Source of the DNA: a virus
Length of the DNA: 64,000 nt
Strand: one strand, 5' to 3'
Virus record (IMG/VR): IMGVR_UViG_3300024243_000006
Coordinates: 1-64,000 of that record
Shown here piece after piece: positions 1 through 64,000 of the stretch. The stretch's first letter is position 1. Each line of letters begins with the position of its first letter. The notes below the pieces were generated by a model. The model ran no database searches. It was not told where the DNA came from and saw only the letters and a program-made list of their open reading frames with translations. The position numbers were made by a program, and so were the translations under genes.

Positions 1-354
1 AAGATTCATTGGGTTCCCGAAGAGTTTCTTGGAAATCTTATTGCAGATATAAATCACAGATATGATGTCTGCCCTTCCCTCATTGAGCAAAAGGATGTTT
101 TAATTCTTGATCCTGGCGGCATGATGCTGCTGCACAGTAAGCCTATCGAATTTGAAATTGATGGCTATCGTTTTGATCTGCGACCAGAATGGCATTCTCG
201 CATTGAGTATAGGTGGAGCAGGGGGAAGGAGCGAGTAGGGTTGATGAAGGTATATATGAATAGTAATTGCTACCTCCTACCCGAAGACCTTTACGAGAAG
301 GTTTCTGATAAGCTAAAGGAGCTTGAACCTATAGCTGAGAGGCTTTTAAGGTAA
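1..354 (+). CDS. 3' part of a hypothetical protein (cut by window edge)
   Basis: The frame ending at the TAA of 352-354 is open back to base 1, so the gene starts outside the window; the ATG pair at 121 is internal. The visible 117 residues are mixed and charged, with LILDPGG just before the internal methionines and an acidic helical tail (DKLKELEPIAERLL). No domain is recognised. It is followed convergently by the minus-strand methyltransferase. Confidence 0.6.
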   Translation, partial: KIHWVPEEFLGNLIADINHRYDVCPSLIEQKDVLILDPGGMMLLHSKPIEFEIDGYRFDLRPEWHSRIEYRWSRGKERVGLMKVYMNSNCYLLPEDLYEKVSDKLKELEPIAERLLR

Positions 355-370
355 GCTTCTGTGCGAGCCG

Positions 371-895
371 CTACTTATTAGCAATGACAGTTAGGTTTTT
401 CGGTTTAGATTTTACCTTCTTAACGCTTTTGAATCCATTTTCCAAAAGTATATCTTTTAGAAGCTCGAAATCATAACCTGATTTATGAACATCCCAAACT
501 AATCCTTTTTCCGATTCCTTTTGATGTCCCCAAAATCCAAAACGAGCCACAGCTTCGTAGCTAAATTGACGACGCATTTTAGTTTTTCTATTGGGATCTA
601 AGAATTGCTCTATGTGAAGTCTTAAATTTGGAACAATAATTTCGCAGACGCCATCATTTTTCAAAATAGTGTGCCAAGCTTTAATGGTTCTATTTGCATC
701 ATAAAATGTGAGATGTTCTAAAAAGTGTCTGCTAAAAATAGCATCAACTGATTCTGGCTCCACATGCTCTGTGATCTCCCAGGCATTGCAAACGTATTTT
801 ACGTTTGGGAAGGAACGAATGTCAACACCATCATATTCTTCCCTTCTTGGTCTATCACCACAACCAAATTCTAAGCCGATAATTTTGTTTTTCAT
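371..895 (-). CDS. class I SAM-dependent methyltransferase
   Basis: This 174-residue protein has the Rossmann methyltransferase pattern: motif I LEFGCGDRPRR near residue 8, an acidic end of strand 2 (GVDIRS), motif II/III VDAIFSRHFLEHL around residue 52, and a following strand (VCEIIVPNLR). This matches the Methyltransf_11/25 type. The substrate cannot be told; small phage enzymes of this kind may act on sugars, nucleotides or proteins. It is one of few minus-strand genes. On its strand a GGAG lies four bases before the ATG. The 3' half after about residue 100 is not diagnostic. Confidence 0.8.
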   Translation of the reverse strand: MKNKIIGLEFGCGDRPRREEYDGVDIRSFPNVKYVCNAWEITEHVEPESVDAIFSRHFLEHLTFYDANRTIKAWHTILKNDGVCEIIVPNLRLHIEQFLDPNRKTKMRRQFSYEAVARFGFWGHQKESEKGLVWDVHKSGYDFELLKDILLENGFKSVKKVKSKPKNLTVIANK

Positions 896-956
896 AGGAA
901 CTCCATATAGTAAATAGAAATATTACCACTAAGTAATGAGTGTGTTGAAAAAAAGT

Positions 957-985
957 TTGCTAAATTTCTCACAGGATGGTATAAA
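957..985 (+). promoter_or_regulatory. phage promoter, family A (TTGCTA-N17-TATAAA)
   Basis: TTGCTA at 957-962 and TATAAA at 980-985 are separated by exactly 17 bases, AATTTCTCACAGGATGG. This spacing fits a sigma70-type promoter, and the spacer is nearly identical in several other places in the window, so the element is conserved as a whole. It precedes tRNA-Gly and the HD/HisRS gene run. Confidence 0.7.
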
Positions 986-1011
986 GGGAACGTGGCGAGA
1001 GCCATTTTTAT

Positions 1012-1087
1012 GCGGGTATAGCTCAGTTGGTAGAGCGTCAGCCTTCCAAGCTGAATGTCGTGGGTTCGAACCCCATTGCCCGCTCCA
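1012..1087 (+). tRNA. tRNA-Gly(TCC)
   Basis: Cloverleaf: acceptor GCGGGTA, D arm TAGCTCAGTTGGTAGAGC, anticodon arm TCAGC-CTTCCAA-GCTGA with anticodon TCC, T loop TTCGAAC, encoded CCA at 1085-1087. It lies about 25 bases after the family A promoter. Confidence 0.95.
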
Positions 1088-1114
1088 TAAGCGTAGATAA
1101 AAGAGGTGAACTAA

Positions 1115-1327
1115 GTGGACAAAGTCGTAGGTTACACGAGGTATAAGTTGGACACTGATACGGGTGCTCTTGAAGCTGTTGGTCCAAGGCTAAAAACCTG
1201 TACGGCTTTCAAGGAAAGGGAGGATATCGTAATTATTCTTCCAGCAAGTGGCCCTCTTCATATGGGGCGCGAAATTCAAATCCCTATTGAGATTCTGAAA
1301 GAGTTTCTCGCAGAGAATGGTGATTGA
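1115..1327 (+). CDS. hypothetical protein, 70 aa
   Basis: Starts at GTG 1115 behind AGAGGTGA; its TGA overlaps the start of the HD-domain gene, suggesting translational coupling. The protein is small and mixed in charge, with a short run of hydrophobic residues (IVIILPASGPL) in the middle that looks like a buried strand rather than a membrane segment. No family recognised. It is the first gene after tRNA-Gly. Confidence 0.6.
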   Translation: MDKVVGYTRYKLDTDTGALEAVGPRLKTCTAFKEREDIVIILPASGPLHMGREIQIPIEILKEFLAENGD

Positions 1328-1977
1328 AAATGGAATACCCACTCGAATATCTTAGGCACAAAGAGAGGATGAGAGCTTGGCTGCTTGGTAGTCAATACTA
1401 CGATGCAATTAAAGCGATGGCTTTTGCCGGTAAGTATCATGTGGGGATGAGAAAGGATGGGTTGACTCCAGAGTTTCACCATCAGATTTCTATCGCACAT
1501 TACGTTAGGACACTTCCTAATCTGATCAATCCAGAACATGCATTGGTGACATCATTCCTGCATGACTTGGTGGAAGATTACGATGTGCCAGCGGATACAG
1601 TTCGTAATCAGTTTGGTGAAGTAGTTTGCACCGCAGTTCTTCTTATGTCTAAGAAGTACATGGGGCACACGAAACCGACTGAAGAATACTATCTTGCAAT
1701 GAGAGACAATTCGGTTGCCTCCATTTGTAAGGGAGCGGATAGGATTCACAATTTCCAGACGATGCCCTCTGTATTCTCATGCGAGAAGCAGCTAAGGTAC
1801 ATCGCGGAGTGTGAGCAACACATCCTTCCGATGCTTGCAGAAGCGAGAAATATATATCCTGTTCAGGAGTTGGCTTACGAAAACATTAAGCACGCGCTGA
1901 AGGGACAGATTGAGTTGATAAAGCTTGTGATTGCAGCAAGGCAGTCACCGGCAGAGGCAGATGTCATAAAGGCATAA
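1324..1977 (+). CDS. HD-domain (p)ppGpp hydrolase-like protein (MESH1/SpoT-like)
   Basis: A 217-residue protein with the RelA/SpoT hydrolase HD pattern: FHHQISIAHYV near residue 50 (first metal His), SFLHDLVEDYDV near 76 (HD plus the ED of the family) and ICKGADRIHNFQ near 135 (final metal Asp). Family knowledge: such HD enzymes use Mn2+ to remove the 3' pyrophosphate of (p)ppGpp; the length fits a single-domain hydrolase without synthetase. Inference: it may lower host alarmone levels during infection. The start is TTG 1324 or ATG 1330. A second related protein lies at 30770. Confidence 0.75.
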   Translation: MKMEYPLEYLRHKERMRAWLLGSQYYDAIKAMAFAGKYHVGMRKDGLTPEFHHQISIAHYVRTLPNLINPEHALVTSFLHDLVEDYDVPADTVRNQFGEVVCTAVLLMSKKYMGHTKPTEEYYLAMRDNSVASICKGADRIHNFQTMPSVFSCEKQLRYIAECEQHILPMLAEARNIYPVQELAYENIKHALKGQIELIKLVIAARQSPAEADVIKA

Positions 1978-1991
1978 TAAAAGGAGAAGTC

Positions 1992-2607
1992 ATGAGCAAG
2001 TTTAGTTTGCCAGCGGGTGTCAGAGGATACTCCGCTAATGATAGTCTCCAGCGGAGGTTGGTTCATCAGTGAACTGACTTCTTGGCTGGAAGCTTGGGGT
2101 TATAGATTCATTGAGGTGCCATCACTGGTCCCGCTTGAAACATTCAAAACCTGTACTGAAGGTACAGAAAACCGAATGTTTGAGCTTGACGAAAGTACGG
2201 TGCTGATTCCAGAGGTTACGAATTATGTTCGTGCTATGGGGTCGGCTAAGCTTGGTTGTTCTAAGGTCTATTACGTTGCCAGATGTTTCAGAAATGAAAC
2301 AAGCACAGGCAAGGAGAGACTAAAAGAATTTACTCAGGTTGGTGTAGAACTTCTTGGAGATAATTCTCTCGATTGCCGCAAGGTAGTCAGAAGGGATGCC
2401 ATAAGACTCTTCAAGAAGGTGCTGCCATCGGAAGCATGGACGTTAGAGGATGATGTTGAAAGAGGTTTGAACCTGTACGATGATACGGGGAAGACCTTTG
2501 AGGTGACATCTACTAAGTTAAAGAAACAATTGCTTGGCGGCGGACCATATGACGGTGGCGCAGGTTGGGCGTTAGGTTTGGAGAGGTTAATCCTTGCAAA
2601 AGAATAA
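1992..2607 (+). CDS. HisRS-like class II catalytic core, read through a +1 frameshift
   Basis: A strong AAAGGAG precedes ATG 1992. The first frame gives a class II motif 1 start (LPAGVRGYSANDSLQRRLV) and stops at TGA 2070-2072; the homology continues without a gap in the +1 frame (ELTSWLEAWGYRF). Motif 2 is CFRNETSTGKERLKEFTQ followed by GVELLG; the HisA-like segment is RGLNLYDDTGKTFE; then GGGPYDGG and motif 3 GWALGLERL. This is a compact HisRS/HisZ-type core of about 205 residues with no C-terminal anticodon-binding domain. It could charge tRNA-His (encoded at 3548) or be a paralogue with another substrate. The frameshift may be programmed, a mutation, or a sequence error. Confidence 0.7.
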
Positions 2608-2833
2608 TGTATTGGTGAACAAGAAGACTGGAGAAGTTCTTTATCGTAGGACAAAGGATGATAGTTCTTGCAGTCCTACGACCGCTGCTGCCATTACTCC
2701 TGTTAGTTCTGGCTCTCAGACTTTGCTGCCTCACCTTGAGTCTGACGATGGTTATTGTCCAATGTGTGACTGGGAGTTTGGTCCCTATGGGAATTGGTGT
2801 AATAATTCAAGTTGCCTTTCCTTTGGACTTTAA
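2594..2833 (+). CDS. small Cys-rich (zinc-knuckle-like) protein
   Basis: Probable start is TTG 2594, seven bases behind GGAGAGG and overlapping the end of the HisRS-like gene. The C-terminal third carries CPMC and a second pair in WCNNSSC, a possible zinc site; the middle is Ser/Thr/Pro-rich. Many proteins of this window carry similar CxxC pairs. Function unknown. Confidence 0.55.
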   Translation: MQKNNVLVNKKTGEVLYRRTKDDSSCSPTTAAAITPVSSGSQTLLPHLESDDGYCPMCDWEFGPYGNWCNNSSCLSFGL

Positions 2834-2844
2834 TAGGAGTCATT

Positions 2845-3063
2845 ATGAATCTGTCTGATATGGTTATGTCTTGGGCAAGAAGCCCGAAGTTGGTTGGCAT
2901 TTTGACGAAGCCTGTAGTCGTAACTGACGAAGGAACTTTTGAGAAAGGAACCAAGAGCGACTTGCTGGTCTTGAAGGATGATGGAACTTATCACTTCGAA
3001 GTAGGTGATTGTGCATTCTCAGTTGCTAAGGATGAGATAGAAGTTTACGAAAGGAAGAATTGA
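2845..3063 (+). CDS. hypothetical protein, 72 aa
   Basis: ATG 2845 is chosen because TAGGAG lies just upstream. The protein alternates short strands and charged turns (VVVTDEGTFEKGTKSDLLVLKDD), as in small beta-barrels, and ends EVYERKN. No family recognised. The next gene starts one base after its stop. Confidence 0.65.
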   Translation: MNLSDMVMSWARSPKLVGILTKPVVVTDEGTFEKGTKSDLLVLKDDGTYHFEVGDCAFSVAKDEIEVYERKN

Positions 3064-3064
3064 A

Positions 3065-3544
3065 ATGAAACTTGAGCTTGCTTACAATATCGCCAACGGT
3101 GGCGATGGTTCCGCATCTATTGATTGGTATGAGAGCAGCGAACTTGCTGACTGGTACAATGACTACTCCCAAGGGAGAGGCGACGAAAGATATATGTGGG
3201 GTGAGCCGTGTAACGGCACTATCTCCATTACCTCAGACAGTCCTATGGAAGCCAATATCAGTGTCATTACTGCTGTAAATCTCTATGGTAAAATGGTCTC
3301 TGACAAATACGATCAGGACCTTGAAGCTGCGGCATATCTCCTTGAGAATTTCCTTGGTGGAGAGAAACCTGTCTTCACCGTGAAGTCTACCTCTTTTGTA
3401 TATAGTAACAAGAGACGTTTCGGTATGGAAATTTTAATTGGAGATGAGAAGGTTCATGCAAAGTATGGAATAAGCAGTGAACCTACTGAGGCTGATCTGA
3501 GAAAGCTTGAGGACGAGCTTAACGCAATCGACCTCAACGAGTAA
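3065..3544 (+). CDS. hypothetical protein, 159 aa
   Basis: Starts with ATG directly after the previous stop. Acidic, with an aromatic N-terminal stretch (DWYESSELADWYNDYSQG) and an acidic C-terminal helix (ADLRKLEDELNAIDL). No recognised domain. It ends just before tRNA-His. Confidence 0.65.
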   Translation: MKLELAYNIANGGDGSASIDWYESSELADWYNDYSQGRGDERYMWGEPCNGTISITSDSPMEANISVITAVNLYGKMVSDKYDQDLEAAAYLLENFLGGEKPVFTVKSTSFVYSNKRRFGMEILIGDEKVHAKYGISSEPTEADLRKLEDELNAIDLNE

Positions 3545-3547
3545 ATA

Positions 3548-3625
3548 GAGAGGGTTGGTGTTAGCGGCCCAACATTTTCGCCTGTGACGTGAAAGACCTG
3601 GGTTCGAATCCCAGACCCTCTACCA
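3548..3625 (+). tRNA. tRNA-His(GTG)
   Basis: Acceptor AGAGGGT pairs with ACCCTCT; an extra G at 3548 can serve as the G-1 identity base of tRNA-His. Anticodon loop CTGTGAC gives GTG, T loop TTCGAAT, CCA at 3623-3625. The D arm is less regular than usual. A HisRS-like gene lies 1 kb upstream. Confidence 0.85.
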
Positions 3626-3640
3626 TTTAAAGAGTTTGTA

Positions 3641-3895
3641 ATGTTTCTCAAAAGAGTAAGAGGACCAGTTCCTCGTGTGATATGTATTGATTGTAATGGT
3701 TACGGTTCTCATGCGGACTGTTTCGCTTTTCTAAGGAAAGGACTTGTAGTGAAGTGTTCTCGTTGTGCAGGAACCGGAGAGGTTAGCTGCTTCGCGGCGA
3801 CTAACACTATGCCTCCTGCACCGTGGAGCCCTCGCTATGAGTATTATCACTACGCAAGAAACAAGCTGTTCTCACAGACTGGCGTGTTGAGGTAA
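3641..3895 (+). CDS. DnaJ-type zinc-finger-like small protein
   Basis: 84 residues with CIDCNGYG near residue 15 and CSRCAGTG near 39, two CxxCxGxG-type knuckles as in the DnaJ central domain, enough for one zinc ion. There is no J domain. The C-terminal half is Pro- and Tyr-rich (PPAPWSPRYEYYHY). Function unknown. Confidence 0.65.
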   Translation: MFLKRVRGPVPRVICIDCNGYGSHADCFAFLRKGLVVKCSRCAGTGEVSCFAATNTMPPAPWSPRYEYYHYARNKLFSQTGVLR

Positions 3896-3898
3896 AAG

Positions 3899-4408
3899 AT
3901 GATTGAAGAACTGATGAAGATTCTCGATGAGGATATCTTTAAGTATTTTGAGGACCCAGGAAGTTGGAAGACTCTTTTTATCGATTACCATAAGCCGTAT
4001 GTAGAAAGAGCTTACAGGGATCTGGATAGCGGAAGCCGTCTGTCGATTCATAGAATTCATACTTGCACAGAAGAAGAGGCTTTGCTTCATCCACACCCTT
4101 GGCCCGCTGCGTTTATTGTTCTTGGCAGTTATGCAATGTCAATGGGGCAAAGTGAGACTCTCGAAAAGCCAGAGATTCTGTCAAGATTTTGGCTACAGAA
4201 TTCTGCATACGAGATTCTTGACAAAAACACATGGCACAAGGTCTCTCCCATTAACGATTCCTGTATGACGATCATGTTGTCAGGGAAACCGTGGGACAGA
4301 GAAATGCCAATCAAACCTACGAAGTCTTTCCGTGAGTTGACGGACACAGAGCTGGAAGCTCTTTTGCGTCATGCACGCTATGGATTGACAAACCCAAAAG
4401 GATACTGA
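3899..4408 (+). CDS. cupin-like hypothetical protein
   Basis: The centre of this 169-residue protein contains LHPHPWPAAFIVLGSY, then NSAYEILDKNTWHKV and SCMTIMLSG. This resembles a cupin with a metal-binding HxHPW start, strands, and a later His before strands. The protein at 60365 has the same HxHPW-...-KEYHKI-...-FVITG order, so the two are probably divergent paralogues. No enzymatic role can be assigned. The start is ATG 3899 and its stop abuts the next ATG. Confidence 0.55.
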   Translation: MIEELMKILDEDIFKYFEDPGSWKTLFIDYHKPYVERAYRDLDSGSRLSIHRIHTCTEEEALLHPHPWPAAFIVLGSYAMSMGQSETLEKPEILSRFWLQNSAYEILDKNTWHKVSPINDSCMTIMLSGKPWDREMPIKPTKSFRELTDTELEALLRHARYGLTNPKGY

Positions 4409-4409
4409 A

Positions 4410-4712
4410 ATGATTAGAACTATGATTGTACTACACGATATGGATCACCCGAAGGCCGATAGACTTAGGGTCTACGCTCTGAGAGCTACGCTTAGGGAGT
4501 CTCCGATTCAGGTCTGTGCTAACCTCACCAATGTATACGAAGCTGGCGACATTGTTGCTGTGGCTCAGATTGGTCATGATTTCGGTGATGACTTCGTCAT
4601 TGGAGAGAGAAAGGTCCGTGGTGTTCTGTCTCAGGGCATGATGCTTGGAAAGGTTGAAGGCGCTGTTGGTACTGATGTTACGGCTGACTTCGTGGACTTC
4701 GATCCTTCATGA
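4410..4712 (+). CDS. stand-alone tRNA-binding (OB-fold) domain protein
   Basis: The whole 100-residue protein matches the tRNA_bind OB fold of Trbp111, Arc1p/EMAPII and the PheRS-beta N terminus: HPKADRLRVYAL near residue 13, VCANLTNVYEAGDIVAVAQIG mid-protein, and RKVRGVLSQGMMLG near 70. In the family these residues bind tRNA outside the anticodon and raise synthetase efficiency. No catalytic part is present, so it may act in trans with the synthetases encoded nearby or as a tRNA chaperone. Confidence 0.85.
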   Translation: MIRTMIVLHDMDHPKADRLRVYALRATLRESPIQVCANLTNVYEAGDIVAVAQIGHDFGDDFVIGERKVRGVLSQGMMLGKVEGAVGTDVTADFVDFDPS

Positions 4713-4936
4713 GAAATGAATACTCTGGTCATCAACAGGCTGCTATCTGGCGCAAAGCCATTGAATATATCAGAGATAACTGTGATGACCAGAGAGAGAT
4801 CATCGATACCATTGTAGCTGCGGCTCAAGATAAGATCGATAATGGTGTTCCAGTCAAATGCAGGCACTGTTCCGATACAGGTTACGAAGACGTTCGCGGT
4901 ATGTGTCCCTGTAGGAATAAGTGCCAAGCAAGGTAG
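4709..4936 (+). CDS. small zinc-knuckle protein, 75 aa
   Basis: ATG 4709 overlaps the previous stop. A helical N-terminal half is followed by CRHCSDTGYE and CPCRNKC, giving a CxxC-CxCxxxC cluster likely to bind zinc. Function unknown. The 3' end lies a few bases before the NAD kinase start. Confidence 0.65.
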   Translation: MRNEYSGHQQAAIWRKAIEYIRDNCDDQREIIDTIVAAAQDKIDNGVPVKCRHCSDTGYEDVRGMCPCRNKCQAR

Positions 4937-4941
4937 ACGAA

Positions 4942-5724
4942 ATGCTCTATACAAGTGGAAGCCCGCGCTCGGAAGAGATTGCGGCATACATCAGAGATAA
5001 TATCGGTGATAACCGAGAGTTCCTTGAGTCAGAAGAACTCGCCATCATTATTGGCGGTGATGGTTTCTTTTTCAAAATGATTAAGGAGCTTCCTGACGAT
5101 ACCAAGTTTCTACCTTTGAATGGTGGTTCGCTTGGTTACACCCTGAATGATACAGATGATCTCGAAGAGACTTTGAGGCTCATTGTTACTCAGGAATGGA
5201 AGCTGTACTCTTTCCCGAGGATGACCTGCATCTTCAGGTCGAGGGATAGGGAAATCTATCTTGATGCAGGAGCTAATGATGTATTCATTGAGCGGGCAAC
5301 AGGTCAAACAGCTAAGCTAAACTTTCGCATTGACAATGTTGACATGCTTGAGAATCCTGTATCGTGCGATGGTATGATCATCTCAACAGCACTTGGCTCA
5401 ACAGCTTATAGTCTGTCGGCTGGCGGGCCGATTGTTCATCCAGCAATGAAGTCATTTGGGATCACGTTCAGCAACCCTCATTACCCGAGACTCACTCCGA
5501 TGATTGTTCCTGGTGATGTAGAGATTGTGGTTACAGTTTCAGAGCAGGAGAAAAGACCTGTCAAGATTTACTGTGATGGGCGAGAAGTTGATTGGAGTGG
5601 CAAGACCGGCAGAGTCATAATCGAGGAAATCGTTCTCAGGTATGATAGCCATCCGGTATCTGTTTTCTATCTGAATGGATATTGTAGGACGAAGCAGCTT
5701 GCGAGCAAGTTTATCAGACGGTAA
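4942..5724 (+). CDS. NAD kinase-like protein
   Basis: It carries the NAD kinase signatures: IIIGGDGFFF (GGDG nucleotide site) near residue 40, ANDVFIER (NE/D motif) near 110, and DGMIISTALGSTAYSLSAGG, the NAD-binding signature, near 145. Family role: ATP-dependent phosphorylation of NAD+ to NADP+. Length (about 260) is normal. ATG 4942 behind AAGG is preferred; GTG 4921, overlapping the preceding gene, is an alternative. Together with NadV, the NMNAT-Nudix fusion and NADAR further on it suggests the phage manages the nicotinamide nucleotide pool. Confidence 0.88.
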   Translation: MLYTSGSPRSEEIAAYIRDNIGDNREFLESEELAIIIGGDGFFFKMIKELPDDTKFLPLNGGSLGYTLNDTDDLEETLRLIVTQEWKLYSFPRMTCIFRSRDREIYLDAGANDVFIERATGQTAKLNFRIDNVDMLENPVSCDGMIISTALGSTAYSLSAGGPIVHPAMKSFGITFSNPHYPRLTPMIVPGDVEIVVTVSEQEKRPVKIYCDGREVDWSGKTGRVIIEEIVLRYDSHPVSVFYLNGYCRTKQLASKFIRR

Positions 5725-5736
5725 TATATCCGTAAT

Positions 5737-5830
5737 GGAGAGTCAATCCGAAAGCTGGCGACGGAACCGGATTTGAAACCCGGCGAGACTTTATAGGTCC
5801 TTAAGAGTTCGACCCTCTTACTCTCCGCCA
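5737..5830 (+). tRNA. tRNA-Ser(TGA)
   Basis: Acceptor GGAGAGT pairs with ACTCTCC; anticodon loop TTTGAAA gives TGA; a long variable arm follows; T loop TTCGACC; discriminator G and CCA at 5828-5830. Long variable arm and G73 are the serine identity elements. Confidence 0.9.
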
Positions 5831-5880
5831 TTAAAAAGAAAGCATATTTTTAATCACCTTGTGTAAAGTAGGATGTGGTA

Positions 5881-6252
5881 GTGTCATTTGAATACGGAAC
5901 ATACATTCTATCGAAAACAGATACCCTAATAGTCCTGTTCAGAACTATGGTGGAAAGCGAAGGTATGCTGCTCGCTCCCGAGATTGAGTTATGGGATTGG
6001 GAAGTCGAGAATACGATAGAGGGATATGCTCAGTTGTCTGAAGGAGTTATCCTGGCGAAAGGTGCGGAGCGTAGAGTGAGTGTCAAGGGGGCAGGCTCTA
6101 ATCTTGGAACTGCTTTGAGCATTCTAATTAACACTTGGAATTTGCTTATTGAAATAGAAAGTGCAAGTTATTCTGAGCTTTCAGAAGAAGATAAGCGAGA
6201 AATTTCCCCTATTGATATTGATTTTGATCTTTATCTTAAGGAATTGGTATAG
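5881..6252 (+). CDS. hypothetical protein, 123 aa
   Basis: GTG 5881 is preferred because TAGGA lies seven bases upstream; GTG 5875 would overlap that site. The protein is acidic with an amphipathic C-terminal helix (SYSELSEEDKREISPIDID). No family recognised. It ends with TAG. Confidence 0.6.
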   Translation: MSFEYGTYILSKTDTLIVLFRTMVESEGMLLAPEIELWDWEVENTIEGYAQLSEGVILAKGAERRVSVKGAGSNLGTALSILINTWNLLIEIESASYSELSEEDKREISPIDIDFDLYLKELV

Positions 6253-6303
6253 GGGCAGACACGATTTGGTTGCATCGTCAAATTTTCTACTACTAACTAT
6301 CCC

Positions 6304-6317
6304 TATATGTAGGGAAG
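6304..6317 (+). other. hairpin before HNH gene
   Basis: CCCTA-TATG-TAGGG forms a short perfect stem just upstream of the HNH start. A related palindrome (CTCTA-TATG-TAGAG) lies about 750 bases on, beyond the tRNA-Ser that follows the HNH gene, so this motif flanks the HNH-tRNA unit on both sides. Confidence 0.35.
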
Positions 6318-6324
6318 GTGAGGT

Positions 6325-6954
6325 ATGTGGAGAGACGAAGATTTACTTGATGCAGTTAAGAGTTCCAAAAGTTATAGCTCGGTACTTAAAAGTCTTAACA
6401 TAAAATATTCTGGTCACAGGATGAGGCTTCTCAAAAAAGATATAGAAAGATTACAAATCGATGTCACTCACTTCACGAGACATAGAGTATCTGATCAACA
6501 ATTAGCTGACGCAGTTAAGATAAGCGATTCTTATGCTGATGTAATACGAAATGTCGGAACTTCAATACGTGGTTCAAATATTGATCACTATAAATCTAGA
6601 ATCTTAAAACTCAACTTAGACATTTCCCATTTCTATAGCAAAAAAAGAGAGCCTTGGAATAAAGGTAAGCTTGTTGAGTATTCTAGAAAGAAAAAAGAAG
6701 ACATTTTAATTAGAAGGGCTGACGGGTACAGAACTAAAGCGTACCTTTTGAGTAGGTCCATGATAGAATCTGGCTTAAAAGAAGAGTGTTTGAAATGTGG
6801 GCTTGGGAAGATATGGAACGAAAGGGAATTAGTTTTGCAAGTTGATCATATAGACGGAGATCGTTTTAATAATTTGATCGAAAACTTGAGATTCTTATGT
6901 CCTAATTGTCATACTCAAACAAAAACGTATGGTTCAAAAAATCGGAAGGTCTGA
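6325..6954 (+). CDS. HNH homing-type endonuclease
   Basis: The 209-residue protein has two related N-terminal segments (LLDAVKSSKSYSSVLKSL and LADAVKISDSYADVIRNV), which look like a repeated DNA-binding module, and a C-terminal HNH domain: CLKCG, LQVDHIDGDRFNNLIENLR, LCPNCH. Base composition is visibly more A-rich than the neighbours. Its last 11 bases lie inside the 5' acceptor strand of tRNA-Ser(GGA), so the gene sits against a tRNA, a common homing site. Confidence 0.85.
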   Translation: MWRDEDLLDAVKSSKSYSSVLKSLNIKYSGHRMRLLKKDIERLQIDVTHFTRHRVSDQQLADAVKISDSYADVIRNVGTSIRGSNIDHYKSRILKLNLDISHFYSKKREPWNKGKLVEYSRKKKEDILIRRADGYRTKAYLLSRSMIESGLKEECLKCGLGKIWNERELVLQVDHIDGDRFNNLIENLRFLCPNCHTQTKTYGSKNRKV

Positions 6955-7030
6955 CCTCACTGGTGCGGGGTGGTTGTCTGGAACACAATTGGTGGTAACA
7001 CATCTGTCGGTTCGAATCCGATGCCTTCCT
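6944..7030 (+). tRNA. tRNA-Ser(GGA)
   Basis: Acceptor GGAAGGT pairs with GCCTTCC; anticodon loop CTGGAAC gives GGA; the variable arm is long; T loop TTCGAAT with stem GTCGG/CCGAT. CCA is not encoded (the end reads TCCG). The 5' strand is shared with the end of the HNH gene. Confidence 0.8.
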
Positions 7031-7117
7031 CCGTTATTTATTCGCATTTTAGCTTGACGCTATCTCTATATGTAGAGCTATGGGATTTTTCATCAGTTCT
7101 AAAATATGGAGAGTCAA

Positions 7118-7282
7118 ATGATGCTAGAACAATTAGAAAATTTAAGAACCGAACTAATAAAGAATTATAACCAAGAAACAGATCTTGTAAAGAAGCAATT
7201 AATCCTGTTAGAATATGGGAAAGTTGAAGCTGATTTGGAAAAGTTTCACAAAGAAAATAAGGATACAAAATGTTTTACTTGA
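7118..7282 (+). CDS. small coiled-coil protein, 54 aa
   Basis: ATG 7118 follows GGAG with six bases between. The peptide is a charged, Leu-rich helix (LEQLENLRTELIKNY, LVKKQLILLEYGKVEADLEK), likely a coiled coil. It overlaps the start of the small membrane protein after it. Function unknown. Confidence 0.6.
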   Translation: MMLEQLENLRTELIKNYNQETDLVKKQLILLEYGKVEADLEKFHKENKDTKCFT

Positions 7283-7383
7283 TGCTATGGTTTGTTATGA
7301 TGTGTTTCGGATTTGATCCGATAACCGCTGGATTATTCTGTGTTGTAGCATATCTCGTCTTTGACGAAGATGGTAATATTTAG
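7270..7383 (+). CDS. small membrane protein, 37 aa
   Basis: ATG 7270 lies behind AAGGA within the end of the previous gene. The peptide contains a hydrophobic N-terminal segment (MFYLMLWFVMMCFGF) and a second (AGLFCVVAYLVF), so one hairpin or a single long membrane segment. It ends in TAG. Function unknown. Confidence 0.55.
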   Translation: MFYLMLWFVMMCFGFDPITAGLFCVVAYLVFDEDGNI

Positions 7384-7402
7384 CCTCTGAACAGAGGTGG
7401 AT

Positions 7403-7900
7403 ATGAAAACTATAGAGCTTCTGACGGATAGGATAAATGAATTATTCTCAGAAGGAAAGTATGTCGAAGACTTTGAAGTAACAGTTTTCGGCATGAAAAA
7501 GATTAAGTTCGACCGTGTGAATCAGGAACTCTTTGGTGATCCAACGTTGATCATTAAAGAGTTTGAGGAAAGATTCGCAGGTAAAGCTACAACCGAATTG
7601 GTAGATCATTTGATCAAAGCTGGCATGTCAACACTCATTAACTATGAGGGGTTACTCCAGCAGGAAATGAGGTCAGTAACTCCATCGGCATCAGAGATAG
7701 TCTGTGCTCATATGAATGGAGAGATTAATCTTGACGCGCTAAACAAGAAGCGTCAAAGAGTCTCCGAGAAATGGTTCGCAGTTGTCATGGCGCAGCGTGA
7801 ACTTGGAGAACTATTACAAGACATAAAGGCATCGGGACCAAAACTTCCAACAAGTGAGAAGAGATTGTCCAAATTTTGGTTCGGTCCTTTGCCAAAGTAA
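7403..7900 (+). CDS. hypothetical protein, 165 aa
   Basis: ATG 7403 sits five bases behind GAGG. The protein is largely helical and soluble, with VFGMKKIKFDRV early and a charged segment LNKKRQRVSEKW. No family recognised. The Nudix-like gene follows ten bases after its stop. Confidence 0.6.
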   Translation: MKTIELLTDRINELFSEGKYVEDFEVTVFGMKKIKFDRVNQELFGDPTLIIKEFEERFAGKATTELVDHLIKAGMSTLINYEGLLQQEMRSVTPSASEIVCAHMNGEINLDALNKKRQRVSEKWFAVVMAQRELGELLQDIKASGPKLPTSEKRLSKFWFGPLPK

Positions 7901-7910
7901 AGGAGTTGAA

Positions 7911-8390
7911 TTGCCTGACACATCGACAGAAGAGACCTATGAGATAATTGAATCTGTTATTGGCTTTGTCCTCATTGAGGGACTAATCCTATGCTTTAAA
8001 CGTTCTGATAATGATAAAGCGTTTCCTGGTAAATGGGGATTCCCTGGAGGCAAAGTGAACAAAGGCGAGCAGCCTGCGTCTGTTTTGTTCGAAGAGGTAA
8101 GAAGAAAGACAGGGCTCAGCAAAACGGACAGCGTCTCTTTTGTTGGAAAATATAAGGCGATTCACGATGCTCGAAAGAAAATCTATAAGATTTCCGCATT
8201 CCAGTTGGAGTATCAGTTCCCAGTAAATCTTAAGCTATCCAGCGAATACAGCGAGTTAAAGCTCTGCACTCCGGAAGAGATTGTAGAGTTAGAATTAGCA
8301 GGTAAGGTGCCTGAAGGACTACTGAAACAATACATGAAAAGGGTCGGCCTTCTCGAAGAAGATGACTACGAAGATAATGGGGAAGAGTAA
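7911..8390 (+). CDS. Nudix-fold protein with degenerate catalytic box
   Basis: TTG 7911 is chosen because AGGAG lies five bases upstream. The Nudix fold is clear: GLILCFKRSD..FPGKWGFPGGKVNKGE near residue 40, leading into the helix LFEEVRRKTGLS. The canonical box ends REUxEExGU, but here it reads EEVRRKTGL: the two adjacent metal-binding glutamates are replaced by Arg-Lys. Family members hydrolyse nucleoside diphosphates linked to X; this one may bind without hydrolysis or use other residues. Confidence 0.7.
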   Translation: MPDTSTEETYEIIESVIGFVLIEGLILCFKRSDNDKAFPGKWGFPGGKVNKGEQPASVLFEEVRRKTGLSKTDSVSFVGKYKAIHDARKKIYKISAFQLEYQFPVNLKLSSEYSELKLCTPEEIVELELAGKVPEGLLKQYMKRVGLLEEDDYEDNGEE

Positions 8391-8391
8391 G

Positions 8392-8835
8392 ATGCGAAAA
8401 GTGTATGTAGTTGTTCAAGAAGGATGGGATTATAATGATGAGTATTATTACCGCTCAGAGAGTAGTGGTGGTCAGCCTAAGCGTGCATTTGAGAGAGAGA
8501 ATGATGCAGAGTCTCATTGCCGTGCTTTGAACATCAGAGAAGTTAAGGTTATTCTCAGTTCAGGCCCTGAAGAAATTTACTGCCATCTTGGAGAAGGGGA
8601 AACGATTACGTCCAGACTTACTGAGAGAAAGTATGGGACTAAGATTTCTCCGGAAGATTCCGCCAGACTTCTCACTTACTTTGATGTCATTTGTGATTCT
8701 TATTTCTCAAATGATCCGGTCGGAATCTCTACTTCTGCACAGAACGAAGTTCCTGACGAAGATTGGTTGCTGCTTGGAAAGTATCTGAATCTTAATTCAT
8801 ACATGATGTACCCCATCCCATTCGGTATAGGTTAA
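8392..8835 (+). CDS. hypothetical protein, 147 aa
   Basis: ATG 8392 immediately follows the Nudix stop. The start VYVVVQEGWDYNDEYYYRSES resembles small phage proteins that begin with a strand and an acidic aromatic loop. The rest is soluble with no motif recognised. A CCGGTACAAT promoter-like site follows it. Confidence 0.6.
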   Translation: MRKVYVVVQEGWDYNDEYYYRSESSGGQPKRAFERENDAESHCRALNIREVKVILSSGPEEIYCHLGEGETITSRLTERKYGTKISPEDSARLLTYFDVICDSYFSNDPVGISTSAQNEVPDEDWLLLGKYLNLNSYMMYPIPFGIG

Positions 8836-8866
8836 ATAAAGGATTATGTGATAATCTTTAAACTTA

Positions 8867-8876
8867 CCGGTACAAT
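8867..8876 (+). promoter_or_regulatory. promoter-like site, family B (CCGGTACAAT)
   Basis: CCGGTACAAT lies just before tRNA-Val. The same ten bases occur at 22600, and CCGGTATAAT at 54516, each in a short intergenic gap. No clear -35 box is seen at 17 bases. Confidence 0.4.
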
Positions 8877-8886
8877 GAAGTGACAT

Positions 8887-8959
8887 AGGACTGTAGCTCA
8901 GTTGGGAGAGCGCCTGCTTGACGTGCAGAAGGTCATCGGTTCAATCCCGGTCAGTCCTA
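8887..8959 (+). tRNA. tRNA-Val(GAC)
   Basis: Acceptor AGGACTG pairs with CAGTCCT; D arm TAGCTCAGTTGGGAGAGC; anticodon loop TTGACGT gives GAC; T loop TTCAATC. CCA is incomplete in the DNA (ACCG). Confidence 0.88.
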
Positions 8960-8972
8960 CCGAGAGTTTTGA

Positions 8973-9125
8973 ATGAAGAGAAACTGGTATCACAAATGTG
9001 TGCGAAAAAAATATAAGCCGTATCCATGGATACTTTGCTCTCTGTGCCAAAAAAGAAAACTTGATGTGCTTTTAACTAAAGAAGAAGCCGACGAGCTTAA
9101 CAGAAAGCTCAAACTGGAGAAGTAA
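8973..9125 (+). CDS. small basic protein with CxxC, 50 aa
   Basis: ATG 8973 follows tRNA-Val. The peptide is Lys/Arg-rich, has CSLC in the middle and an acidic-basic helical tail (KEEADELNRKLKLEK). It may bind nucleic acid or zinc, but nothing is proven. Confidence 0.5.
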   Translation: MKRNWYHKCVRKKYKPYPWILCSLCQKRKLDVLLTKEEADELNRKLKLEK

Positions 9126-9153
9126 TGTTTTACCTTAGTAATCGAAATATGAA

Positions 9154-9181
9154 CGTGGCCTAACGAAAGCGATTAGGTCAC
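9154..9181 (+). promoter_or_regulatory. leader hairpin upstream of asnS
   Basis: TGGCCTAACG and CGATTAGGTCA flank a short loop (AAAG) and can form a stem of about nine pairs. It lies about 60 bases before the AsnRS start in a gene-free leader. It could be a terminator or attenuator; there is no T-box sequence. Confidence 0.4.
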
Positions 9182-9243
9182 ATACGCCTAAACTTGCAGC
9201 TACATTTTTTTTGATTAACAGTTTATACAATAAGGTAATTACA

Positions 9244-10638
9244 ATGGAACCAGTATATGACGACGGGTCCAGCATATGGTATGCTTACACCGTCGATGAA
9301 CTACACGGCATTACAGAGCCACGAAAGCATGTTGTTTTTCGTGGTTGGATTAAAACAATCAGACATTCCAAGGCCGGAATGTCATTCATTCACGTAACAG
9401 ATGGGAGCGCTTTGCGCCCGTATCAGATTTTCGTTAAGGAGTCTGACGTAGAGGGTTACGATGAGATTAAGAAGCTCACTTCTGGCTGCTCAATTGAAGT
9501 CTATGGCGAAGTCGTAGAATCAAAGGGTAAGGGTCAGGACTTTGAGCTTATCGCACAGAGCCTTAAGATTCATGGTTTGGTCGAAGACCCTGCCACGTAT
9601 CCTATTCAGGCCAAAGATACTTCAATGGAGTATCTCAGGTCTGTTGCTCACCTCAGACCACGCTCGCAGGTCTTCTCTTCTATTACGAGAGTAAGGACAG
9701 AGTTGGCTCATGCCACACAGAGCTTCTTCTACGGTAAGGGTTATCAGTGGATCCACACCCCGATCATTACAGGCAGTGATTGTGAAGGTGGTGGTGAAAT
9801 GTTTAGAGTCTCTACAGATTCTAAGGAAGAGTTCTTCGGTAAGCCTGCATTCCTCACTGTGTCTGGACAGTTGAACGTCGAACCATTTGCATGTTCAATG
9901 GGCAAGGTTTATACCTTCGGTCCTACGTTCAGAGCAGAGAACAGCCAGACCTCCAGGCACCTGTCTGAGTTCTGGATGATTGAGCCAGAGACTGCATTTT
10001 ACGATCTTGACGACAACGTCAAGCTTGCGACTGAGTTTCTACAATCAATCTTCAGAAGCTGCTTGGACTATAGATATGAGGATCTTGAGTACCTTGCTGG
10101 TCAGTTTAGAGAAGGTCAAGCTTTCCTATCTACCCTGCAAAAGGTAGTCTCCGAACCTCCGGAGAGGATGACATACACTGAGGCTATCAAGATCCTTGAA
10201 GCTACAGACCATCCTTTTGAGTTCCCTGTTTCTTGGGGAATCGATCTACAGTCGGAGCATGAGAAATTCCTTTGTGAATACGTCGGCGGTAAGATTCTTG
10301 TTGTCACAGATTATCCCAAGGATATCAAGGCTTTCTATATGAAGCTTAGTGAGGACGAGAAGACTGTCGGAGCAATGGATATTCTCCTGCCAGGAATTGG
10401 CGAGATTATCGGAGGCTCACAGCGAGAGGAAAAGTTCGATGTTCTTTTGAGAAGGATTCAGGAAATGGGTCTGGAACGAGAAGAGTACGAATGGTACCTC
10501 GACCTGAGAAAGTATGGCACCGTGCCTCACTCTGGATTCGGACTCGGCTTTGAACGAGCAGTACAGTATGTCACAGGTGTTCCCAACATTAGAGACACAA
10601 TCCCTTACCCAAGGGCTGTAGGAAAGATGGAGTACTGA
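9244..10638 (+). CDS. asnS: asparaginyl-tRNA synthetase
   Basis: A 464-residue class IIb synthetase. The N-terminal OB fold (VFRGWIKTIRHSKAGMSFIHV) would bind the anticodon. Motif 2 is TFRAENSQTSRHLSEFWM followed by IEPE, the AsnRS pattern; motif 3 is GFGLGFERAVQYVTG ending in the usual IRDTIPYPR. Reaction: ATP-dependent charging of tRNA-Asn. Start ATG 9244 behind AAGG. Two tRNAs with the Asn anticodon GTT are encoded at 48633 and 49170, the first with an unusual long-arm body, so the enzyme may serve the phage tRNAs. Confidence 0.93.
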   Translation: MEPVYDDGSSIWYAYTVDELHGITEPRKHVVFRGWIKTIRHSKAGMSFIHVTDGSALRPYQIFVKESDVEGYDEIKKLTSGCSIEVYGEVVESKGKGQDFELIAQSLKIHGLVEDPATYPIQAKDTSMEYLRSVAHLRPRSQVFSSITRVRTELAHATQSFFYGKGYQWIHTPIITGSDCEGGGEMFRVSTDSKEEFFGKPAFLTVSGQLNVEPFACSMGKVYTFGPTFRAENSQTSRHLSEFWMIEPETAFYDLDDNVKLATEFLQSIFRSCLDYRYEDLEYLAGQFREGQAFLSTLQKVVSEPPERMTYTEAIKILEATDHPFEFPVSWGIDLQSEHEKFLCEYVGGKILVVTDYPKDIKAFYMKLSEDEKTVGAMDILLPGIGEIIGGSQREEKFDVLLRRIQEMGLEREEYEWYLDLRKYGTVPHSGFGLGFERAVQYVTGVPNIRDTIPYPRAVGKMEY

Positions 10639-10874
10639 TGTTACATCACGAGTTAAAGATTAAGGCTGAAAAGCTGTTTGAGAAAAACTATAGAGATGGC
10701 TTTGAATTCCTGAAGTCTTTAACTCGTGATGAAGCCGCAGAGGTTTGGATACATTGTGGTGCCAGTATTGGCATAAGGCGTCAGATCAAAGCCATAACTA
10801 AAGATGATGAGTTTAAAACCTTTATTCAAAACCTATATTTGCCTGCGTCATATCAAGGACAGGAGCAAATATGA
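10638..10874 (+). CDS. hypothetical protein, 78 aa
   Basis: ATG 10638 overlaps the AsnRS stop (TGATG), implying coupling. Helical and charged, with WIHCGASIGIRRQIKAI in the middle. No family recognised. Confidence 0.65.
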   Translation: MLHHELKIKAEKLFEKNYRDGFEFLKSLTRDEAAEVWIHCGASIGIRRQIKAITKDDEFKTFIQNLYLPASYQGQEQI

Positions 10875-11308
10875 AGACCATTCTTCAGCAGGAAGTAGAC
10901 AACGCTGTTCTCAATTTTGATAACATGACCTTTAGCCAGATCAAAGACCTTTTGATTAAGGTACAAAAAGAGTATTGCGCAATTCATTATGGCTGTGAAG
11001 ACGAATCGGAGTATGAGAGTTATGAGGAAGATGATTGGCTAAGTGATAGAAGAGAGCAAATGCTCTCCGAACTATACGATATAGCTAAAGAGTTTGAAAA
11101 CAAAGCGGAGCGTGAGTCGAACCATGACAGGAAGGCTTACCTTTTAGATAATCATATGGGACTTCTTGAACTTTACAAAGATATGAGATATGGCGATTAT
11201 AAAGCTGGAAAAGAAAAGCTTAAAAGCCCCATGATAAGGGCGCTAATTTCTTGTAGGCTCGAAGAAGCTATAGAAGATCTGATTAAAAAGTTGATTAAGG
11301 ATGGGTGA
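10871..11308 (+). CDS. hypothetical acidic helical protein, 145 aa
   Basis: The start overlaps the previous stop. It has a markedly acidic segment around residues 40-50 (CEDESEYESYEEDDW) and long helices after it. It looks soluble; no family recognised. Its end overlaps the next start. Confidence 0.65.
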   Translation: MKTILQQEVDNAVLNFDNMTFSQIKDLLIKVQKEYCAIHYGCEDESEYESYEEDDWLSDRREQMLSELYDIAKEFENKAERESNHDRKAYLLDNHMGLLELYKDMRYGDYKAGKEKLKSPMIRALISCRLEEAIEDLIKKLIKDG

Positions 11309-11639
11309 GTCTAATGCTAATAGTATTGCTATAAGCAAAGGGTTCTCTTGGTTCTTAAGGATCATGGGGATAGCTCTCACTTCGTTTAGCGCCTGGGTAG
11401 GCGGAATGTATTTCAGCGAGCATTTACCTGAGGCTTTGATAATCCCTGTAGTTATGGGATCACTGCTCTGCGGAATTTGGTTATCGATGGATCTATTCAT
11501 TGCCTCGGCATGGAGGGAATCTTCAAAAGAAGAAGAGAAGGTTTCACATGTGGTGGGTCCTCATAAGCCACTAAGTAAAAATTGGAAGTCTTCTGTGAGG
11601 AAAATTCCCCATGGGAAAAAAAGAAAAGAAACGAATTAG
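11301..11639 (+). CDS. two-helix membrane protein, 112 aa
   Basis: Two hydrophobic segments, about residues 15-37 (GFSWFLRIMGIALTSFSAW) and 45-68 (ALIIPVVMGSLLCGIWLSM), joined by a short loop, then a basic cytoplasmic-type tail rich in Lys and Ser ending GKKRKETN. Probably an inner membrane protein. Function unknown. Its 3' end overlaps the start of the broken HNH gene. Confidence 0.65.
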   Translation: MGESNANSIAISKGFSWFLRIMGIALTSFSAWVGGMYFSEHLPEALIIPVVMGSLLCGIWLSMDLFIASAWRESSKEEEKVSHVVGPHKPLSKNWKSSVRKIPHGKKRKETN

Positions 11640-11765
11640 GGCCAAGTTTAGGTCCGATGTATTTAGGAGAGATTGTTATGATTGTCTTATATGTGGTGCG
11701 TCTTACAGAGACGTTGCAAAAAATGGGGATGACATAATCTATTAATTAGCGCGCATCATATATGA
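11611..11765 (+). pseudogene. truncated, frameshifted HNH endonuclease remnant
   Basis: From ATG 11611 the frame gives a basic start and FRRDCYDCLICGAS, the usual beginning of an HNH domain, then stops at 11743. A neighbouring frame continues with NLLISAHHI, the expected AHHI of the HNH core, before stopping where the next HNH gene begins at 11762. The rest of the domain is absent. This looks like a decayed endonuclease replaced at its active site by another. Confidence 0.6.
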
Positions 11766-12517
11766 ATAAAAATGATGCCAGAAAAATATTGAGACAAAAA
11801 AGATTTGAAAATGGTCTTTGCATTTATTGCGGTTCAAGCAACTATCTTAAAGGCAAAAAAGGCTGTCAAATATGTCTCAAGAAAAAAAGCGAAGCAACGT
11901 CAAGATACTCTAAAAATAATCAGGAAAGAATTAAGCTTCGAAATAAGAGGCTTAGAAAAGAAGTTCTTGAAAAATATGGAGGCAGATGTGTTTGTTGCGA
12001 TGAAGTTAAGTGGGAATTTCTAACTATTGACCACATCAATAATGATGGGAATATAGAACGAATTCAAAAATATGGTTCGCAAAGTGGTAGTAGTTTAAGT
12101 TTTTTTTATGAATTAAAGCGAAAACCAATAAGAAGCGATCTTCAAGTTTTATGTTACAACTGTAATAATGGGCGTCATGTTTTTGGCATCTGTCCTCATA
12201 AGCTTGAGTCGATTGATTTTTCCAAGTTGGATTTAGATTTAAGAAAGGATTCAAAAAAAGATAGTGGCTGCAAAATAAGCTGGCCTGAATCTCACCATTT
12301 GATTGAAACTATGAATCGCTTTGGATGCAAAAGAGTTGCGGAGGCATTAGGTGTCTCAATTCCTGCAATTTCTGGAAGGCTAAAGAGAAGAAATATGTAT
12401 CATCTTTATAATCGTAGTTGCGATAAAATTGTAGCTACAAAGGAAGAAATATTAAAATATATTGGTGAGACAAAGAATGAAACAGTATCCAAGTATCGCG
12501 GCGACAATTCGTCGTGA
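11762..12517 (+). CDS. HNH endonuclease with C-terminal helix-turn-helix
   Basis: 251 residues. N-terminal Cys pairs (CIYCGSS, CQICLKK), then the HNH core RCVCCDEV..LTIDHINNDGN and LQVLCYNCNNGRHVFG, then a C-terminal helix-turn-helix-like segment GCKRVAEALGVSIPAISGRL. This is the layout of free-standing homing endonucleases. The A-rich composition and the overlap of 41 bases with the RNA ligase start suggest recent insertion. Confidence 0.85.
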   Translation: MNKNDARKILRQKRFENGLCIYCGSSNYLKGKKGCQICLKKKSEATSRYSKNNQERIKLRNKRLRKEVLEKYGGRCVCCDEVKWEFLTIDHINNDGNIERIQKYGSQSGSSLSFFYELKRKPIRSDLQVLCYNCNNGRHVFGICPHKLESIDFSKLDLDLRKDSKKDSGCKISWPESHHLIETMNRFGCKRVAEALGVSIPAISGRLKRRNMYHLYNRSCDKIVATKEEILKYIGETKNETVSKYRGDNSS

Positions 12518-13091
12518 CCAACCCTATTACGTATTCGACAAACTAGACGGTTCAAACATCAGAGTTAGATGGACAAAGAAGAAAGGCTTTGTCATGTTCG
12601 GAACACGAACCCAACTCATGGATGAATCAGATCCAATGTTCGGCCCGGCCAAAGGTCTTTTTCTTGAGAAGTATGGCGACGACCTTGATGAGATAATGAG
12701 AAAGGCTCGCATCGAACGTGCCCAATTCTATTATGAGTATTGGAGTCCTAACTCTTTCGGTGGCTATCATGCGGACGAACCTCACGAGGTTACTCTGTTT
12801 GATGTTGATATCTACAGAAAAGGACTGCTACCTCCTAAAGAATTTTTGAAGCTCGTAGGTCATCTTGATACAGCAAAGTTGTTGTACCATGGAAATATTA
12901 CCCAGGATTTGATTGAGAGCATACGCAACGGTACTTTGGAAGGGATGACCTTCGAGGGCGTTATCTGTAAGGCTAAGAGTCAGAAGAAAACACCGATGCC
13001 AGTAATGTTCAAGATCAAAAATGTGGCTTGGTACCTCAGATTGCATGGCGTATGTCAAGGCGACGAAGGATTGTATGAGGAGTTGAAATGA
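12477..13091 (+). CDS. RNA ligase (nucleotidyltransferase superfamily)
   Basis: The covalent nucleotidyltransferase motifs are visible: motif I DKLDGSN near residue 22 (Lys accepts AMP), motif III FYYEYWSPNSF near 85, motif IV FEGVICK near 160 and motif V MFKIKN near 178. At 204 residues it is a minimal catalytic domain as in Rnl2-like ligases. Likely role: sealing 3'-OH/5'-phosphate RNA breaks, for example cut tRNAs. ATG 12477 lies inside the end of the upstream HNH gene; the ligase is probably the older gene here. Confidence 0.8.
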   Translation: MKQYPSIAATIRRDQPYYVFDKLDGSNIRVRWTKKKGFVMFGTRTQLMDESDPMFGPAKGLFLEKYGDDLDEIMRKARIERAQFYYEYWSPNSFGGYHADEPHEVTLFDVDIYRKGLLPPKEFLKLVGHLDTAKLLYHGNITQDLIESIRNGTLEGMTFEGVICKAKSQKKTPMPVMFKIKNVAWYLRLHGVCQGDEGLYEELK

Positions 13092-13507
13092 ATACGTCAC
13101 CAACTGAAAACTCCAATGGAACTAAGCGTTGGCATGTAAATGGTAAGCTTCATCGGCTTGGTGGACCTGCTGTTGAGCACTCCAATGGAACTAAGTATTG
13201 GTATGTAAATGGTAAGCGCCATCGGCTTGATGGACCTGCTGTTGAGTACGCCAATGGAACTAAGCATTGGTATGTGGAAGGCAAGCGTCATTGCATTGAT
13301 GGACCTGCTGTTGAGCTTTGCGATGGAGCTAACTATTGGTTTGCTGATGGTAAGCTTCATCGGCTTGACGGACCAGCCATTGAGTACGTCAATGGAACTA
13401 AGCATTGGTTTGTTGATGGCGTGGAATACAGCTTAGCTGATTACCTTGATTTGGTTTCCGAGGAAGTCCTTGAGGACATCGTGTTAAACCACTTACCGGG
13501 GTTCTGA
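13088..13507 (+). CDS. tandem W-NGK-HRLDGPA repeat protein 1 (5 units)
   Basis: Built from a 23-residue unit of the form NGTKYWYVNGKxHRLDGPAVEY, with four full units and a last one ending DGVEYS. A fixed C-terminal cap follows (SLADYLDLVSEEVLEDIVLN, then HLPGF). The unit resembles MORN/WG-type beta-hairpin repeats seen in phage and giant-virus proteins. Three paralogues follow in tandem, one base apart. Biochemical role unknown; such repeats usually form extended beta surfaces for binding. Confidence 0.8.
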   Translation: MNTSPTENSNGTKRWHVNGKLHRLGGPAVEHSNGTKYWYVNGKRHRLDGPAVEYANGTKHWYVEGKRHCIDGPAVELCDGANYWFADGKLHRLDGPAIEYVNGTKHWFVDGVEYSLADYLDLVSEEVLEDIVLNHLPGF

Positions 13508-13508
13508 A

Positions 13509-14006
13509 ATGACTACTGAGAAACCCACTGTTATTGAAAACTCGAATGGATATAAGTGTTGGTACACAAATGGTAAGCTTCATCGGCTTGATGGACCTGC
13601 CGTTGAGCGTTTCAATGGAACTAAGCGTTGGTATGTTGATGGTAAGCTTCATCGGCTTGATGGCCCTGCCATTGAGCTATTCAATGGAGATAAGTATTGG
13701 TATGTTGATGGTAAGCTTCATCGGCTTGACGGACCTGCCATGGAGTACGCCAATGGATCTAAGTATTGGTTTATAGATGGTAAGCGTCATCGCCTTGACG
13801 GACCTGCCATTGAGTACGCCAATGGGTCTAAGGAGTGGTATGTAAAAGGTAAGTTTCATCGGCTTGATGGCCCTGCCGTTGAGTACGCCAATGGAGATAA
13901 GTTTTGGTATGTTGATGGCGTGGAATACAGTTTAGCTGATTACCTTGACTTGGTTTCTGAAGAAGTCCTTGAGGATATTGTATTAAACCATTTACCGGGG
14001 TTCTGA
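13509..14006 (+). CDS. tandem W-NGK-HRLDGPA repeat protein 2 (6 units)
   Basis: Starts one base after the previous stop (ATG 13509). Six units of the same 23-residue repeat, with variation mainly at the residues around the Trp pair (CWYTNGK, RWYVDGK, EWYVKGK), then the same cap SLADYLDLVSEEVLEDIVLN and HLPGF. It is the longest member. The conserved core with variable exposed positions would suit a family of related binding proteins; function unknown. Confidence 0.8.
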   Translation: MTTEKPTVIENSNGYKCWYTNGKLHRLDGPAVERFNGTKRWYVDGKLHRLDGPAIELFNGDKYWYVDGKLHRLDGPAMEYANGSKYWFIDGKRHRLDGPAIEYANGSKEWYVKGKFHRLDGPAVEYANGDKFWYVDGVEYSLADYLDLVSEEVLEDIVLNHLPGF

Positions 14007-14007
14007 A

Positions 14008-14298
14008 ATGGCTACTGATAAACCAACTGTTACTGAGCATTTAAATGGAGATAAGTATTGGTATGTGCATGATAAGCTTCATCGGTTTGATGGCCCTGCC
14101 GTTGAGCGCACCAATGGAAATAAACTTTGGTATGTAAATGGTAAGTGTCATCGCCTTGACGGACCTGCTGTTGAGTTCGCTGACGGAACTAAGTATTGGT
14201 ATGTTGATGGCGTTCAGTACAGTTTAGCTGATTACCTTGATTTGGTTTCCGAGGAAGTCCTTGAAGACATCGTGTTAAACCATTTACCGGGGTTTTAA
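14008..14298 (+). CDS. tandem W-NGK-HRLDGPA repeat protein 3 (3 units)
   Basis: The shortest member, with three units and the constant C-terminal cap. The N terminus MATDKPTVTEHLNG aligns with proteins 2 and 4. One unit has lost the usual NGK (WYVHDKLHRF). Otherwise as for the neighbouring paralogues. Confidence 0.78.
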   Translation: MATDKPTVTEHLNGDKYWYVHDKLHRFDGPAVERTNGNKLWYVNGKCHRLDGPAVEFADGTKYWYVDGVQYSLADYLDLVSEEVLEDIVLNHLPGF

Positions 14299-14299
14299 A

Positions 14300-14728
14300 A
14301 TGACTACTGATGAACCCACTGTTACTGAGTACGCCAATGGATCTAAGCGTTGGCATGTAAATGGTAAGCTTCATCGGCTTGATGGACCTGCCATTGAATA
14401 CGCCAATGGAACTAAGTATTGGTATAAAAATGGTAAGCTTCATCGGCTTAATGGACCTGCCATTGAATACGCCGATGGAACTAAACATTGGCATGTAAAT
14501 GGTAAGCTTCATCGGCTTGATGGACCAGCCATTGAGTCCGCCGATGGATCTAAGTATTGGTATAAAAATGGTAAGCTTCATCGGCTTAATGGACCTGCCA
14601 TTGAATACGCCAATGGAAGTAAGCATTGGTATGCAAATGGCGTTCAGTACAGCTTAGCTGATTACCTTGATCTTGTTTCCGAGGATGTCCTTGAAGACAT
14701 TGTATTAAACCATTTGCCGGGGTTCTGA
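14300..14728 (+). CDS. tandem W-NGK-HRLDGPA repeat protein 4 (5 units)
   Basis: Five units arranged as a duplicated pair: a WHVNGKLHRLDGPA unit alternates with a WYKNGKLHRLNGPA unit twice, then a last unit and the common cap. The near identity of the two pairs points to a recent 138-base duplication. RNase HI starts one base after its stop, so the five genes may be co-transcribed. Confidence 0.8.
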   Translation: MTTDEPTVTEYANGSKRWHVNGKLHRLDGPAIEYANGTKYWYKNGKLHRLNGPAIEYADGTKHWHVNGKLHRLDGPAIESADGSKYWYKNGKLHRLNGPAIEYANGSKHWYANGVQYSLADYLDLVSEDVLEDIVLNHLPGF

Positions 14729-14729
14729 A

Positions 14730-15140
14730 ATGATAGTAATTTACACAGATGGTTCATGTAAACCAACTAATCCCGGGCCATGTAGCTCTGGTGTGGCGTT
14801 AGTAATTGACGGAGAAGTTGTAGAGTGCCGCTCCATGTTTCTTGGAGAGGGAACTAACAACGTCGGCGAGCTAACTGCTATTTCGATAGCATTAGATGTA
14901 TTGGAGTCACGAAATCTTTCGTGGAAATCCAGTACAATTATAACAGATTCCAAGTACGCAATCGGTGTATTAACCGGCGGTTGGAAAGCGAAGAAGAATG
15001 TTGAACTGATAAAAAATATCAAGGCAAAGCTTGAAAACTTTCCTAATACGGAACTCCAATGGATCAAGGGTCACAGTGGGGATAAGTTCAACGACTTGGT
15101 CGATGCTCTTGCTGGTCAAATCATCGATTCTAACGTCTAA
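14730..15140 (+). CDS. rnhA: ribonuclease HI
   Basis: 136 residues with the full catalytic set: YTDGSCKPTNPGP (first Asp) at the N terminus, NNVGELTAI (Glu) near 47, IITDSKYAIGVLTGGW (Asp) near 70, GHSGDKFNDLVDALA (His and last Asp) near 115. It cuts RNA in RNA-DNA hybrids; in phages it removes replication primers. Start ATG 14730. A family A promoter follows the gene. Confidence 0.92.
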   Translation: MIVIYTDGSCKPTNPGPCSSGVALVIDGEVVECRSMFLGEGTNNVGELTAISIALDVLESRNLSWKSSTIITDSKYAIGVLTGGWKAKKNVELIKNIKAKLENFPNTELQWIKGHSGDKFNDLVDALAGQIIDSNV

Positions 15141-15142
15141 GT

Positions 15143-15171
15143 TTTCTAAAATTCTCAGACGCTGTTATAGA
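15143..15171 (+). promoter_or_regulatory. phage promoter, family A
   Basis: TTTCTA at 15143, a 17-base spacer AAATTCTCAGACGCTGT and TATAGA at 15166. The ATTCTCA part of the spacer is shared with the other copies. It leads into the small gene at 15198. Confidence 0.6.
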
Positions 15172-15197
15172 AAGGTGGGCCTATAAAGAGGGAGAGC

Positions 15198-15332
15198 ATG
15201 GACCAATCAGATTTATATAGTACGACAGAAGAGCCTGCGAAATCGGAGCCGGACGAACCTTTTCCGATGTTGGTAGTGTTATCGATACCATTATGGTATA
15301 GAGTACTTGAGATGATTCACAGGATGATTTAA
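15198..15332 (+). CDS. small protein, 44 aa, with hydrophobic C-terminal half
   Basis: ATG 15198 behind GGGAGAG. Acidic N-terminal half (STTEEPAKSEPDEP) and a short hydrophobic segment (MLVVLSIPLWYRVLEM), possibly membrane-associated. First gene after a promoter; function unknown. Confidence 0.5.
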   Translation: MDQSDLYSTTEEPAKSEPDEPFPMLVVLSIPLWYRVLEMIHRMI

Positions 15333-15397
15333 CTGTCTCCATCAGCGCCTATTGAAAAGATACTAATAAAGAAGTTCCTAACTGATAGGAGCTTAGA

Positions 15398-16003
15398 ATG
15401 TATTTTCATCTTGAAAGGCTTAGAGAAGCGTTAAAGAAAGCAGGCTTTAAGAGACAGGCATCAGCAGTTAACAGATTAAAATTGGCAGGCAATTGGGATG
15501 AGCTATCAGAAGAAGAAAGGGGAAGGTTCGAGCAGAGCACAAGTCCTTATGATTTAATGATAGAGGATCCGGAAGAAACTTGGCAAAGAGAGGTTGGCGA
15601 TAAATCTCCAGAGTCTGAGCGGGATTCTTTCAGATTCAGAAATAAGATGAAAAAGCGCCTTGTAAACAATCGTATGGATCAGTTGTTTTCTGAGCCAAAT
15701 TCTTTGCAGCAGAAAAAAATTGAAAAGTTCAAAGAGGCTGGTATCGAAGAAGATTATATTAGAGCCCTTTATGAGTTGTTCTATTTGTCTGCGGAGAAGG
15801 GTAGCAATATTTCAGATATCACAAAAGATATTGATGATGATGTTGAGATTTATCAAGTAAAATATTACACCACAGGTTTTGAAGAACCAGATACATTTAT
15901 GGCGTGGGAAGTAGGCGACAGTCACAAAGATAGTTTTTATGCTGTCAAAATTCCTGGTAAGGAATCTTCTAAAAAAGAGGGCTATCTCTACGGAGAATGG
16001 TAA
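15398..16003 (+). CDS. hypothetical protein, 201 aa
   Basis: ATG 15398 with AGGAG upstream. Highly charged and helical (LREALKKAGFKRQASAVNRLK; FRFRNKMKKRLVNNRMDQLF), with a more beta-like C terminus. No family recognised. It is followed by about 250 bases without a convincing gene. Confidence 0.65.
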   Translation: MYFHLERLREALKKAGFKRQASAVNRLKLAGNWDELSEEERGRFEQSTSPYDLMIEDPEETWQREVGDKSPESERDSFRFRNKMKKRLVNNRMDQLFSEPNSLQQKKIEKFKEAGIEEDYIRALYELFYLSAEKGSNISDITKDIDDDVEIYQVKYYTTGFEEPDTFMAWEVGDSHKDSFYAVKIPGKESSKKEGYLYGEW

Positions 16004-16260
16004 AAATATACCACTGAGGTTTTAAATTGCTCAGAGGTTGAGCGGATTATTCATGAGATATTTAGCCTCAAATTTGTATTGAACTCAACACAGATGGCTT
16101 TTGCTAAAGCTGTCTTATATAAAAGAACCGGAATTAAAAACTTAGGAATTATTATGACTTAGACTTGTTATGAATTTACATAGAACTATGCTCGCGGTCC
16201 TCCGTTTGTGATTTGAATTAAATATACTTTCAGATCAAACAATACAAATGGAGAATTAAA
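16004..16260. other. gene-poor gap
   Basis: No reading frame with a ribosome site is visible. The stretch is AT-rich; no family A promoter was found. The last bases (ATGGAGAATTAAA) provide the ribosome site of the next gene. Confidence 0.4.
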
Positions 16261-16575
16261 ATGACAAACGAAATTAGAACTACATTCAAAAACAAAATTG
16301 CTAACATCACTATCAGCCGACGCAAGAGTAAGACCGCGCTGAAGGACATTCACAGAGAGGGCGGACACTGGCAAGATATTCTAAACCTTCAAAGGGAGCC
16401 TTCCTATGTATCCCGTTGGGATGCAAGGCACACCATGCTTGCTTACGCAATGCTCAGGGGAACTCCTTACGAAAAGGTTGAAGCCTCTTGCAGAGAAGTT
16501 CCTTCATGGGGTCTTATCGAAACAATCTCTGGAAAGAGTGCCGATGAGATTGAAAGCTGGATCAGGGGCGAATGA
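16261..16575 (+). CDS. hypothetical protein, 104 aa
   Basis: ATG 16261 behind GGAG. Basic N terminus (FKNKIANITISRRKSKTALK), then a mixed helical C terminus. Possibly nucleic-acid binding from its charge; no family recognised. Confidence 0.6.
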   Translation: MTNEIRTTFKNKIANITISRRKSKTALKDIHREGGHWQDILNLQREPSYVSRWDARHTMLAYAMLRGTPYEKVEASCREVPSWGLIETISGKSADEIESWIRGE

Positions 16576-16619
16576 TGTTACTTGATAAAACTTAGACACA
16601 GAACACTGATAAACTGTAC

Positions 16620-16949
16620 GTGGTGACTCGAAAGGATCTGTTCCCTGGTGCTCAGATCGCACAGGCACTACATGCCTTCAGAGAGTTCATCGAAGAATAC
16701 CCCTCCCTTGATCAGGAATGGTATAAGACATCCAATTACATTGCAATCCTTTCCGCTCCTGATGAAGGAGAGTTGGAGCGTCTGTCTCTCAGATTGACGA
16801 AGAAAGGTATCAAGCATTCCTTATTCAGGGAGCCTGATTTTGACAATGAGTTGACGGCTATCGCCATTGAACCCGGCAGAGACTCGAAGAGAGCTTGTAG
16901 CTCATATCCTCTCGCCCTTAAAGAGTATTCTCTTCAGGGTATGAAATGA
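16620..16949 (+). CDS. peptidyl-tRNA hydrolase 2 family protein (copy 1)
   Basis: The sequence around the start, LYVVTRKDLFPGAQIAQALH, is the Pth2 N-terminal signature (Lys of RKDL and the downstream QAxHA). About 109 residues, normal for Pth2. The family frees peptides from drop-off peptidyl-tRNA. The annotated start GTG 16620 cuts the first strand; in-frame codons upstream (back to the TAG at 16593) complete it, so initiation may be at CTG 16614. A second copy is at 18694. Confidence 0.8.
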   Translation: MVTRKDLFPGAQIAQALHAFREFIEEYPSLDQEWYKTSNYIAILSAPDEGELERLSLRLTKKGIKHSLFREPDFDNELTAIAIEPGRDSKRACSSYPLALKEYSLQGMK

Positions 16950-17278
16950 GCGCCTGTACTGTTTATGGCTGTGCCAGAGATAAAGTGTACGCATTGATCA
17001 GGTCGGATGGAAAGTTGTCACGATTCAGCTTCTCTCGGTCTGTGCTTTCACATTGTGGAACTTTCCTTGATGATGGGTGGAGCATTAAGCATCTTCCATT
17101 TGTTACAGGGGAAAAGTTGACGCCGGGCGGTTCATCCCGTTCTGGCGTTTACGCCATTGTGGCAGCCACCGGGTCTGCGGGTAAGACTCTTAGAGTTTGT
17201 TACTCGTCTGAAATGGCAGAAATGCTTTCTTACCCTGGGAATCGAGATGTTTACGAATTTTGGTTAACGGAGGATTGA
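16946..17278 (+). CDS. hypothetical protein, 110 aa
   Basis: Overlaps the end of the Pth2 gene. A beta-rich, slightly basic protein with three cysteines and GSSRSGVYAIVAATGSAGK in the middle, which resembles but is not a P-loop. No family recognised. Confidence 0.6.
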   Translation: MSACTVYGCARDKVYALIRSDGKLSRFSFSRSVLSHCGTFLDDGWSIKHLPFVTGEKLTPGGSSRSGVYAIVAATGSAGKTLRVCYSSEMAEMLSYPGNRDVYEFWLTED

Positions 17279-17293
17279 TGACTGTTAGAGCAG

Positions 17294-17491
17294 ATGTCTG
17301 GTAGCGGCGGGAAAGTACTCGAAAGAGGAGAGGTTCTCGTAAAGACAAAGTGGCAACCATACGTTGTATGGGAGCGATATGGTGACGGGTGGAAGAGATG
17401 CTTTGTGAATAACAAAGTAGATGGAAAGAAAGGCACCCGTCACTCTATGGCTTGGCTGAAGAAAAAAAGGAAAAATGGTGAAGTAAGATGA
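17294..17491 (+). CDS. small basic protein, 65 aa
   Basis: Basic (net Lys/Arg excess), with a beta-like N-terminal half (VLVKTKWQPYVVWERYGDGW) and a basic tail WLKKKRKNGE. Its end overlaps the VOC gene start. Function unknown. Confidence 0.6.
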   Translation: MSGSGGKVLERGEVLVKTKWQPYVVWERYGDGWKRCFVNNKVDGKKGTRHSMAWLKKKRKNGEVR

Positions 17492-17796
17492 AGCTTGATC
17501 ATATCGCTGTTACTGTCCAGAATATTGAGTCCGGAGTCGAGTGGTACATGGGTCGATTTGATCTTCAGGTATTATATAAAGATGACTCATGGGCCATGCT
17601 CAAGGTAGCAGAGCCAGACATCAAGATAGCTTTGGTAATTGAGTCGCAGCATCCAAATCACATTGGAATTAGCTGCGACTCTTTGCCTTCTTTTGCAAAG
17701 GAAGGTAACTTTCATCGTGATGGTAGCGAGTATCATTACGATACAGATCCTTGGGGTAATACCTGGGAATGGGTTAAGTATCCTAAGGAGAAATGA
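17488..17796 (+). CDS. glyoxalase/VOC superfamily protein
   Basis: 102 residues with the VOC beta-alpha-beta-beta-beta layout: LDHIAVTVQNIESGVEWY at the N terminus (first metal His), HPNHIGISCD near 53, and DPWGNTWEWVKYP at the end (Glu and the typical closing strand). Members include glyoxalase I, dioxygenases and antibiotic resistance proteins. The substrate cannot be named. The single module would act as a dimer. Confidence 0.75.
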   Translation: MKLDHIAVTVQNIESGVEWYMGRFDLQVLYKDDSWAMLKVAEPDIKIALVIESQHPNHIGISCDSLPSFAKEGNFHRDGSEYHYDTDPWGNTWEWVKYPKEK

Positions 17797-18122
17797 TGAG
17801 AGTTGAAAGAAGGGGTCCATATCGCAAATTAGAATATCGTCGCAATTTTCAATGTAAAGATTGCGGTTCTGCTTTGTCTGAGTGGTCGAGTTGCCTTGTT
17901 CTTGAAAAGGGAGATAAGAGTAAAATTAGGTTTACTTGTCCTGTCTGCAAAGAGACGAACCGTATGGTTGCCACCAATCCATCTTCTTTTAGCAGAACGG
18001 TTCCTTCACCGAAGCAAAAGAAATATGGCAAAGCCAGTATTCCATGGGAATTCGTTTTAGTTATGGTACCACTTGTTGTGCTTCTGGTACTTGGCGGACT
18101 ATTCGCAGTCAATTTCATCTGA
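17793..18122 (+). CDS. zinc-ribbon membrane protein
   Basis: An N-terminal zinc ribbon (CKDCGSA near 21 and CPVCKET near 48) followed by a C-terminal membrane helix (VLVMVPLVVLLVLGGLFAV). The ribbon would face the cytoplasm with the tail anchored in the inner membrane. Function unknown. Confidence 0.7.
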   Translation: MMRVERRGPYRKLEYRRNFQCKDCGSALSEWSSCLVLEKGDKSKIRFTCPVCKETNRMVATNPSSFSRTVPSPKQKKYGKASIPWEFVLVMVPLVVLLVLGGLFAVNFI

Positions 18123-18157
18123 TCAGAATGACAAGATATTGGTGACACGAAGGAGTA

Positions 18158-18613
18158 TTGATGATTCGTGAATTTAAGGGGGATCTTTTGGCAAGCGATT
18201 GCGATGTAGTTATTCATTGCTGCAATTGCTTTCATACAATGGGTTCTGGAATTGCAAGGGTAATAAAGAAAATGTATCCTGAAACGGCGCGTGCTGATCA
18301 TGAGACCAAGTTCGCCAGCAAAGATAAGCTCGGAACATTTTCGATGGCAGAGGTGGATGACGGGAGCAGAAAAGTTTTCAATGTGTACGGGCAGTATCGA
18401 TATGGCGGCGGCGTGCGTAACGTGGATTATGATGCTCTCGAAACTGGTTTGACTAAGGTATACGAATACCTAAAAGATAATGATCTTCTCGACACAGTGA
18501 AGGTTGGAACATATCGGATTGGTTGCAACAGGGGCGGTGCAAGTTGGTCAGTAGTTGAGCCGATTCTGGAACGTTCTTTCCCTGATTGCGACGTTTACGT
18601 TTACGAGTTATAG
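18158..18613 (+). CDS. macrodomain protein (ADP-ribose-1''-phosphatase-like)
   Basis: 151 residues matching the Poa1/Appr-1''-pase type macrodomain: FKGDLLASDCDVVIHCCNCF at the N terminus, HTMGSGIARVI (phosphate loop), and KVGTYRIGCNRGGASW (Gly-rich loop) near 118. Family members bind ADP-ribose and remove 1''-phosphate or ADP-ribose from proteins or DNA. Placed before Pth2, NMNAT-Nudix, NadV and NADAR genes it may reverse ADP-ribosylation by a host defence or clear ADP-ribose products. Note the family also processes a by-product of tRNA repair. Confidence 0.85.
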   Translation: MMIREFKGDLLASDCDVVIHCCNCFHTMGSGIARVIKKMYPETARADHETKFASKDKLGTFSMAEVDDGSRKVFNVYGQYRYGGGVRNVDYDALETGLTKVYEYLKDNDLLDTVKVGTYRIGCNRGGASWSVVEPILERSFPDCDVYVYEL

Positions 18614-18654
18614 TTTTCTCATAGCGGCCCTTTAAAAGGGAGCTATATGGAATT

Positions 18655-18683
18655 TTTATAGGAAACTCAGAAGACGTTATAGG
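18655..18683 (+). promoter_or_regulatory. phage promoter, family A variant
   Basis: TTTATA at 18655, a 17-base spacer GGAAACTCAGAAGACGT and TATAGG at 18678. It shares ACTCA with the family and lies directly before the second Pth2 gene. Confidence 0.5.
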
Positions 18684-18693
18684 GAGGTGAGAG

Positions 18694-19086
18694 GTGGCTG
18701 TTAAGCAAGTTTTGGTTGTCAGAAAAGACTTGAATATGGGGAAGGGTAAGATCGCGGCGCAATGCGCTCATGCTTCCCTTAAAGTCTTTTTCGATAAAGG
18801 TTCGCTACAGAAGATGAAAAGCAGCGTGATCTTTCGCGTCAAATTCTGGAGGGACGCAATCGAATGGTACAACGGTTCTTTTGCGAAAGTTGTTGTATGT
18901 GTAAATAGCGAAGACGAATTGCTTGAGATATATCAGAGGGCATGTAACGCCAAGATTCCAAGCTCCCTAATTGTAGACGCTGGGAGAACAAAGTTTCATG
19001 GCGTAGCAACCAAGACGGTTGTAGGAATTGGTCCTTTTAACTCAAGCGCAATAGACAGAATCACAGGAAACTTGAAGCTTCTGTGA
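18694..19086 (+). CDS. peptidyl-tRNA hydrolase 2
   Basis: GTG 18694 behind GAGGTGAGAGG. The signature KQVLVVRKDLNMGKGKIAAQ, then CAHAS at the N terminus is the classic Pth2 start (substrate-site Lys and the QxxHA helix), and SLIVDAGRTKF with TVVGIGP gives the C-terminal strands. About 130 residues. Pth2 is the archaeal/eukaryotic type and is unrelated to bacterial Pth1. Likely role: recycling of phage tRNAs from aborted translation. Confidence 0.9.
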   Translation: MAVKQVLVVRKDLNMGKGKIAAQCAHASLKVFFDKGSLQKMKSSVIFRVKFWRDAIEWYNGSFAKVVVCVNSEDELLEIYQRACNAKIPSSLIVDAGRTKFHGVATKTVVGIGPFNSSAIDRITGNLKLL

Positions 19087-19097
19087 AGGAGTAGAAC

Positions 19098-19391
19098 ATG
19101 AGAGTCGAAGAAGCAAGAAAGAAATACCGGGCAGCGCATGGTGAAAACGAAAAAGCTTTGTTTTCCGTTTGCATCTCATACGCTAAGTCTAAGATTGAGT
19201 CAGCCATTGATAGTGGCAGCAAAAGTGCTCAGGTGGATTGTTCTTCCAAGGAGGCTCTCCTTCAGGCCCAAAAGCACTTCAGAAATCTTGGATACACCGT
19301 ATCGAGAGTTGAATATGAGGATGGCAGCCCTGAAGAAGGAAACATGGCTGGTGCAAGTTACTACTACGTCACAGTGAGAGGTTGGGCTTAG
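19098..19391 (+). CDS. hypothetical protein, 97 aa
   Basis: ATG 19098 with AAGGAG upstream. It resembles small phage proteins of alpha-beta form that start VEEARKKY and end in a strand (GASYYYVTVRG). The alternating Ser/Lys middle (SGSKSAQVDCSSKEALLQAQ) suggests two helices. Function unknown. Confidence 0.6.
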   Translation: MRVEEARKKYRAAHGENEKALFSVCISYAKSKIESAIDSGSKSAQVDCSSKEALLQAQKHFRNLGYTVSRVEYEDGSPEEGNMAGASYYYVTVRGWA

Positions 19392-19397
19392 TAGTTT

Positions 19398-19426
19398 TTG
19401 TTTGCGACCGACAAGTTCGGTATAAA
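19398..19426 (+). promoter_or_regulatory. possible promoter before NMNAT-Nudix gene
   Basis: TTGTTT at 19398 and TATAAA at 19421, 17 bases apart, in a gap between genes. The spacer does not match family A. Confidence 0.45.
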
Positions 19427-19468
19427 AGAAATGGCGATAGAGCCAATAAAAATGATATGGAGTAGACC

Positions 19469-20548
19469 ATGGATAAGGTAAGAGTCGGAGTTGCCATTGG
19501 CAGCTTCCAGCCTATTACGGCACCACAGTTTGAGAGCGTTGTAGTCCCCGCAGTCGAAGAGAATGACATTACTGTTGTCATTCTCGGTTCGTCGTTTAAG
19601 CCGAGGACTCCGCGAAATCCATTTGATATGGGAATGCGAGAAGCAATGATCTCCGCGACGATCAAGGCTTATTTTAATTCTTCGGAGGTATACTTCGCTG
19701 GCGTTCGAGATTATCTTTACAACAACACACAGTGGCTCTGCGATGTGCAGTCTGCTGTTTCTGACGTTCTAAAGGAAATCGAAATTGCGCCAGAGAATGC
19801 AGAGATTACTCTGTATGGTGCTGCACTTCGTGGAGACAAGAGTTTCTACCGTTCTTTTCCCAGGTGGAGAACCCAGGTTTTGCCACTTGAAGGCGGAGAG
19901 CTTGCGGACCTGAGAGTTAGAAACTTTATCTACGAAGAGATTCTTCGAATCAATGATGGAGACGAGCACCCCTTCAGGACAGATACTTGGAGAGAGGAAG
20001 TTCCAGGCCCAGCGATTGATCTTATCGAGTCTTGGATCTCGTCAGAGGTGGCTGGTTTGATTGTAGATGAAGATGCCTACATCAAGAACTATATCGCGGC
20101 AACTCAGACAGGAAGGTACTACAATATCCACCAGACAGTAGACAATGTAGTAATTCATAAGGGTCTGATTCTGCTTGGCATTAGAGGCGCTCGTCCTGGC
20201 AAGGGATCGTTGGCGCTACCCGGTGGTTTCCTTAAGCACGATCTCACGGCGGTTGCCGGAGCGATGAAGGAACTTAGAGAAGAGACTCGTCTGCGTCCGA
20301 ATACTGGATGGCTTGTTGATAGTGACAGGTTTGATCATCCAGATAGAAGTGAACGCGGCAGAACGATTACAGAGGCTTTCCTCTGGCAGATTCCAGATCA
20401 TATTAACCTTCCGACTGTGAAGGGGAGTTCTGATCTGAAGAGGGCCGGATGGTATGAGCTTTCTGATGTAAAGAATAACCGGATTGGAGAACTGTTCGAG
20501 GATCATCTTGACATTATCGAGTCCATGACCGCAAGACTAAAAGGATAA
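19469..20548 (+). CDS. NMNAT (NadM-like) - Nudix fusion protein
   Basis: 359 residues. Residues 1-180 match bacterial/phage NadM: GVAIGSFQP at the start and VVILGSSFKPRTPRNPF near 50. Residues about 210-350 are a Nudix domain: LALPGGFLKHD and MKELREETRLRP keep the catalytic Glu triad. This is the fusion of NatV and cyanobacterial Slr0787 type, which adenylylates NMN to NAD+ and hydrolyses ADP-ribose. Oddly, the nucleotidyltransferase HxGH motif expected right after FQP reads ITAPQ, so adenylyltransfer may be impaired or altered. NadV follows 0.5 kb on. Confidence 0.85.
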   Translation: MDKVRVGVAIGSFQPITAPQFESVVVPAVEENDITVVILGSSFKPRTPRNPFDMGMREAMISATIKAYFNSSEVYFAGVRDYLYNNTQWLCDVQSAVSDVLKEIEIAPENAEITLYGAALRGDKSFYRSFPRWRTQVLPLEGGELADLRVRNFIYEEILRINDGDEHPFRTDTWREEVPGPAIDLIESWISSEVAGLIVDEDAYIKNYIAATQTGRYYNIHQTVDNVVIHKGLILLGIRGARPGKGSLALPGGFLKHDLTAVAGAMKELREETRLRPNTGWLVDSDRFDHPDRSERGRTITEAFLWQIPDHINLPTVKGSSDLKRAGWYELSDVKNNRIGELFEDHLDIIESMTARLKG

Positions 20549-20594
20549 GTGATATTATGATTGTTTTCACTAACGCAATTAAGAATTCTTAAAT

Positions 20595-20620
20595 AAGAAG
20601 ATTGCTTCGGTAGTCTTCTT
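20595..20620 (+). terminator. hairpin with UUCG tetraloop
   Basis: AAGAAGATTGC and GTAGTCTTCTT pair around a TTCG loop, 11 pairs in all, in the gap after the NMNAT-Nudix gene. The T-tract is short (T before CAC), so it may be a terminator or an RNA-processing/stabilising hairpin. Confidence 0.55.
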
Positions 20621-20645
20621 TCACAAAGTATAGTGGGAAGACATA

Positions 20646-21050
20646 ATGAAAATAGAAATTAAAGACGGACAGAGAAAGGTAGTTGCAACAGGCGCGAAGA
20701 GTTTGAGAATTGTAGCTTCAGAAGAACATATTCAAAAGATGAGTAATGGATCTCTGAAGGCATATCGAACCAGAGTGCTGATGTATCACAAGTGGGTTAA
20801 TGAATTCAAATTTCATTACCGAATTGACCGAGAATGTAACGCTGACAGTTTTCTTTACAAAGACAATAAAGAAGTATATGATACTATTTATTGGCTTCAA
20901 AAAGCAGTTAACCGTGAGTGGTATAGGAGAGACAGAGCAGCTTACGCTGCATGGTCGAAGGAGAAAGGCGTATCAGGCTTTTCTCCCCGTCACTGGTATA
21001 AATCCGAGTATGCAGAGGCATACAAAACAATTAGAGCACCAAGCTCTTAA
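20646..21050 (+). CDS. hypothetical protein, 134 aa
   Basis: ATG 20646 follows the hairpin. The protein is basic and Tyr/Trp-rich (YHKWVNEFKFHYRIDREC; NREWYRRDRAAYAAWSKEKG). Charge suggests nucleic-acid contact. No family recognised. It lies between the NMNAT-Nudix and NadV genes. Confidence 0.6.
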   Translation: MKIEIKDGQRKVVATGAKSLRIVASEEHIQKMSNGSLKAYRTRVLMYHKWVNEFKFHYRIDRECNADSFLYKDNKEVYDTIYWLQKAVNREWYRRDRAAYAAWSKEKGVSGFSPRHWYKSEYAEAYKTIRAPSS

Positions 21051-21089
21051 CCGGGGATAGACCCCATTTAAAATAGAAAGGAGAAAACA

Positions 21090-22595
21090 ATGAGTTTTCT
21101 AAATATTATTCCGGCATCGGTTCTTACCGATAGTTACAAGGCTGGTCACTTCGAGCAGTATCCTGACGCAAACCAAATGACTGCATACGGTGAATTCCGT
21201 AAGCCGTTTGAGGGAATGGAGGATGAACGGATTGTCTTTCACGGCATTCGTTACATCGTTGAGAATTATCTCAACCGTCAGTGGACAGAGAGAGACGTAG
21301 AGAAGGCCGCACTGTTCTACAGCACACACAACGTGCCGTTTACAGAGTACCCTTTCCCGAAGGCTCTCTTCTTGAAGGCAGTCAGAGAGAATAATGGTTA
21401 TTTGCCAATCAAGCTTGAGGCTTTGCCCGAGGCTTCGGTCGTGTACGCACACACGCCTCTGTATCAGATTACAGCAGGTAAGGGTACAGAGTTTAATGAT
21501 AAGGAGTTCTCGCGGATCGTTACGTTTTTCGAGACTCTTCTGACTCAGGTATGGTACCCGTCGAATGTGGCTACGCTTTCGAGGCATACTCGTCAGGTTA
21601 TTGAGGACTATTTCGATCTTAGTGTCGATGCCGAAAATAACTGGCAGGTAGTATATAAGCTTCATGACTTTGGATTCCGAGGTGCCACTTGTGTTGAGGC
21701 AGCTTTGATCGGCGGTGTTGCTCACCTACTCTCGTTCGAGGGAAGTGATACAATGCCTGCCTGTTACTATGCTCAGTTTGAGCTTAATGACGGCAAGCCG
21801 GTAGCTATGAGTATCCCTGCAACTGAGCATAGTGTTATGACCAGTTGGGACACCGAGCTTGAAGCTGTGATGAACATGGTGGATAAGTACGGACATGGAG
21901 TGTTCGCTACGGTTGCTGATAGTTACGACTACACAGCTTTCCTGAGAGACATTCTTCCGGTTGTTGCCCCTCTTGTCAAAGAGAAGGGTGGAACCCATGT
22001 TGTTCGTCCTGATTCGGGTGATCCTGTTTCGTGTGTGTTGGAGGCTCTTGAGTATTGTGAGAAGGCTTATGGCAGCTATGTGAATAGCAAGGGCTACAAG
22101 GTTCTCTATAACTCCGCAGTTATCCAGGGTGATGGTATCAATCACTTTACCGTGAGAGATATCCTCAAGGCTGTTACTGATGCTGGCTGGAGTGCAGTGA
22201 ATGTTGCATTCGGTATGGGCGGCGGACTGTTGCAGAGACACAACCGTGACACCATGAGTATGGCAACCAAGCTCTGTCAGATCGAGTACGCAGACGGACG
22301 TGTGCGTGACGTGATGAAGACCCCTAAGACTGACGATGGTAAGTACAGTCTTCCCGGTCGTCTCAAGGTCGTAAGAATCGATGGTGTGGCTATGGCTGTC
22401 CCCGAGGAATGCGAAGGCGAGAGTGAGTTTGTAACTGTCTATGACTGTGGACCTGTCGATGATGCTTGGGATGAGACTTTTGATGAGACTCGTGCTCGTC
22501 TGAATGCTCAGTGGGCAGCGGCTCCTAAGACTGCTAACGTTGTTAGTGAGGCTCTTAGAGAGAAGGCTGAAAGAATCATCAGTACGCGAAAGTAA
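21090..22595 (+). CDS. nadV: nicotinamide phosphoribosyltransferase
   Basis: A 501-residue NAMPT/NadV protein: VLTDSYKAGH at the N terminus, KLHDFGFRGATCVEAALIGG near 190, SIPATEHSVMTSWDTE near 235 (catalytic His), HVVRPDSGDP near 305 and VIQGDGI near 345 (phosphoribosyl-pyrophosphate site). It makes NMN from nicotinamide and PRPP. With an NMNAT it forms the two-step salvage route that some phages use to rebuild NAD+ after host NAD-degrading defences (the NARP2 arrangement). Confidence 0.95.
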   Translation: MSFLNIIPASVLTDSYKAGHFEQYPDANQMTAYGEFRKPFEGMEDERIVFHGIRYIVENYLNRQWTERDVEKAALFYSTHNVPFTEYPFPKALFLKAVRENNGYLPIKLEALPEASVVYAHTPLYQITAGKGTEFNDKEFSRIVTFFETLLTQVWYPSNVATLSRHTRQVIEDYFDLSVDAENNWQVVYKLHDFGFRGATCVEAALIGGVAHLLSFEGSDTMPACYYAQFELNDGKPVAMSIPATEHSVMTSWDTELEAVMNMVDKYGHGVFATVADSYDYTAFLRDILPVVAPLVKEKGGTHVVRPDSGDPVSCVLEALEYCEKAYGSYVNSKGYKVLYNSAVIQGDGINHFTVRDILKAVTDAGWSAVNVAFGMGGGLLQRHNRDTMSMATKLCQIEYADGRVRDVMKTPKTDDGKYSLPGRLKVVRIDGVAMAVPEECEGESEFVTVYDCGPVDDAWDETFDETRARLNAQWAAAPKTANVVSEALREKAERIISTRK

Positions 22596-22599
22596 TAAT

Positions 22600-22609
22600 C
22601 CGGTACAAT
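22600..22609 (+). promoter_or_regulatory. promoter-like site, family B (CCGGTACAAT)
   Basis: CCGGTACAAT immediately after nadV, identical to the site at 8867. It would place a transcript start at the base of the hairpin that follows. Confidence 0.4.
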
Positions 22610-22649
22610 CCTAAGGGTAAGGGGCAGGTCATCTGTCCCCACCTTTAGG
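22610..22649 (+). promoter_or_regulatory. 5' leader hairpin next to ribosome site
   Basis: CCTAA, GGT, GGGG and CAG on the left pair in order with CTG, CCCC, ACC and TTAGG on the right, a long interrupted stem. Its 3' arm runs into the AGGAGA ribosome site of the gene at 22659, so it could hide that site or protect the mRNA end. Confidence 0.5.
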
Positions 22650-22658
22650 AGAGTACAG

Positions 22659-22937
22659 ATGTCAGAACAGAACGAACATGCCCCCGATGATTTGGTGGCG
22701 TTTAAGCTTGTCCAACATTTCACCATGCAGGGTGAGGCAAGTTATGAAGATTTTATGCAGAGAGTATCTGCCCTTAAGTTAATTGCTCAAAAGCTTGACC
22801 TGCTTAGGCAGGCTGAAGTGAAGTTAGCGGAACAGGAAAAATACATTGAACAATTAGAAGGCGAAGTCGAGGTTCTCAGATCACTGAGTCCGACGAGCGA
22901 AGAAGTGTTGCAGGATTTAGATTCTACAACGCAGTGA
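22659..22937 (+). CDS. small coiled-coil protein, 92 aa
   Basis: ATG 22659 behind AGGAGA. A C-terminal heptad-like region (LRQAEVKLAEQEKYIEQLEG) indicates a coiled coil. Lies between nadV and the NADAR gene. Function unknown. Confidence 0.65.
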   Translation: MSEQNEHAPDDLVAFKLVQHFTMQGEASYEDFMQRVSALKLIAQKLDLLRQAEVKLAEQEKYIEQLEGEVEVLRSLSPTSEEVLQDLDSTTQ

Positions 22938-22941
22938 GGTA

Positions 22942-23424
22942 ATGATGTCCAGTGAGCAGTTTACATTTTTTTGGGATGGGCCATTCAGTCAGTGGTATGA
23001 GTCATCTTTTATTATCGATAATGTCAGATACAACTGTGCTGAACAGTATATGATGGCGGAAAAGGCTCGCTGCTTTGGAGACAAAGAAGCTGAGCGAGAG
23101 ATTATGAAGACTGACCATCCAAGGATTCAAAAGGCTTGGGGACGTAAGGTCAAAAACTTCAATGCAGATAAATGGAACTCTGTATGCAAGGACGTTGTTC
23201 GTAGAGCAACGGTTGCTAAGTTCACACAGGATGATGCACTGCTTCAGATCCTTTTGGATACAGAAGGAACCACTCTTGTCGAGGCAAGTCCTTATGACAA
23301 GATTTGGGGAATTGGTCTTCAGGCTGATGATAAGCGGGCACAGTCTCGCAGTACATGGCGCGGTAAGAATTGGCTCGGAGAAGTGCTTACGTCTGTTCGT
23401 GACAGCCTTGGGAAAGCGGCTTAA
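22942..23424 (+). CDS. NADAR / YbiA-like N-glycosidase
   Basis: A complete NADAR domain: FFWDGPFSQWYESSF at the N terminus, NCAEQYMMAEKARCFGD near 33 (catalytic Glu region), WGRKVKNF near 70, SPYDKIWGIGL near 120 and WRGKNWLGEVL at the end. Members cleave ADP-ribose linkages; one in phage RB69 (AdfN) defends against the DarT toxin by removing ADP-ribose from DNA guanine. Starts at ATG 22942 or 22945. Confidence 0.9.
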   Translation: MMSSEQFTFFWDGPFSQWYESSFIIDNVRYNCAEQYMMAEKARCFGDKEAEREIMKTDHPRIQKAWGRKVKNFNADKWNSVCKDVVRRATVAKFTQDDALLQILLDTEGTTLVEASPYDKIWGIGLQADDKRAQSRSTWRGKNWLGEVLTSVRDSLGKAA

Positions 23425-23747
23425 GCTTCTAACAGGATCTGAACAACAGTATCATTAGTATCTGCGGCCAAGAAGATGGAGGTTATGGCAGTATTTTTGA
23501 TACTTCTTAGTGCAAGATTAACTTCGAGCCAAGCATCAGCATCGACAGAACCATGATGTGTGGGGCTTACGTCTCCATCTGTGCCATCGAAAGTGAAGAA
23601 ACCTGCGTTTGTTTCAAAACGAAGTGATAGTTTCTTTACATATTCTGGCAAGACAAATTCATTAAGAGTGTCTGCTACTGCAAGATTCCATCTGAACACT
23701 AATGGTAGTGACGTATCAAATTCGTCTTGGATAATTACTATTGCCAT
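23421..23747 (-). CDS. hypothetical protein, 108 aa, minus strand
   Basis: A real minus-strand gene: AAGGAG lies nine bases before its ATG and the stop overlaps that of the convergent NADAR gene. The protein is beta-rich and acidic with few charges in runs (FRWNLAVADTLNEFVLPEYV; DADAWLEVNLALRSIKNT), reminiscent of small virion or binding proteins. No family recognised. Confidence 0.65.
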   Translation of the reverse strand: MAIVIIQDEFDTSLPLVFRWNLAVADTLNEFVLPEYVKKLSLRFETNAGFFTFDGTDGDVSPTHHGSVDADAWLEVNLALRSIKNTAITSIFLAADTNDTVVQILLEA

Positions 23748-23810
23748 TGGTATAGCTCCTTAGGGTAAAAGTTCAATACAAAGAAGATTATTAGCATAAG
23801 GCATCCGGGT

Positions 23811-23839
23811 TTGCTAAATTTCCCACAGGATGGTATAAG
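23811..23839 (+). promoter_or_regulatory. phage promoter, family A
   Basis: TTGCTA at 23811, spacer AATTTCCCACAGGATGG and TATAAG at 23834. Only one spacer base differs from the copy at 957. It lies 12 bases before tRNA-Ser(GCT). Confidence 0.7.
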
Positions 23840-23850
23840 CTAAATATCGT

Positions 23851-23943
23851 GGAAGGTAGGTCGATACGGCTTTTGCGGCGCCAGTTTGCTAAACTGGTCC
23901 GGCTTAACACCCGGTCAGGGTTCGAATCCCTGGCTTTCCGCCA
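23851..23943 (+). tRNA. tRNA-Ser(GCT)
   Basis: Acceptor GGAAGGT pairs with GCTTTCC; anticodon arm CCAGTTTGCTAAACTGG gives GCT; long variable arm; T loop TTCGAAT; G discriminator and CCA at 23941-23943. Confidence 0.93.
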
Positions 23944-23966
23944 AATGAAATTAAAAGGTAGGATAC

Positions 23967-24509
23967 ATGCCCGTATACCCAGGTGATAATAAGATCGTTA
24001 GAAAAAGCGACATGCTCCGTGATGGGAAAATCGTTCCATCAATTGTAGAAAAATGGGTTTCGCAGAACCTTGAGCACAGAGGTCTTCCTTGGGATTATGA
24101 GTTCCCTCTTCAAGAGTACCTCGAAGAGGTCGTATCAGAAGAGACTATCGCCTTATATGATAAGTACAAGGATGGTGGCCTAATCTCAGATGGTAACATG
24201 ACAATGTTGCATAGAGATATGCTAAGTCTAACAAATATACAGCGAGGTGTTGTGTGGATCATACTTGGCAATAAAAGAGAGTTCCGAAGAAAGATCCCTG
24301 TCATGAAACGGAACTCACCTTTTGTTAGGATGATAACCGATACGTATGTGGAAAAGAGTAATACGCCAGGAGGGAGGTCGAAAGCTTCACTGGAAGCTTC
24401 ATTTGCTTTAGACCCCATGGGAGTCATTCTTCCAGAACATTTTGATCTGGGCAAAACGCCGAAAGAGATTCTTAGAGATATTGTAGAAGTGGATAAGGAG
24501 AGACAATGA
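23967..24509 (+). CDS. hypothetical protein, 180 aa
   Basis: ATG 23967. Mixed alpha-beta protein with ILGNKREFRRKIPVMKRNSP in the middle, a basic stretch that may contact nucleic acid. Its end overlaps the deformylase start. No family recognised. Confidence 0.65.
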   Translation: MPVYPGDNKIVRKSDMLRDGKIVPSIVEKWVSQNLEHRGLPWDYEFPLQEYLEEVVSEETIALYDKYKDGGLISDGNMTMLHRDMLSLTNIQRGVVWIILGNKREFRRKIPVMKRNSPFVRMITDTYVEKSNTPGGRSKASLEASFALDPMGVILPEHFDLGKTPKEILRDIVEVDKERQ

Positions 24510-25057
24510 GTTTGACACTAAAGGTAATTCCTTCTCAGGAACTAAATGATGAGTCGCGTTCGGTTGAGGCTGAAGAGTTTGGAGAAGACCTCCTAAGCCA
24601 TATGGAGGATATGGCTCAGACAATGTACGCACATACTGGCGTTGGCTTGGCCGGCGTACAGGTAGGAGACATGAGGCGTATCCTTGTGGCTGACCTTGGA
24701 TATGTGCGTACCCGTGTATATGGCGGTGACCTTCTTTACATGGTTAATCCAGAAATTGTTGAGCAGTCGGAAGAGGAAAACAAGGCTTCCGAAGGTTGTC
24801 TTTCTTTCCCCGGTCTTGAAGAGTTTGTGAAGAGGCCAGATTGGGTCGTCGTCAAGTTCATGACACCTCTTGGTGAGGAAAGAACTGAGAGGTTTCAGCA
24901 GTACGAGGCAAGGATTGTTCTGCACGAAATGGATCATTTTGATGGTGTTACGCTTCACGGAAGGCTCTCCAATTTTAAACGTAGACGGTACCAGAAGACT
25001 CTGGTTAGCAAGCTAAAAGAGCTTGGAAGAATGCTATCGGATAAGGCAAGGCTCTAA
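24506..25057 (+). CDS. def: peptide deformylase
   Basis: 183 residues with all three deformylase motifs: GVGLAGVQVG near 46 (GxGLAAxQ), EGCLSFPG near 96 and HEMDHFDG near 143 (metal His pair and catalytic Glu). It removes the formyl group from new N-terminal methionines, using Fe2+. Phage copies are known and may process phage proteins at high flux. ATG 24506 overlaps the previous stop. Confidence 0.93.
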   Translation: MSLTLKVIPSQELNDESRSVEAEEFGEDLLSHMEDMAQTMYAHTGVGLAGVQVGDMRRILVADLGYVRTRVYGGDLLYMVNPEIVEQSEEENKASEGCLSFPGLEEFVKRPDWVVVKFMTPLGEERTERFQQYEARIVLHEMDHFDGVTLHGRLSNFKRRRYQKTLVSKLKELGRMLSDKARL

Positions 25058-25404
25058 TGAGTTTGGTTAGCAAGCCGTGGGGACATGAAGTAATTTGGTC
25101 TCATACAGAAAAGTATGTTGGCAAGTTGCTTGTAATCAACGCAGGCCATAAACTATCACTACAGTATCACGAGGTCAAAGATGAAACGATTTATGTTCTT
25201 GAAGGAACATTGTCTCTTCATGTTGGAGAAACAGAGGATACTGTAGAGGTTGTTGAGCTAAAGACCGGAGAGTCTTATCACATTACACCAGGAACCATTC
25301 ATCGTTTCGAGGCGAAAGAGCCTGTCACTTTGATTGAGGTTTCAACACCAGAGTTGGATGATGTCGTGAGACTAAGAGATGACTATGGTAGAGAGGGTAC
25401 TTGA
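25057..25404 (+). CDS. cupin protein, mannose-6-phosphate isomerase type II-like
   Basis: Matches the C-terminal cupin of ManC/AlgA: KPWGHEVIW at the N terminus, KLSLQYHEVKDETIYVLEG near 30 (cupin motif 1) and GESYHITPGTIHRFEA near 75 (motif 2). The bacterial cupin isomerises fructose-6-P to mannose-6-P. Here it stands alone, without the guanylyltransferase part. A phosphomannomutase-like protein is encoded at 40081. Confidence 0.8.
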   Translation: MSLVSKPWGHEVIWSHTEKYVGKLLVINAGHKLSLQYHEVKDETIYVLEGTLSLHVGETEDTVEVVELKTGESYHITPGTIHRFEAKEPVTLIEVSTPELDDVVRLRDDYGREGT

Positions 25405-25788
25405 ATGGCAGATACATTTGTCGAGTATTTGATTGAGAATTTTGCAGAAAGAGTAGGAAGAGTTAGAGGCAATTCTCTTAACGAGAAGGTGGCCTTTTTG
25501 AGAGGTAGATATCTGAAGACCGCTCTGGATGGCCGAAAGGAATCCGAAGCAGGAAATGATACCTCTATCTATCGTTCTGCTTATGCTTCTGCGCACGAAG
25601 ATATAGGAAACATGCTTGTTGACTTCGATGAGTCTATCGAGTATCTTGAGACTGAGATCATCAGCTACATCGTAACGCTTATGGAAACTACCGCCGTTAA
25701 TAAGACTCCATCCTCCGCAGGGTATTTGGATGCTTATGGCTATATGGTTGCCGAGCTTAGAAGGGCTGTGGAGGAATCAAATGTTTGA
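25405..25788 (+). CDS. hypothetical protein, 127 aa
   Basis: ATG 25405 directly after the cupin stop. Helical and acidic; its end (YGYMVAELRRAVEESNV) overlaps the LysRS start. No family recognised. Confidence 0.6.
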   Translation: MADTFVEYLIENFAERVGRVRGNSLNEKVAFLRGRYLKTALDGRKESEAGNDTSIYRSAYASAHEDIGNMLVDFDESIEYLETEIISYIVTLMETTAVNKTPSSAGYLDAYGYMVAELRRAVEESNV

Positions 25789-27214
25789 GTTTGATAAGAG
25801 ACAGCTAAAGAAGCTTTCTGAAATGAGAGCAGAAGGTGTCGATCCTTATCCCGTGGGGGAAAGCGGTGTGATGCCTCTGTCCGTAATTGATGGGCTAAGA
25901 GAGTTCTCGATGGGAGTTCTTGAGGGAACTGATCCTGTAAGAGTATTCGGAAGAGTTCGTTTTAAGAATGAAATGGGAAAGCTTGGGTTCGGAAGGATCG
26001 AAGATGATGGCGGCCGAGTACAGATATGTGTTCGAAAGAACGAAGTATCTCCGGAAGCTTTCAAGGCTTGGAAGAGACTGGATCTGGGTGACTGGGTTTA
26101 TGTCTCTGGTACATATGGTCGTACACGTTCGGGCGAGCTTACGATCTTCGTAACGGATATTAGTCTTGCATCGAAGTGTGTCTCCCCTATGCCTGATAAG
26201 CTGTCCGGCTTCACGGATGTAGAGCAGGAGTACCGTAAGAGGTATCTTCATCTTGCTGTATCGTCTGAGGCAAGGGACCTGTTTAAGCGCAGGTCCAACA
26301 CAGTCTCTCTCATGAGAAGGATGCTTGAGGGTCGAGGATTCATGGAGGTAGAGACTCCTATGCTCCACTCCATTCCTGGCGGAGCTTTGGCTAAGCCATT
26401 CGTGACGCATCACAATGCACTTAATCAGGAAATGTTTCTTAGGATTGCTCCAGAGCTTCATCTGAAGAGACTGTTGGTTGGCGGATTCCCCAGGGTATTC
26501 GAGATTAACAGATGCTTTAGGAATGAGGGAATTGGAACTAAGTACAATCCTGAATTTACTACGGTTGAGCTTTACCAAGCTCATGCAACATATGATGACC
26601 TTATCGAATTGATCTCGATTATTGTTTCAGAGCTTGGACAGTTTGCTTCGTCAGACAATCCTGTGGACTTTGATAACATTACGCGAATCAGATTCGATGA
26701 TGCCATTCGGAATCTTGGGATTGAAGATCCTTGGAACGTCGATCAGCTAAGGGCATTCTGGGTTGCTAACCGTGGAGAGAGCGAAAGCTTGCCGGATACT
26801 GTTGGTGATTGGTATGATATCATCTTCGATGCATTCATTCAGGATACGCTAATTGATCCTACCTTTATCACTAACCATCCTTCCGAGACTTCACCTCTCG
26901 CAAGAAAGACTGATGGAGACTCAAGGACTGTTGATAGGTTCGAGCTTTACATTCGAGGCATGGAAGTGTCTGATGGATGGACAGAGCTCAATGATCCTGT
27001 TGAACAGGCTGAGAATTTCGTTCAGCAGCTTGCACGAAGAGAGGGCGGGGATGAAGAGGCTATGCTTTTTGATGAGGATTTTGTAAGAGCATTGAGTTAT
27101 GGTATGCCACCAGCAGCAGGAGTCGGACTTGGTATTGACAGGCTGATGATGGTACTTTGTAACAAGAAGAGCATTCGTGACGTAATCCTATTCCCTACTC
27201 TACGTAGGGAATAG
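25781..27214 (+). CDS. lysS: lysyl-tRNA synthetase, class II
   Basis: ATG 25781 behind GAGGAA. A 477-residue class IIb enzyme: OB-fold anticodon domain (VRVFGRVRFKNEMGKLGF), motif 1 RGFMEVETPMLHSIPGGALA, motif 2 INRCFRNEGIGTKYNPEFTT with VELYQA, motif 3 AGVGLGIDRLMM followed by IRDVILFPTLR. Charges tRNA-Lys with ATP. Two phage tRNA-Lys genes are present: a normal TTT one (52481) and a long-arm CTT one (49962). A perfect hairpin overlaps the gene's end. Confidence 0.94.
   Translation: MFEFDKRQLKKLSEMRAEGVDPYPVGESGVMPLSVIDGLREFSMGVLEGTDPVRVFGRVRFKNEMGKLGFGRIEDDGGRVQICVRKNEVSPEAFKAWKRLDLGDWVYVSGTYGRTRSGELTIFVTDISLASKCVSPMPDKLSGFTDVEQEYRKRYLHLAVSSEARDLFKRRSNTVSLMRRMLEGRGFMEVETPMLHSIPGGALAKPFVTHHNALNQEMFLRIAPELHLKRLLVGGFPRVFEINRCFRNEGIGTKYNPEFTTVELYQAHATYDDLIELISIIVSELGQFASSDNPVDFDNITRIRFDDAIRNLGIEDPWNVDQLRAFWVANRGESESLPDTVGDWYDIIFDAFIQDTLIDPTFITNHPSETSPLARKTDGDSRTVDRFELYIRGMEVSDGWTELNDPVEQAENFVQQLARREGGDEEAMLFDEDFVRALSYGMPPAAGVGLGIDRLMMVLCNKKSIRDVILFPTLRRE
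27189..27211 (+). terminator. hairpin overlapping lysS end
   Basis: ATTCCCTAC and GTAGGGAAT form nine perfect pairs around a five-base loop, covering the last codons of lysS up to its TAG stop. No long T-tract follows, so it may be a terminator without T-run or an mRNA-end stabiliser. Confidence 0.45.
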
Positions 27215-27226
27215 GGTTACTCCTAG

Positions 27227-28603
27227 GTGAGAAGACAACTTCAAAGTATGATTGCCTCAGAGGCTTTAACAGTAGGAAAATCTATGTCCGGAAAAGATGC
27301 TACAGAACCGCTACTCACTCTTCGCCAGATGGTCGGAAGTGATTTCGAACTGACATATACCAGCGTAAAGATCACGGAGGAATCTTGGGATTACTTCGAC
27401 ACATATGGGGAGGTTGAGCCTTCCATGCTTGTGTCTGAGTATGGTTCTTTTGATTCCAGTCTTTCTTTTGCTATCTATCCAGTCAAGCGAGCTTTCAAGG
27501 CCATTTATGATTTGATTGGTACGGCGATTAAGTCTGTTGAAGTCGTAGGCTGTAGCTATAGTTCTGGAAATTCACGAGTGCCATCGGCCGTTACTCTTCG
27601 AGTTCTTCTTGCGAACGATTCTCACATTGTTATTGGCATGAAGAGTATGCGCTCGGTTAATGGTAAGGAGATTCCTGAGAGATTCAAGAAGTGGTTTTCG
27701 GACGATGGGAACCTGTGGCTTACTACCTACTCGAACCTCTGCTATAGAACTGCTGATATAGAATACGTATATCCTGTTGCTAATGCTATTCGAAGTGGAG
27801 CACTATCAAATGGTATGGCAGCTTTTGAGAAGCCCACCGTCGAGATCATTACCATAAATGCCATGGGGCTTGATGTAAGGGACGTTGAAATCCGAAACTC
27901 TAAAATGGATGATGAGGGTATGGCCCTTCACTATGGTGAGGATTTCCCCGAGTTTAACAAGACTCTTCTGGATGAAATGGGGGAACAGAATAAGGGAGTC
28001 GTTCTTCTGCATGGTCCGCCTGGAAACGGAAAGACTTACTACATCAGACACCTTGTATCTGCTCTTAGAACAAAGGGAAAAAGAGTCATCATCGTCCCAA
28101 AGCATGTGCTTGCGGAAATGGAAAGTCCTCAGTTCAATGATTTCATGATTGATGAGTTCTCTGAGGATAACGCTAAGGCGGTGTTCGTCATCGAGGATGC
28201 CGAGTCTGTGCTTAGAGCGAGAGATAGCATGGGCGATGGGCGAGCGGTAGTTTCTACCATCCTTAACTTGTCTGATGGAATTTTGAATGATGTGTTCAAG
28301 GTTCAGTTGATCTGCACTTTTAACACCGAACTTCAGAACATTGATGGTGCTCTACTTAGAGACGGCAGGCTCCTTGCCAAGAGAGAATTTCTTCCTCTTG
28401 ATAAGGAACGGGCACAGGCTCTCATTGATCATCTTGGAAACGAGGTCGAAGCTCAGGACGAGATGTCTCTGGCTAACATCTATGCTACCAATTCCGGAGA
28501 CAAGAACGAAGTCCTGACCGGAGTTAAGGGACTGAAGAAGAAGAAGAAGATTCCGCCCGGCTTTCACAGCAAGGATTGGCTGAAGGAGAATGGATACAAA
28601 TGA
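27227..28603 (+). CDS. AAA-type ATPase
   Basis: 458 residues starting at GTG 27227. The C-terminal half carries the AAA module: Walker A LLHGPPGNGKTYYI near 265, Walker B AVFVIEDAESVL near 322, sensor 1 ICTFNTEL near 363 and an Arg-finger-like ALLRDGRLLAKREF near 380. The first 250 residues are a separate domain with no recognised motif, presumably for substrate binding. Role unknown: protein remodelling would be typical for AAA proteins of this size. Confidence 0.8.
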   Translation: MRRQLQSMIASEALTVGKSMSGKDATEPLLTLRQMVGSDFELTYTSVKITEESWDYFDTYGEVEPSMLVSEYGSFDSSLSFAIYPVKRAFKAIYDLIGTAIKSVEVVGCSYSSGNSRVPSAVTLRVLLANDSHIVIGMKSMRSVNGKEIPERFKKWFSDDGNLWLTTYSNLCYRTADIEYVYPVANAIRSGALSNGMAAFEKPTVEIITINAMGLDVRDVEIRNSKMDDEGMALHYGEDFPEFNKTLLDEMGEQNKGVVLLHGPPGNGKTYYIRHLVSALRTKGKRVIIVPKHVLAEMESPQFNDFMIDEFSEDNAKAVFVIEDAESVLRARDSMGDGRAVVSTILNLSDGILNDVFKVQLICTFNTELQNIDGALLRDGRLLAKREFLPLDKERAQALIDHLGNEVEAQDEMSLANIYATNSGDKNEVLTGVKGLKKKKKIPPGFHSKDWLKENGYK

Positions 28604-29085
28604 TATTTACAGATTCATACAAGTTGTCGGCACATATTGACAAGGTTCATCCTGGCACAAAGATTGTGTTGACATCTGGTGGCTTTGATCCTCTGCACCT
28701 TGGACACCTACAGTGTATTCAGGGTGCGGCGGAGATAAAGGATGATGGCATTCTTGTTGTCGTATGCAATTCTAATGACTGGTTGGTCAGAAAGAAGGGC
28801 TACGCATTCATGCCTGAGATTGAACGACTGTCGATTGTTGATGCACTTAAGGGTGTAGACTATACTCTGGTTTGGGACGATGGAGGCCCCACTGTATGCG
28901 GAGCGATCGAAGCTATTCGGCCAGATATTTTCGCTAAGGGTGGAGATAGAGATAGCTCAAAGAATGTTCCGGAGTTTGATCTTTGCGAACAGCAGGGATG
29001 CGAAGTTGTATTCGGAGTTGGCGGAGGAAAGATTCAGTCCAGTTCCGAACTTGTTAAGAAGTTCAATGATCGAGAGGGCACATGA
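28600..29085 (+). CDS. cytidylyltransferase-like nucleotidyltransferase (RfaE2/TagD type)
   Basis: The N terminus contains TSGGFDPLHLGHLQCIQGA, the HxGH nucleotide-binding signature, and VDYTLVWDDGG and FAKGGDRDSS follow in the order found in RfaE2/GlmU-like cytidylyl- or adenylyltransferases. ATG 28600 (AAGGAG eleven bases upstream) is used; the 24 preceding in-frame bases overlap the ATPase. The family joins NTP to a sugar or alcohol phosphate. The KGG-DRD tail differs from NMNAT. Confidence 0.8.
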   Translation: MIFTDSYKLSAHIDKVHPGTKIVLTSGGFDPLHLGHLQCIQGAAEIKDDGILVVVCNSNDWLVRKKGYAFMPEIERLSIVDALKGVDYTLVWDDGGPTVCGAIEAIRPDIFAKGGDRDSSKNVPEFDLCEQQGCEVVFGVGGGKIQSSSELVKKFNDREGT

Positions 29086-29423
29086 GAGATCAACCTATTG
29101 TAATTGAAATATATGATAAAGGATCTGGGAAGATAAAAATTCCAAAACTGGAACTTGTCGAACCTTTCGTAAAGATTATATGGTGGGAATACACCCTTTA
29201 CACCACTGAGAGTCTCGCCAAGATTCGCACCATTGGCGGAGCCCCAAGGTATTACATTTTTCCAAATGAGGATGGAGGGGTTGATAGATTTACAGATCGT
29301 TCGAATCGCAGAAATCCGATGTGTGTCGGTAGTTTCTATAATCTTATGAGCAAAGAAGAGCAGTCTGAGTTCGATGAGAACATTGAAGTTCTGCTAGGGA
29401 TTTTTGAAGCAAATGAGAACTGA
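29082..29423 (+). CDS. tandem small paralogue, copy 1
   Basis: First of four overlapping genes (29082-30409) sharing the frame: an N-terminal strand, then LELVEPFVKIIW and a YTTES-like segment, ending CVGSFYNLMSKEEQSEFDEN. Copies share the C-terminal pattern C-(V/L)-x-x-F-x-x-x-M-(S/T)-x-(E/D)-E. Overall identity is low, so they have diverged a lot. Function unknown; all look soluble. Confidence 0.65.
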   Translation: MRDQPIVIEIYDKGSGKIKIPKLELVEPFVKIIWWEYTLYTTESLAKIRTIGGAPRYYIFPNEDGGVDRFTDRSNRRNPMCVGSFYNLMSKEEQSEFDENIEVLLGIFEANEN

Positions 29424-29736
29424 ACTACTTAAGTTTAGAGACATCGTTCACTCCAACACTATTCGGTATGCACTTCCTGGGCTTGAACTAATTGAGCCAT
29501 TCGGAGTAGCTCAATGGAACTCGACTTTAATATATTGCGCTCCTTCTCAGTTTCGTGAAAATGACAGATATCCTAATTCATATGCATATTACAATGCTGC
29601 GAACCGTCGACCATGCATAAAGAACGGGCGGGGGAATGGGTGCCTTTCGGAATTTATCAGCGAGATGACAGACGAAGAGCAGGCGCAGTTTAGAGAGAAC
29701 ATTGTTGAAATCTTTGAGATTCTTGGAATAAAATGA
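29413..29736 (+). CDS. tandem small paralogue, copy 2
   Basis: ATG 29413 lies inside the end of copy 1. The same layout: PGLELIEPFGVAQWNSTLIY, then GNGCLSEFISEMTDEEQAQF and NIVEIFEILGI. Its stop abuts copy 3. Confidence 0.65.
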   Translation: MRTELLKFRDIVHSNTIRYALPGLELIEPFGVAQWNSTLIYCAPSQFRENDRYPNSYAYYNAANRRPCIKNGRGNGCLSEFISEMTDEEQAQFRENIVEIFEILGIK

Positions 29737-30062
29737 TTGGTGAATATCCGCTTGGAACATATTATAACGGAACAGGAAAGATTAAGATTCCTGGCTTGAA
29801 CGGGCTTGGCCCCTTCAAAGCTGCTCTGTGGGCGAGGCACACAGTGTACTCCACAGATAGCTTGTGGGAAAGTAAATTACGCCGAGCGCCGTGGAATCCT
29901 CCATACATTTGCAAGCGTAATTATGATGATCCAGAGATAAGGATATTCGGAAGAAGGGACCTTGTTTGTTTGGGGAAATTTATCAGCTTAATGTCGGATG
30001 ATGAAAAGGCATTGGTAGAAGAGAACATTGATGAGATTATGAATGTATTGGGGATTTTATGA
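29733..30062 (+). CDS. tandem small paralogue, copy 3
   Basis: ATG 29733 overlaps the stop of copy 2 (ATGA). Same layout: PGLNGLGPFKAALWARHTVY, LVCLGKFISLMSDDEKALVE and NIDEIMNVLGI. Function unknown. Confidence 0.65.
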   Translation: MIGEYPLGTYYNGTGKIKIPGLNGLGPFKAALWARHTVYSTDSLWESKLRRAPWNPPYICKRNYDDPEIRIFGRRDLVCLGKFISLMSDDEKALVEENIDEIMNVLGIL

Positions 30063-30409
30063 GGGCAGAAAGATTAATTTTACCGGAAGCTATCAGTATA
30101 TATCACCACCCTTTAAATCAGATGTATGTTATTGATGGCCTTGATCGGCTTGGTCCCCTTGGTTCCATTAGACTTAACTCTAGGTATCTTTACAGTACGC
30201 CGGGGTTTGATCGGAAGCAGGGTCGCACAGCAGGGATGCTTCCGAGAACTTATTTTTGGGGATATAATGGTAGGCTGAGAATTCAGATTAATAACAAATA
30301 CATATCGAGTGCTTGTTTGTCTCGCTTTATGAAGGTGCTTGATGCACAAGAGCGATTTGAAATGGAGGAGGCGCTTCCAGAAATATTGGATCTACTAAAC
30401 TACAGATAA
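30059..30409 (+). CDS. tandem small paralogue, copy 4
   Basis: ATGA overlap with copy 3. Most diverged of the four: IDGLDRLGPLGSIRLNSRYLY and SACLSRFMKVLDAQERFEME keep the same order. Function unknown. Confidence 0.62.
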   Translation: MRAERLILPEAISIYHHPLNQMYVIDGLDRLGPLGSIRLNSRYLYSTPGFDRKQGRTAGMLPRTYFWGYNGRLRIQINNKYISSACLSRFMKVLDAQERFEMEEALPEILDLLNYR

Positions 30410-30414
30410 AGGGC

Positions 30415-30768
30415 ATGAAACCTATATTCGTAGAAAACAGTAAGATACCCGTATGGCTCAGTGCAGTCTCTCCGTTGGACGAGATAGCAGCGATTACCAT
30501 ATTTCCTTTCGTCTTTTCGAGAGGAACGATTGACGAAGCCACTCGCAACCATGAGACGATTCATTTCCAACAGTACCTTGAAACATTGGTAGTTGGATTC
30601 TTAGTTCTCTATCTTTTCGATTACCTAAAGGGATTGAAGAAGTATGATGATGGTGGTGAAGCTTACTATCAGATAAGAGCAGAGCAAGAAGCATATGAAT
30701 ACGGTCACGAGCTTGACTACTTGGAGACAAGGAAGCGTTGGGAGTGGCTGAAAAAATACGAGGTTTAA
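30415..30768 (+). CDS. HExxH-containing phage protein
   Basis: 117 residues with NHETIHFQQ near 43, a HExxH-like metal-binding helix, then a hydrophobic segment (TLVVGFLVLYLFDYL) and IRAEQEAYEYGHE that could supply a third ligand. Proteins of this form occur in many phages without known function. A metalloprotease-like fold is possible; membrane contact is suggested by the hydrophobic segment. Confidence 0.6.
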   Translation: MKPIFVENSKIPVWLSAVSPLDEIAAITIFPFVFSRGTIDEATRNHETIHFQQYLETLVVGFLVLYLFDYLKGLKKYDDGGEAYYQIRAEQEAYEYGHELDYLETRKRWEWLKKYEV

Positions 30769-30769
30769 A

Positions 30770-31300
30770 ATGTCTTACGAAACTGATTTGCTTGCTGCAC
30801 AAGAATGGGCAGCAGAGAAACATGAAGGTCAGTTCTATGCCGGTGGTCCCTACACGGATCACCTGAATCATGTCTATCAGGTATTGATTCGATTCGGATA
30901 TAATCCTAACAGAGTAGACGCTGACAAGGCGCATCTTCAGCTTTCAAGAGACCTTACTATTGCTGCGTTGCTTCATGACATTGTTGAAGATACAGATGTA
31001 ACTGTAAAGGATGTTAAAAAGAAGTTCGGCAAGAGGATTGCTTCTCTTGTTAATGGGGTAACTAATGAACCCGGAGCTAACAGGAAGATCCGTCATCAGA
31101 AGACTTACTACAAGACCAAGAGCATTCCCGATGCCTTCACTCTTAAGCAGGCCGACCGTATTGCGAACATTGAAAAGTGCAGAGCAACGCATAACGGTTT
31201 GATTAATATGTACCGAAAGGAATGGGAAGGCTTCAAGGCAGAGTTCGAGGGTTACGGAGATAAGTACATGTGGGAATATCTTGAGCGCATTATCTCTTAG
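30770..31300 (+). CDS. HD-domain (p)ppGpp hydrolase-like protein, second copy
   Basis: Closer to MESH1/SpoT than the protein at 1324: AQEWAAEKHEGQFYAGGPYT at the N terminus, ALLHDIVEDTDVT near 65 (HD and ED) and FTLKQADRIANI near 127. 176 residues. Expected activity: Mn2+-dependent removal of the 3'-diphosphate from (p)ppGpp. Two such genes in one phage suggest alarmone control matters in infection. Confidence 0.82.
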   Translation: MSYETDLLAAQEWAAEKHEGQFYAGGPYTDHLNHVYQVLIRFGYNPNRVDADKAHLQLSRDLTIAALLHDIVEDTDVTVKDVKKKFGKRIASLVNGVTNEPGANRKIRHQKTYYKTKSIPDAFTLKQADRIANIEKCRATHNGLINMYRKEWEGFKAEFEGYGDKYMWEYLERIIS

Positions 31301-31346
31301 AAGACGAACCTATAAGCGTCAGAAGCTTAGAGGTCTTACTAAGATA

Positions 31347-31802
31347 ATGTGGACGATAGATGATAATGGAGGCTGGGTGCAACCAGATTGGTATTATGAA
31401 ATAAGCGTTGGGATCGTTCGGTTTCCAGAACAGAAGGCTGAACGGTTCCAAGCTTACAAAGCTCTACAGGCAGGCTACGGTATTTACCTAAAGGATATCG
31501 TAAGCTCTGGTGGTTTCGATTCTCCATACTATGTTGATTCGTTTGTGTTAGAATGCAATGATCTCACCAAGTGGAAAGAGATCAATGTTGAATCATCGAT
31601 GAAAAACAAATTTGAGTGGTTTGATTCGGGAACTATGAGTCATCATGTTCGTATGCTGAAAGAACTTGAGTCTGTTGGCTGCAAGATGATTTACATAAAT
31701 CGTGAAATGGTAGGTGGGGAATCCCTTATCGATAGAATCCCTGAGGAGTATTCGGAAGATTTCATTTGCAATATCGAATGGTTTAAAATGTTGATGAACT
31801 GA
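31347..31802 (+). CDS. hypothetical protein with C-terminal PEExxE motif
   Basis: ATG 31347 is preferred, though its ribosome site is weak; an in-frame TTG lies at 31281. The N terminus is Trp/Tyr-rich (GGWVQPDWYYEISVG), the C terminus is RIPEEYSEDFICNIEWFKML, similar in layout to the LPEE-type ends of several proteins further on. Function unknown. Confidence 0.55.
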   Translation: MWTIDDNGGWVQPDWYYEISVGIVRFPEQKAERFQAYKALQAGYGIYLKDIVSSGGFDSPYYVDSFVLECNDLTKWKEINVESSMKNKFEWFDSGTMSHHVRMLKELESVGCKMIYINREMVGGESLIDRIPEEYSEDFICNIEWFKMLMN

Positions 31803-31844
31803 TTGACTTCTGTGTGTCGGCGAGGTAATAAGGAGGGACAGCAT

Positions 31845-31920
31845 TGGGGATTGGTGTAATTGGCAACACGTTCGGTTCTGGCCCGGAAGAGTATAGGTTC
31901 GATCCCTATATCCCCAGCCA
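31845..31920 (+). tRNA. tRNA-Gln(CTG)
   Basis: Acceptor TGGGGAT pairs with ATCCCCA (the U1-A72 pair is typical of tRNA-Gln); anticodon loop TTCTGGC gives CTG; T loop TTCGATC; CCA at 31918-31920. Confidence 0.92.
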
Positions 31921-31935
31921 CACAAAGGAGATACC

Positions 31936-32193
31936 ATGGCAAAAGACATTCTATATAGACAGTGCAGCTTTGTTTGCGAGAGAGACGGCGGAGAATGTAC
32001 CACAGTTGCATGGATTCCAGAAAAGAAAAACGGCACAAAAATTGAGCCTGGAGTTAAAGTAACCTTTAAGGATTCCTCTGACGACACTCAGTGGTGGACC
32101 GTTCGGTCTGTTGGTGATAAAACAATGACAGAGAGCAGAGTGAAAGAGAAGGAACGTCTCAATAGAAGATACAGAGAGACTACCGACATCTGA
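31936..32193 (+). CDS. hypothetical protein, 85 aa
   Basis: ATG 31936 with AAGGAG upstream. Starts with a beta segment (DILYRQCSFVCERDGGECTT) and contains paired Cys; rest resembles a small basic beta-barrel (KVTFKDSSDDTQWWTVRSVG). Lies between two tRNA-Gln genes. Function unknown. Confidence 0.65.
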   Translation: MAKDILYRQCSFVCERDGGECTTVAWIPEKKNGTKIEPGVKVTFKDSSDDTQWWTVRSVGDKTMTESRVKEKERLNRRYRETTDI

Positions 32194-32199
32194 TAACAT

Positions 32200-32275
32200 T
32201 GGGGTATAGTTCAATTGGTAGAGCACTGGCCTTTGACACCAGTTGTTGTAGGTTCGAGTCCTACTGCCCCAGCCA
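32200..32275 (+). tRNA. tRNA-Gln(TTG)
   Basis: Acceptor TGGGGTA pairs with TGCCCCA; anticodon loop CTTTGAC gives TTG; T loop TTCGAGT; CCA at 32273-32275. Confidence 0.93.
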
Positions 32276-32286
32276 CAGGAGAGCGT

Positions 32287-32556
32287 ATGTTCTTCAAGAA
32301 AAAGAAGCCTTGGTATGCTTGCGAGCCTCCCTACATGAAAAGGGAGGACCAGATAGCTTGGTTTAGAACGGTAGAGGAACTTAGAGATCCCGACGAGGAT
32401 ATTCCGAGAGAGTTGCCGGGACAGAATATGTATCGCTGCCTTAATGGTAATTGCGATGAACCGACTTATGAAAAGTTTTGTTCACGGTGCATCTGTGACC
32501 ATGACTGCCTTGGCGCCTCATTGAATGAGAGAAAAAATGAAGACTCTTTATATTGA
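32287..32556 (+). CDS. zinc-knuckle protein, 89 aa
   Basis: ATG 32287 behind AGGAGAG. C-terminal half with CLNGNCDE and CSRCICDHDC, a Cys/His cluster able to hold zinc. N-terminal half basic then acidic. Function unknown. Confidence 0.6.
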   Translation: MFFKKKKPWYACEPPYMKREDQIAWFRTVEELRDPDEDIPRELPGQNMYRCLNGNCDEPTYEKFCSRCICDHDCLGASLNERKNEDSLY

Positions 32557-33370
32557 AACTGGTATTGAAGAAGAGTACGAGAATGCTCTTATCGCATCAG
32601 CTAAGAAGATTGGCTGGAATGTTGTGACGATTATGCATATTCCATTTGGGGATATGTTCATCTATCATAACGATGGCTATACGGGCAACCCTGTCAGAAA
32701 AGAAGACCTTGAGAATGAAAACTCTTGGTACCATGGCAGCATATCCGGTGGGAAAGCTGCACAGAGAGCCACCAAGTGGAAGGTTCATGCACCTTGGCAG
32801 CAGCTAAGGTGCTCCGTTTACTATGAGAAGCTGGGCGATCTTATCCTTCAGAAGGATCATAGGTTTGAAACGCTTGAAAGCATCTATGCCAAAAAGGATG
32901 AGCTTTACAATTCCTCTCTTGTTGAGGAAGATACCTTATTCTTTAGGCCAGATGGTAACGGAAAGGAATTTACAGGAGGTTGTATTGCTTCGGACGAGTG
33001 GGAAAAGAAGTATAAACTGATTACTTTTTATGATCCACCGATGGACACAAGGGTGGTTGTCGCAAGACCTCAGAAGATCCAAGCTGAAGCAAGATTTCTC
33101 ATTGTTGATGGGAAGCTGATTACAGGTTCTTATTACAGAACCGGTGGGCAGACCGTAAGACTTGAGGCAGCAGGAGACCTCATTGAAACTGGTAAGTCGA
33201 TACTGCAAGGGGCACTGTCAAGAGGATACAATCCTTCTCCCTCTTGGGTCTTAGACTTGGCTCAAACAAATGGCGTATGGTATATCATCGAGGTGGGTGC
33301 AACGTCCTGCTGCGGATTATACAAGTGCAATACAGATGCTTTTATGGAGGCGTTGGATGGGATTATCTAA
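32537..33370 (+). CDS. ATP-grasp domain protein (R2K-type)
   Basis: About 277 residues. The C-terminal half has RPQKIQAEARFLIVDGKLIT and SWVLDLAQTNGVWYIIEVGA, with the RxxKxxT- and D-x-A-x-x-N-G-like pattern of the R2K (DUF4343) ATP-grasp ligases common in phages. The N-terminal half may bind the acceptor. Such enzymes form peptide-like bonds between small molecules or modify proteins; the substrate is unknown. ATG 32537 (GAGAGA upstream) or 32525. Confidence 0.75.
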   Translation: MKTLYIETGIEEEYENALIASAKKIGWNVVTIMHIPFGDMFIYHNDGYTGNPVRKEDLENENSWYHGSISGGKAAQRATKWKVHAPWQQLRCSVYYEKLGDLILQKDHRFETLESIYAKKDELYNSSLVEEDTLFFRPDGNGKEFTGGCIASDEWEKKYKLITFYDPPMDTRVVVARPQKIQAEARFLIVDGKLITGSYYRTGGQTVRLEAAGDLIETGKSILQGALSRGYNPSPSWVLDLAQTNGVWYIIEVGATSCCGLYKCNTDAFMEALDGII

Positions 33371-33752
33371 AGAAGAAGTCGTAGAAGGAATGCTGCACGA
33401 ACTCAAAAGGGAAGGCATGTGGCGTTCTCAAGCTAAGGCTCTTATCGACAGAGTCTTTAAGCCAAGGTATCTTCATGGATTTGAAATCGAAGAAAAATGG
33501 GAAATGCCTGAGCCTCCAAGAGAGGGGCTAATCCCCTGCTTTGATTTTCACGGTTGCGACGGACTCAGCCTATATTGGTGGGATGAATCATGGGGAAAGT
33601 ATCCTAGTTTTTTAAAAGCCTGGGAGATGATAGAAGCCGAAGGAATAGAAGACACATTGAGTAATGAAAATCCTGTGATCGATCCTGACACTGGAGGCGC
33701 AATGTATAAGTCTTGTATGGATGCGTTTAGGGAGTTAGGTTTTAATGGGTAG
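33357..33752 (+). CDS. hypothetical protein, 131 aa
   Basis: ATG 33357 behind GGAGG. Basic helix-rich N terminus (MLHELKREGMWRSQAKALID) and a Trp-rich middle (GLSLYWWDESWGKYPSF). No family recognised. Confidence 0.6.
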   Translation: MGLSKEEVVEGMLHELKREGMWRSQAKALIDRVFKPRYLHGFEIEEKWEMPEPPREGLIPCFDFHGCDGLSLYWWDESWGKYPSFLKAWEMIEAEGIEDTLSNENPVIDPDTGGAMYKSCMDAFRELGFNG

Positions 33753-33924
33753 ATGGGATTACATGGGTCAGCCAAGTTTCAACCCTCCAAACGATGACTG
33801 TCCAGAATGTAAGGAAGCATCAAGGACATATTTCGTTGGAGCAAAGAAGGTTGATGGGGTGACTCAGCGTAGGTATACCTGCGAACATAAACACGAATGG
33901 ATCGAAAGGGAAGGCGATGAATAA
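33745..33924 (+). CDS. small zinc-ribbon-like protein, 59 aa
   Basis: ATG 33745 overlaps the previous gene and its end overlaps the next start. Contains DDCPECKE and TCEHKHEW, a Cys/His pattern like a minimal zinc ribbon. The sandwich of overlaps on both sides supports a real gene. Confidence 0.55.
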   Translation: MGRWDYMGQPSFNPPNDDCPECKEASRTYFVGAKKVDGVTQRRYTCEHKHEWIEREGDE

Positions 33925-34255
33925 CATTTACACAGAGGCATTTCAAAACATTTCTTGTGTTAGAGAGTTAACGATTGACGACTTTGTTCTTCCCGCTCTT
34001 GAATCTGCTGACGTTGTTTATGGAAAAGGTGCAAAAATTTATAAACTTTACGGCACAAAGTTCGCTGTGATGACTCATTCGGATCAATTCAAAAGCACAC
34101 CAAACCAGATTACTTGGTATGAGGTGATGGGAGTCAATGAGGATGATTCCAGGATTGAGTTTATTAATCTGATCGAAAAAGAGGTAGAAGATAAGATCCC
34201 AAATGAAATGTATGAAGAGATTCAATTTTTCATTAAGGCTTCGCAGAGAAGCTGA
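33917..34255 (+). CDS. hypothetical protein of the dispersed LPEE-type family
   Basis: ATG 33917 overlaps the previous stop. Layout: N-terminal helix, then GAKIYKLYGTKFAVMTHSDQ, and a C-terminal IPNEMYEEIQFFIKASQ. Similar Y-x-(I/L)-x-G-T ... LPEExxE ends recur at 39580, 41000, 45279, 45692 and 58596. Function unknown. Confidence 0.6.
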   Translation: MNNIYTEAFQNISCVRELTIDDFVLPALESADVVYGKGAKIYKLYGTKFAVMTHSDQFKSTPNQITWYEVMGVNEDDSRIEFINLIEKEVEDKIPNEMYEEIQFFIKASQRS

Positions 34256-34935
34256 TGTCTGACAGATCAGATAAGTTTCGAGACTCTTTGGCTAAGGTAT
34301 TCGTTAAGACTCCGGAGTTTGTGAGGACACAGTCCGAACTAAGATTAGATGTTCCAGAGAACCCCTTTTTAGAATATGTCAAAAATATTCACGAAAGCTG
34401 GATGATGAATGAAAGAAGAGCTGAATTTCTTGAGTTATATGGTGACAAAAGAGCGGCCGACGAATTAAGAGAAGCTACATTAAACTTTGCAGTATTCACT
34501 CGTGGTTACAACTCAAACGTAATAGCAGCACGACAAGCGGTTAATATAGCATTAGATAAAGGTATGTCGTTTTGTATGATCAATTACGGAAACCTTATTG
34601 ATGTGCCAAAGATCTTATTAGAAGTATCGGACAAGATAGATAAAGTTGATACAAGTTTTTACAGTGACTTGATGATGCCTCCAAGGTGGCAGTATGATTT
34701 TTATCCAAGAGATACAGATCATTTGCTTCCGGCATCGAGGTGCTCTATTTTTATTATTGAGAAGATTCCTGGCACAAAATTCAGCGGCCATGTCCCAAAG
34801 GACAGCCGGGCCGAAGCAAAGATACCAGAAGTACAAGATTTGGTTGACATTATGGACGAGCTTCCTGCTGAAATTCAGGAGACCATGGCCCTTTACTTAC
34901 CATTTTTTGCGGCAAGTGAGAGCAAAATTTGCTAA
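34255..34935 (+). CDS. hypothetical protein, 226 aa, LPEE-type C terminus
   Basis: TGATG overlap with the previous gene. Helical N-terminal half; a Pro-rich loop (MMPPRWQYDFYPRDTDHLLP) and a C-terminal DELPAEIQETMALYLPFFAA. Its last codons (stop TAA 34933-34935) overlap the next family A promoter. Function unknown. Confidence 0.62.
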   Translation: MSDRSDKFRDSLAKVFVKTPEFVRTQSELRLDVPENPFLEYVKNIHESWMMNERRAEFLELYGDKRAADELREATLNFAVFTRGYNSNVIAARQAVNIALDKGMSFCMINYGNLIDVPKILLEVSDKIDKVDTSFYSDLMMPPRWQYDFYPRDTDHLLPASRCSIFIIEKIPGTKFSGHVPKDSRAEAKIPEVQDLVDIMDELPAEIQETMALYLPFFAASESKIC

Positions 34936-34957
34936 ATTTCTCACAAGATGGTATGAT
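34929..34957 (+). promoter_or_regulatory. phage promoter, family A
   Basis: TTGCTA at 34929, spacer AATTTCTCACAAGATGG and TATGAT at 34952. The -35 box is read as the codons ending the preceding gene. Downstream is a very small gene with a strong ribosome site and then two tRNA-Pro. Confidence 0.68.
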
Positions 34958-35018
34958 GAAGTGAGCAGCGGCGTTGCCGTTCGGTCGATAAACAAGCAAC
35001 ATTTTAAAGGAGGTTGTT

Positions 35019-35102
35019 ATGACGTACATTACGAATTATGTTATCCAGAGCATTACCCTTGATGTTGCACAGATTCCAGGCAAGAGCCCCGTAAGGGTGT
35101 AA
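35019..35102 (+). CDS. leader-sized peptide, 27 aa
   Basis: ATG 35019 with AAAGGAGGT seven bases upstream, the strongest ribosome site nearby. The peptide starts MTYITNYVIQSITLD. It could be a genuine microprotein or a leader for the tRNAs that follow. Confidence 0.4.
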   Translation: MTYITNYVIQSITLDVAQIPGKSPVRV

Positions 35103-35140
35103 TAAGCTATAGTGCTTAAGCACAATTACAAAAATCTTGT

Positions 35141-35218
35141 CTGGGTGTGGCGCAGTCTGGTCAGCGCTCCTGTTTTGGAAACAGGAGGTCGCAGGTTCAA
35201 ATCCTGTCACCCAGACCA
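35141..35218 (+). tRNA. tRNA-Pro(TGG), first
   Basis: Acceptor CTGGGTG pairs with CACCCAG; anticodon loop TTTGGAA gives TGG; T loop TTCAAAT; CCA at 35216-35218. Position 37 is A, whereas the other two Pro tRNAs here have the usual G37. Confidence 0.85.
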
Positions 35219-35223
35219 TATCT

Positions 35224-35296
35224 CGGGATATGGTGTAATCTGGTAACACTCATGGTTTGGGACCATGAATTGCGGGTTCAAATCCTGCTATCCCGA
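35224..35296 (+). tRNA. tRNA-Pro(TGG), second
   Basis: Acceptor CGGGATA pairs with TATCCCG; anticodon loop TTTGGGA gives TGG with G37; T loop TTCAAAT. CCA incomplete (ACCG). The D arm resembles the tRNA-Gln bodies of this window. Confidence 0.82.
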
Positions 35297-35316
35297 CCGA
35301 AGAATTAAGGGACTTA

Positions 35317-35640
35317 ATGGAAGACTTACTAAAGAAGTACGAGGATGCGAGAAAGGCTCTTGGTGAGTATTTTGACGCCCCTATCTATCATAACCTAATC
35401 ACTAATTTTCAAGATCAGTGGACAGATTATGGTGTTCAGCACGACTCAGTTGCTTGGGAATATCAAGAAGACGAGAGCAGTGAGTGGGATGACGGGGAGT
35501 TCATGTATAGCTTTGAGGTCCAAGGAGTTTCCAGATGGCAAAGCAAAGACGGCAAGTATACCTTGTTCATCGGTAGAGACTGTTGTGGAAACACTGACTG
35601 TTATATTTTTCTAAATGAATTAAAGATGGAAGGCGTCTAA
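35317..35640 (+). CDS. hypothetical protein, 107 aa
   Basis: ATG 35317. Acidic, aromatic (YQEDESSEWDDGEFMYSFEV), with a pair of Cys in GRDCCGNTDC. No family recognised. Confidence 0.62.
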   Translation: MEDLLKKYEDARKALGEYFDAPIYHNLITNFQDQWTDYGVQHDSVAWEYQEDESSEWDDGEFMYSFEVQGVSRWQSKDGKYTLFIGRDCCGNTDCYIFLNELKMEGV

Positions 35641-35641
35641 C

Positions 35642-35953
35642 ATGGCGGGCTCGGTAATGCCTTTGTTCGAAGATATGAAGTTTCTTAAAGCGACGAAATA
35701 TCCGGTGGCAAAAGTTGGTATTATTTATCTTACGGAAAACCGTAGGGGCGGAATAATCTATGCTGCTGAACGAGATCAATGTTATCTGTACGATATGGGA
35801 AAGGGAAAATGGAAAACGGTTATTCCGGGTTCATACCTTCAATGCCCAGGCAATTGGGCTCGTCATCTTAACGCATTAGAGAAAAGAAAATTTGTTTCAT
35901 TGATGAACATTCTTAAATTCAAGAATTGGACATACAAGAAAGTTTACAAGTAG
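35642..35953 (+). CDS. hypothetical protein, 103 aa, related to tandem paralogues
   Basis: ATG 35642. C-terminal part YLQCPGNWARHLNALEKRKF resembles the C-terminal signature of the 29082-30409 group. Beta-rich N terminus. Function unknown. Confidence 0.58.
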   Translation: MAGSVMPLFEDMKFLKATKYPVAKVGIIYLTENRRGGIIYAAERDQCYLYDMGKGKWKTVIPGSYLQCPGNWARHLNALEKRKFVSLMNILKFKNWTYKKVYK

Positions 35954-35961
35954 AGGTGCTT

Positions 35962-36396
35962 ATGAGCATTCAGGACACAGTTAAGGCCCACATGAAAGAG
36001 GCCATGTATAGCCGAGATAAACCTCGCCTTACTGCCCTTCGCGGTATCAAGGCTGAGCTTACCAAGGAGACGAAGATCAAGGGTGTTGAGACTCTTTCTG
36101 AGGAAAAGAGTATAAAGATCCTGCGAAGGCTTGCAAAGCAGCGAACAGAATCCGCTACTGTTTATTCAGATGCGGGAAGAGATGAGCTTGCAGAGCAGGA
36201 GCGTTTCGAGCTTGGGATCATCGAAAGTTTTCTCCCCGCCCTGGCAGGTGAGGCAGAAACTCGTGTATGGATTCAGGAGGCCATCGATAGTGGGGCGTCT
36301 AACATGGGCGCAGTAATGGGGATGGTTATGAAGTCTCATAGAAGTGAGGCTGACGGCAAGCTTGTTCGCAAGCTTGTGCAGGAAATGCTTAAGTAA
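35962..36396 (+). CDS. YqeY/GatB C-terminal-like protein
   Basis: ATG 35962 behind GAGG. 144 residues matching YqeY: MKEAMYSRDKPRLTALRGIK at the start, LAKQRTESATVYSDAGRDE near 65, FELGIIESFLPA near 87 and NMGAVMGMVMKSH near 115. The domain is shared with the tail of GatB, which binds tRNA in the amidotransferase. Role of YqeY is uncertain; a tRNA-related function would fit this gene set. Confidence 0.85.
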   Translation: MSIQDTVKAHMKEAMYSRDKPRLTALRGIKAELTKETKIKGVETLSEEKSIKILRRLAKQRTESATVYSDAGRDELAEQERFELGIIESFLPALAGEAETRVWIQEAIDSGASNMGAVMGMVMKSHRSEADGKLVRKLVQEMLK

Positions 36397-36403
36397 TAGC
36401 TTG

Positions 36404-36421
36404 CCTCCTTGGATAAGGAGG
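36404..36421 (+). promoter_or_regulatory. hairpin sequestering a ribosome site
   Basis: CCTCCTT pairs perfectly with AAGGAGG across a GGAT loop; the 3' arm is the Shine-Dalgarno of the gene at 36428. Folding would block initiation there. Confidence 0.5.
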
Positions 36422-36427
36422 TGTGTC

Positions 36428-36619
36428 ATGCTTGATGCAAAAACGCAGGAGTTCCTGCGCAAATTGAAAGAGTTGTGTGCAGAATTTGAGGTAGAGATAG
36501 GCGGCTGCGGCTGCTGTGGTTCACCATACTTCACAGTGGGTGAGAAGAGTTACGAGGATCTTTTTATTAGCAAAGACGAAAATCGTTGCTATGATAAAGA
36601 CGGAGAACACAACTTTTAA
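36428..36619 (+). CDS. small Cys-rich protein, 63 aa
   Basis: ATG 36428 seven bases after AAGGAGG. Contains VEIGGCGCCGSPYFTV, a compact Cys cluster, and an acidic tail. Translation may be controlled by the hairpin before it. Function unknown. Confidence 0.6.
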   Translation: MLDAKTQEFLRKLKELCAEFEVEIGGCGCCGSPYFTVGEKSYEDLFISKDENRCYDKDGEHNF

Positions 36620-36695
36620 CGTTACTGAGCAGTTAGAAGCGCCGCGTAGAGCTGGATCAACGGGGAACTTTCGAAATGGTGAGAGGCCATTACAT

Positions 36696-36773
36696 CGGGG
36701 TATAGCGCAGTCTGGTCAGCGCACCTGCTTTGGGAGCAGGGGGCCGTAGGTTCGAATCCTACTATCCCGACCA
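36696..36773 (+). tRNA. tRNA-Pro(TGG), third
   Basis: Acceptor CGGGGTA pairs with TATCCCG; anticodon arm CCTGCTTTGGGAGCAGG gives TGG with G37; T loop TTCGAAT; CCA at 36771-36773. Confidence 0.9.
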
Positions 36774-36822
36774 TAAAACTACTTGGAGTGCTTAAGCATC
36801 ATGACCGTCGAGAGGGTCTTAT

Positions 36823-36913
36823 AGGACTGTAGCTCAGTTTTTGGTTAGAGCGCTCGCCTGATAAGTGAGAGGCCACTTGGTATACGTTGGTTCAAATCCA
36901 ACCAGTCCTACCA
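36823..36913 (+). tRNA. tRNA-Ile(GAT) with extended variable region
   Basis: Acceptor AGGACTG pairs with CAGTCCT; anticodon arm CTCGC-CTGATAA-GTGAG gives GAT; T arm GTTGG-TTCAAAT-CCAAC; CCA at 36911-36913. Between anticodon and T stems lie 16 bases (AGGCCACTTGGTATAC) instead of about five, unusual for Ile. Confidence 0.75.
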
Positions 36914-36925
36914 TAAGGAAATGAA

Positions 36926-37138
36926 ATGCTTACTATTGATCAAGTTAGAAAGCTAAAGCGTGGCGATAAGGTTGTGGATACCTACGGAAAGGTTTATGAC
37001 TTTGGATATATTTCCCAAACGAATGCTGCCGTAGTTTACGATGAAGGCGAATACAATATGCAGGATGCTTCAGCTTTCAGACTACTTTCTGACAAAGAGG
37101 TTTCTGAAAAACCATTCTATAAGCTGAGGATCAAATGA
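36926..37138 (+). CDS. hypothetical protein, 70 aa
   Basis: ATG 36926 behind AAGGAA. A small beta-type protein starting MLTIDQVRKLKRGDKVVD, similar in style to SH3-like domains (RGDKVVDTYGKVYDFGYIS). Overlaps the next start. Function unknown. Confidence 0.62.
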   Translation: MLTIDQVRKLKRGDKVVDTYGKVYDFGYISQTNAAVVYDEGEYNMQDASAFRLLSDKEVSEKPFYKLRIK

Positions 37139-37374
37139 TAAACAAAATCGATTTTAGCAAAATCCCTAAAGAAGACCTATCTGTTTACGAACTATGGGTT
37201 GTGGCAACGTGGTCAGGGAATCCTTATACCGATGATCCTGGGAGTTGGTATATTGAAGATGGTCTGTATCTAAAAAAGGAATCCGCCATTCTTGCTGCCT
37301 CAGTAAGGGGCGTCCGTAAGGATCAAGTTATGAGTCTGAGCGATTTCATATCGAAATGCAATAGGGGTTACTAA
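37135..37374 (+). CDS. hypothetical protein, 79 aa
   Basis: ATGA overlap with the previous gene. Acidic-aromatic middle (VATWSGNPYTDDPGSWYIED). Stop overlaps the next ATG. Function unknown. Confidence 0.6.
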   Translation: MINKIDFSKIPKEDLSVYELWVVATWSGNPYTDDPGSWYIEDGLYLKKESAILAASVRGVRKDQVMSLSDFISKCNRGY

Positions 37375-37571
37375 TGGATTTGTGGCTACATCTGATGGAA
37401 TGCAGTTACCCGGAGGGTTGCACTTGCGGCACCTCCGCATACAATGCTTTGGCAGAAAAAGTTGCTGAGCAGCAGTCTCTTATGAGAGAAGCTGCCAAAG
37501 CCTTGTCTGACTGGAACAACGGACAAGGGGTGGATGAAGATTTGGAGCTAATAAAGAAGCTTCGAAGTTAA
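37374..37571 (+). CDS. hypothetical protein, 65 aa
   Basis: TAATG overlap. Cys-containing N terminus (MECSYPEGCTCGTSAY), then a helical tail. It resembles small phage proteins of unknown function that start with a helix and carry CxxGCxC. Confidence 0.58.
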   Translation: MDLWLHLMECSYPEGCTCGTSAYNALAEKVAEQQSLMREAAKALSDWNNGQGVDEDLELIKKLRS

Positions 37572-37572
37572 A

Positions 37573-37923
37573 ATGGGCTGCCCAAATTGTGGTGGAGAAT
37601 CATATCTGACGACTTATCGAGCGAGATACCCTCGTGCAGGTAAGAGTCTTTTGGTTAAGTCAAAATGTATGATGTGTTCATCCTGTAGGACCCGGATAGG
37701 TCCTTTCAAATTCTTGACACCAGCGTTGGCAAATGAAAATGATGCTAACGCCGAGATAGAATGGGAAAGAAAATATAATGAGAAGATGCCTCCAGAATAT
37801 CCGATGGGTCGTATAAGAAAGATTATGCGAACAGAGGAAGGTAAAAGGCGTGTAGCTGAAGCTTTTGGAAAAGCTTTGTACAAAGAAGTAGAGAAAACCT
37901 CTAAGGAGAGTAAAGATGATTAA
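37573..37923 (+). CDS. zinc-ribbon protein, 116 aa
   Basis: N-terminal CPNCGGES and a second pair in CMMCSSCRTRIG, a zinc ribbon of about 40 residues, then a long basic-acidic helix (NAEIEWERKYNEKM). Its end overlaps the bL12 start. Function unknown. Confidence 0.65.
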   Translation: MGCPNCGGESYLTTYRARYPRAGKSLLVKSKCMMCSSCRTRIGPFKFLTPALANENDANAEIEWERKYNEKMPPEYPMGRIRKIMRTEEGKRRVAEAFGKALYKEVEKTSKESKDD

Positions 37924-38287
37924 TCAGAGCGATGTTGTTGAATACCTAAAGAACGTTAGCGTTATTGAACTTAGAGGTCTTATCGGGACTCTGGAGGATG
38001 AGCTTGGAGTTAAGATTCCAGAATACACAGCACCTTCTCAGTACGATCTCGGTTTTGGTGGCGGAGAGGTAGAGCAGACCGAGTTTACCGTTGTCCTTCA
38101 GGGCTTTGAGGGTAAGAAGGTTGCACTGATTAAGGTCGTGCGAGCACTTACAGGTCTCGGTCTAAAGGATGCAAAGGTCGCGGTAGAGTCCGCTCCTTAT
38201 GTGATTAAGGAAGGCGTTGATAAGGGCGTAGCAGAAGAGGTTGCCGCTTCTATGAGAGAGGTTGGTGGCTTGGTAGACATTGTATAA
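37916..38287 (+). CDS. rplL: ribosomal protein bL12 (L7/L12) homologue
   Basis: 123 residues with both bL12 domains: an N-terminal dimer helix pair (DVVEYLKNVSVIELRGLIGT), a hinge with Pro/Ala and GFGGGEVEQTEFTVVL, and the C-terminal domain with KKVALIKVVRALTGLGLKDA and KVAVESAPYVIKEGV, the factor-binding helix. The length matches bacterial bL12 (about 120). bL12 recruits initiation, elongation and release factors to the ribosome stalk, so a phage copy could bias host ribosomes. ATG 37916 lies eight bases inside the previous gene. Confidence 0.93.
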   Translation: MINQSDVVEYLKNVSVIELRGLIGTLEDELGVKIPEYTAPSQYDLGFGGGEVEQTEFTVVLQGFEGKKVALIKVVRALTGLGLKDAKVAVESAPYVIKEGVDKGVAEEVAASMREVGGLVDIV

Positions 38288-38475
38288 TGTTGAATGAAGC
38301 CATCGCAGAAGCTCTTGACGCGCCTTATAAACAGGCGCGTCAAGAGGGAGCAGAGGAAGAGAGAAAAAAGATCGCTGACTGGTTGAGAGAAACCAGCAAG
38401 CACAGTAAGATAGCAAGTACCTTGCTGCGATTAATGGCTGATGAAATTGAGTCTGGCGATTATGGCAAGGGTTAA
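38287..38475 (+). CDS. small basic helical protein, 62 aa
   Basis: TAATG overlap with rplL. Helical and charged (AYKQARQEGAEEERKKI-type pattern), with DWLRETSKHSKIASTLLRLM. A partner or regulator of bL12 is conceivable only from position. Function unknown. Confidence 0.55.
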   Translation: MLNEAIAEALDAPYKQARQEGAEEERKKIADWLRETSKHSKIASTLLRLMADEIESGDYGKG

Positions 38476-38481
38476 CAATTT

Positions 38482-38555
38482 TGGAGATTAGTTTAATCGT
38501 AAAATAGGTGGCTCTGACCCGCCCGTTACTGGTTCAAATCCAGTATCTCCAGCCA
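38482..38555 (+). tRNA. tRNA-Gln(CTG), second
   Basis: Acceptor TGGAGAT pairs with ATCTCCA; anticodon arm GGTGG-CTCTGAC-CCGCC gives CTG; T loop TTCAAAT; CCA at 38553-38555. U1-A72 as in the other Gln tRNAs. Confidence 0.88.
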
Positions 38556-38572
38556 TCATCATAGGTGATACA

Positions 38573-38812
38573 ATGAAGATCGATATGGAGATTCTTAAGA
38601 GTCGAGTCAAAGGGACAGTAAACTTTTCTTTTTTCAGAGCAGGACAGCTCTGGTATGTATGTGAGGACGGGTGGGAATTTCCTATTCCTGTCGAAGATAC
38701 GGGCAATGCACAGGGAAGCTCTCCCACTTTCTCTGCTCAGATGAAGGGCATTTATATGATGCGCTGGGTAAAGAAGGCTATGGAAGCAGAACTACAAAGG
38801 GATAGTGAGTGA
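38573..38812 (+). CDS. hypothetical phage protein, 79 aa
   Basis: ATG 38573 with AGGTGATACA upstream. The pattern FSFFRAGQLWYVCEDGWEFP and a tail ending MMRWVKKAME is of a type seen in many phages (sequence F-x-F-x-R-x-G-x-LWY). Function unknown. Overlaps the next gene. Confidence 0.62.
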   Translation: MKIDMEILKSRVKGTVNFSFFRAGQLWYVCEDGWEFPIPVEDTGNAQGSSPTFSAQMKGIYMMRWVKKAMEAELQRDSE

Positions 38813-39075
38813 GCATTTTTTCTAAAGTTATTGGCGAGAATATCTTTTTTAAACCAGAATTGTATCCGAGCGGAAATTGCTATGCTCATTATCCTTTGTC
38901 AACAAGGGATGTGAGTATTATATTGGAATATGATACGGGAAGATTTATCTATTACAAAATGAGACCAAGTGGATATGTTACAGGTGATCATATTTGTGCT
39001 GGGAAATTTTCGTCATACCTTTCCGAAAAGGAAAAGAAGTCATTTATTGAAATGTTGGAAAAGATCGAATCGTAG
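38809..39075 (+). CDS. hypothetical protein related to tandem paralogues, 88 aa
   Basis: GTG 38809 overlaps the previous stop. C-terminal ICAGKFSSYLSEKEKKSFIE matches the C-x-G-x-F-...-M/L-S-x-x-E signature of the genes at 29082-30409. The last ten bases lie inside the acceptor strand of tRNA-Ile. Confidence 0.62.
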   Translation: MSIFSKVIGENIFFKPELYPSGNCYAHYPLSTRDVSIILEYDTGRFIYYKMRPSGYVTGDHICAGKFSSYLSEKEKKSFIEMLEKIES

Positions 39076-39143
39076 CTCAGTCCGGTAAGAGCACTCGGCT
39101 GATACCCGAGGGGTCGGTAGTTCAAATCTACCCGGTTCGACCA
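39066..39143 (+). tRNA. tRNA-Ile(GAT)
   Basis: Acceptor CGAATCG pairs with CGGTTCG; anticodon arm CTCGG-CTGATAC-CCGAG gives GAT; T arm GGTAG-TTCAAAT-CTACC; CCA at 39141-39143. The first ten bases are also the end of the upstream gene. Confidence 0.9.
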
Positions 39144-39161
39144 TTAAAATGGGAGTTGGTT

Positions 39162-39578
39162 ATGTCTAAACTGTTGAAAAAAAGACCCACTAAGCCAAGG
39201 GCACCAACTGAACCAAAAGAAATTTTGTCTTCGTATTCGTCAAAAACAATATACAGTTCATCTATTGAAGGTAGCGAGATTTTGGAACTCATGAAAGAGT
39301 GTAATTGTAGTATTACAGATTTATCTTTTCTCTTTTATGGAGACGACAACTATTCTTGTGACGAGATAGAAATAAGTATTAACGCTCCGCTAATGAATAA
39401 CAAGTATTCTGAGCAGATGGTTGTCTACGAGAGTAAGCTTGAAATCTATCACAAAAAGATGGAAATTTTCACGGCAAAGCTTTCTCTGTGGAATGAACAG
39501 AAGAAGCAAAGAGATGACGAGGCAAAGGCAAAGAAAATTGAAGCTCTTGAGTATAAGCTATCTCAGCTAAGGAAGTAG
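39162..39578 (+). CDS. hypothetical protein, 138 aa
   Basis: ATG 39162 behind GGGAG. Basic Pro-rich N terminus (KKRPTKPRAPTEPKE), a beta-like centre, and a C-terminal charged coiled coil (KLSLWNEQKKQRDDEAKAKK). Ends in TAG. Function unknown. Confidence 0.6.
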   Translation: MSKLLKKRPTKPRAPTEPKEILSSYSSKTIYSSSIEGSEILELMKECNCSITDLSFLFYGDDNYSCDEIEISINAPLMNNKYSEQMVVYESKLEIYHKKMEIFTAKLSLWNEQKKQRDDEAKAKKIEALEYKLSQLRK

Positions 39579-39579
39579 T

Positions 39580-40062
39580 TTGACTCGCCTTAGTGACATA
39601 CTCGAACGAATATCTGCGAACCCTTACAAGACTATGTCTACTCCGAAGCCCTATGGGAAGTCGGATGGAGAAAGGCTTGCGGGAGAGTTCTACCTTCAAC
39701 TTAAGAAGCTTGATTGCATTCGCGGAATTGGATCGGGCATTCTTGAGATCATCGGAACAGATTATGTTTTGATGGTAAGAGGCACTAAGAGCACAGCAGA
39801 GTTGTTTTTTGCCAACAGGGTTTACATCAAACAGGCAAGGAAGCAGTCCCATGAGGAATCAGTAAGTCTTGATGCAGCCTTTCGTCTCTCTAAAGTGAAT
39901 GATGAATTCGATGAATTCTTAGCAATTCCACATTTCTTAGATGCTATGGAGGAAATGCCTGAAGAGTTGCAGGGTTACATCGTAACTAACATTCCGGACT
40001 TTGCAGATTATGATGTTTCTGATAGGGTTAGAAAGAATTCTGAGTGGTTGAAAAACGTATAA
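39580..40062 (+). CDS. dispersed LPEE-type family protein
   Basis: TTG 39580 one base after the previous stop. Core: FYLQLKKLDCIRGIGSGILE, then IIGTDYVLMVRGT and the C-terminal AMEEMPEELQGYIVTNIPDF. The gene at 41000 has the same ELDC ... GT-x-LTLMV ... LPEEMIEFL order, so they are paralogues. Function unknown. Confidence 0.6.
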   Translation: MTRLSDILERISANPYKTMSTPKPYGKSDGERLAGEFYLQLKKLDCIRGIGSGILEIIGTDYVLMVRGTKSTAELFFANRVYIKQARKQSHEESVSLDAAFRLSKVNDEFDEFLAIPHFLDAMEEMPEELQGYIVTNIPDFADYDVSDRVRKNSEWLKNV

Positions 40063-40080
40063 TGCTCCCATGAGGTGAGC

Positions 40081-40956
40081 ATGAAACCAGTAGTTCTTTT
40101 TGATATGGATGGCACATTAACTGAGCCAAGAAAAACAGTAGAAGCTCCGATGCTTCGGGCGTTAGAGACGCTGATGCAATACGCTGTAGTAGGCATTGTA
40201 TCCGGCAGTGATTACGATTACATCTATCAACAGATGGAACTTGATAAAAATGATTTAAAAGATGTTTTGATTTATCCTTGCAATGGGACAAAGAGATATG
40301 TCTATGATCAAGTTAAGAAACGTTGGGAAAATACGTTTTCTGTCGATATGAAAGAGGAGATCGGGGGCGAGAAGCTTTATAGTTTAATGGAGCTACTTTT
40401 AGATTGGCAGCTATTCTATCTTGAATCTGCAAAGAAAAATGGTTTCAAGACGCCCCTTACGGGTTTGCACTTACAGAACAGAGGCTCCATGATTAACTGG
40501 TGCCCAATTGGACGAGGCGCAGATCACGACGAAAGGAAATTGTTTCAGGACTATGATGCAAATACTTCTTGGCGAGAAGAGACCCTTCCCTTGTTGGAAG
40601 ATGAAATCGGACTAAGAGTAGAAGGAGTAACAGTTGTCAAAGGCGGATCAACATCATTCGACATCTACCCAGACGGATGGGATAAAAGATTTGTCAAAAG
40701 ATTCCACGAAGGACAAGAACTCTATTTCGTTGGAGATCGATGCGAAAAAGGTGGGAACGATTACGAGCTTTACGCCGATCTTAAAAGATCCAAAGAAAGT
40801 CGCACCTTTGAGCGCAAACAGCTATTCTTTCCCTGGTCTAAAGTCAATCAAGATGAGTGCAAATATCAAGATTCTTTTAACACCGGATCTCCGGAAGAAA
40901 CAAGCAGGATCATTGAAGAGGATCTCATCCCGCGTATCGTTAAGGCGCGAGTTTGA
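40081..40956 (+). CDS. phosphomannomutase-like HAD-IIB phosphatase
   Basis: ATG 40081 behind GAGGTGAGC. HAD motif 1 LFDMDGTLTEPRK at the start, motif 2 VGIVSGSD near 37, a cap domain with GGSTSFDIYPDGWDKR near 190 and FVGDRCEKGGNDYEL near 220 (motif 4 Asp pair). This is the eukaryotic-type PMM2 layout, which interconverts mannose-6-P and mannose-1-P, rather than the bacterial type. About 35 residues after NDYELY (Lys/Arg-rich) are atypical. The substrate may differ. Confidence 0.78.
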   Translation: MKPVVLFDMDGTLTEPRKTVEAPMLRALETLMQYAVVGIVSGSDYDYIYQQMELDKNDLKDVLIYPCNGTKRYVYDQVKKRWENTFSVDMKEEIGGEKLYSLMELLLDWQLFYLESAKKNGFKTPLTGLHLQNRGSMINWCPIGRGADHDERKLFQDYDANTSWREETLPLLEDEIGLRVEGVTVVKGGSTSFDIYPDGWDKRFVKRFHEGQELYFVGDRCEKGGNDYELYADLKRSKESRTFERKQLFFPWSKVNQDECKYQDSFNTGSPEETSRIIEEDLIPRIVKARV

Positions 40957-40999
40957 GGAATGTCAAGATGAAGTGACAGAGCGCATAGGGTATTTTCAA

Positions 41000-41392
41000 A
41001 TGAGCGAGAAAACACTTAAGCCTATTGAACCTATTGATGATATGGTTATGACCATTATCGCTGACCTTAAGGAACTTGATTGTGTTACAGAGGTAATGGA
41101 ATCTGGGTGGGAGGTTGGTTATAGGATTCAAGGAACGCCTTTGACTCTTATGGTGGCTCACGATGACATCAAGCCAACATTTCTATTTGTGAGAACAGAA
41201 ATCTCAGAGGATCTTTTTAACTCATTTTGGGTTGATGACATGAATACAAAAGACCCAAACAAGTTGAGCCTTTATGTTCCAGTTCGCAAGCTATTCGATT
41301 TGGTAGATTTGCCAGAAGAAATGATTGAGTTTTTGGCGGTCAGGATTTCAATGTTTGTTGATGGAGATATCTCCGAGCAGCAAGACTTTTAG
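41000..41392 (+). CDS. dispersed LPEE-type family protein
   Basis: ATG 41000 is a likely start (GTG 40973 is possible). Core: MTIIADLKELDCVTEVMES, IQGTPLTLMVAHDDI and C-terminal LFDLVDLPEEMIEFLAVRIS. Paralogue of the protein at 39580. Ends convergently with the small minus-strand gene. Confidence 0.6.
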   Translation: MSEKTLKPIEPIDDMVMTIIADLKELDCVTEVMESGWEVGYRIQGTPLTLMVAHDDIKPTFLFVRTEISEDLFNSFWVDDMNTKDPNKLSLYVPVRKLFDLVDLPEEMIEFLAVRISMFVDGDISEQQDF

Positions 41393-41673
41393 TCCTCGTC
41401 TTTATCTTCTTTCTTTTCTTTTGGAGCTTCGCCACCAAAGAGCTTTTCCATAAGCTCAGCAAAGTCGGAGGCATCCTCTGCTTCTTCTGGCATTTCTTCG
41501 CCATGACTATGTTCACATATATCAAGCGTAGGCTCATCGGGCATAGGAGATAGTCCCAAAGCAGATGCAATTTCTGCTGGATCTACTCCTTCTAAAATCA
41601 AAATCTCTTGAGCCTCTTTTTTGAAATTAAGGCTGTAGAGGTTTCTGCTTAAACTTACAAGTTTAGTGTACAT
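41389..41673 (-). CDS. hypothetical acidic protein, 94 aa, minus strand
   Basis: On the minus strand AGGAG lies ten bases before the ATG at 41673. The C-terminal half is strongly acidic (EEMPEEAEDASDFAELMEKL, then KEKKEDKDED). It includes a Cys-His pair (DICEHSHGEE). Its 3' end meets the convergent plus-strand gene. The gene is divergent from the release factor. Confidence 0.6.
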   Translation of the reverse strand: MYTKLVSLSRNLYSLNFKKEAQEILILEGVDPAEIASALGLSPMPDEPTLDICEHSHGEEMPEEAEDASDFAELMEKLFGGEAPKEKKEDKDED

Positions 41674-41725
41674 AGTACTGTCACTCCTACTAAGATTAAG
41701 TATAATAGTAGGACTGGAGGTTCTA

Positions 41726-42413
41726 ATGAATTCGATCATATTGGAAATTAAAGCTGCCGAAGGCGGCACAGATGCAAAGCTCCTTGTTGATGAACAGTTG
41801 GCCATTTATAGGAGATACTGTTCTCGGAGGTCTCTTTGAGTTAGCTCTCTTAGATTCCAGAAGCGGTTTTATCAGATGCAGAGTCAGCGGCAAAAACGTC
41901 AAAAAACATTTTAGGCATGAGCCTGGAGGCCACAGATGGCAAAGGGTTCCTCCGACAGAGAGACGAGGAAGGGTTCATACTTCTACGATCACTGTCGCTG
42001 TCCTACCGGAAGTAACTGAATCTGAAGTTAAGATTAGCGAAAAAGATTTAGAATGGAAAGCCTTTAGGGGTTCTGGTCCCGGCGGTCAGCATAGAAACAA
42101 AACTGATTCTGCTGTGTCGCTTCACCATAAGCCTACTGGAATCAAGATCCGTTCTGAATCTCAAAAGAGTCAGAAGCAGAATAAGGACACCGCTCTTGCA
42201 ATATTGAGAGCGAGGTTGCATTCTGAGCAGAGAGAGTCTCAGTCTTTGCGACGCAGTAATATGAGGAAGAGCCAAGTGGGCTCAGGTATGCGCGCCGACA
42301 AAATCAGGACGATCAGGTTGCAGGACGGACAAGTTACGGATCACAACACTGGAAAAAGAATCTCTGCGAAAAAATATTTGCGCGGAGACTTGGAAGGTCT
42401 ATTTGAAAAGTAA
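41726..42413 (+). CDS. RF1-type peptide chain release factor with prfB-like +1 frameshift site
   Basis: ATG 41726 behind GGAGG. The 5' frame reads ILEIKAAEGGTDAKLLVDEQ and RRYCSRRSL, then TGA at 41837. Just before it stands CGGAGG-TCT-CTT-TGA, the same order (internal Shine-Dalgarno, three bases, CTT, TGA) as the prfB frameshift site. Skipping one base continues homology: GGHRWQRVPPTERRGRVHTS, TVAVLPEV, then GPGGQHRNKTDSAV. GGQ is the catalytic loop; P-x-T (PPT) is the RF1-type codon motif for UAA/UAG. About 228 residues, lacking domain 1. The C terminus is basic. Confidence 0.85.
41826..41840 (+). promoter_or_regulatory. programmed +1 frameshift site (prfB-like)
   Basis: CGGAGGTCTCTTTGA: internal Shine-Dalgarno GGAGG, three-base spacer, slippery CTT and the in-frame TGA stop. 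The E. coli prfB site has AGGGGG, TAT, CTT, TGA in the same spacing. Confidence 0.8.
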
Positions 42414-42603
42414 AGAAGCGATTGCAAAAGTGATGTTTTGGAGAATCGTAATTTCGATTCCGTTAAGCACGATAGTTACATATTTGTATTACGGTCAACT
42501 CTTCAAGGCTATTGGGTTTGTCATCTTGATGAACGTAATGATGACGGCGGCACACTTCGCTTTTGAAAAGGTTTGGCCTAAGATTTGGAGGAAGCTTGAG
42601 TAG
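42403..42603 (+). CDS. DUF2061-like small membrane protein
   Basis: TTG 42403 overlaps the release factor end. 66 residues with two hydrophobic stretches (VMFWRIVISIPLSTIVTYLY and AIGFVILMNVMMTAAHFAF) and a closing basic segment EKVWPKIWRKLE, the layout of DUF2061 proteins. Inner membrane; function unknown. Confidence 0.65.
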   Translation: MKSKEAIAKVMFWRIVISIPLSTIVTYLYYGQLFKAIGFVILMNVMMTAAHFAFEKVWPKIWRKLE

Positions 42604-42701
42604 AAAAGAACACTGCCGGGTTTATTGATCCTGAAATTGCCATCAGACTTGGGGCCAATCGTCAAGGTTTTGGCGGGAACTGATAAAGTTTAGAGCAAAA
42701 T

Positions 42702-42730
42702 TTGCTAAATTTCTCGCAAGATGGTATATA
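42702..42730 (+). promoter_or_regulatory. phage promoter, family A
   Basis: TTGCTA at 42702, spacer AATTTCTCGCAAGATGG and TATATA at 42725, followed 60 bases later by the long-arm tRNA. Two spacer bases differ from the copy at 957. Confidence 0.7.
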
Positions 42731-42791
42731 TGATTCACGGGATCGAAACGTGCCGACGTAGTTTGGATGCCATCTTCGAAAAACAAAATAA

Positions 42792-42884
42792 TGCGGGGTC
42801 GACTAGTCTGGCCCATGTCACCAGTCTCATAAGCTGGCTCTGAGTATACCTCAATCGTTGGTTCAAATCCAACCCCCGCACCCA
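42792..42884 (+). tRNA. tRNA with CAT anticodon and long variable arm
   Basis: Acceptor TGCGGGG pairs with CCCCGCA; D stem GAC/GTC; anticodon arm CCAGT-CTCATAA-GCTGG gives CAT; a 19-base variable region with stem TGAG/CTCA; T arm GTTGG-TTCAAAT-CCAAC; CCA encoded, discriminator C. Met and Ile tRNAs normally have a short variable loop, so this is a class II-like body with a Met-type anticodon. Confidence 0.75.
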
Positions 42885-42896
42885 TAATAGGAAACA

Positions 42897-43133
42897 ATGA
42901 GCATCTATAGAGTTCATCACATAGATCTTTTGAATGTTCTGACTTATCTTTCTGCTTTTGATAATAATGTACTTGAAAAAATACATTGTGATGGAGAGCA
43001 GGGAAGAGTAGTAATCTTTGTAGATCCTAAAGAAATACCCAAAAAAGATCTTGATCTTATTTTGGATTGCAATTGCGAAGTGGACGAGGAAGGCTTTTTC
43101 ATCCTTAAACCCACGATCATTATTGCAAAATAG
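42897..43133 (+). CDS. hypothetical protein, 78 aa
   Basis: ATG 42897 behind TAGGAAACA. Small alpha-beta protein: YLSAFDNNVLEKIHCDGEQG and a final hydrophobic strand FFILKPTIIIAK. Function unknown. Confidence 0.6.
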   Translation: MSIYRVHHIDLLNVLTYLSAFDNNVLEKIHCDGEQGRVVIFVDPKEIPKKDLDLILDCNCEVDEEGFFILKPTIIIAK

Positions 43134-43150
43134 TTATGTTGTTGGTACGT

Positions 43151-43226
43151 GGGGACATGGTGAAACTGGATATCATGTTAGCCTTCTAAGCTTAAGTTCG
43201 GGGTTCGAGTCCCTGTGTCCCTGCCA
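43151..43226 (+). tRNA. tRNA-Arg(TCT)
   Basis: Acceptor GGGGACA pairs with TGTCCCT; anticodon loop CTTCTAA gives TCT; T loop TTCGAGT; CCA at 43224-43226. The anticodon stem has one mismatch. Confidence 0.85.
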
Positions 43227-43247
43227 TCATCTTTTTGGAGTTTTCAA

Positions 43248-43520
43248 ATGAAGTTAGAAAAGACTCAATTGAAAGCAGGATGGACTGTGGCTCTTAGGCC
43301 GGAAGATCCTACGAGATTCCGACTTATCAACCCTGATGGGTTTGGAGTAGCCTTAATTGGCCTCAAAGGCGAATGGTGGGGCACAAGCTATAATCTGTGG
43401 GATTCCCAAGGTGAAGAACATGGATATGAGGCGATAGACCCACCTGACATGCTGAGTGCGGTCAGAAATTGTGCAGCACACTGTGGTGCTTTAAAATATG
43501 CGAAATGTGAGGAGTTGTAA
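43248..43520 (+). CDS. hypothetical protein, 90 aa
   Basis: ATG 43248 behind GGAG. Beta-rich with Gly/Trp turns (GVALIGLKGEWWGTSYNLW) and a C-terminal Cys/His region (CAAHCGALKYAKCEE). Its stop overlaps the next ATG. Function unknown. Confidence 0.6.
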   Translation: MKLEKTQLKAGWTVALRPEDPTRFRLINPDGFGVALIGLKGEWWGTSYNLWDSQGEEHGYEAIDPPDMLSAVRNCAAHCGALKYAKCEEL

Positions 43521-43813
43521 TGGAATGGATTGATATTGCCCACACGATGGGCCAACATAACTTTGACGATGTATCGATTTCCACATCGTCAACCACAAGT
43601 GTCATGAACCTTTCTAACGGTTGCCTCATGCGAGAGACCACTGTTACTGCACAAGGTAGTGTAACCACTTCTCCTATTCACCTTTCCGGCGTCCGCTATG
43701 AGAACGGAGTGCTAAGGGCTCTTACCATGAAGGAAATGCTTGGCGACGAAATGGGCGAAATGGCAGAAAAAATGTCTGGACTTACCGGAATGCTCGGAAA
43801 GTTCGGAAAGTAA
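43520..43813 (+). CDS. hypothetical protein, 97 aa
   Basis: TAATG overlap. Ser/Thr-rich beta-like N-terminal half (VSISTSSTTSVMNLSNG) and a Met/Gly-rich helical tail (EMLGDEMGEMAEKMSGLTGM). No family recognised. Confidence 0.6.
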   Translation: MEWIDIAHTMGQHNFDDVSISTSSTTSVMNLSNGCLMRETTVTAQGSVTTSPIHLSGVRYENGVLRALTMKEMLGDEMGEMAEKMSGLTGMLGKFGK

Positions 43814-43817
43814 TCAT

Positions 43818-43890
43818 AGCTGAGTAGCTCAATCGGTAGAGCAACAGGTTCATATCCTGTAGGTTGTAGGTTCAAGCCCTATCTCAGCTA
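43818..43890 (+). tRNA. tRNA-Met(CAT)
   Basis: Acceptor AGCTGAG pairs with CTCAGCT; D arm TAGCTCAATCGGTAGAGC; anticodon arm ACAGG-TTCATAT-CCTGT gives CAT; T loop TTCAAGC. CCA incomplete (ACCG). Standard class I body. A lysidine-type tRNA-Ile cannot be excluded. Confidence 0.85.
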
Positions 43891-43950
43891 CCGTAAAGTA
43901 GAAACATAGTTTGTGTTTCATTTAAACAATCATCAAAGGGGAGAATCATA

Positions 43951-44019
43951 ATGATCACCATCTTCAACACTGACCGACGTAGTACGCTCATGTTTAGTTT
44001 AAGGACTATTCATGTCTAA
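43951..44019 (+). CDS. leader-sized peptide, 22 aa
   Basis: ATG 43951 preceded by AAAGGGGAG. The 22-codon peptide (ITIFNTDRRSTLMFSL core) ends three bases before a strong hairpin that in turn precedes the 351-aa gene. Layout is that of a translated leader. Confidence 0.4.
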   Translation: MITIFNTDRRSTLMFSLRTIHV

Positions 44020-44021
44020 GT

Positions 44022-44068
44022 GTGCTCTCTCGGTTAAATAAAGAATTAGCTTTCGCCGGAGAGAGCAC
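44022..44068 (+). promoter_or_regulatory. leader hairpin (10-bp stem)
   Basis: GTGCTCTCTC at 44022-44031 pairs perfectly with GAGAGAGCAC at 44059-44068 around an AT-rich loop. It lies between the leader peptide and the ribosome site AGGAGG of the gene at 44090. Confidence 0.55.
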
Positions 44069-44089
44069 GTTCACCCACAGGAGGTTAGC

Positions 44090-45145
44090 GTGTATTACGG
44101 TGATGAAAAGAAGAAAGAAATTATGAGAAGCATTCTTCCGTCCAAATGGGCAAAGGGTGCAAGAGAAGGCAAAAGAGATCTCAACAAAAAGGTGCGAAGA
44201 ACAGCTAAGAATGCTCTTCGTCATATTCGGGATGCAGAAGATTGGGATGACTCAAGCTTTGATTTCTGGGATGACGGACAGGATGAGCGTAGCTCGATTG
44301 TGTGGAACAGACGAGGGGCTGACAAGCTCTCTCACTTCATGCGCTGGGCCGAGCACACTGCCAAGGATATTCCCGATGGGGAAAAGATGGGGTACATCAA
44401 AGGACTACTTCCCGGTAAGGGAGTAATCTTTGATCACGCTTGTGGTCACCTTGAGCACCTCGATGGCTTTGATAGCGACACCTATATCTGGAGTTCTTAC
44501 TGGAGAAGAAGAGATAAGGATGTTCTTAGCAGAGCAGATCTAATTCGTCTTCTTGAGAAGGTTTGTGAGGTTCGCAAGTTCCACGGTTACCTTAACGATG
44601 CAATTAAGAAGCGTCATAAGAAGACTTATTGGCGTCGCGTTCTTCGCATCGAAGAGTACAATCATTATAAGACTGCGCGGATTGGTGGCGAAATAGTGAA
44701 GGTTAGTCCTCCCGAAGTAAGGGTAAGGTACCATACTGACTCTCAGGATAAGACCATTGCACCTCGTCAGCTTATGGGTATGTACGACGTTGAGAATTTC
44801 GTTGATGATATTATTTGCGTTTCCAAGTGCAAAGAGTGGATTGATAAGTCTGGGTACCGAAGTCGGGTCAGAAATCCAAACGTAAGATATTCTTGGGAGC
44901 AGGGTTCCTACCGGTTTATGGACGGGAAGGTTCCCAATCCTGATTACCATCCCGAATGGATTGAGACTGTCAAATACTTCATCGAAGATTTTCTTAAAAA
45001 TACTCATAAGCTTAAGGGGTTCAGCGTCTTTACTTCGTTCAGAAGAAGAACTTATGATTGGGAGAACTCAGATCCGCGCAGGTCTAAATTTGTCTGGAGG
45101 ACGGACAGAGTTAAGCGTAGCTACGTCTACGATTGGAAACTTTAA
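44090..45145 (+). CDS. hypothetical protein, 351 aa
   Basis: GTG 44090 behind AGGAGGTTAGC. A large, basic, Trp/Tyr/Arg-rich protein (KRRYVYDWKL-type tail, RRRTYDWENSDPRRSKF). Contains a His-rich segment FDHACGHLEHLDGF that could bind metal. No membrane segment or signal peptide. No family recognised; the leader hairpin and a terminator-like hairpin at each end suggest it has its own regulation. Confidence 0.68.
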   Translation: MYYGDEKKKEIMRSILPSKWAKGAREGKRDLNKKVRRTAKNALRHIRDAEDWDDSSFDFWDDGQDERSSIVWNRRGADKLSHFMRWAEHTAKDIPDGEKMGYIKGLLPGKGVIFDHACGHLEHLDGFDSDTYIWSSYWRRRDKDVLSRADLIRLLEKVCEVRKFHGYLNDAIKKRHKKTYWRRVLRIEEYNHYKTARIGGEIVKVSPPEVRVRYHTDSQDKTIAPRQLMGMYDVENFVDDIICVSKCKEWIDKSGYRSRVRNPNVRYSWEQGSYRFMDGKVPNPDYHPEWIETVKYFIEDFLKNTHKLKGFSVFTSFRRRTYDWENSDPRRSKFVWRTDRVKRSYVYDWKL

Positions 45146-45153
45146 TTTGCTTT

Positions 45154-45180
45154 ATCCTTTACTACCCAGTAGTAAAGGAT
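45154..45180 (+). terminator. perfect 12-bp hairpin before tRNA-Arg
   Basis: ATCCTTTACTAC and GTAGTAAAGGAT pair perfectly around a CCA loop. No T-run follows, so it could be a terminator or an RNA-processing signal between the mRNA and the tRNA. Confidence 0.5.
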
Positions 45181-45184
45181 ATAT

Positions 45185-45261
45185 GGCCCCATAGTCTAAT
45201 TGGATAAGGCACTTGATTACGAATCAAGAAACTGCAAGTTCGAATCTTGCTGGGGCTACCA
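45185..45261 (+). tRNA. tRNA-Arg(ACG)
   Basis: Acceptor GGCCCCA pairs with TGGGGCT; anticodon arm CTTGA-TTACGAA-TCAAG gives ACG; T loop TTCGAAT; CCA at 45259-45261. A34 would need deamination by host TadA to read all CGN codons. Confidence 0.9.
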
Positions 45262-45278
45262 TTGCAAATGAGGGAATA

Positions 45279-45578
45279 ATGAGCATTGAAGATCACGAAC
45301 TCTTATCACTACCATTCATCAAAAGGGTGTATAATCCTAATGAGAAAGTGGGATATAAGAGGTTCAAAATAGTTGAAACCAATTATGGTTTTGACTATAA
45401 GATCCGAGGAGACATTTGCTCCCCCATTATGCGGTTTCGAAAAAACGGATATAACTTCAAAGGTAGAAAGGGACCTGTTGATTTCCAAGTTGTATTAGAT
45501 ACTGTCCCTGAAGAATATATTGCGTTTCTCATCTTCTGCCAGGAAGTATTTGATTATGAAGAATCTGAAAATTGGTAA
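45279..45578 (+). CDS. dispersed LPEE-type family protein
   Basis: ATG 45279 behind AGGG. Core: FKIVETNYGFDYKIRGDICS and C-terminal VLDTVPEEYIAFLIFCQEVF. Lies between two tRNAs like several relatives. Function unknown. Confidence 0.58.
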   Translation: MSIEDHELLSLPFIKRVYNPNEKVGYKRFKIVETNYGFDYKIRGDICSPIMRFRKNGYNFKGRKGPVDFQVVLDTVPEEYIAFLIFCQEVFDYEESENW

Positions 45579-45591
45579 AGAAATGCTGTAC

Positions 45592-45667
45592 GCACCCATA
45601 GTTTAATCGGCCAAAACGCTTCCTTGGTAAGGAAGTAATATGAGTTCAAGTCTCGTTGGGTGCTCCA
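45592..45667 (+). tRNA. tRNA-Thr(GGT)
   Basis: Acceptor GCACCCA pairs with TGGGTGC; anticodon arm CTTCC-TTGGTAA-GGAAG gives GGT; T loop TTCAAGT; CCA at 45665-45667. Confidence 0.9.
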
Positions 45668-45691
45668 TACAGCAAAGTATGGAGAGAAGAA

Positions 45692-46078
45692 TTGTTATTT
45701 GAATACGCTGATCTTGAAAATTATAATGAAATGATTTCGGAAATGGGGCAAGAAGAAAGGATAGGCTTTGAAGACCTGTTCGGTTTTTTTGAAATAGACA
45801 TAGTAGAACATAGGGATGCTTTGAAAAAAGAACTCACCTATACTGGAAGCGATGTTGTGTATCACAACTATGAGGTAAAAGGGACAAACATTATATTTTG
45901 CCTGCTTAAGGCAGATTCCGAATCAATGAAGCACGTTTTCAAAAAAATTGAGTTTTTCGAAAAGGGTCTTCATATTAAGGTAGTTCCATTTGAAATGGTC
46001 ATTGATCATCTTCCTGAAAATATGTGCGAACATCTCATCATACAGATAGGGAGGCTATTCCGTGAAGACAGAATTTGA
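45692..46078 (+). CDS. dispersed LPEE-type family protein
   Basis: TTG 45692 chosen because GGAGAG is five bases upstream, outside the tRNA. Core: YHNYEVKGTNIIFCLLKADS and C-terminal VIDHLPENMCEHLIIQIGRL. Acidic N-terminal helix. Overlaps the next gene. Function unknown. Confidence 0.58.
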   Translation: MLFEYADLENYNEMISEMGQEERIGFEDLFGFFEIDIVEHRDALKKELTYTGSDVVYHNYEVKGTNIIFCLLKADSESMKHVFKKIEFFEKGLHIKVVPFEMVIDHLPENMCEHLIIQIGRLFREDRI

Positions 46079-46394
46079 ACATCTTATGGATGATATAGAC
46101 AAATCACAGTTCTTCGTTAGAGATTCCATTTACTCTATTGAGCCAATTTGGTACTATGCAGATTTCGAGATTAAGGCGAAGAATAGGAAATTTAGTAGCT
46201 TTGCTTATCTTCTAATGAAGATCGAGCTAACTGGAAATATAACTTGGCTTGTGACTAATAGGCCAAATGGTATTTCTTTCAAAAATAATCACGGGCTCAA
46301 ATCTGTTTCTAAAGAATACGCTATCGATGTCTTGTCGGAAGATGAAAGTGTTCTTTCTAAATTTGCAGAACTAACTCCCGTTATATTTAAGTGA
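46062..46394 (+). CDS. hypothetical protein, 110 aa, possibly same family
   Basis: GTG 46062 inside the previous gene. Similar order of strands (YADFEIKAKNRKFSSFAYLL; NITWLVTNRP) to its neighbours but a weaker C-terminal match. Function unknown. Confidence 0.55.
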   Translation: MKTEFEHLMDDIDKSQFFVRDSIYSIEPIWYYADFEIKAKNRKFSSFAYLLMKIELTGNITWLVTNRPNGISFKNNHGLKSVSKEYAIDVLSEDESVLSKFAELTPVIFK

Positions 46395-46397
46395 TCC

Positions 46398-46739
46398 ATG
46401 TCTAAAAACTCAAAGCTATACGTAACAGGAAAGACCGAAGACGGCAGACCAATGATTGGTGGCTGGTTCGCTATGGTGGCGACATATGGTATCCCAATAG
46501 ATACAGTTATCAGTTATCTGGACGACTCGGGGCACATGCCAGATTGGTTAGAGTTTTACTTTACCGCCGTTAGTGAGGGATGGAACGCAAAGCGTACCAT
46601 AGGGAGACTGAGGCAAGCCGTTGCCGACGTTTACGGACCAGAGTTCAGAGAAGGCTGGTCTGAAAGGTTCGAACCAATTCTAAAAAGATTAGAGGTAGAA
46701 AATGAGCGAGAAAGAAAGTGTTCTGGAGACTCTGGCTGA
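46398..46739 (+). CDS. hypothetical protein, 113 aa
   Basis: ATG 46398. Resembles small phage proteins of alpha-beta type: PMIGGWFAMVATYGIPIDTV, then helices ending EPILKRLEVENERERKC. Overlaps the next gene by 38 bases. Function unknown. Confidence 0.6.
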   Translation: MSKNSKLYVTGKTEDGRPMIGGWFAMVATYGIPIDTVISYLDDSGHMPDWLEFYFTAVSEGWNAKRTIGRLRQAVADVYGPEFREGWSERFEPILKRLEVENERERKCSGDSG

Positions 46740-47046
46740 AGAGCTTAGAGCAAATCCCGAAGGAGCTATTATGCTTCTTGAGGCAATGACAAATGTTGTG
46801 AGGCCATGGGAAAGTTTAAGAAGCGAAGGTCAGTCTGTCATGCACGCATATAGAAGGCTTACCGCGATGGGTGTAGAGGTTGCTTTAATCGAAAGCAGCG
46901 CACCCACATGGATTCTAACTATTGGAGGCGAACGTTTTACAGGCGGCAAAGTCTTCAATAGAAAGGGTGCCGAAGTTGAAGCTAAGGCTTTGCTTGATGC
47001 AGAGTTAGCAGAGCGAGGTTTTGTTCTCATGGATTCGCAAGCATGA
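46702..47046 (+). CDS. hypothetical protein, 114 aa
   Basis: ATG 46702 behind TAGAGGTAG within the previous gene. Helical N-terminal half (LAEELRANPEGAIMLLEAM), beta-like middle (WILTIGGERFTGGKVF), helical tail. No family recognised. Confidence 0.6.
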   Translation: MSEKESVLETLAEELRANPEGAIMLLEAMTNVVRPWESLRSEGQSVMHAYRRLTAMGVEVALIESSAPTWILTIGGERFTGGKVFNRKGAEVEAKALLDAELAERGFVLMDSQA

Positions 47047-47079
47047 TAAAAGCCGGGTAATCGGTTTTAGAAGCGAATT

Positions 47080-47108
47080 TTTCTAAATTTCTCGTAGGAT
47101 GTTATAGA
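47080..47108 (+). promoter_or_regulatory. phage promoter, family A
   Basis: TTTCTA at 47080, spacer AATTTCTCGTAGGATGT and TATAGA at 47103. It starts the densest tRNA region. Confidence 0.65.
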
Positions 47109-47169
47109 AAAAATAGATACGGTTTTGCTTTTAACCTTCGTCATGCGTAGGATAAAAGCACCGTTTAAT

Positions 47170-47257
47170 GGGTCGTTATCCCGTAGGGGCAGCGGTGGAG
47201 ACTGTAAATCTCCTGTCATTATTGACTCGGTTGGTTCGACTCCAGCACGGCCCACCA
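47170..47257 (+). tRNA. tRNA-Tyr(GTA)
   Basis: Acceptor GGGTCGT pairs with ACGGCCC; anticodon arm GGAGA-CTGTAAA-TCTCC gives GTA; long variable arm as normal for bacterial tRNA-Tyr; T loop TTCGACT; CCA at 47255-47257. Confidence 0.92.
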
Positions 47258-47259
47258 TA

Positions 47260-47346
47260 TTTGTGAAGCGATACATCGATAAACACTGACCACGGCTACG
47301 GGCGGGATGATGAAGGGGCAGTAGCCTGTCCCAAATCGCTCACAAA
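47260..47346 (+). ncRNA. structured RNA element between tRNAs
   Basis: TTTGTGAAGCGAT at 47260 pairs with ATCGCTCACAAA ending at 47346 (one bulge). Inside, GGCTAC pairs with GTAGCC. CTGTCCC at 47326 is also the exact complement of GGGACAG at 47356, the start of the next element, so two folds compete. No coding frame. Function unknown. Confidence 0.45.
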
Positions 47347-47355
47347 TATACTTTC

Positions 47356-47419
47356 GGGACAGTCTCTTGTAGGAAAGATTACGCGCGTGACATCGGTTCA
47401 ATTCCGATCTGTTCCACCA
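47356..47419 (+). tRNA. shortened tRNA-like element without clear anticodon arm
   Basis: Acceptor GGGACAG pairs with CTGTTCC, T arm ATCGG-TTCAATT-CCGAT and CCA at 47417-47419 are normal. Only 29 bases lie between acceptor and T arm, too few for D and anticodon arms. The last 22 bases are shared with the end of the minus-strand HNH gene. Probably a deleted tRNA gene, or a special form. Confidence 0.5.
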
Positions 47420-47931
47420 CTGAATCGTCCATCACCTGATAGGAAGTGATCAACTTCGTGACAGGTCGGACAAACAATCTCTAAGTTCTCAATCGAGTTA
47501 TTCTCTCTATTGCGATCTTTATGATGAACTTGTAGAACTTCAGGATGCTTATCGTATCCGCAATGAGAGCATATCTGTTCAAGATGCTCTTTTGCAGTTT
47601 TGCGATAATCCTTTCGGTTATCAGTATAGTGCGGCGGATGAATTTCTTTTATCCCTCCTATCCTTTGTGCAATATCTTTGCAATTTCTTGAGCAAAAAAC
47701 AAATCCGCTTTTAGATGCAGCAATCTTAGAGGCAGACCTGTAAAAGTCTTTATCACAAATAGCACAAACACAATTTGGCTTTTGTATCTTCGGATTTTTC
47801 TTTCTCCATTCAAAAGAGCATTTGCGATTGCAAAATTTTGCGTTTCCTCTGTTTAATTCTTTAATTTCTGCATCAAATTGCGTATAACAATTTAAGCAAC
47901 TTTTCTTAATGGTTCTACCTTTGTAAGACAT
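47398..47931 (-). CDS. HNH endonuclease, minus strand
   Basis: ATG at 47931 preceded on its strand by AAGGAA. Three Cys-pair knuckles (CLNCYTQF, CNRKCSFEW, CAICDKDF, CSRNCKD) and a C-terminal HNH: CSHCGYDKHPEVLQVHHKD, NLEIVCPTCHEVDHF. 177 residues. The last codons lie over the T arm and acceptor of a damaged tRNA, the typical place of a homing gene. Confidence 0.85.
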   Translation of the reverse strand: MSYKGRTIKKSCLNCYTQFDAEIKELNRGNAKFCNRKCSFEWRKKNPKIQKPNCVCAICDKDFYRSASKIAASKSGFVFCSRNCKDIAQRIGGIKEIHPPHYTDNRKDYRKTAKEHLEQICSHCGYDKHPEVLQVHHKDRNRENNSIENLEIVCPTCHEVDHFLSGDGRFSGGTDRN

Positions 47932-47952
47932 AATAAATTCCTTTAATTATAT

Positions 47953-48028
47953 GGGGCCTTAGCTCAATTGGGAGAGCGCGACATTTGCAATGTCGAGGTC
48001 GCGAGTTCGATCCTCGCAGGCTCCACCA
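47953..48028 (+). tRNA. tRNA-Ala(TGC)
   Basis: Acceptor GGGGCCT pairs with AGGCTCC; anticodon arm CGACA-TTTGCAA-TGTCG gives TGC; T loop TTCGATC; CCA at 48026-48028. It lies between the two HNH genes. Confidence 0.94.
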
Positions 48029-48088
48029 TGCAAATCAATTATACTCCACCGCAGAGTATAACACATAATTAAAGTAAGACTACACATT

Positions 48089-48109
48089 CTCCCTTAGCTC
48101 AGTTGGTTA
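48089..48109 (+). pseudogene. 5' fragment of a tRNA cut by an HNH gene
   Basis: CTCCCTTAGCTCAGTTGGTTA is a perfect tRNA acceptor plus D arm start; at 48107 the sequence changes into the end of the minus-strand HNH gene. No matching 3' half (AGGGAG side with T arm) is seen beyond the HNH gene, so the rest was lost. Confidence 0.65.
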
Positions 48110-48592
48110 ATTCCATTTTGGTTTTAACTTATAGTGTTCTTCTCTGTGGCAGTTTGCACACAGCATGACGCATTTGTCAAGTTCAGCTTTAATGGTATCC
48201 CAGGCATAAGTATTCCCAGAGCCAATGCCGAAATCTTTCTCGTTTGGTTCTAAATGGTGAAAATCAAATGCATCAATACATTTGTCATATCCACAATACT
48301 CGCACTTTTCTCCTTTATATTCTACGGCTTTAATCTTACACTGCCATCTTCTTTTTTGCACATAGTACTTGTTCTTACACTTTTTTGAGCAAAATTTTCC
48401 TGAAGATGGCAAGTCACACAAATGCCATGTGCATTCCAAAGCTTTTGACTTTTCTTTATTTTTTGGAGAAGTTGATAGTCCAAATTTCTTAAGCCAATGA
48501 CGAACATTTGTTTGCGAGCAAGATAGCTCTTTTGCGATTTCTCTGGTAGAATAATTATTATCAACTAATAACTTTAAAGTTTCTAATTCCAT
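48107..48592 (-). CDS. HNH endonuclease with N-terminal helix-turn-helix, minus strand
   Basis: 161 residues. An N-terminal helix-turn-helix (STREIAKELSCSQTNVRHWL), Cys knuckles (CTWHLC..FCSKKCKNKY) and the HNH core CEYCGYDKCIDAFDFHHLEP with VMLCANCHREEHY. Its 3' end fuses to a tRNA fragment at 48109; a hairpin CCTCAT/ATGAGG lies before its start. A-rich like the other HNH genes. Confidence 0.85.
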   Translation of the reverse strand: MELETLKLLVDNNYSTREIAKELSCSQTNVRHWLKKFGLSTSPKNKEKSKALECTWHLCDLPSSGKFCSKKCKNKYYVQKRRWQCKIKAVEYKGEKCEYCGYDKCIDAFDFHHLEPNEKDFGIGSGNTYAWDTIKAELDKCVMLCANCHREEHYKLKPKWN

Positions 48593-48598
48593 AGTTCA

Positions 48599-48618
48599 CC
48601 TCATGTAATTATATGAGG
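48599..48618 (+). terminator. short hairpin between HNH gene and tRNA
   Basis: CCTCAT and ATGAGG pair around an eight-base AT loop upstream of the tRNA at 48633. On the minus strand it sits just before the HNH ribosome site. Confidence 0.35.
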
Positions 48619-48632
48619 TTAATAATAGATGA

Positions 48633-48719
48633 GCTACTGTGGCCGAGCGGTTGAAGGCAGCAGGCTGTTAACCTGCCTGGGAAACCACATCATAGGTTCA
48701 AATCCTATCGGTAGCGCCA
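48633..48719 (+). tRNA. tRNA with Asn anticodon (GTT) in a serine-like long-arm body
   Basis: Acceptor GCTACTG pairs with CGGTAGC; D arm GGCCGAGCGGTTGAAGGC as in tRNA-Ser; anticodon arm GCAGG-CTGTTAA-CCTGC gives GTT; variable arm TGG-GAAA-CCA; T arm ATAGG-TTCAAAT-CCTAT; discriminator G and CCA. Normal tRNA-Asn has a short variable loop. Confidence 0.85.
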
Positions 48720-48746
48720 AATTTAATAAGAGGCTGAACATGAGCC

Positions 48747-48995
48747 TTGCAGGGAGAGCCAATTATTAAAGAATCAGATAAGAATAATGGAGTATGCTAT
48801 CCGGCAACGTCGATCAAAGTGATTCCCCTTGTTGAGGGAATTAGATTGCGGCCGAAGATGTACGGTTTGACAGAAGATCAGGTATCCAATATGAGTGATC
48901 AGATGATCAAAGATTGGTACGAAGATTGTGAAAACGTATGCGAGCATGATTTAGATATTGCGAGAGTGTCGGACACCTTTGATCCCAGCGGGTAG
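48747..48995 (+). CDS. small protein with a GyrB-like N-terminal motif, 82 aa
   Basis: The stretch SIKVIPLVEGIRLRPKMYGL resembles the VLEGLEAVRKRPGMYIG start of GyrB/ParE, without the rest of the ATPase. TTG 48747 has no ribosome site; ATT 48762 behind AGGGAGAG is another choice. An acidic Cys-containing C terminus follows. It may be a mimic of the gyrase ATP gate or a chance match. Confidence 0.45.
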   Translation: MQGEPIIKESDKNNGVCYPATSIKVIPLVEGIRLRPKMYGLTEDQVSNMSDQMIKDWYEDCENVCEHDLDIARVSDTFDPSG

Positions 48996-49169
48996 GGGTC
49001 GAGATAACGCGGTCAAGTAGAGTTCCCAAAGGGCTGTTTATGATACGGTCACAATCGAACGACCTAGAGTTATACCTGATTTGAATTCGGGCAATGGGCT
49101 GGCCAATAGTCCTTAGACGTAATCCTGTTGAAGTCGTCGCAGGTCCCACTTGAGGGTTGTTTTGGACAT
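48996..49169 (+). other. non-coding stretch before tRNA-Asn
   Basis: About 175 bases without a frame or ribosome site. GC is higher than in the flanking genes and it has the look of structured RNA, but no complete cloverleaf can be drawn. It could be a decayed tRNA region. Confidence 0.35.
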
Positions 49170-49245
49170 GGGTGCTTAGTGTCAACGGCAAGCACGATTG
49201 GCTGTTAACCAATTAGTTTGGGTTCAAATCCCAAAGTACCCGCCA
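49170..49245 (+). tRNA. tRNA-Asn(GTT), normal body
   Basis: Acceptor GGGTGCT pairs with AGTACCC; anticodon arm ATTGG-CTGTTAA-CCAAT gives GTT; short variable loop; T loop TTCAAAT; G and CCA at 49243-49245. Confidence 0.93.
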
Positions 49246-49270
49246 CAAAGTATCAAAAGGTTTTGTCATT

Positions 49271-49555
49271 ATGAAAGAGATTTTTGGACCTTGGGTTAAG
49301 GCTGCAAGGTGTTTGGATTGCGACGACGGCTTTAAAAGCAAATGGAGTGCCTGGATTGAAGAAAGTGATTTTGATACAGAGGAAGAGATGTTGGGGCAAA
49401 CTCTCATCTGCCGCTCATGTGGCTCGATATTCAAATGGCAAAAAGCTGTCGGAAGAAAAATCAAAACGTATAAAACATCTTGGATTTTTCTTGACAAATT
49501 GGTTAAAAGCGAATGGGAATGGCGACACGAAGCTGTTCTGGAAGGAATAAATTGA
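49271..49555 (+). CDS. zinc-ribbon protein, 94 aa
   Basis: CLDCDDGF near 14 and CRSCGSIF near 48 form a zinc ribbon; Trp-rich basic C terminus (YKTSWIFLDKLVKSEWEWR). ATG 49271 has only weak upstream purines (AAAAGG). Function unknown. Confidence 0.62.
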   Translation: MKEIFGPWVKAARCLDCDDGFKSKWSAWIEESDFDTEEEMLGQTLICRSCGSIFKWQKAVGRKIKTYKTSWIFLDKLVKSEWEWRHEAVLEGIN

Positions 49556-49971
49556 AAAGAGTTTATGTTGATATGGACGGAGTCCTTTGTGATTACGTTG
49601 CAAAATTTACAGAACTCCGTAACGAAGGAAACAAGTTTCCTCAGCAAAGCTTTGACTTCTTCAGAAGTATGAAGCCTATGCCATCGGCTCTTGCAGCTAT
49701 GGGAATACTATCTAAACATTTCGATGTTTGGATTTTGACTAAGCCTTCCTACAAAAACCCTATGTCTTATACAGAAAAGAGACTTTGGGTTGAGGACCAT
49801 CTTGGTCTGGATTGGTGTAAGAAGCTGATCCTTTGTCCTGATAAGGGATTGGTTATAGGAGATTATCTTATTGATGATTTCTTGTGGCCTGAATTTCAAG
49901 GTGAACAAGTTCATTTTGGTTCAAATAGATTTCCAAATTGGAGATCGGTAATAGATTATATGCGCCCGTGA
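49552..49971 (+). CDS. 5'(3')-deoxyribonucleotidase-like HAD protein
   Basis: TTG 49552 behind GGAAGGAATAAA. 139 residues: HAD motif 1 VYVDMDGVLCDYVAKF at the start, WILTKPSYKNP near 63 (motif 2 Thr), KKLILCPDKGLVIGD near 98 (motif 3 Lys) and YLIDDF (motif 4). This is the NT5C type that removes phosphate from deoxynucleotides, a common phage nucleotide-pool enzyme. Its last ten bases lie inside the next tRNA. Confidence 0.82.
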   Translation: MKRVYVDMDGVLCDYVAKFTELRNEGNKFPQQSFDFFRSMKPMPSALAAMGILSKHFDVWILTKPSYKNPMSYTEKRLWVEDHLGLDWCKKLILCPDKGLVIGDYLIDDFLWPEFQGEQVHFGSNRFPNWRSVIDYMRP

Positions 49972-50052
49972 GCCGAGTGGTTGATGGCCCCAGACTCTTA
50001 ATCTGGTACAGGTAGTGCTGCAACGTAGGTTCGAATCCTACCGGGCGTACCA
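49962..50052 (+). tRNA. tRNA with Lys anticodon (CTT) in a serine-like long-arm body
   Basis: Acceptor GCGCCCG pairs with CGGGCGT; D arm AGCCGAGTGGTTGATGGC; anticodon arm CCAGA-CTCTTAA-TCTGG gives CTT; variable arm with stem GTAG/CTGC; T arm GTAGG-TTCGAAT-CCTAC; CCA at 50050-50052. tRNA-Lys normally has a short variable loop. A normal tRNA-Lys(TTT) is at 52481. Confidence 0.85.
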
Positions 50053-50107
50053 TATAAAACGATAACATAAATATATGAGCAGTTCATTTTAAATAGCGGA
50101 GACTTAG

Positions 50108-51007
50108 ATGTCGATCACTGCCAAGCAGGCTTATCTTTGTGACAGTTGCAAAAAAGTATTTTGGACCACAAGAGGTGCAAATAACTGTGCGGCAAGGCAC
50201 GCAAAAGCTGCTGCCGAAGCGGCAGCTATCACCAAAGAGAGAAAAATTAAAGAAGACAAAAGGCATGAGCTTCGTAACTCTGTGTCTTCGTTTGAAGAAG
50301 TTGCAGATGCATTGGTGGCTTTAGCTGAAGAGCAAGGCTATACTCTGACTTGCAAAATCTTCGGAAAGATTAGCTCTTGTAGTGTGAGCCATTCGAGGCC
50401 GCTTGATTTCGATAGAGCAGATACCTACCTTGGTAAAGATAGGCGAGACTACAATAGACGACTAGCTTTCTGTGGTCGCATCGTAGGAACATTTGCATCG
50501 GAAACTAAAAATGGGCATTCATACTTCTCCGACTGGTTAAGGTCAGCGGCGGTAGGTATTCATACCGGCACAGGGAGCGGTGGTGGTAACTTCCAATATA
50601 GTTTGACCATGTGGGTTGCAGATTTCTCAAAGATTAAAGAAGCCTACTCCTTCGCCTTCCCTTACGATGCTGGAATTGCGCAGCACAATGCACTGTACGA
50701 ACAGGAGCGGCTCAGGCATAGAGAGAAGCACAGACTCAATATTGAATACGAGCAGAACTATCTTCCGCTAAAACTATCTGCGGATCCTGATTGGCTGTTT
50801 TATGATTGCGAAGCAAAGGATCTTAGGGCGCAGGCTGAGGCTTTGATTGAAAAATCAAATGAAATGAACGAGAGAGCGAAGACCAGAATGCTTGAGCTTG
50901 ATGATGAAAGGGCTGCTGAAACTACTCCTTCTTCTGATTTCGATTATGACGAAGAGCTTCTTCTCAAATTTGATGCCTTATACGGCTCTAAAGTAAGGAT
51001 GTGGTGA
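50108..51007 (+). CDS. hypothetical protein with N-terminal zinc knuckle, 299 aa
   Basis: CDSCKKVFW near 11 and a His/Cys pair in NNCAARHAK make a C2H2-like knuckle; then an Ala/Lys-rich helix, a beta-rich middle with GTGSGGGNFQYSLTMWVADF, a long charged helix and an acidic tail. No family recognised. Stop overlaps with the next ATG region. Confidence 0.62.
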   Translation: MSITAKQAYLCDSCKKVFWTTRGANNCAARHAKAAAEAAAITKERKIKEDKRHELRNSVSSFEEVADALVALAEEQGYTLTCKIFGKISSCSVSHSRPLDFDRADTYLGKDRRDYNRRLAFCGRIVGTFASETKNGHSYFSDWLRSAAVGIHTGTGSGGGNFQYSLTMWVADFSKIKEAYSFAFPYDAGIAQHNALYEQERLRHREKHRLNIEYEQNYLPLKLSADPDWLFYDCEAKDLRAQAEALIEKSNEMNERAKTRMLELDDERAAETTPSSDFDYDEELLLKFDALYGSKVRMW

Positions 51008-51472
51008 ATGGCCCTATTAGTTTCTCATTATTATAGTTACAGTGATATGGTGCGCCAGATCGAAAAAAAGCATGGCGTAGATATCAGAGACTATGCCGGA
51101 AAGCATAGGCGAAGCCCGGATGAAGATTATCCGACCATTGCATGGGCAAAAAAGCATGGGTATGACCACACTGTTCTCGAAGGCAATTTAGAGAGTGACT
51201 CTCCTGAAATGAAACTTAGGATTCAGATTAATGAAGAGTACGAGAAGGCTCCTGACGGTGAAGCTGCTGAGACTACTTATCAAGATTTCTGGCACTATGC
51301 CATAAGCGATATTTTCTACGATGTTTCCAACGGATGCGTAAGATATTTTAATCCTTGGGACGCAAAAAACGAAGCTTCGGAAGAGTGGCAGAAAGAAATT
51401 CTGCAAATGTTCATTACGCTTCTCGAAGAGAATGACATTGATGAAGCTATTGAGGTTTACATTGGCTGGTAG
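51008..51472 (+). CDS. hypothetical protein, 154 aa
   Basis: ATG 51008 directly follows the previous stop. Acidic, helical C terminus; Tyr/Trp-rich middle. Ends in TAG. Function unknown. Confidence 0.62.
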   Translation: MALLVSHYYSYSDMVRQIEKKHGVDIRDYAGKHRRSPDEDYPTIAWAKKHGYDHTVLEGNLESDSPEMKLRIQINEEYEKAPDGEAAETTYQDFWHYAISDIFYDVSNGCVRYFNPWDAKNEASEEWQKEILQMFITLLEENDIDEAIEVYIGW

Positions 51473-51482
51473 TCTTATAGGT

Positions 51483-51692
51483 ATGCCGCTTGGTCTAAAT
51501 GACTGCGAGGGAAATCCAGTTCACTTTGGCGACACTTTATCTTTCGACGAGAAAGAGTGGGGCGGACCATGTGAATTTGTGGTTGAATTTATAAACGGGC
51601 AGACAAGAGTTTGTGGTGCTGTAAGTGAGATTTCAGTTTTCTGCACTATCGTGAAGAAATGGAATGCTGATGTCGAAGAATGGAATGATTGA
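51483..51692 (+). CDS. hypothetical beta-type protein, 69 aa
   Basis: ATG 51483 behind TATAGGT. NDCEGNPVHFGDTLSFDEKE is reminiscent of SH3-like folds of phage proteins (start, GD-x-L, W, G-V repeats). Overlaps the next gene by four bases. Function unknown. Confidence 0.58.
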   Translation: MPLGLNDCEGNPVHFGDTLSFDEKEWGGPCEFVVEFINGQTRVCGAVSEISVFCTIVKKWNADVEEWND

Positions 51693-52204
51693 TGAAATAT
51701 ACAAACTACGCTTTTGATTTTGGCTACGCTGAGTCAGGAAGCTTCTCCCTGCTAATGATGAAACATCCTGATGGATTCGTGGATCCGCTTGATGGTATAA
51801 GGGATCTCAATAATCTTTTCCAGAAGATTACTGCATCCAAATATGGAATCGGCGAAGACGGAAGAAGCCTGTTGACTTCTGATACAAAAGAGTGTTGCAG
51901 GAAATATCATCCGAATCTGGAAATGAATGTCTGTCCTATCTGTGGCAGCAGATTCACCGCGAAAACATTTAAGGATCTCTGCACGGAAGAACTATGGTTC
52001 CAGCTATGTCGCGGAACAAATGATAGTTTCGGCGGAGAGGCATGGGAGTTCCTCGAAGAGTCAAAATGGGAAGTCATTGGTCCAGAAGGTGGCAAATGGG
52101 TCACCGTCAGTAATGCTAGAAATATTCCTGACGGTCAAGGTTTCTACATTAATGTAAAGGGTCTATACGACTTCAAATACATTAGGGAGAATATCTATGA
52201 GTAA
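51689..52204 (+). CDS. zinc-ribbon-containing protein, 171 aa
   Basis: ATGA overlap. CCRKYHPNLEMNVCPICGSR near 70 gives a Cys/His zinc site in the middle. Acidic-aromatic C terminus. No family recognised. Confidence 0.62.
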   Translation: MMKYTNYAFDFGYAESGSFSLLMMKHPDGFVDPLDGIRDLNNLFQKITASKYGIGEDGRSLLTSDTKECCRKYHPNLEMNVCPICGSRFTAKTFKDLCTEELWFQLCRGTNDSFGGEAWEFLEESKWEVIGPEGGKWVTVSNARNIPDGQGFYINVKGLYDFKYIRENIYE

Positions 52205-52466
52205 CGAAGTAACAGTTGAGAAGTCTTGGACAAATAAACTAATTGGAGCTATGAACATGATTATGAGCATTTTTGAGAAGGGCATTGATAAGGTTGGAGA
52301 ATTCTTCATGACTGCGGGTCCCGATCTTGCATCTGTAGATGAACGACTCTTTGGCATTCTTGACAAAGCAATCGCAGCCGACGAGCGTGTTACCAAGAGC
52401 ATTGGCGATGCAGTTTTTGGCGAGAAAGATACGAAAGATTCTAAGTCTACTTTGGAGTCTGCGTAA
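52197..52466 (+). CDS. hypothetical protein, 89 aa
   Basis: ATG 52197 overlaps the previous stop. Helical with a Lys-rich start (EVTVEKSWTNKLIGAMNMIM) and DLASVDERLFGILDKAIAAD. It ends before tRNA-Lys. Function unknown. Confidence 0.6.
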   Translation: MSNEVTVEKSWTNKLIGAMNMIMSIFEKGIDKVGEFFMTAGPDLASVDERLFGILDKAIAADERVTKSIGDAVFGEKDTKDSKSTLESA

Positions 52467-52480
52467 TATACAGTTCACAT

Positions 52481-52557
52481 GCCCTATTAGCATAGCGGTC
52501 CAATGCTGCGGCCTTTTAAGCCGATGATCCGGGGTTCGAATCCCTGATGGGGTACCA
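52481..52557 (+). tRNA. tRNA-Lys(TTT)
   Basis: Acceptor GCCCTAT pairs with ATGGGGT; anticodon arm GCGGC-CTTTTAA-GCCGA gives TTT (outer pair weak); T loop TTCGAAT; CCA at 52555-52557. Class I body. Confidence 0.88.
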
Positions 52558-52576
52558 TAAGAACATAGAGGTGACT

Positions 52577-53056
52577 ATGGGACTTGATTATTCTGCATAT
52601 GTTGTGTACGGAGTACCTGAAACAAAAGAGATGGTACAGCAACGTGTAGTTACCAAATTTATAACAATTAATGCTTGTCCAAATCATCCGCCACGAGTAA
52701 GGACAACGTCTGTAAAGGGCCCTTACTGTGCAAAGTGCGGAGGTAAGAATACTGGTATTAAGGTTTCTCGAAAGATAAACCTATCTCTCACTGAGGCTTA
52801 CGCTACAGAGGAAGACAAGAAGAAAAATGATTGGCTTCATGAAGAGGATAATTTTATCATAGAAACCAATGGGCCTTGCGGAGGAGATGTATACTTCGGT
52901 ATAATACTTGCCAATATGGATATTGAACGTTCCGATGGCGCAGAAGTAATTAGGTCCGTTTCAGATGCAGAAGAGGCAGAACTTATAGCCTTCCTTGATA
53001 GGATTGGTTACGAAAACATCGACCTGAAAACATATCTTGTGCCAGCGGTGTGGTAA
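52577..53056 (+). CDS. hypothetical protein with zinc knuckle, 159 aa
   Basis: ATG 52577 behind AGAGG. N terminus GLDYSAYVVYGVPETKEMV; CPNHPPRV and YCAKCGGKN near 35-55 form a possible zinc site; C-terminal acidic helices. The start resembles other phage proteins of unknown role. Confidence 0.62.
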   Translation: MGLDYSAYVVYGVPETKEMVQQRVVTKFITINACPNHPPRVRTTSVKGPYCAKCGGKNTGIKVSRKINLSLTEAYATEEDKKKNDWLHEEDNFIIETNGPCGGDVYFGIILANMDIERSDGAEVIRSVSDAEEAELIAFLDRIGYENIDLKTYLVPAVW

Positions 53057-53103
53057 AACGAAGTTCATAGCTGAGATAAAAACATATTAAAGTGGAGTAA
53101 ACA

Positions 53104-53472
53104 TTGGAAGCACTGTTCGCAATTCTATTTCTGATTTGGATTTTCTTTTGTCACACGATTGCAGATTTCATTTTGCAGACTCGTTGGATGGCAGAGAACA
53201 AATCTTCAAGCCTAAAAGCGCTAACAGTTCATATCATTGAGTACACCACTGTAATGTTTGTTGGATTAATTTTACCATTTGGGCTTGCGAATGCAGCACT
53301 TTATGCGGTAATAAATGGTGTGCTACACTTCTTCACTGACTTCATCACTTCACGCCTGAGTAGCTATGCCTACAAGAATGAAAAGATGAAACTATTCTGG
53401 GGAATAATTGGGTTCGATCAGTTCATTCATATCTCGTGTATGCTTCTGACACTCCTATTCTTCTCCTTTTGA
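53104..53472 (+). CDS. DUF3307 integral membrane protein
   Basis: TTG 53104. 122 residues with four hydrophobic segments. Family signatures: CHTIADFILQTRWMAENKSS near 16, HFFTDFITSRLSSY near 77, IIGFDQFIHI near 100. DUF3307 proteins are common in bacteria and phages; function not known. Inner membrane. Confidence 0.85.
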   Translation: MEALFAILFLIWIFFCHTIADFILQTRWMAENKSSSLKALTVHIIEYTTVMFVGLILPFGLANAALYAVINGVLHFFTDFITSRLSSYAYKNEKMKLFWGIIGFDQFIHISCMLLTLLFFSF

Positions 53473-53542
53473 AATAACGGGGCGCTTGCAGCATTCTAGA
53501 AAGCTCGCAATACTGTCTGTGAAAACAGGACGCACCGCACCT

Positions 53543-53617
53543 GCTCTATTCGTCTAACGGTCAGGACATCAGGTTCTCAACCTGAAAATAGGAGTTCAAT
53601 TCTCCTATAGAGTACCA
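53543..53617 (+). tRNA. tRNA-Glu(CTC)
   Basis: Acceptor GCTCTAT pairs with ATAGAGT; anticodon arm TCAGG-TTCTCAA-CCTGA gives CTC; T loop TTCAATT; CCA at 53615-53617. Confidence 0.92.
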
Positions 53618-53635
53618 AAATATAAAAGGATAAAG

Positions 53636-54034
53636 ATGCTTTACAGCGACAAAGTAATGGAACATATTGAAAATCCGCAGAACGTTGGCTCAATGGACAA
53701 AGGCGATGTTCAGGTTGGAACAGGGATAGTCGGCGCACCATCTTGTGGTGATGTTATGAAGTTACAATTAAAAATCAATGATGATGGTATCATTGAAGAC
53801 GCTAAATTTAAGACGTTTGGTTGTGGTTCCGCGATTGCCTCAAGTTCGTTAGTGACGACCCTTGTAAAGGGAATGACTATTGAAGAGGCGGCGGAGATTA
53901 AAAACAGTCAAATTGTGGAAGAGCTAAGTCTTCCGCCAATAAAGATTCATTGCTCAGTGTTAGCAGAGGAAGCAGTGAGGGCTGCAATTGCTGATTACAG
54001 ACAGAAGCAAAAAAGTAAATCTCTGGAGAAATAA
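53636..54034 (+). CDS. iscU: IscU/NifU-like iron-sulfur scaffold
   Basis: 132 residues with the scaffold ligands: GAPSCGDVMKLQLKIND near 33 (Cys, Asp), FGCGSAIASSSL near 60 (Cys) and LPPIKIHCSVLAEEA near 100 (LPPxK and Cys). It assembles [2Fe-2S] clusters for transfer to target proteins. The usual partners (IscS, IscA) are not in this window. A phage copy could supply clusters to an unlinked phage enzyme. Confidence 0.9.
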   Translation: MLYSDKVMEHIENPQNVGSMDKGDVQVGTGIVGAPSCGDVMKLQLKINDDGIIEDAKFKTFGCGSAIASSSLVTTLVKGMTIEEAAEIKNSQIVEELSLPPIKIHCSVLAEEAVRAAIADYRQKQKSKSLEK

Positions 54035-54477
54035 TGAAAAAACTACCTTTGCTGCATCCTGCTTTGGTTAATCATATGATGGACAGAACTATCAGATCTA
54101 CAGATGTTGGACCGTCATATGCAGGAGGAAGGTTTTCTCTGTTTGAGATTTGCTTTGATGTCGATTGGGACTCAAAAGAGGGAGGTTGGATTTTAACTTG
54201 TCCCCATGCCTTGTCAAATGTGGAAATACAAGGGTTTCTATCTGAAGCCTACGAGTGCCATCCAGAAGGATTCTCGGATGAACTTGAAATTGTCTTTTCA
54301 GACATGGATAAAGAAGTCGGAAAAATTTTCTTCACAGATGATGGAGAGAAATGGATGCTCGCCGATGATTTGATTCACGGGATCGGGATATTTTCCTCTT
54401 CTAAGCACAGCAGACCAAGTGGAAAGATCAAAGAATTCACTGACGAAACAGTTATTTATTATACTCCAGAAGAGTAG
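54034..54477 (+). CDS. hypothetical protein, 147 aa
   Basis: ATG 54034 overlaps the iscU stop. Acidic alpha-beta protein (FSLFEICFDVDWDSKEGGWI; FSDELEIVFSDMDKEVG). Ends in TAG. No family recognised. Confidence 0.62.
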   Translation: MKKLPLLHPALVNHMMDRTIRSTDVGPSYAGGRFSLFEICFDVDWDSKEGGWILTCPHALSNVEIQGFLSEAYECHPEGFSDELEIVFSDMDKEVGKIFFTDDGEKWMLADDLIHGIGIFSSSKHSRPSGKIKEFTDETVIYYTPEE

Positions 54478-54515
54478 TTTTCGATTCAGTATCATAGTGT
54501 TTTTGACGCTTAGAT

Positions 54516-54525
54516 CCGGTATAAT
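54516..54525 (+). promoter_or_regulatory. promoter-like site, family B (CCGGTATAAT)
   Basis: CCGGTATAAT, a perfect TATAAT, lies 25 bases before the VWA gene. TTGACG at 54503 is only 11 bases upstream, too close for a classical -35. Confidence 0.5.
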
Positions 54526-54549
54526 ATACCTATAGAAAGAGGTAATTTA

Positions 54550-55782
54550 ATGAGTAAGCCAGTAGATTTTTTGATTTCATTTGACACCACGGGCAGCATG
54601 TATAGTTGTCTGTTGCAGGTGAGACGTAAGGCCGCAGGACTTGTCGAGCTTCTGTTTTCGCAGAACCCTGATATCCGTATCGGAGTAATTGCTCACGGTG
54701 ACTATTGTGACACCTCAAGTTCTTACTTGAGCAAGGTTCTTGACCTTACAGAGAATAAGCGTTCTATTCTTGAGTTTATCGAAACAGTTGGTAGCACAGG
54801 TGGTGGAAGCTTCGCAGAGGCTTATGAGCATGTTTTGTGGCAGGCTCGTGCTCTTACTTGGAGGGCAGGAAGTGAGCGTGCATTTGTCATGATTGGCGAT
54901 GCTGTACCTCATAATAAAAGTATCTGGGGAACCAGAGAGGGTGGACACATCGTTAACCCTAAGTCTCTTGATTGGCAGAATGAAGCAAAGGTTCTGCATC
55001 AGGATCTTGGAGTTAAGATTTTCGGAGTCCATGCGTTGGCTTCCGCTCGTAGAGGCAGCGCATACTTCTGGAAGGATCTAGCAAGTATCACTGGCGGAAA
55101 GTACCTGAAGCTTGATCAGTTTGATGAGCTTTCTTACATGTTGAGAGCCATCATGTATAATCAGTCTGGTCAGGACGAGTTCATGACTCAGTTTGTCAAC
55201 GAGGTAACGAACGACAGACAGATGACTCAGAACATGGCTGATATCTTTGAAGACATGACAGGTTCTCGACCTGAGGTCAACAAGGTTTCTATCGGTGGCG
55301 GTGGAAGAGGTAGAACGAGAACAAGGACTACGACCAGAACGGTAACAGTCGCGACAACTGTGTCTGCTTCAGACCTTGCAGCTTACCCTGATGTAAGCTT
55401 GGAGCCAGTAGCTCCGGGTAGATTCCAGATGCTTTCAGTCGAAACAAAGTCTCCGATTAGGGACTTCGTTAGGGACAATGTTGGTGCGACTCTTTTCAAA
55501 AAGGGTGCAGGTTACTACCAATTAGGTTCTAAGGCTGTGAAGATCCAGGGATACAAAAGAGTCGTTCTTGTCAATAGAGAGACGGGCGAGCTTTGGTCTG
55601 GAGATACAGCGAGAAAGATGCTTGGACTCCCGTTTGGGAAGGATTTTAAACTTTATCCTAAGAAGGTAGAGACTCAGAAGTTTCTCAGCGAGTACGATGT
55701 ATTCGTGCAGAGCACCTCGGTTAACCGAGCACTGCAAGCTGGTGATGTCTTCTTGTACGAAGTTGCCGAGTTCGTGTCATGA
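54550..55782 (+). CDS. von Willebrand factor A domain protein
   Basis: ATG 54550 behind AGAGGTAA. 410 residues. VWA domain with MIDAS LISFDTTGSMYSC at residue 10 (DxTGS), TGGGSFAEAYEHVLW near 85 and FVMIGDAVPHNK near 117 (third MIDAS loop). A Gly/Arg/Thr-rich linker (IGGGGRGRTRTRTTTRTV) near 255 leads to a second domain of about 130 residues with no recognised motif. VWA domains bind metal and protein partners; role unknown. Confidence 0.82.
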   Translation: MSKPVDFLISFDTTGSMYSCLLQVRRKAAGLVELLFSQNPDIRIGVIAHGDYCDTSSSYLSKVLDLTENKRSILEFIETVGSTGGGSFAEAYEHVLWQARALTWRAGSERAFVMIGDAVPHNKSIWGTREGGHIVNPKSLDWQNEAKVLHQDLGVKIFGVHALASARRGSAYFWKDLASITGGKYLKLDQFDELSYMLRAIMYNQSGQDEFMTQFVNEVTNDRQMTQNMADIFEDMTGSRPEVNKVSIGGGGRGRTRTRTTTRTVTVATTVSASDLAAYPDVSLEPVAPGRFQMLSVETKSPIRDFVRDNVGATLFKKGAGYYQLGSKAVKIQGYKRVVLVNRETGELWSGDTARKMLGLPFGKDFKLYPKKVETQKFLSEYDVFVQSTSVNRALQAGDVFLYEVAEFVS

Positions 55783-55934
55783 ATGGACACGAACATGGTT
55801 GCGGAACTCTCATAGGAGCGCCTTGCTCCTGTGGGGAAAATTTTACAAAAGATGAGGGAGAGATTATAGCAAGAGGAGTTGTAGTTTTCCTCACAATTAT
55901 GGTGGTAATACTTTCAGCTTTGGCTATGTCATAA
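55779..55934 (+). CDS. small tail-anchored membrane protein, 51 aa
   Basis: ATG 55779 overlaps the VWA stop. N-terminal Cys/His stretch (HEHGCGTLIGAPCSCG), then a single hydrophobic helix at the C terminus (GVVVFLTIMVVILSALAM). It may partner the VWA protein. Function unknown. Confidence 0.58.
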   Translation: MNGHEHGCGTLIGAPCSCGENFTKDEGEIIARGVVVFLTIMVVILSALAMS

Positions 55935-55957
55935 GTAACTACTGTAATAATTGACTC

Positions 55958-56035
55958 GGGGAATTAGCTCAATTGGCCAGAGCGGCAGATTCTAGACCTG
56001 CGACAGTGTGGGTTCGAGCCCCACATTCCCTACCA
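55958..56035 (+). tRNA. tRNA with CTA anticodon (amber suppressor)
   Basis: Acceptor GGGGAAT pairs with ATTCCCT; D arm TAGCTCAATTGGCCAGAGC; anticodon arm GCAGA-TTCTAGA-CCTGC gives CTA, complementary to UAG; T loop TTCGAGC; CCA at 56033-56035. The outermost anticodon pair next to the loop is A-C. Class I body. Confidence 0.85.
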
Positions 56036-56183
56036 GCATAACTCACTCTAGTCCCGAGGTGAGAACGCCTTTTGGATATCTCTCAAGTACAGTTTGGAAT
56101 TAATGTAGACAAAAATGGTTTACCGACAGGAGAGGTGAATTATTTTTTTCGAATAACGTAGTATATATCTACGGATAACCTAT
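56036..56183. other. intergenic stretch
   Basis: No convincing gene. A GGAGAGG site at 56131 leads to no useful frame. AT-rich just before tRNA-Glu. Confidence 0.3.
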
Positions 56184-56260
56184 GCTCTAGTGGTCTAATG
56201 GTTAGGATACCGGCCTTTCAAGCCGTGTGATTGCCAGTTCGAATCTGGTCTAGAGTACCA
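56184..56260 (+). tRNA. tRNA-Glu(TTC)
   Basis: Acceptor GCTCTAG pairs with CTAGAGT; anticodon arm CCGGC-CTTTCAA-GCCGT gives TTC; T loop TTCGAAT; CCA at 56258-56260. Confidence 0.93.
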
Positions 56261-56278
56261 TAATAAGATTTCAAATTT

Positions 56279-56393
56279 ACGCCGTTTCTTCAATGGGATA
56301 GTTGCTGACAGGTAGGCAGCTACTTATTTGGAAGCGTTCTTAAGGGGCCTGCCTCCTATAGATCGGGGGGTTCGATTCCCCTACGGAGTACCA
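56279..56393 (+). tRNA. tRNA-like element with internal hairpin insertion
   Basis: T arm GGGGG-TTCGATT-CCCCT and ACGGAGT-A-CCA are normal; the 5' strand ACGCCGT pairs with one mismatch. The 115-base length is too large. Inside, AGGCAG pairs with CTGCCT around nested stems (CTTA/TAAG, GAA/TTC), as if a hairpin were inserted. No anticodon arm of normal form is seen. It could be an intron-bearing or inactive tRNA. Confidence 0.45.
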
Positions 56394-56885
56394 CAGACAA
56401 GGCAATTAATTGAAAGGAAGTTGGCTTAAAGGCAGCCATCTTTTAAAGAGTGAGGTCCAGACTCCTGGGAATTATGGCAACAGAACGAATGCTATCAAGA
56501 GTAAGTTCTGCGAAAGAGAATGAGAAGCTGTCAGGCTCAAAGTTCTCGGGAGGTATAGCAACTGTGAGATTGTAAGAACCGTGGAGACTCACGGCGTTTC
56601 GGGCGAGCCTCTGTAGTAGCTGTAGAGAGTTGAGAAACTTGCAGTGAATGATGACGCTTAGTAGCCTCTTTGGCGTTATAGCACACTTTCAATTTTGCCT
56701 TAGTCTCCGGTTGATTTATTTTTTTGATATGCGTAAGATGATTACGCAAGGAGTTTGCGATGTTCGCATGTAGAGAAATTACAAATTTTCGATTTATTAC
56801 TGTCTCCCGATTTATGTTTGTCGGTAGAGACGGTGACGTGTGGCATATCTGAACTAAAATATTCGGGTGCCTCACACAAAAATGA
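56394..56885. other. long stretch without a clear gene
   Basis: About 490 bases. On the minus strand a frame ending at 56453 encodes a credible-looking 49-residue end (start GTG; SYNLTVAIPPENFEPDSFSF and SIRSVAIIPRSLDLTL), possibly a gene remnant, but no ribosome site is seen. The rest shows several short palindromes and no gene. Confidence 0.35.
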
Positions 56886-56961
56886 GGTACCTTAGCAAAG
56901 TTGGTCTATGCGCCCGTCTGAAGAACGGGATATTTCGGTTCGATCCCGAGAGGTACCACCA
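56886..56961 (+). tRNA. tRNA-Phe(GAA), first
   Basis: Acceptor GGTACCT pairs with AGGTACC; anticodon arm CCCGT-CTGAAGA-ACGGG gives GAA; T loop TTCGATC; CCA at 56959-56961. The D loop (AAAGTTGGTCTA) is less standard. Confidence 0.87.
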
Positions 56962-56974
56962 CTTACAGTAAACT

Positions 56975-57003
56975 TTTATAGAAAACCCACAAGGTGTTAT
57001 AAA
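56975..57003 (+). promoter_or_regulatory. phage promoter, family A variant
   Basis: TTTATA at 56975, spacer GAAAACCCACAAGGTGT and TATAAA at 56998, between the two tRNA-Phe genes. Resembles the copy at 18655. Confidence 0.55.
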
Positions 57004-57015
57004 AGATTGTTGCGA

Positions 57016-57091
57016 GGCTGGGTAGCTCAGCAGGTAGAGCAGTGGATTGAAAATCCATGTGTCGTCGGTTCGATCCCGATCCTAGCCACCA
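57016..57091 (+). tRNA. tRNA-Phe(GAA), second
   Basis: Acceptor GGCTGGG pairs with CCTAGCC; D arm TAGCTCAGCAGGTAGAGC; anticodon arm GTGGA-TTGAAAA-TCCAT gives GAA; T loop TTCGATC; CCA at 57089-57091. Confidence 0.95.
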
Positions 57092-57109
57092 TATAAAGCA
57101 ACGTGCAGG

Positions 57110-57505
57110 ATGAGCACAAAGGCAGAAATGGAATTCACTCTTGAGATATTTCCTCTTCCAGAAGAGATAAAGCTATTTGTCGAAGATGGACTTGTTGAGG
57201 AAATCGAGAGGTACTACGAAGTTCTTATTGACAAAGATGTAATTAGAGTGTGGTCTCTTAAGAATACGGACTACTTCTATTTTATGTCAGGGATTCGGCC
57301 GACAAGAACCAACGGGAAAGTCGTTGTTTCAGGTGTCGTCTGTAATTGGGCTGATAGAGAAGGGGCACTTATCACCACTAAACACATCTTTGAGGTTGTC
57401 CAAGATTTTGACATAATCAAAGTTCTCGTTTCAAGGCCGGATATTTACTTTTCGAATGAAGATATCAACAGAGTCTCATTTGTAACCGCATTGGAGTCTA
57501 AGTAG
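57110..57505 (+). CDS. hypothetical protein, 131 aa
   Basis: ATG 57110. Acidic beta-type protein with LPEEIKLFVEDGLVEEIERY near the N terminus and VIRVWSLKNTDYFYFMSGI mid-way, faintly like the dispersed LPEE-type family. Its stop overlaps the next GTG. Function unknown. Confidence 0.58.
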   Translation: MSTKAEMEFTLEIFPLPEEIKLFVEDGLVEEIERYYEVLIDKDVIRVWSLKNTDYFYFMSGIRPTRTNGKVVVSGVVCNWADREGALITTKHIFEVVQDFDIIKVLVSRPDIYFSNEDINRVSFVTALESK

Positions 57506-58023
57506 TGAAATACAAAGTAAAGAAAGGTGCGATGAACTCGGGCGGCATTAGTAAACTCATAGAGTTTGCAGAAACTCTGAACTATACGCCGTGTTCAACT
57601 TGGCTCGGATATTACAAAGAAAAGGTATTCTACCTTGGCGATATGAGCAAAGAAGATGTTCCGAAAATTCTGCACAGTCTTGCTCCTGCGATCCTCGGAA
57701 AGCTATCGGCTCTTGGAGAGCTAAGCGAAGACAATCTTTTTAATCAAATCGTGATTAAGAAGTATGCCGAAGGAGACGAAGGCAAGCCGCATTTTGATCC
57801 AAGAGATATTAAGGGGAAGGTCGTTGCAATTCACTTTGGTGACTTTGAGCTTAGTACGGTAAGGTTTGATGGCGAAGAAGTAATGGTTGACTCTGGGGAT
57901 GTCATCATCCGACAGGCAACATCGGGTTACACGATGGGGCCAAAGTACAACGTAAGTGCAGTTGAGGGCGGCACAAAATATGTCCTCGAATTCCAAACAA
58001 TCACTAAGGAGAAACCCTCTTGA
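57505..58023 (+). CDS. possible 2OG-Fe(II) oxygenase-like (AlkB-type) protein
   Basis: GTG 57505. 172 residues. The middle, IVIKKYAEGDEGKPHFDPRD, resembles the Y-x-x-G-x-x-x-x-x-H-x-D iron site of AlkB-type dioxygenases, followed by VVAIHFGDFELSTVRF and GDVIIRQATSG. The second iron His is not obvious, so activity is doubtful. Family members repair alkylated nucleic acid or hydroxylate proteins. Confidence 0.5.
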   Translation: MKYKVKKGAMNSGGISKLIEFAETLNYTPCSTWLGYYKEKVFYLGDMSKEDVPKILHSLAPAILGKLSALGELSEDNLFNQIVIKKYAEGDEGKPHFDPRDIKGKVVAIHFGDFELSTVRFDGEEVMVDSGDVIIRQATSGYTMGPKYNVSAVEGGTKYVLEFQTITKEKPS

Positions 58024-58505
58024 AAACAAGAGTAAATTCTGATATCATAGCAAGAAGAGTTCTTCTCATTGGAGGAGACGGTTCCAAGGTTGGCATTTTT
58101 CAGACAAGAGATGCCATAAGTAAAGCACAGGAGGCAGGTCTTGACCTGTTGCAGGTCAGCGCAGATCAGGAAGTTCCCGTGTGTAAGATTGTCGATTATG
58201 GCAAGATGCTTTATCTTCTAAAGAAGGGCAAGAAGGCTAAGGGATCAAGGGTTGTTGTGAAGGAAGTGAAGTTCGGACCTAACACTGGTGATGCTGATAT
58301 TCAGGTCAGAGTTAAGGCTGCGAACAAATTCCTCTCCAAGGGTAACCACGTCAAGTTTACCGTCAGGGTGAAGGGTCGTGCAAACGCTCACAGAGACCTT
58401 GTCATCGATAAGCTTGCAGAAGTTCTTGAGAAGGTAGAGGGGAAAGTAGAGAAGGCTCCATCCTTCTCAGGCAACATATGCTCGGCGCTTGTCGTGCCGG
58501 AGTAA
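58020..58505 (+). CDS. infC: translation initiation factor IF-3
   Basis: 161 residues, full IF-3: N-terminal domain IIARRVLLIGGDGSKVGIFQ and AQEAGLDLLQVSADQEVPVC with KIVDYGKMLY, a Lys-rich linker (KKGKKAKGSRVVVKEVKFGP), and the C-terminal domain with KAANKFLSKGNHVKFTVRVK and GRANAHRDL. It binds the 30S subunit and checks start codons and subunit joining. TTG 58020 overlaps the previous stop. The weak start echoes the AUU start of bacterial infC. Confidence 0.92.
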   Translation: MKTRVNSDIIARRVLLIGGDGSKVGIFQTRDAISKAQEAGLDLLQVSADQEVPVCKIVDYGKMLYLLKKGKKAKGSRVVVKEVKFGPNTGDADIQVRVKAANKFLSKGNHVKFTVRVKGRANAHRDLVIDKLAEVLEKVEGKVEKAPSFSGNICSALVVPE

Positions 58506-58516
58506 ACTCATAATGT

Positions 58517-58594
58517 ACGTGCCCATGTTCCAAGGCAAGGCGACAGAGATTCCAAATCTCCGTGGGTGGGGTTCGATACCCCAGGTGCGTGCCA
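58517..58594 (+). tRNA. tRNA-Trp(CCA)
   Basis: Acceptor ACGTGCC pairs with GGTGCGT; anticodon loop TTCCAAA gives CCA; T arm TGGGG-TTCGATA-CCCCA; CCA end at 58592-58594. Confidence 0.87.
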
Positions 58595-58595
58595 T

Positions 58596-58913
58596 ATGAG
58601 TGGCCTTCATTTGGAAGGATTTGAAGACTTCGTAGATAAAGCATATGCCCTTTGGAACTCTGACAATGAGCGCAATGAAAAAGGTGTTTCTGCTTACAGG
58701 ATCTTCGGGACAACAATTAACATCCACGTAAGCAGGCGTACGGGCACATGGGAATGTACTTTCTCAAAAACGATATTAGGGGTGAAGGGTAGGGTTAGGG
58801 CAGTTTCTTCCGCTTCTATTGATGAGGTGTTTGAAGAGTTGCCAGAAGAGGCGGTAGAGATCCTCGTCATGAGCCCCTTTCTTTTTGAGAACAGGAGAGA
58901 ATATGGAAGATAA
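58596..58913 (+). CDS. dispersed LPEE-type protein starting on a tRNA end
   Basis: ATG 58596 is two bases after the CCA of tRNA-Trp; the only ribosome-site-like bases (AGGTG) lie within the tRNA acceptor strand. Core ends EVFEELPEEAVEILVMSPFL, as in the relatives at 39580 and 41000. Function unknown. Confidence 0.6.
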   Translation: MSGLHLEGFEDFVDKAYALWNSDNERNEKGVSAYRIFGTTINIHVSRRTGTWECTFSKTILGVKGRVRAVSSASIDEVFEELPEEAVEILVMSPFLFENRREYGR

Positions 58914-59112
58914 ATTTGACAAATTGAGAAGGCTTTGGGCCTCCCTTGTCTTTTCTTTCCTCATTCTCCTTTTTGTTGGATTCATTGTAACTATGTGTGT
59001 CCATCTTTGTAAGTTGATCATGATTACTGCGCCATGGTCGTATTTGTTGATTTCACTATTTCTGGCTATTTCAGGAATACTTTATATTTATATGGGGAGG
59101 ATGGAAGTATGA
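58903..59112 (+). CDS. two-helix membrane protein, 69 aa
   Basis: ATG 58903 behind AGGAGAG, overlapping the previous gene. Hydrophobic segments LWASLVFSFLILLFVGFIVT and WSYLLISLFLAISGILYIY. Inner membrane. It precedes the lipoprotein gene, with which it overlaps. Confidence 0.65.
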   Translation: MEDKFDKLRRLWASLVFSFLILLFVGFIVTMCVHLCKLIMITAPWSYLLISLFLAISGILYIYMGRMEV

Positions 59113-59453
59113 GATTTGGTTTAATGCTATTGGCATGTTTGGCGATTGGTTGCGGCAATAAGAGGGTCAGTGTCGAATCTGCCCCTGTTATCCCTGAGGT
59201 TTGCGGTCCTGAACTGATGATTGGTCACGTACTGTCTGAAGTTTCTGAGTGTGAAAATGTGGTCATTTATCAGGATATTGACATGGCTGATATTTTCTAT
59301 GGCGTTTGCGAGTATGGTTCAGATGTCGTGCTTGTAAACGTTGCAATGCCAACAGCGCTTTACCTTTCGGTTCAGGAGTCTGTTGCGGAAGATGGAGGAG
59401 TAGTTCTCTGCTCTGATGACATGTTCACAATCATCGACGTGCCGAATAAATGA
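59109..59453 (+). CDS. lipoprotein
   Basis: ATG 59109 overlaps the previous stop. N terminus MRFGLMLLACLAIGCGNKR is a short signal peptide with lipobox AIGC; Cys 15 would be lipidated. The mature part of about 100 residues has several more Cys and is acidic, beta-like. Phage lipoproteins such as T5 Llp block receptors against superinfection; that role is a guess here. Confidence 0.72.
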   Translation: MRFGLMLLACLAIGCGNKRVSVESAPVIPEVCGPELMIGHVLSEVSECENVVIYQDIDMADIFYGVCEYGSDVVLVNVAMPTALYLSVQESVAEDGGVVLCSDDMFTIIDVPNK

Positions 59454-59491
59454 TTTGAGTTAGCTTATGCTACAGAGTATAAGTTAAACAC

Positions 59492-59567
59492 CGGTCCTTA
59501 GCTCAGTTGGGAGAGCGCTTGCTTTACACGCAAGGGGTCACAGGTTCGAGCCCTGTAGGACCGACCA
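59492..59567 (+). tRNA. tRNA-Val(TAC)
   Basis: Acceptor CGGTCCT pairs with AGGACCG; anticodon arm CTTGC-TTTACAC-GCAAG gives TAC; T loop TTCGAGC; CCA at 59565-59567. Confidence 0.93.
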
Positions 59568-59579
59568 TAAAATCCTTAT

Positions 59580-59666
59580 GGCTTTGTGGCGGAATTGGTA
59601 TACGCAGGGGACTTAAAATCCCCCGGTCATTAGACCTTAAGGGTTCGAGTCCCTTCGGAGCTACCA
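59580..59666 (+). tRNA. tRNA-Leu(TAA)
   Basis: Acceptor GGCTTTG pairs with CGGAGCT using three wobble pairs; anticodon arm GGGGA-CTTAAAA-TCCCC gives TAA; long variable arm; T loop TTCGAGT; CCA at 59664-59666. Confidence 0.9.
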
Positions 59667-59667
59667 T

Positions 59668-59919
59668 ATGAAAAAATCTGAACTTGCAAAAATCATTAGA
59701 GACCTTAACACCGTATCAAACATGGCACAGGCAATTGAAAACAGAGACTCAGTTGTTATGTCTGGAAAACGAGTTACTCTTGTCAATCCGGAATGGCTGG
59801 AAGCTGTTGTCGAAATGTTGTCTATATGTGGAGACAATCTCCTTACTCTTCTTGATGATTCGGATGTAATATTGGAGAAGGAAGATGTCGCAAAAGTTTC
59901 GAGCCCATTGTCAGACTGA
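59668..59919 (+). CDS. hypothetical protein starting on a tRNA end, 83 aa
   Basis: ATG 59668 lies two bases after the CCA of tRNA-Leu; GGAG within the acceptor strand (CGGAGCT) is the only ribosome site. Helical protein: KKSELAKIIRDLNTVSNMAQ and ending DVAKVSSPLSD. Overlaps the next gene. Function unknown. Confidence 0.6.
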   Translation: MKKSELAKIIRDLNTVSNMAQAIENRDSVVMSGKRVTLVNPEWLEAVVEMLSICGDNLLTLLDDSDVILEKEDVAKVSSPLSD

Positions 59920-60136
59920 TAACAATTGGGAAATATGGACTGAAGACGAGGATGGCGTAGCGTCAAACGTTGCGGAGTTTCTGGAAGAAGATATGGCTTT
60001 GAGAATGGTCGCCCTTCTGAATCTGTTTGAAGGTACTTCTACAAATAGGATTCCGAAAAAGAATCATTACGACCTCGCGATAAAGCTTCTCTCCATTGAA
60101 CTAAGGAAACAAGAAATATTGATGGAGCTTAAGTAA
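59885..60136 (+). CDS. hypothetical protein, 83 aa
   Basis: ATG 59885 behind GGAGAAGGAAG within the previous gene. Acidic N terminus (NNWEIWTEDEDGVASNVAEF) and a basic helical tail. Stop overlaps the next ATG. Function unknown. Confidence 0.6.
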   Translation: MSQKFRAHCQTDNNWEIWTEDEDGVASNVAEFLEEDMALRMVALLNLFEGTSTNRIPKKNHYDLAIKLLSIELRKQEILMELK

Positions 60137-60213
60137 TGGCGGGGTATCACCTAAGAGACATTAAAAAAGGTGTTCTTGGCGAACCATCGAAAATTAGATT
60201 AAGGTCAGTCTAA
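60136..60213 (+). CDS. very short peptide, 25 aa
   Basis: TAATG overlaps on both sides. Its HLRDIKKGVLGEPSKIRLR resembles the KG-x-x-GE-x-SKI-x-E motif of many small phage proteins, cut short. Could be a truncated relative. Confidence 0.4.
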   Translation: MAGYHLRDIKKGVLGEPSKIRLRSV

Positions 60214-60341
60214 TGGATATATTTATTTTCATCATGTTTGCGGTGGCTCTGCTTATCATCTGCGACCTACTTTTTGATGTGTGGACTTCTATTGGGTTTT
60301 GGATACTGAATAAAATTTTAGGAAAAGACGAGTCTGAGTGA
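60213..60341 (+). CDS. small membrane protein, 42 aa
   Basis: TAATG overlap. One strongly hydrophobic helix (MDIFIFIMFAVALLIICDLL) and a short second (WTSIGFWILNKILG). Inner membrane; function unknown. Confidence 0.55.
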   Translation: MDIFIFIMFAVALLIICDLLFDVWTSIGFWILNKILGKDESE

Positions 60342-60364
60342 ACAACATCACTAATGAGGTTGCA

Positions 60365-60784
60365 ATGAGTTGGAAAACGAAACTGCTTCGAAAGTTCTTC
60401 CTTGTGAAGGAGATTAGATCAAGAAAAGGTATGCTGCATTTTGAAAGATGGCGCATCCTGAATGTTTGGTTGTTCGCTATATACATCCACAAGATTTATC
60501 GTAGCGACGAAGACATCCATCAGCATTCGCATCCTTGGATTTTCTTTTCTAAAATTCTCACAGGAGGTTATATAGAGCAGAGGGGCGGACGCGGCGATCT
60601 TATGACCCAAGGCTCATGGACAATCATGAAGCCGAAAGAGTACCACAAGATTACGGTCATCAAACCGACGACCTCGTTCGTAATCACTGGCCCGAGGCTA
60701 CATAAGTGGGGTTACATGACGAGCGAAGGACATGTTGATTCTGTCGCTTATAGAGAAAGAAAAAGAAAGAACGTGACGCATTAG
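60365..60784 (+). CDS. cupin-like protein, related to the one at 3899
   Basis: ATG 60365 behind AGG; GTG 60338 is possible. HQHSHPWIFFSKILTGGYIE near residue 52 and MKPKEYHKI near 90 give a cupin-type metal site; SFVITGPRLHKWGYMT follows. Same order as at 3899. A family A promoter-like sequence lies within the gene. Basic C terminus. Confidence 0.58.
   Translation: MSWKTKLLRKFFLVKEIRSRKGMLHFERWRILNVWLFAIYIHKIYRSDEDIHQHSHPWIFFSKILTGGYIEQRGGRGDLMTQGSWTIMKPKEYHKITVIKPTTSFVITGPRLHKWGYMTSEGHVDSVAYRERKRKNVTH
60546..60574 (+). promoter_or_regulatory. family A promoter-like sequence inside a gene
   Basis: TTTCTA at 60546, spacer AAATTCTCACAGGAGGT and TATATA at 60569. The spacer TTCTCACAGGA is that of the family, although it is read as codons of the cupin-like protein. 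It would drive the small gene at 60854 and the Leu tRNAs. Confidence 0.5.
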
Positions 60785-60853
60785 GATTTGGTCCTAAAAG
60801 AGTTGCGAAAATTTTAGAAACAAAGTAGAATAGTTCTACAAGGGAGATAAAAC

Positions 60854-60937
60854 ATGCTGAACGCACTACTCGATACGCTCGATAGCGACGACGACCTAAG
60901 TGACGATCTTAGGTGCGCGGCTACGTTTATCTCATAA
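60854..60937 (+). CDS. leader-sized acidic peptide, 27 aa
   Basis: ATG 60854 behind AGGGAG. Sequence core LLDTLDSDDDLSDDLRCAAT. Lies after a strong ribosome site and before a tRNA cluster; may be a microprotein or leader. Confidence 0.4.
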   Translation: MLNALLDTLDSDDDLSDDLRCAATFIS

Positions 60938-60948
60938 ATAGAGAATAA

Positions 60949-60980
60949 CGGAGTCGCGTCAAACAAAACACGCGGCTCCG
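60949..60980 (+). promoter_or_regulatory. hairpin that competes with tRNA-Leu folding
   Basis: CGGAGTCGCG pairs with CGCGGCTCCG (10 pairs, one G-T). The 3' arm contains the first seven bases of tRNA-Leu(TAG), so the leader copies the tRNA's own 3' acceptor strand (CGGAGC). Confidence 0.45.
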
Positions 60981-61059
60981 TGATGGAACTGGTATACATG
61001 CTGGCCTTAGAAGTCAGTGCCTTTATGGATTGTGGGTTCGAATCCCACCGGAGCTACCA
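60974..61059 (+). tRNA. tRNA-Leu(TAG)
   Basis: Acceptor GGCTCCG pairs with CGGAGCT; anticodon arm CTGGC-CTTAGAA-GTCAG gives TAG; long variable arm; T loop TTCGAAT; CCA at 61057-61059. Confidence 0.92.
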
Positions 61060-61061
61060 TC

Positions 61062-61283
61062 ATGTCATATACAGAACAGGTTCGCAATCTACCAGAAGGA
61101 ACCCTTTCAAAAGTTCTCCAGTCCGCTCACAGAATTGCTCGTGAGAAATTGGAAGCTGATTGGGGCCGGAAGGCAGAGTACGCAGCTTATAGAGTTCTGT
61201 ACTATGATGAGTCTACTTGGCGTCAAGCTTTGGAAGACAATGATATAAGTCTAAGTGGTGGAACGGTAGACACGCAGCGCTGA
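61062..61283 (+). CDS. hypothetical protein wedged between two tRNA-Leu, 73 aa
   Basis: ATG 61062 is two bases after the CCA of tRNA-Leu(TAG), with GGAG of the acceptor arm as ribosome site. Helical: YTEQVRNLPEGTLSKVLQSA and ALEDNDIS. Its last 35 bases, including the stop, are inside tRNA-Leu(GAG). Overlap at both ends with tRNAs is remarkable. Confidence 0.6.
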   Translation: MSYTEQVRNLPEGTLSKVLQSAHRIAREKLEADWGRKAEYAAYRVLYYDESTWRQALEDNDISLSGGTVDTQR

Positions 61284-61333
61284 GTACGTTGTCCGGCAAT
61301 CCGGGTGAAGGTTCAAATCCTTTCTTAGGCACC
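61249..61333 (+). tRNA. tRNA-Leu(GAG)
   Basis: Acceptor GTCTAAG pairs with CTTAGGC; anticodon arm CAGCG-CTGAGTA-CGTTG gives GAG; variable arm CCGG/CCGG; T loop TTCAAAT; CCA incomplete (ACCT). Shares its first 35 bases with a gene. Confidence 0.87.
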
Positions 61334-61387
61334 TTAAGAAGTGTTAAGATGAGTTCAATTAATGTTAATGAATGAGGAAGTTGTAAA

Positions 61388-61699
61388 ATGAATGCTATGA
61401 TTTTGTTCGCTTTGGTCTTTGGTTCTATCGCTAACGCTGAGCCAGAAATTGTATTTGAGCCTGTTTGCGATCGTTTGTTCGCGGAAGACTACCTTGATGA
61501 CAGAGAGAACTGCGAGACTATCTCGTCAGAAGTCGTCAAGTTGGCGCCAGTCGTTACGATTACCTGCCACACAGAGGACTCCAAAATCTCCGTATCTGGT
61601 ATACCGAGCGGCTACTTCAAGCAGAACGAAAAGAATATACTGAGGCAAAATAAGGTTCTCTGTCAGGATTCTTGGTTTGCAGTTGTAGAGAGCAAATAG
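61388..61699 (+). CDS. secreted protein with signal peptide, 103 aa
   Basis: ATG 61388 with GAGGAAG upstream. Signal peptide MNAMILFALVFGSIANAEPE with likely cut after ANA. The mature part (83 residues) has four cysteines (VCDR, NCETI, TCHTED, LCQDSW), likely two disulfides in the periplasm. A phage-coded periplasmic protein might act in superinfection exclusion or lysis control. Ends in TAG. Confidence 0.7.
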   Translation: MNAMILFALVFGSIANAEPEIVFEPVCDRLFAEDYLDDRENCETISSEVVKLAPVVTITCHTEDSKISVSGIPSGYFKQNEKNILRQNKVLCQDSWFAVVESK

Positions 61700-61711
61700 G
61701 CTAACGCCTAT

Positions 61712-61798
61712 GCCCAGGTGGCGGAATTGGTAGACGCGCCAGATTAAGGATCTGGTTCCTGAAACGGAGTGAAGGTTCGATCCCTTTCCTGGGCACCA
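61712..61798 (+). tRNA. tRNA-Leu(AAG)
   Basis: Acceptor GCCCAGG pairs with CCTGGGC; anticodon arm CCAGA-TTAAGGA-TCTGG gives AAG; long variable arm; T loop TTCGATC; CCA at 61796-61798. Confidence 0.9.
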
Positions 61799-61827
61799 TT
61801 AAGAAAGATTATAAGAAGGATTAGAAA

Positions 61828-62325
61828 ATGAGTTCCATTAAAGACCTGTTTCCGATTGATGTAGATAATGATGGTGCAGTAATTCGTAATAAGATAAACG
61901 AACTTCTCATTTCGTTATGTTATACTGAAGATCAGGATATCAAAATCAGATTCTATTCGATGGCGATCATGGCTACCTTCAGAGAGTATGAGATTAATGG
62001 TCTTGAAGCAGCTTTGAGGCAGCTTGACCAAATGATTGAGAAGCCTGCTCTGAATGACAATTCTGACATAGGATTCCCGGTTAAACTTGAGACAGATGAG
62101 AAGTGGCCGGGCATTTGCAAAAACGATTGCCCATTCGACAGAGAGTGCGCAAATGCAGGAAGCGCTGGAGATTATCGTTCTGAAAGCGGACTGACACCCG
62201 ACTTTGTTAAAAACGAAGATTCTTCGATTACCTGTCACGGTTGTGGAGATATGGAGGAAGGTATGAGGCTTTTCGATGACAATGGAAGGCCGACAACTTT
62301 TTATAAGCATTATAATCATTGGTAA
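61828..62325 (+). CDS. hypothetical protein with Cys-rich centre, 165 aa
   Basis: ATG 61828 with AAGGA upstream. Helical first half; then WPGICKNDCPFDRECANAG and SSITCHGCGDM, a Cys cluster that could bind metal. No family recognised. Confidence 0.6.
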   Translation: MSSIKDLFPIDVDNDGAVIRNKINELLISLCYTEDQDIKIRFYSMAIMATFREYEINGLEAALRQLDQMIEKPALNDNSDIGFPVKLETDEKWPGICKNDCPFDRECANAGSAGDYRSESGLTPDFVKNEDSSITCHGCGDMEEGMRLFDDNGRPTTFYKHYNHW

Positions 62326-62342
62326 AGACATAAGGAGTGAGA

Positions 62343-62645
62343 GTGAGTGATTCTGTAACGGATTTTATATATGGGTGTGAGTTGCCCTGGAGACATAGAG
62401 ATATGGTTTCCGATTTCGTTATGAACGGGGAGGTTGGTTTCGTATCAACCTATACGTCGCACGAAGATATCTTTTGGTTTGGAATAGGATACGCATCAAA
62501 TTCTAATGGATTTAATGATGCGCCAGAACCTCCAAGTGCAGAGCTTATGAGTGAAGTAGACTCTGCTTATGAAGAATTGTCAGATGAACTTAAGGAAGCT
62601 TTGAATGGTCGGCCAAGAAATTTGGTACACTCATACGCAGCATGA
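62343..62645 (+). CDS. hypothetical protein, 100 aa
   Basis: GTG 62343 is five bases behind AAGGAG; another GTG at 62337 overlaps that site. Acidic with EPPSAELMSEVDSAYEELSD near the end. Function unknown. Confidence 0.6.
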   Translation: MSDSVTDFIYGCELPWRHRDMVSDFVMNGEVGFVSTYTSHEDIFWFGIGYASNSNGFNDAPEPPSAELMSEVDSAYEELSDELKEALNGRPRNLVHSYAA

Positions 62646-62651
62646 AAATTT

Positions 62652-62727
62652 AGGGTATTAGTTTAGTTGGTTAAAACACTGGCTTGTCACGCCAGAGATC
62701 GCGAGTTCGAGTCTCGTATATCCTGCC
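62652..62727 (+). tRNA. tRNA-Asp(GTC)
   Basis: Acceptor AGGGTAT pairs with ATATCCT; anticodon arm CTGGC-TTGTCAC-GCCAG gives GTC; T loop TTCGAGT; G and CCA at 62725-62727. Confidence 0.93.
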
Positions 62728-62757
62728 ATAATATGACTGTAATTTTACGGAGACCTA

Positions 62758-63189
62758 ATGGTTAAAACATTCGAAACTGGAGGATACATTTGGATTTATC
62801 CAAATGTGGAAATATTGGATAAAGCTTTGAAAAAGCATAATCGGTTGGGCGGTCTTGATACAGGATTTCTCGCCAATTGCAGACCAGATGTAAGCTTAGC
62901 TTATGGCCTTTGGAATGAGAACCTTTACCGATTTGATTGCGAAACGGATCCAGAAGAAAGAATTTATAAGTTTCCAGATACAGAAGTTTCTTTTGTAATT
63001 CGTATAGGAAGTGATGGCCGACACTATATCACGTCACATAACGGATTAACTTTGGAACAATATGGTGCAATGCTATTGGGCTATTCAACGAAACGGTATC
63101 TGGAAATGACAGAATCTGAATTTGAAAAAGAGATTGAAAGGCGCAACGAGCCTCCCTCTTCTTCTTTTGAAAACGATTTTCTATTTTAA
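62758..63189 (+). CDS. hypothetical protein, 143 aa
   Basis: ATG 62758 with GGAGACC upstream. Mixed alpha-beta (GGYIWIYPNVEILDKALKKH; TEVSFVIRIGSDGRHYITSH) and an acidic C terminus. No family recognised. Confidence 0.6.
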   Translation: MVKTFETGGYIWIYPNVEILDKALKKHNRLGGLDTGFLANCRPDVSLAYGLWNENLYRFDCETDPEERIYKFPDTEVSFVIRIGSDGRHYITSHNGLTLEQYGAMLLGYSTKRYLEMTESEFEKEIERRNEPPSSSFENDFLF

Positions 63190-63195
63190 AATTAT

Positions 63196-63281
63196 GGGGG
63201 TATCAGGTCTGTTTCAGACCGATTCCGGGCGGCCCACACGATCAGTGGGACGGGTGAGAGGATTGCTCACTGCCCCCGCCA
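63196..63281 (+). tRNA. tRNA-like element 1 with non-standard T loop
   Basis: Acceptor GGGGGTA pairs with TGCCCCC followed by G and CCA at 63279-63281. T-like arm GTGAG-AGGATTG-CTCAC has a seven-base loop but not TTC. Other stems: GGTCTG/CAGACC, CCG/CGG and CCCAC-ACGATCA-GTGGG. So it folds like a tRNA with CCA but lacks the conserved T-loop and a normal anticodon loop. Confidence 0.5.
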
Positions 63282-63286
63282 GTTTT

Positions 63287-63372
63287 GGGAATATATAGGC
63301 CAAGGTACAACGGCCGCTTTCAAAGCAGTATTCATGATATCTGCGCAGGAGAATTACCTGCTATTCCCGCCA
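63287..63372 (+). tRNA. tRNA-like element 2 with non-standard T loop, possible TCA anticodon
   Basis: Acceptor GGGAATA pairs perfectly with TATTCCC, then G and CCA. D-like arm GGCC-AAGGTACAAC-GGCC. T-like arm GCAGG-AGAATTA-CCTGC again lacks TTC. The loop TTTCAAA between weak stems would give anticodon TCA (reads UGA). Same length (86) and T-loop form as element 1. Confidence 0.5.
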
Positions 63373-63386
63373 GTTAGATTAGTTTT

Positions 63387-63492
63387 GGGGAGTGGGTGGA
63401 CTGGTTCGAGTCCAGATAGAAAGGTTATACCCTACCCGCATGGCAAAGGATCGCGCGTCCGACTTTAGGTTCGAATCCTAAACTCTCCACCA
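63387..63492 (+). tRNA. tRNA-like element 3, over-long
   Basis: Acceptor GGGGAGT pairs with ACTCTCC; T arm TTAGG-TTCGAAT-CCTAA and CCA at 63490-63492 are normal; D-like arm GGAC-TGGTTCGA-GTCC. The 50 bases between have no normal anticodon arm (GTGGGT can pair with ACCCGC to form an extra stem). Total 106 bases. Confidence 0.45.
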
Positions 63493-63508
63493 TTTAAAAA
63501 GGAATTTA

Positions 63509-63775
63509 ATGTTTGTTGTTCACTTCAAATCAGAATCTGGTGACAATTACTACTCAGCTTTCGAAAGAAAGCCTGACGATTACGAATTGAAAGTTTGGAT
63601 CATTTATCATTGGCCTGAATCAATTGAAGATGGCGTCTGCTATATTCATGTTAATAGCGTTACAGAGTGTGAGTTTTATGACGTAGACGAAGGTGATTTG
63701 GATCTCAGAGAGTTGCCGTATCCCGACAAAGTGGAGTGGATGTTGCCGTATCCCGACAAAGTGGAGTGGATGTAA
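63509..63775 (+). CDS. hypothetical protein with duplicated C terminus, 88 aa
   Basis: ATG 63509 behind AAGGAA. Acidic protein (YDVDEGDLDLRE) whose last twenty residues are LPYPDKVEWM twice, from an exact 30-base tandem duplication. The next ATG overlaps its stop. Confidence 0.6.
   Translation: MFVVHFKSESGDNYYSAFERKPDDYELKVWIIYHWPESIEDGVCYIHVNSVTECEFYDVDEGDLDLRELPYPDKVEWMLPYPDKVEWM
63713..63772 (+). repeat. perfect 30-bp tandem duplication
   Basis: Bases 63713-63742 are repeated exactly at 63743-63772, keeping frame and adding ten residues to the protein. Identity of the copies indicates a recent event. Confidence 0.9.
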
Positions 63776-64000
63776 TGTACAAAGTTAACCATGATCATTT
63801 TCGATTGAACGCAGAAGAATCTGCTTGTCTTGACAAACAGTTTGAATCACTCATAATTAAGCACGCTCATTTTATTATGAAGAACGGTTTAAGTCATTTT
63901 TTTGTGGTTGCTATTGAGGATAAAGAATTTCGGATAAAGTTTAAGTGGCCAAAGGGTTCCTGGGTTGATGCCGACGATGGACGCGGGAAGAGAATAGCTG
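63775..64000 (+). CDS. 5' part of a hypothetical protein (cut by window edge)
   Basis: ATG 63775 overlaps the previous stop and the frame stays open to the window end (75 codons). Visible part: YKVNHDHFRLNAEESACLDK, then a beta-like segment FFVVAIEDKEFRIKFKWPKG. No family recognised. Confidence 0.6.
   Translation, partial: MYKVNHDHFRLNAEESACLDKQFESLIIKHAHFIMKNGLSHFFVVAIEDKEFRIKFKWPKGSWVDADDGRGKRIA

Follow-up and report, generated by a model that had tools for sequence, protein, structure and literature searches.

A family of phage genes encodes a release factor of the RF1 type whose reading frame is broken early by a stop codon. We consider it reasonably probable that this gate serves as a sensor of termination capacity, in which slow reading of a stop codon would license the synthesis of phage RF1. 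In the gene studied here the gate is real and not a sequencing error. It is not a chance arrangement either, because a +1 shift at a CTT-stop recurs in 84 distinct genes (less than 95% identical), this one included, nearly all at the same codon.

The gene lies in a window of 64,000 nucleotides, the whole stretch of DNA that was analysed, which matches a viral contig of 395,127 bases over positions 246503-310502 at 99.98% identity. The contig belongs to a huge phage and carries about 45 tRNAs and one tmRNA. The window also holds two Asp/Lys/Asn-type aminoacyl-tRNA synthetases of class II (9211-10638 and 25730-27214), a NAMPT-like gene (21090-22595) and a phosphomannomutase-like gene (40075-40956). 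At about 13100-14730, the alignment of window and contig reveals a repeat region of self-similar stretches in inverted orientation order with 82-92% identity.

An RF1-type gene interrupted within domain 2

The gene is read from the plus strand. Upstream of its start codon ATG (41726-41728), the sequence holds a GGAGG initiation Shine-Dalgarno at a distance of 5 nt (41716-41720) and, further 5', a TATAAT (41701-41706). The frame-0 ORF consists of 37 codons plus TGA (41726-41839; MNSIILEIKAAEGG...RRSL) and covers the first part of RF1 domain 2. At its end an internal SD-like stimulator, GGAGG (41826-41830), stands 3 nt before the slip codon CTT of Leu37 (41834-41836), with TCT between the two, and the gate stop TGA (41837-41839) follows directly. 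The +1 frame (41838-42413, from GAG at 41838 to TAA at 42411-42413) supplies the remaining domain 2, the P-P-T recognition loop and the GGQ domain. The prfB-type +1 cassette GGAGG-TCT-CTT-TGA of the first-pass annotation, with homology resuming one base on, can be read directly from these letters, and if T41837 is skipped, a joined product of 228 aa results. The Pfam domain PCRF matches residues 2-90 of this product, spanning the junction, and the Pfam domain RF-1 residues 98-206.

The same annotation had called the factor RF1-type, and profile, motif and fold comparisons bear this out. Against the NCBIfam profiles the joined protein scores 239.7 bits with prfA, 158.9 with prfB and 83.8 with prfH; the last value is below the RFH cut-off of 166.65 bits, and the 240 bits with prfA miss the equivalog cut-off of 423 bits. 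Its first residue aligns to position 113 of the prfA profile, and domain 1, which contacts RF3, is absent. Judged by these profiles, the window protein is an RF1-type factor without domain 1 rather than a full RF1 equivalog. The P-x-T recognition loop is present (VPPTERRGRVHTS), and the GGQ release motif at residues 119-121 is invariant across a 33-member alignment. Among proteins in the PDB, the closest relative by sequence is RF1 of Thermotoga. A structure model computed with unshifted homologues as input alignment reached a pLDDT of 91.2 (45 from the single sequence alone); its top Foldseek matches are ribosome-bound RF1 with TM-scores of up to 0.92, and the junction falls at the start of the predicted strand 38-45. 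In predicted fold as in profile and sequence the window protein is therefore nearer to RF1 than to RF2. Its codon specificity, UAA and UAG and not UGA, is the one expected from the recognition loop alone; the earlier claim that a P-P-T factor should not read the UGA of its own gene thus agrees with loop and profile.

Among viral proteins, the best match by structure carries the name PrfB and is 164 aa long. Gated genes are cut short in databases, and this length is consistent with an annotation of frame 1 only. A search for PrmC gave nothing above the cut-off, and one for RF3 just weak matches to RF3-like GTPases. The contig encodes a second protein with an RF-1 (GGQ) domain (G001:C1:149081-149353), which at about 119 aa is ArfB-like by size.

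Gates across the phage family

Related genes were gathered from IMG/VR scans, a bacterial-genome scan and a huge-phage collection and collapsed at 95% protein identity, so that the sample represents the closest relatives of three queries. Every member of the family is a metagenomic contig; no isolate was found, and a DNA-level search of isolate phages gave nothing. Looking for the cassette in related phages, a check already named in the first-pass annotation, yielded the 84 shift genes, in a family whose sequences are commonly just 45-60% identical. The codon before the gate stop is constant, being CTT in 84/84, with a share of 15.7% among the Leu codons of these genes; at two other near-invariant Leu positions CTT occupies 13/83 and 22/80 (about 16% and 28%). 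The stop itself varies (TGA 68, TAG 13, TAA 3), and the base after it is mostly C (59; G 18, A 5, T 2). An Asp directly after the shift is encoded by GAC in 44 genes and by GAT in one, against 59:41 elsewhere in the same genes (binomial 1e-9, from codon counts that ignore relatedness).

An SD-like duplex of -4 kcal/mol or stronger was found in 72 of the 84 genes, usually 3 nt before the slip codon, and the other 12 have a weak one or none at all; the median is -9.9 kcal/mol at the gate vs -2.9 at control positions. In the 395-kb genome, the pattern of SD, CTT and stop occurs four times with about three expected, and the SD-strong occurrence at 382845 is out of the reading frame of its ORF. Folding downstream of the shift sites gave no marked signal (mean z -0.57). 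In prfB it is established that a tRNA on CUU can shift its pairing forward by one base while termination at the adjacent stop is slow (PMC5009743). Since the phage gene has the elements of the prfB site, +1 slippage at its gate is likely by analogy.

Two tRNA-Leu genes of the window, with GAG and AAG anticodons (61249-61333 and 61712-61798), would both read the slip codon CUU, which is also the commonest Leu codon of this phage (37%).

An interrupted frame in itself invites the reading of a sequencing error, a pseudogene or two proteins made by internal initiation, and the window +1 frame does have an ATG at 41772. The downstream frames are intact in 84 distinct genes, though, and the junction falls within one domain. 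In 34 of the 84 genes, moreover, no ATG, GTG or TTG separates the gate from the last preceding stop of the +1 frame, and many of them have their first start codon only past the recognition loop; internal initiation therefore cannot yield the same protein there. We regard this explanation as having a negligible chance.

Apart from the shift genes, 27 relatives show no frame change and instead an early in-frame UGA at codons 36-51. Some of them hold two in-frame stops, and the first is TGA in 27/27. The following base is A in 17 and C in 10, never G or T. Many of these UGAs coincide with a Trp of bacterial RF1 (consensus GWK), and Trp is the residue usually inserted at UGA readthrough. Reassignment of UGA was considered for these phages and is contradicted for 12 records by uninterrupted long genes: their ribonucleotide reductase or terminase genes contain no internal stops. 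Four release factor genes of this class terminate with TGA. We infer from the sequences that readthrough is the likeliest route past the in-frame UGA; the accompanying scan for suppressor tRNAs covered the flanks only. Folding after the in-frame UGAs is stronger than in shuffled sequences (mean z -1.65), and an alignment revealed no shared structure, so that this folding is at most suggestive of a readthrough signal. In L327, L339, L079, L086 and L336, hairpins are predicted about 8 nt 3' of the in-frame UGA and may stimulate readthrough.

Retention and exchange of the gate can be followed on a tree of the phage family and bacterial RF1, which stems from a quick search and has many weak inner forks. 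The phage family forms a single clade apart from bacterial RF1 with a support of 99. Relatives with an uninterrupted frame, which the first-pass annotation took to speak against a programmed site, do occur but as a minority of nine vs the 84 shifted genes: six ungated genes are placed at the base of the phage clade and three are scattered within the gated part, where 111 of 114 rows keep the gate. Among the shift genes, the type of stop switches at least 15 times on this tree. Frameshift and in-frame stop also replace each other at three homologous sites. The first, codon 37/38, is used by the main shift group and has an in-frame UGA in L079, L336 and others; L017 and L049 retain the stop here, preceded by CTA or CTC, and do not change frame. 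The second, at codon ~47, has an in-frame UGA in L053, L075, L080 and L259 and a CTT-TGA shift in L192 and L331. The third, SI-stop-LT, shows an in-frame UGA in L011, L084, L077 and L014 and a CTT-TAG shift in L321.

On the simplest reading of these sequences, the early stop itself would be kept by selection and the route past it would be replaceable, in which case the shift cassette would have more than one origin within this clade of phage genes. The prfB gate is readily abolished by single-base deletions under selection (PMC13245932), and given such easy loss, the long retention in the phage family suggests a benefit.

A proposed sensor of termination capacity and competing readings

In the working that we propose, a ribosome that pauses over CUU (P site) and the stop (A site) would slip by +1, from CUU to UUU, aided by the internal SD, and the full-length factor would be made only after this slip; one branch of the family would achieve the equivalent through an in-frame UGA that needs readthrough. 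As long as the host release factors keep up, a peptide of 36-51 residues would be released. Once they become limiting, for example under the translation load of a huge phage, phage RF1 would be made and would take UAA and UAG. At UAA it would free RF2 for UGA, which would make the negative loop of a UGA gate an indirect one; the loop of UAG and UAA gates would be direct.

Several known properties of release factors are relevant here. They are far scarcer than ribosomes, and UAA is read by both RF1 and RF2, most of it falling to RF1 if RF2 is weak (PMC5373646). Because the two share UAA and their relative activity sets the split, phage RF1 would relieve a lagging RF2 at this codon. A truncated RF1 without domain 1 works in vivo (PMC1586002). 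Each of the surveyed phage records holds a single RF1-type factor and no further complete release factor, so that phage genes ending in UGA would depend on host RF2. The regulatory reading of the gate, that is, sensing and its benefit, is inferred.

The first-pass annotation had gone one step further and proposed that frameshifting reports host RF2 activity through a factor that cannot read the stop limiting it. Extended to the family, this would make the gate a one-way reporter whose product is unable to act on its own gate, an improbable reading in our view. It draws on the predominance of TGA, which is the stop at 68/84 shift sites and the one that comes first in frame in 27/27 readthrough genes, and on the P-P-T-type loop of most family members. 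The predominance of UGA may, however, reflect its being the leakiest stop, and 13 gates are UAG and three UAA, most of them with P-x-T/N loops. At least 9 of the 13 UAG-gated genes keep such a loop, and their product could therefore read its own gate. Genes with a P-x-T loop and a UAG or UAA gate might thus limit themselves directly, which is not expected of those with P-P-T and a UGA gate, the majority, to which the window phage belongs. The original proposal keeps its plausibility for UGA members, as does the inability of the product to read its limiting stop where UGA meets P-P-T. Neither is supported as a rule of the family, in which 16/84 shift sites use UAG or UAA; the variants taken together are better accommodated by a sensor that responds to slow termination of any kind.

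Two further rules for the choice of stop were tried and given up. The first UAG genes, with SPLD and SPTD loops, suggested that the product never reads its gate stop; the full set of 84 genes, where most UAG gates carry P-x-T/N loops, speaks against this opposite specificity. An association between gate stop and recognition loop was not supported once relatedness was allowed for, in a test on automatic loop calls that mislabelled L055 and L321. The gate stop also showed no correlation with the stop usage of the phage itself or of neighbouring genes. The window phage uses the standard code, and its 420 ORFs of at least 100 aa end in TAA (181), TGA (172) and TAG (67).

A tRNA with a CUA anticodon (window 55958-56035; Rfam tRNA, 54 bits) resembles an amber suppressor and would compete with phage RF1 at UAG, where many phage genes end. 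In L005, L007, L063, L095, L213 and L241, S-P-L or S-P-T loops mix RF2-like and RF1-like residues and might recognise other stops or more of them. In L010, L061, L089, L306, L315, L316 and L049 the P-x-T loop is lost or shortened and the gate is kept; these factors may lack codon specificity.

The main rival to the sensor is a fixed attenuator, a gate that senses nothing and sets a low, constant share of ribosomes making the factor, since release factor in excess would do harm. We rate it as unlikely, though it would be expected to leave much the same sequence traces as a sensor. The free exchange of stop types among shift genes, the exchange of shift and readthrough and the lack of a relation between gate stop and stop usage all suit it, and an excess of RF2 is toxic to B. 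subtilis, one of RF1 mildly toxic (PMC12421855). A weak start site, however, would be a simpler means of attenuation, the cassette retains a next base that weakens termination, and the output of prfB-kind cassettes is known to follow the level of release factor (PMC5009743).

A different role, rescue or quality control by a protein without domain 1 on stalled ribosomes, with stalling opening the gate, strikes us as very improbable. The missing domain is shared with RFH, the seven members without a P-x-T loop are still gated, and the phage also has a tmRNA and a second RF-1-domain protein; most members, on the other hand, have an intact RF1-type loop, and the prfA score of the window protein far exceeds that for prfH.

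Taken together with the sensor, a wider proposal can be framed for the whole clade, in which UGA, UAG and UAA gates, by shift or readthrough, are interchangeable at one and the same position, the gate as such is selected, and slow termination licenses synthesis, often at a stop that lies outside the range of the factor itself, which would amount to cross-regulation of host RF2 and viral RF1. We advance it tentatively, at somewhat short of an even chance.

Comparison with known recoding systems

Autoregulation of release factors by frameshifting has so far been treated as a matter of RF2. In bacteria, the level of RF2 sets the frameshift output of the prfB cassette at UGA, and a review describes in-frame-stop readthrough as absent from RF2 genes and an RF1 counterpart as unknown (PMC5009743). 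Of the more than 12,000 bacterial genomes in a survey, 8,164 had a prfB gene with the motif, which contained TGA in 98.6% and TAA in 1.4% of cases and TAG in no case; prfA was without any programmed site (PMC12421855). The phage genes share with prfB the early in-frame stop in a release factor gene, the next base that is mostly C, the SD-like stretch 3 nt before CTT, as in the spacing of E. coli, and the resumption in +1. They differ in that the gene is RF1-type without domain 1, its product is not expected to read the gate stop, and the gates include TAG, absent from bacterial prfB sites (PMC12421855), next to TGA and TAA. The phage site lies at codon 37 in domain 2, at the position of a Trp in RF1, whereas the prfB site is at codon 26 of RF2; in its place the phage cassette is convergent with that of prfB.

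Two other groups of factors resemble the phage protein itself. The RF1 of phages with code 4, in which UGA is reassigned, is likewise phage-encoded and reads UAA and UAG (PMC10746230); in gated phages, by contrast, TGA terminates many genes and the code shows no general reassignment, and as far as checked the interrupting stop is specific to the release factor gene. PrfH/RFH also lacks domain 1 and keeps GGQ, but the window protein scores 84 bits with RFH vs 240 with RF1 and has a P-P-T loop, and the portions of the RFH literature consulted report no programmed gate.

For phages we found no report of such a gate in the literature searched, which was mostly non-subscription, and priority is not established. 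A viral RF1 family holds shift and readthrough gates in ~111 distinct genes with naturally exchanged stops and mechanisms, and this exchange permits testing which element of the gate is under selection and whether a gate has to be readable by the protein that it controls. Within the same literature, the only close parallel is offered by the release factors of Mimivirus (R726) and Megavirus (mg280), viral genes that combine UGA-C readthrough with a +1 shift at CUU-UAG-C or CUU-UAA-C (PMC3521657). There the factor is of the eukaryotic/archaeal type, and both recodings occur in one gene in two viruses; the phage family has a bacterial RF1 with one gate type per gene in ~111 phage lineages. The parallel suggests that large viruses of bacteria and of amoebae reached the same control separately.

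Follow-up and report, generated by a model that had tools for sequence, protein, structure and literature searches.

A prfB-like frameshift cassette in an RF1-type release-factor gene and a UAG-reading tRNA in a 395-kb phage that still stops at UAG

Programmed recoding of a release-factor gene is the textbook means of RF2 autoregulation. For RF1, a 2016 review described the counterpart of this gate as unknown (PMC5009743), and a 2025 survey covering more than 12,000 bacterial genomes detected neither a programmed frameshift in prfA nor TAG in any of 8,164 prfB motifs (PMC12421855). In the open-licence literature we found no report of recoding in phage release factors, although absence there is not proof; such a gate is known for RF2 genes and has not been reported for the RF1 type. 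Among viruses, the class-I release factor of Mimivirus and Megavirus involves one frameshift and one readthrough (PMC3521657). Loss of domain 1 from a class-I release factor is known from PrfH, or RF-H (PMC1586002), and a paper on huge phages lists RF1, RF2, IF3, peptide deformylase and tmRNA (PMC7162821).

A second set of precedents concerns phage tRNAs that read UAG. Phages using genetic code 15 frequently carry a Sup-CTA tRNA (PMC11210395; PMC13037316). Orphan amber tRNAs are also known, and unexplained, in phages with the standard code: the authors describing Xanthomonas phage XacN1 (PMC5852040) and Stenotrophomonas phage Summit (PMC9022506) found no target for theirs, and Aeromonas phage Akh-2 carries a tRNA-Sup-CTA. 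By itself, the CUA tRNA described here joins this group: its phage retains UAG as a stop and, as in XacN1 and Summit, no target could be identified. Unlike these cases, however, the present phage also encodes an RF1-type factor, and the anticodon stem of its tRNA has an A31.C39 mismatch together with G37.

The stretch analysed here (the window) is the opening 64 kb of a virus record of 149,317 bp. This record overlaps an independently assembled contig of 395,127 bp, and the genome of this bacterial virus is approximately 395 kb. The window holds 36 tRNA genes by ARAGORN, and the phage totals more than 40 tRNA genes plus a tmRNA. The phage thereby brings its own translation kit, consisting of a near-complete tRNA set, tmRNA, IF3, peptide deformylase, LysRS, AsnRS and an RF1-type factor (Table 1). 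We propose, with a probability of about 0.7, a joint explanation in which a real amber tRNA makes UAG leaky and a gated RF1-type competitor is produced when RF2 activity falls.

Table 1. Translation-related features of the 64-kb window (positions are those of the window).
Feature	Position	Strand	Basis or remark
Asparaginyl-tRNA synthetase (AsnRS)	9211..10638	+	NCBIfam 597.7 bits
Peptide deformylase	24506..25057	+	NCBIfam 110.8 bits, above cut-off
Lysyl-tRNA synthetase (LysRS, lysS)	25730..27214	+	NCBIfam 538 bits; TAG stop at 27212
Ribosome-binding site GGAGG of RF1-type gene	41716..41720	+	sequence
RF1-type gene, upstream piece, ATG 41726 to TGA 41837-41839	41726..41839	+	joining raises prfA match
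Frameshift cassette GGAGG TCT CTT TGA (internal Shine-Dalgarno, 3-nt spacer, CUU slippery codon, UGA)	41826..41839	+	
RF1-type gene, downstream piece in +1 frame, PPT and GGQ, TAA end, no domain 1	41838..42413	+	
tRNA with anticodon CUA (55992-55994), encoded CCA, UAG-reading	55958..56035	+	ARAGORN and Rfam
tRNA-Glu (ttc), neighbour of the amber tRNA	56184..56260	+	ARAGORN
Initiation factor IF-3	58020..58505	+	NCBIfam 146.8 bits, above cut-off

A preliminary description of the window had noted an RF1-type factor that would compete for UAG. The factor exists and would indeed compete there; the ORF at 41772-42413, however, is only the downstream part of the gene and is without the beginning of domain 2, which lies upstream in a different frame. 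This RF2-style +1 frameshift split had been missed. The upstream piece reads ...AIYRRYCSRRSL before its TGA, and the junction, CGGAGGTCTCTTTGAG, consists of a Shine-Dalgarno sequence, 3 nt, CUU and UGA, as in prfB. A +1 step at CUU unites both pieces into a 228-residue protein with PPT where RF1 has PxT, and with GGQ. This joined protein matches prfA with 239.7 bits from model position 113, compared to 208.6 bits for the downstream piece alone; domain 1 is absent, and the curated prfA cut-off of 423.25 bits is not reached. An RF2 identity was rejected based on PPT rather than SPF and a lower prfB score (158.9 bits), as was a PrfH identity, given a score of 83.8 bits and no RtcB among the neighbouring ORFs scanned. 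The protein thus resembles PrfH in lacking domain 1 and differs from it in its far lower score to PrfH than to prfA and in its neighbours.

Judged on sequence, the RF1-type gene carries the RF2 (prfB) frameshift cassette exactly: internal Shine-Dalgarno sequence, 3-nt spacer, CUU with an in-frame UGA and a +1 continuation are all present, and by analogy with prfB the ribosome would slip at CUU. Unlike in prfB, the product is an RF1-type factor and the site lies in domain 2 rather than near the N-terminus of a full-length factor; moreover, across its relatives the gate stop may also be UAG or UAA, and many members use an in-frame UGA instead. One frame change and one stop within a gene could also mark an assembly error or a pseudogene. 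Two independent assemblies are identical here, though, and 39 distinct sequences, some from chromosomes of Nannocystis isolates, have CTT followed by a stop at this position, which leaves this explanation a negligible probability.

Searching IMG/VR with three homologues yielded 67 viral loci (L175-L241), each of which was read in all frames, and 64 of them proved to be gated. A +1 gate occurs in 37, with CTT followed by TGA (28), TAG (7) or TAA (2), one of them (L199) having an additional frame break. Another 27 have a single in-frame TGA, and only three are uninterrupted, including that of a 332-kb relative of the phage (G002). The same kind of gene was found on chromosomes of Nannocystis isolates, among them the culture-collection strain N. 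exedens DSM 71 (L277), whose copy is gated, and in several MAGs; the loci examined also take in L268-L288. With the bacterial loci included, all 39 distinct shift sites consist of CTT plus a stop; GGAGG lies exactly 3 nt upstream in 19 of them and GGAG at 3-4 nt in eight, and 35 carry C or G directly behind the stop. An Agrobacterium plasmid match in two pieces turned out to be ordinary RF1 sequence with no cassette. A maximum-likelihood tree from a quick search places two losses of the gate and three origins of the in-frame form, along with repeated switches of the shift stop; the interruption itself has thus persisted through changes of form.

In the in-frame group, 23 TGAs fall on one residue, the Trp position of RF1 (KGW in Thermotoga RF1), the remaining Trp codons being TGG, and T never follows the TGA (0 of 24 distinct sites). 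A general recoding of TGA was dismissed, since flanking genes and sampled stretches stop at TGA. Neither pattern searches nor ARAGORN revealed a UGA-reading phage tRNA in 14 records; five of the six pattern hits were rescanned, and the sixth (L266) was judged by its region in L246, which is a tRNA-Leu (caa). We infer that the in-frame UGA is passed by near-cognate insertion of Trp.

Gates also occur in uncultured huge phages. Five of six LR-numbered records of 485-735 kb are gated, one by CTT|TGA and four by one or two in-frame TGAs, and one is uninterrupted; yet the accessible sections of the huge-phage paper (PMC7162821) make no mention of gates in release-factor genes. Two in-frame TGAs interrupt the gene in L365 (LR756501, a 735-kb phage) and L361 (LR745206, 635 kb). 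Such doubly interrupted genes recall the Mimivirus factor, likewise a viral release-factor gene broken by recoding signals; the latter, however, is of eukaryotic/archaeal type in viruses of amoebae, as opposed to a bacterial RF1 type in phages. UAG gates are seen, for example, in L185, L181, L178, L191, L218 and L271, and two UAG- or UAA-gated members (L185, L200) have SPT rather than PPT. In many gated members, such as L180, L186, L192 and L201, Gln takes the place of the conserved His that follows the PxT motif (IHTS to VQTS), possibly altering stop specificity.

The other half of the proposed pair is the amber tRNA, which the preliminary description had called well formed. ARAGORN reads the anticodon cta at 55958-56035, and Rfam RF00005 matches with 54.4 bits (gathering score 29; E=6.2e-9) over the full model (1-71). 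The D and T arms are ordinary, the T arm containing GUUCGA; U8, A14, G18G19 and U33 are all present, and CCA is encoded. The independently assembled 395,127-bp contig has the identical tRNA. It is, as far as sequence can tell, a real tRNA that reads UAG by its CUA anticodon. Three features deviate from the ideal: the anticodon loop is closed by the A31.C39 mismatch, position 37 is occupied by G where A would be expected, and the acceptor stem starts with G1.U72. The concern raised earlier that a covariance model might read the loop differently was fair, as folding without constraints yields an anticodon stem of 4 bp and a 9-nt loop, but CUA is the sole reading with U33. The mismatch and G37 could make suppression weak.

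Regarding the attached amino acid, 'tRNA-Pyl' is merely the default name of the tool for cta. The structure is not that of a pyrrolysine tRNA, the reduced atypical form being absent and the D and T arms being ordinary with GUUCGA. Among the window proteins scanned, the only PylS matches are sub-threshold, inside LysRS and a HisS/HisZ-like protein. The discriminator base is A73 here and G73 in G002. By the identity elements of E. coli, A73 would fit charging by LysRS, and G1.U72 would fit GlnRS. The phage LysRS is a candidate charger. Descent from other tRNAs of the phage was also discarded, the best match among these (tRNA-Ala and tRNA-Gln) being 65%, below the match to other CTA tRNAs: among the isolates looked at, the tRNA of Akh-2 is the closest with 74% identity, and that of XacN1 is 75% identical to the tRNA of G002.

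The earlier statements that many genes end in TAG and that UAG is still a stop both hold. TAG terminates lysS and the ORFs at 38809, 39156/39162, 51008 and 61388. Of the 411 ORFs that reach 100 aa in the approximately 395-kb sequence, 66 have TAG as their stop, as do 39 (14.0%) of the 279 that reach 150 aa. A count of TAG within conserved late genes elsewhere in the genome had also been suggested. The phage and G002, whose terminases are 68% identical, were translated so that TAG appeared as an undefined residue, and a comparison of all frames gave 218 non-overlapping matches. In the 64,035 aligned protein columns no TAG is internal to a conserved protein; the 14 TAGs within the alignments all lie at ends, either before a start codon or at the stop. 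UAG is therefore not reassigned. The alternative that part of the phage uses code 15, in which UAG encodes an amino acid, as in Lak and crAss-like phages, with the tRNA serving that code, would fit the frequent Sup-CTA tRNAs of code-15 phages, but real genes end in TAG (lysS does so at its natural C-terminus), conserved proteins lack internal TAGs and the phage itself encodes an RF1-type factor; we consider it almost certainly wrong.

If UAG is a leaky stop, particular genes might be extended, and the preliminary description had suggested timed readthrough. This idea found no footing: across the aligned columns, G002 does not conserve a protein extension past any TAG, and TAG ends are not enriched for long in-frame continuations. 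Nine TAG-ended ORFs do continue in frame for at least 60 codons, but their rate, 9/66, resembles that of TAA and TGA ends (37/345; p=0.52), as it does in the relative (4/49 and 21/265; p=1), and backup stops after TAG show no excess over other stop ends. The best candidate for readthrough is a 464-aa TAG-ended gene in frame with the next, 2027-aa gene (115466-122980 of the 149-kb record; L011, L012), with no stop between the two except the TAG. This arrangement was discarded because it is not conserved in the relative, where the homologous gene has two terminal TAGs and another stop a few codons on. Target searches for XacN1 and Summit failed likewise. That the tRNA serves to read through the stops of one or a few particular phage genes in a programmed way is thus improbable.

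TAG is, moreover, rarer as a stop than its triplet frequency predicts, both in the phage (14.0% vs 21.4%; binomial p=0.001) and in the relative (17.1% vs 26.0%; p=0.0008). This would suit a tRNA without phage targets that makes termination in host genes less efficient or compensates for amber mutations, serving as an anti-host or insurance device. The under-use is weak evidence, however, because highly expressed bacterial genes generally avoid TAG (PMC8954436), and we regard a role of this kind, taken alone, as rather unlikely.

If the tRNA were simply drifting or decaying, free of any selected function, this would account for the anticodon-stem mismatch and G37, for its position in a long tRNA array beside a degenerate neighbour, and for the failure to find a readthrough target. 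Against decay, the distant relative keeps the tRNA with the same unusual features. The CTA tRNA of G002 (GCGCUGU...GAUUCUAGACC...CCA) is 68% identical to that of the window and shares A31.C39, G1.U72 and the anticodon arm AGA-UUCUAGA-CCU. Several other huge phages have such a tRNA too, often as a duplicate: among 12 contigs of at least 300 kb, drawn solely from viral contigs selected for the RF1-type gene, seven have one or two CTA tRNAs (G001, G002 and five more), four of these five hold two copies, and all five use the standard code in sampled stretches. LysS and GroEL searches for huge phages lacking the release-factor gene yielded too few contigs to serve as a comparison. The amber tRNA hence looks retained rather than accidental, and decay appears distinctly unlikely. 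None of the seven genomes with a CTA tRNA has a UAG gate in its release-factor gene, which is not significant because UAG gates make up approximately 10% of the family. A divergent CTA tRNA with the same AGATTCTAGACCT anticodon arm was also observed on a 44-kb phage contig (L160; IMGVR_UViG_3300045742_000032).

Under the joint explanation, the amber tRNA would cause some of the ribosomes in an infected cell to decode UAG as an amino acid. The resulting leaky stop is most likely an insurance or competitive part of the translation kit rather than a device for one programmed fusion. On the RF1-type mRNA, a ribosome would translate 37 codons, stall at CUU-UGA and slip +1, aided by the upstream Shine-Dalgarno sequence, to yield the RF1-type factor. 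The UGA gate most likely opens as RF2 activity drops, because its stop is not expected to be read by RF1-type factors. The phage factor would then supply termination at UAA and UAG, counteracting the phage's own amber tRNA, so that the two would have opposite effects on UAG.

A UGA gate on an RF1-type product does not form a simple RF2-style autoregulatory loop; either control is crossed, or the specificity of the factor is broadened. We favor cross-control, in which a shortage of RF2 would turn on synthesis of phage RF1; the main alternative is autoregulation by a factor of wider specificity. Members gated by UAG would regulate themselves under both readings. Extending cross-control further, we put forward as a tentative idea, at less than even odds, that a family of domain-1-less RF1-type genes in huge phages and some bacteria is gated at UGA, UAG or UAA, and that its UGA gates represent cross-control balancing the amber tRNA.

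On this tentative idea, phage RF1 and the amber tRNA would jointly govern what stop codons mean in the infected cell. A competitor at UAG also offers a concrete context for amber tRNAs in phages with the standard code, which have so far lacked an explanation. The family-wide gate, with its UAG, UAA, UGA and in-frame forms, makes it possible to ask directly why gating had seemed peculiar to RF2, to which signal the gate responds and by what means phages readjust termination. Gene callers blind to recoding will split or truncate gated RF1-type genes.

Additional features accompany this pair. A degenerate tRNA-like remnant without an ARAGORN call adjoins the amber tRNA at window positions 56284-56393, ending in GGTTCGATTCCCCTACGGAGTACCA. 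The phage tmRNA lies at 78711-79113 of the 149-kb record (in L009) and encodes the tag DDYSFVYANAGRGFGAPVVAYA, and two distinct GroEL-like chaperonin genes occur in this one phage, at 88077-89678 and 132877-134547 of the same record (in L010 and L012). Finally, the phage encodes a second, short GGQ-domain protein (G001:149075-149344; L169), a 119-aa frame with 53 bits to prfA that is perhaps ArfB-like.
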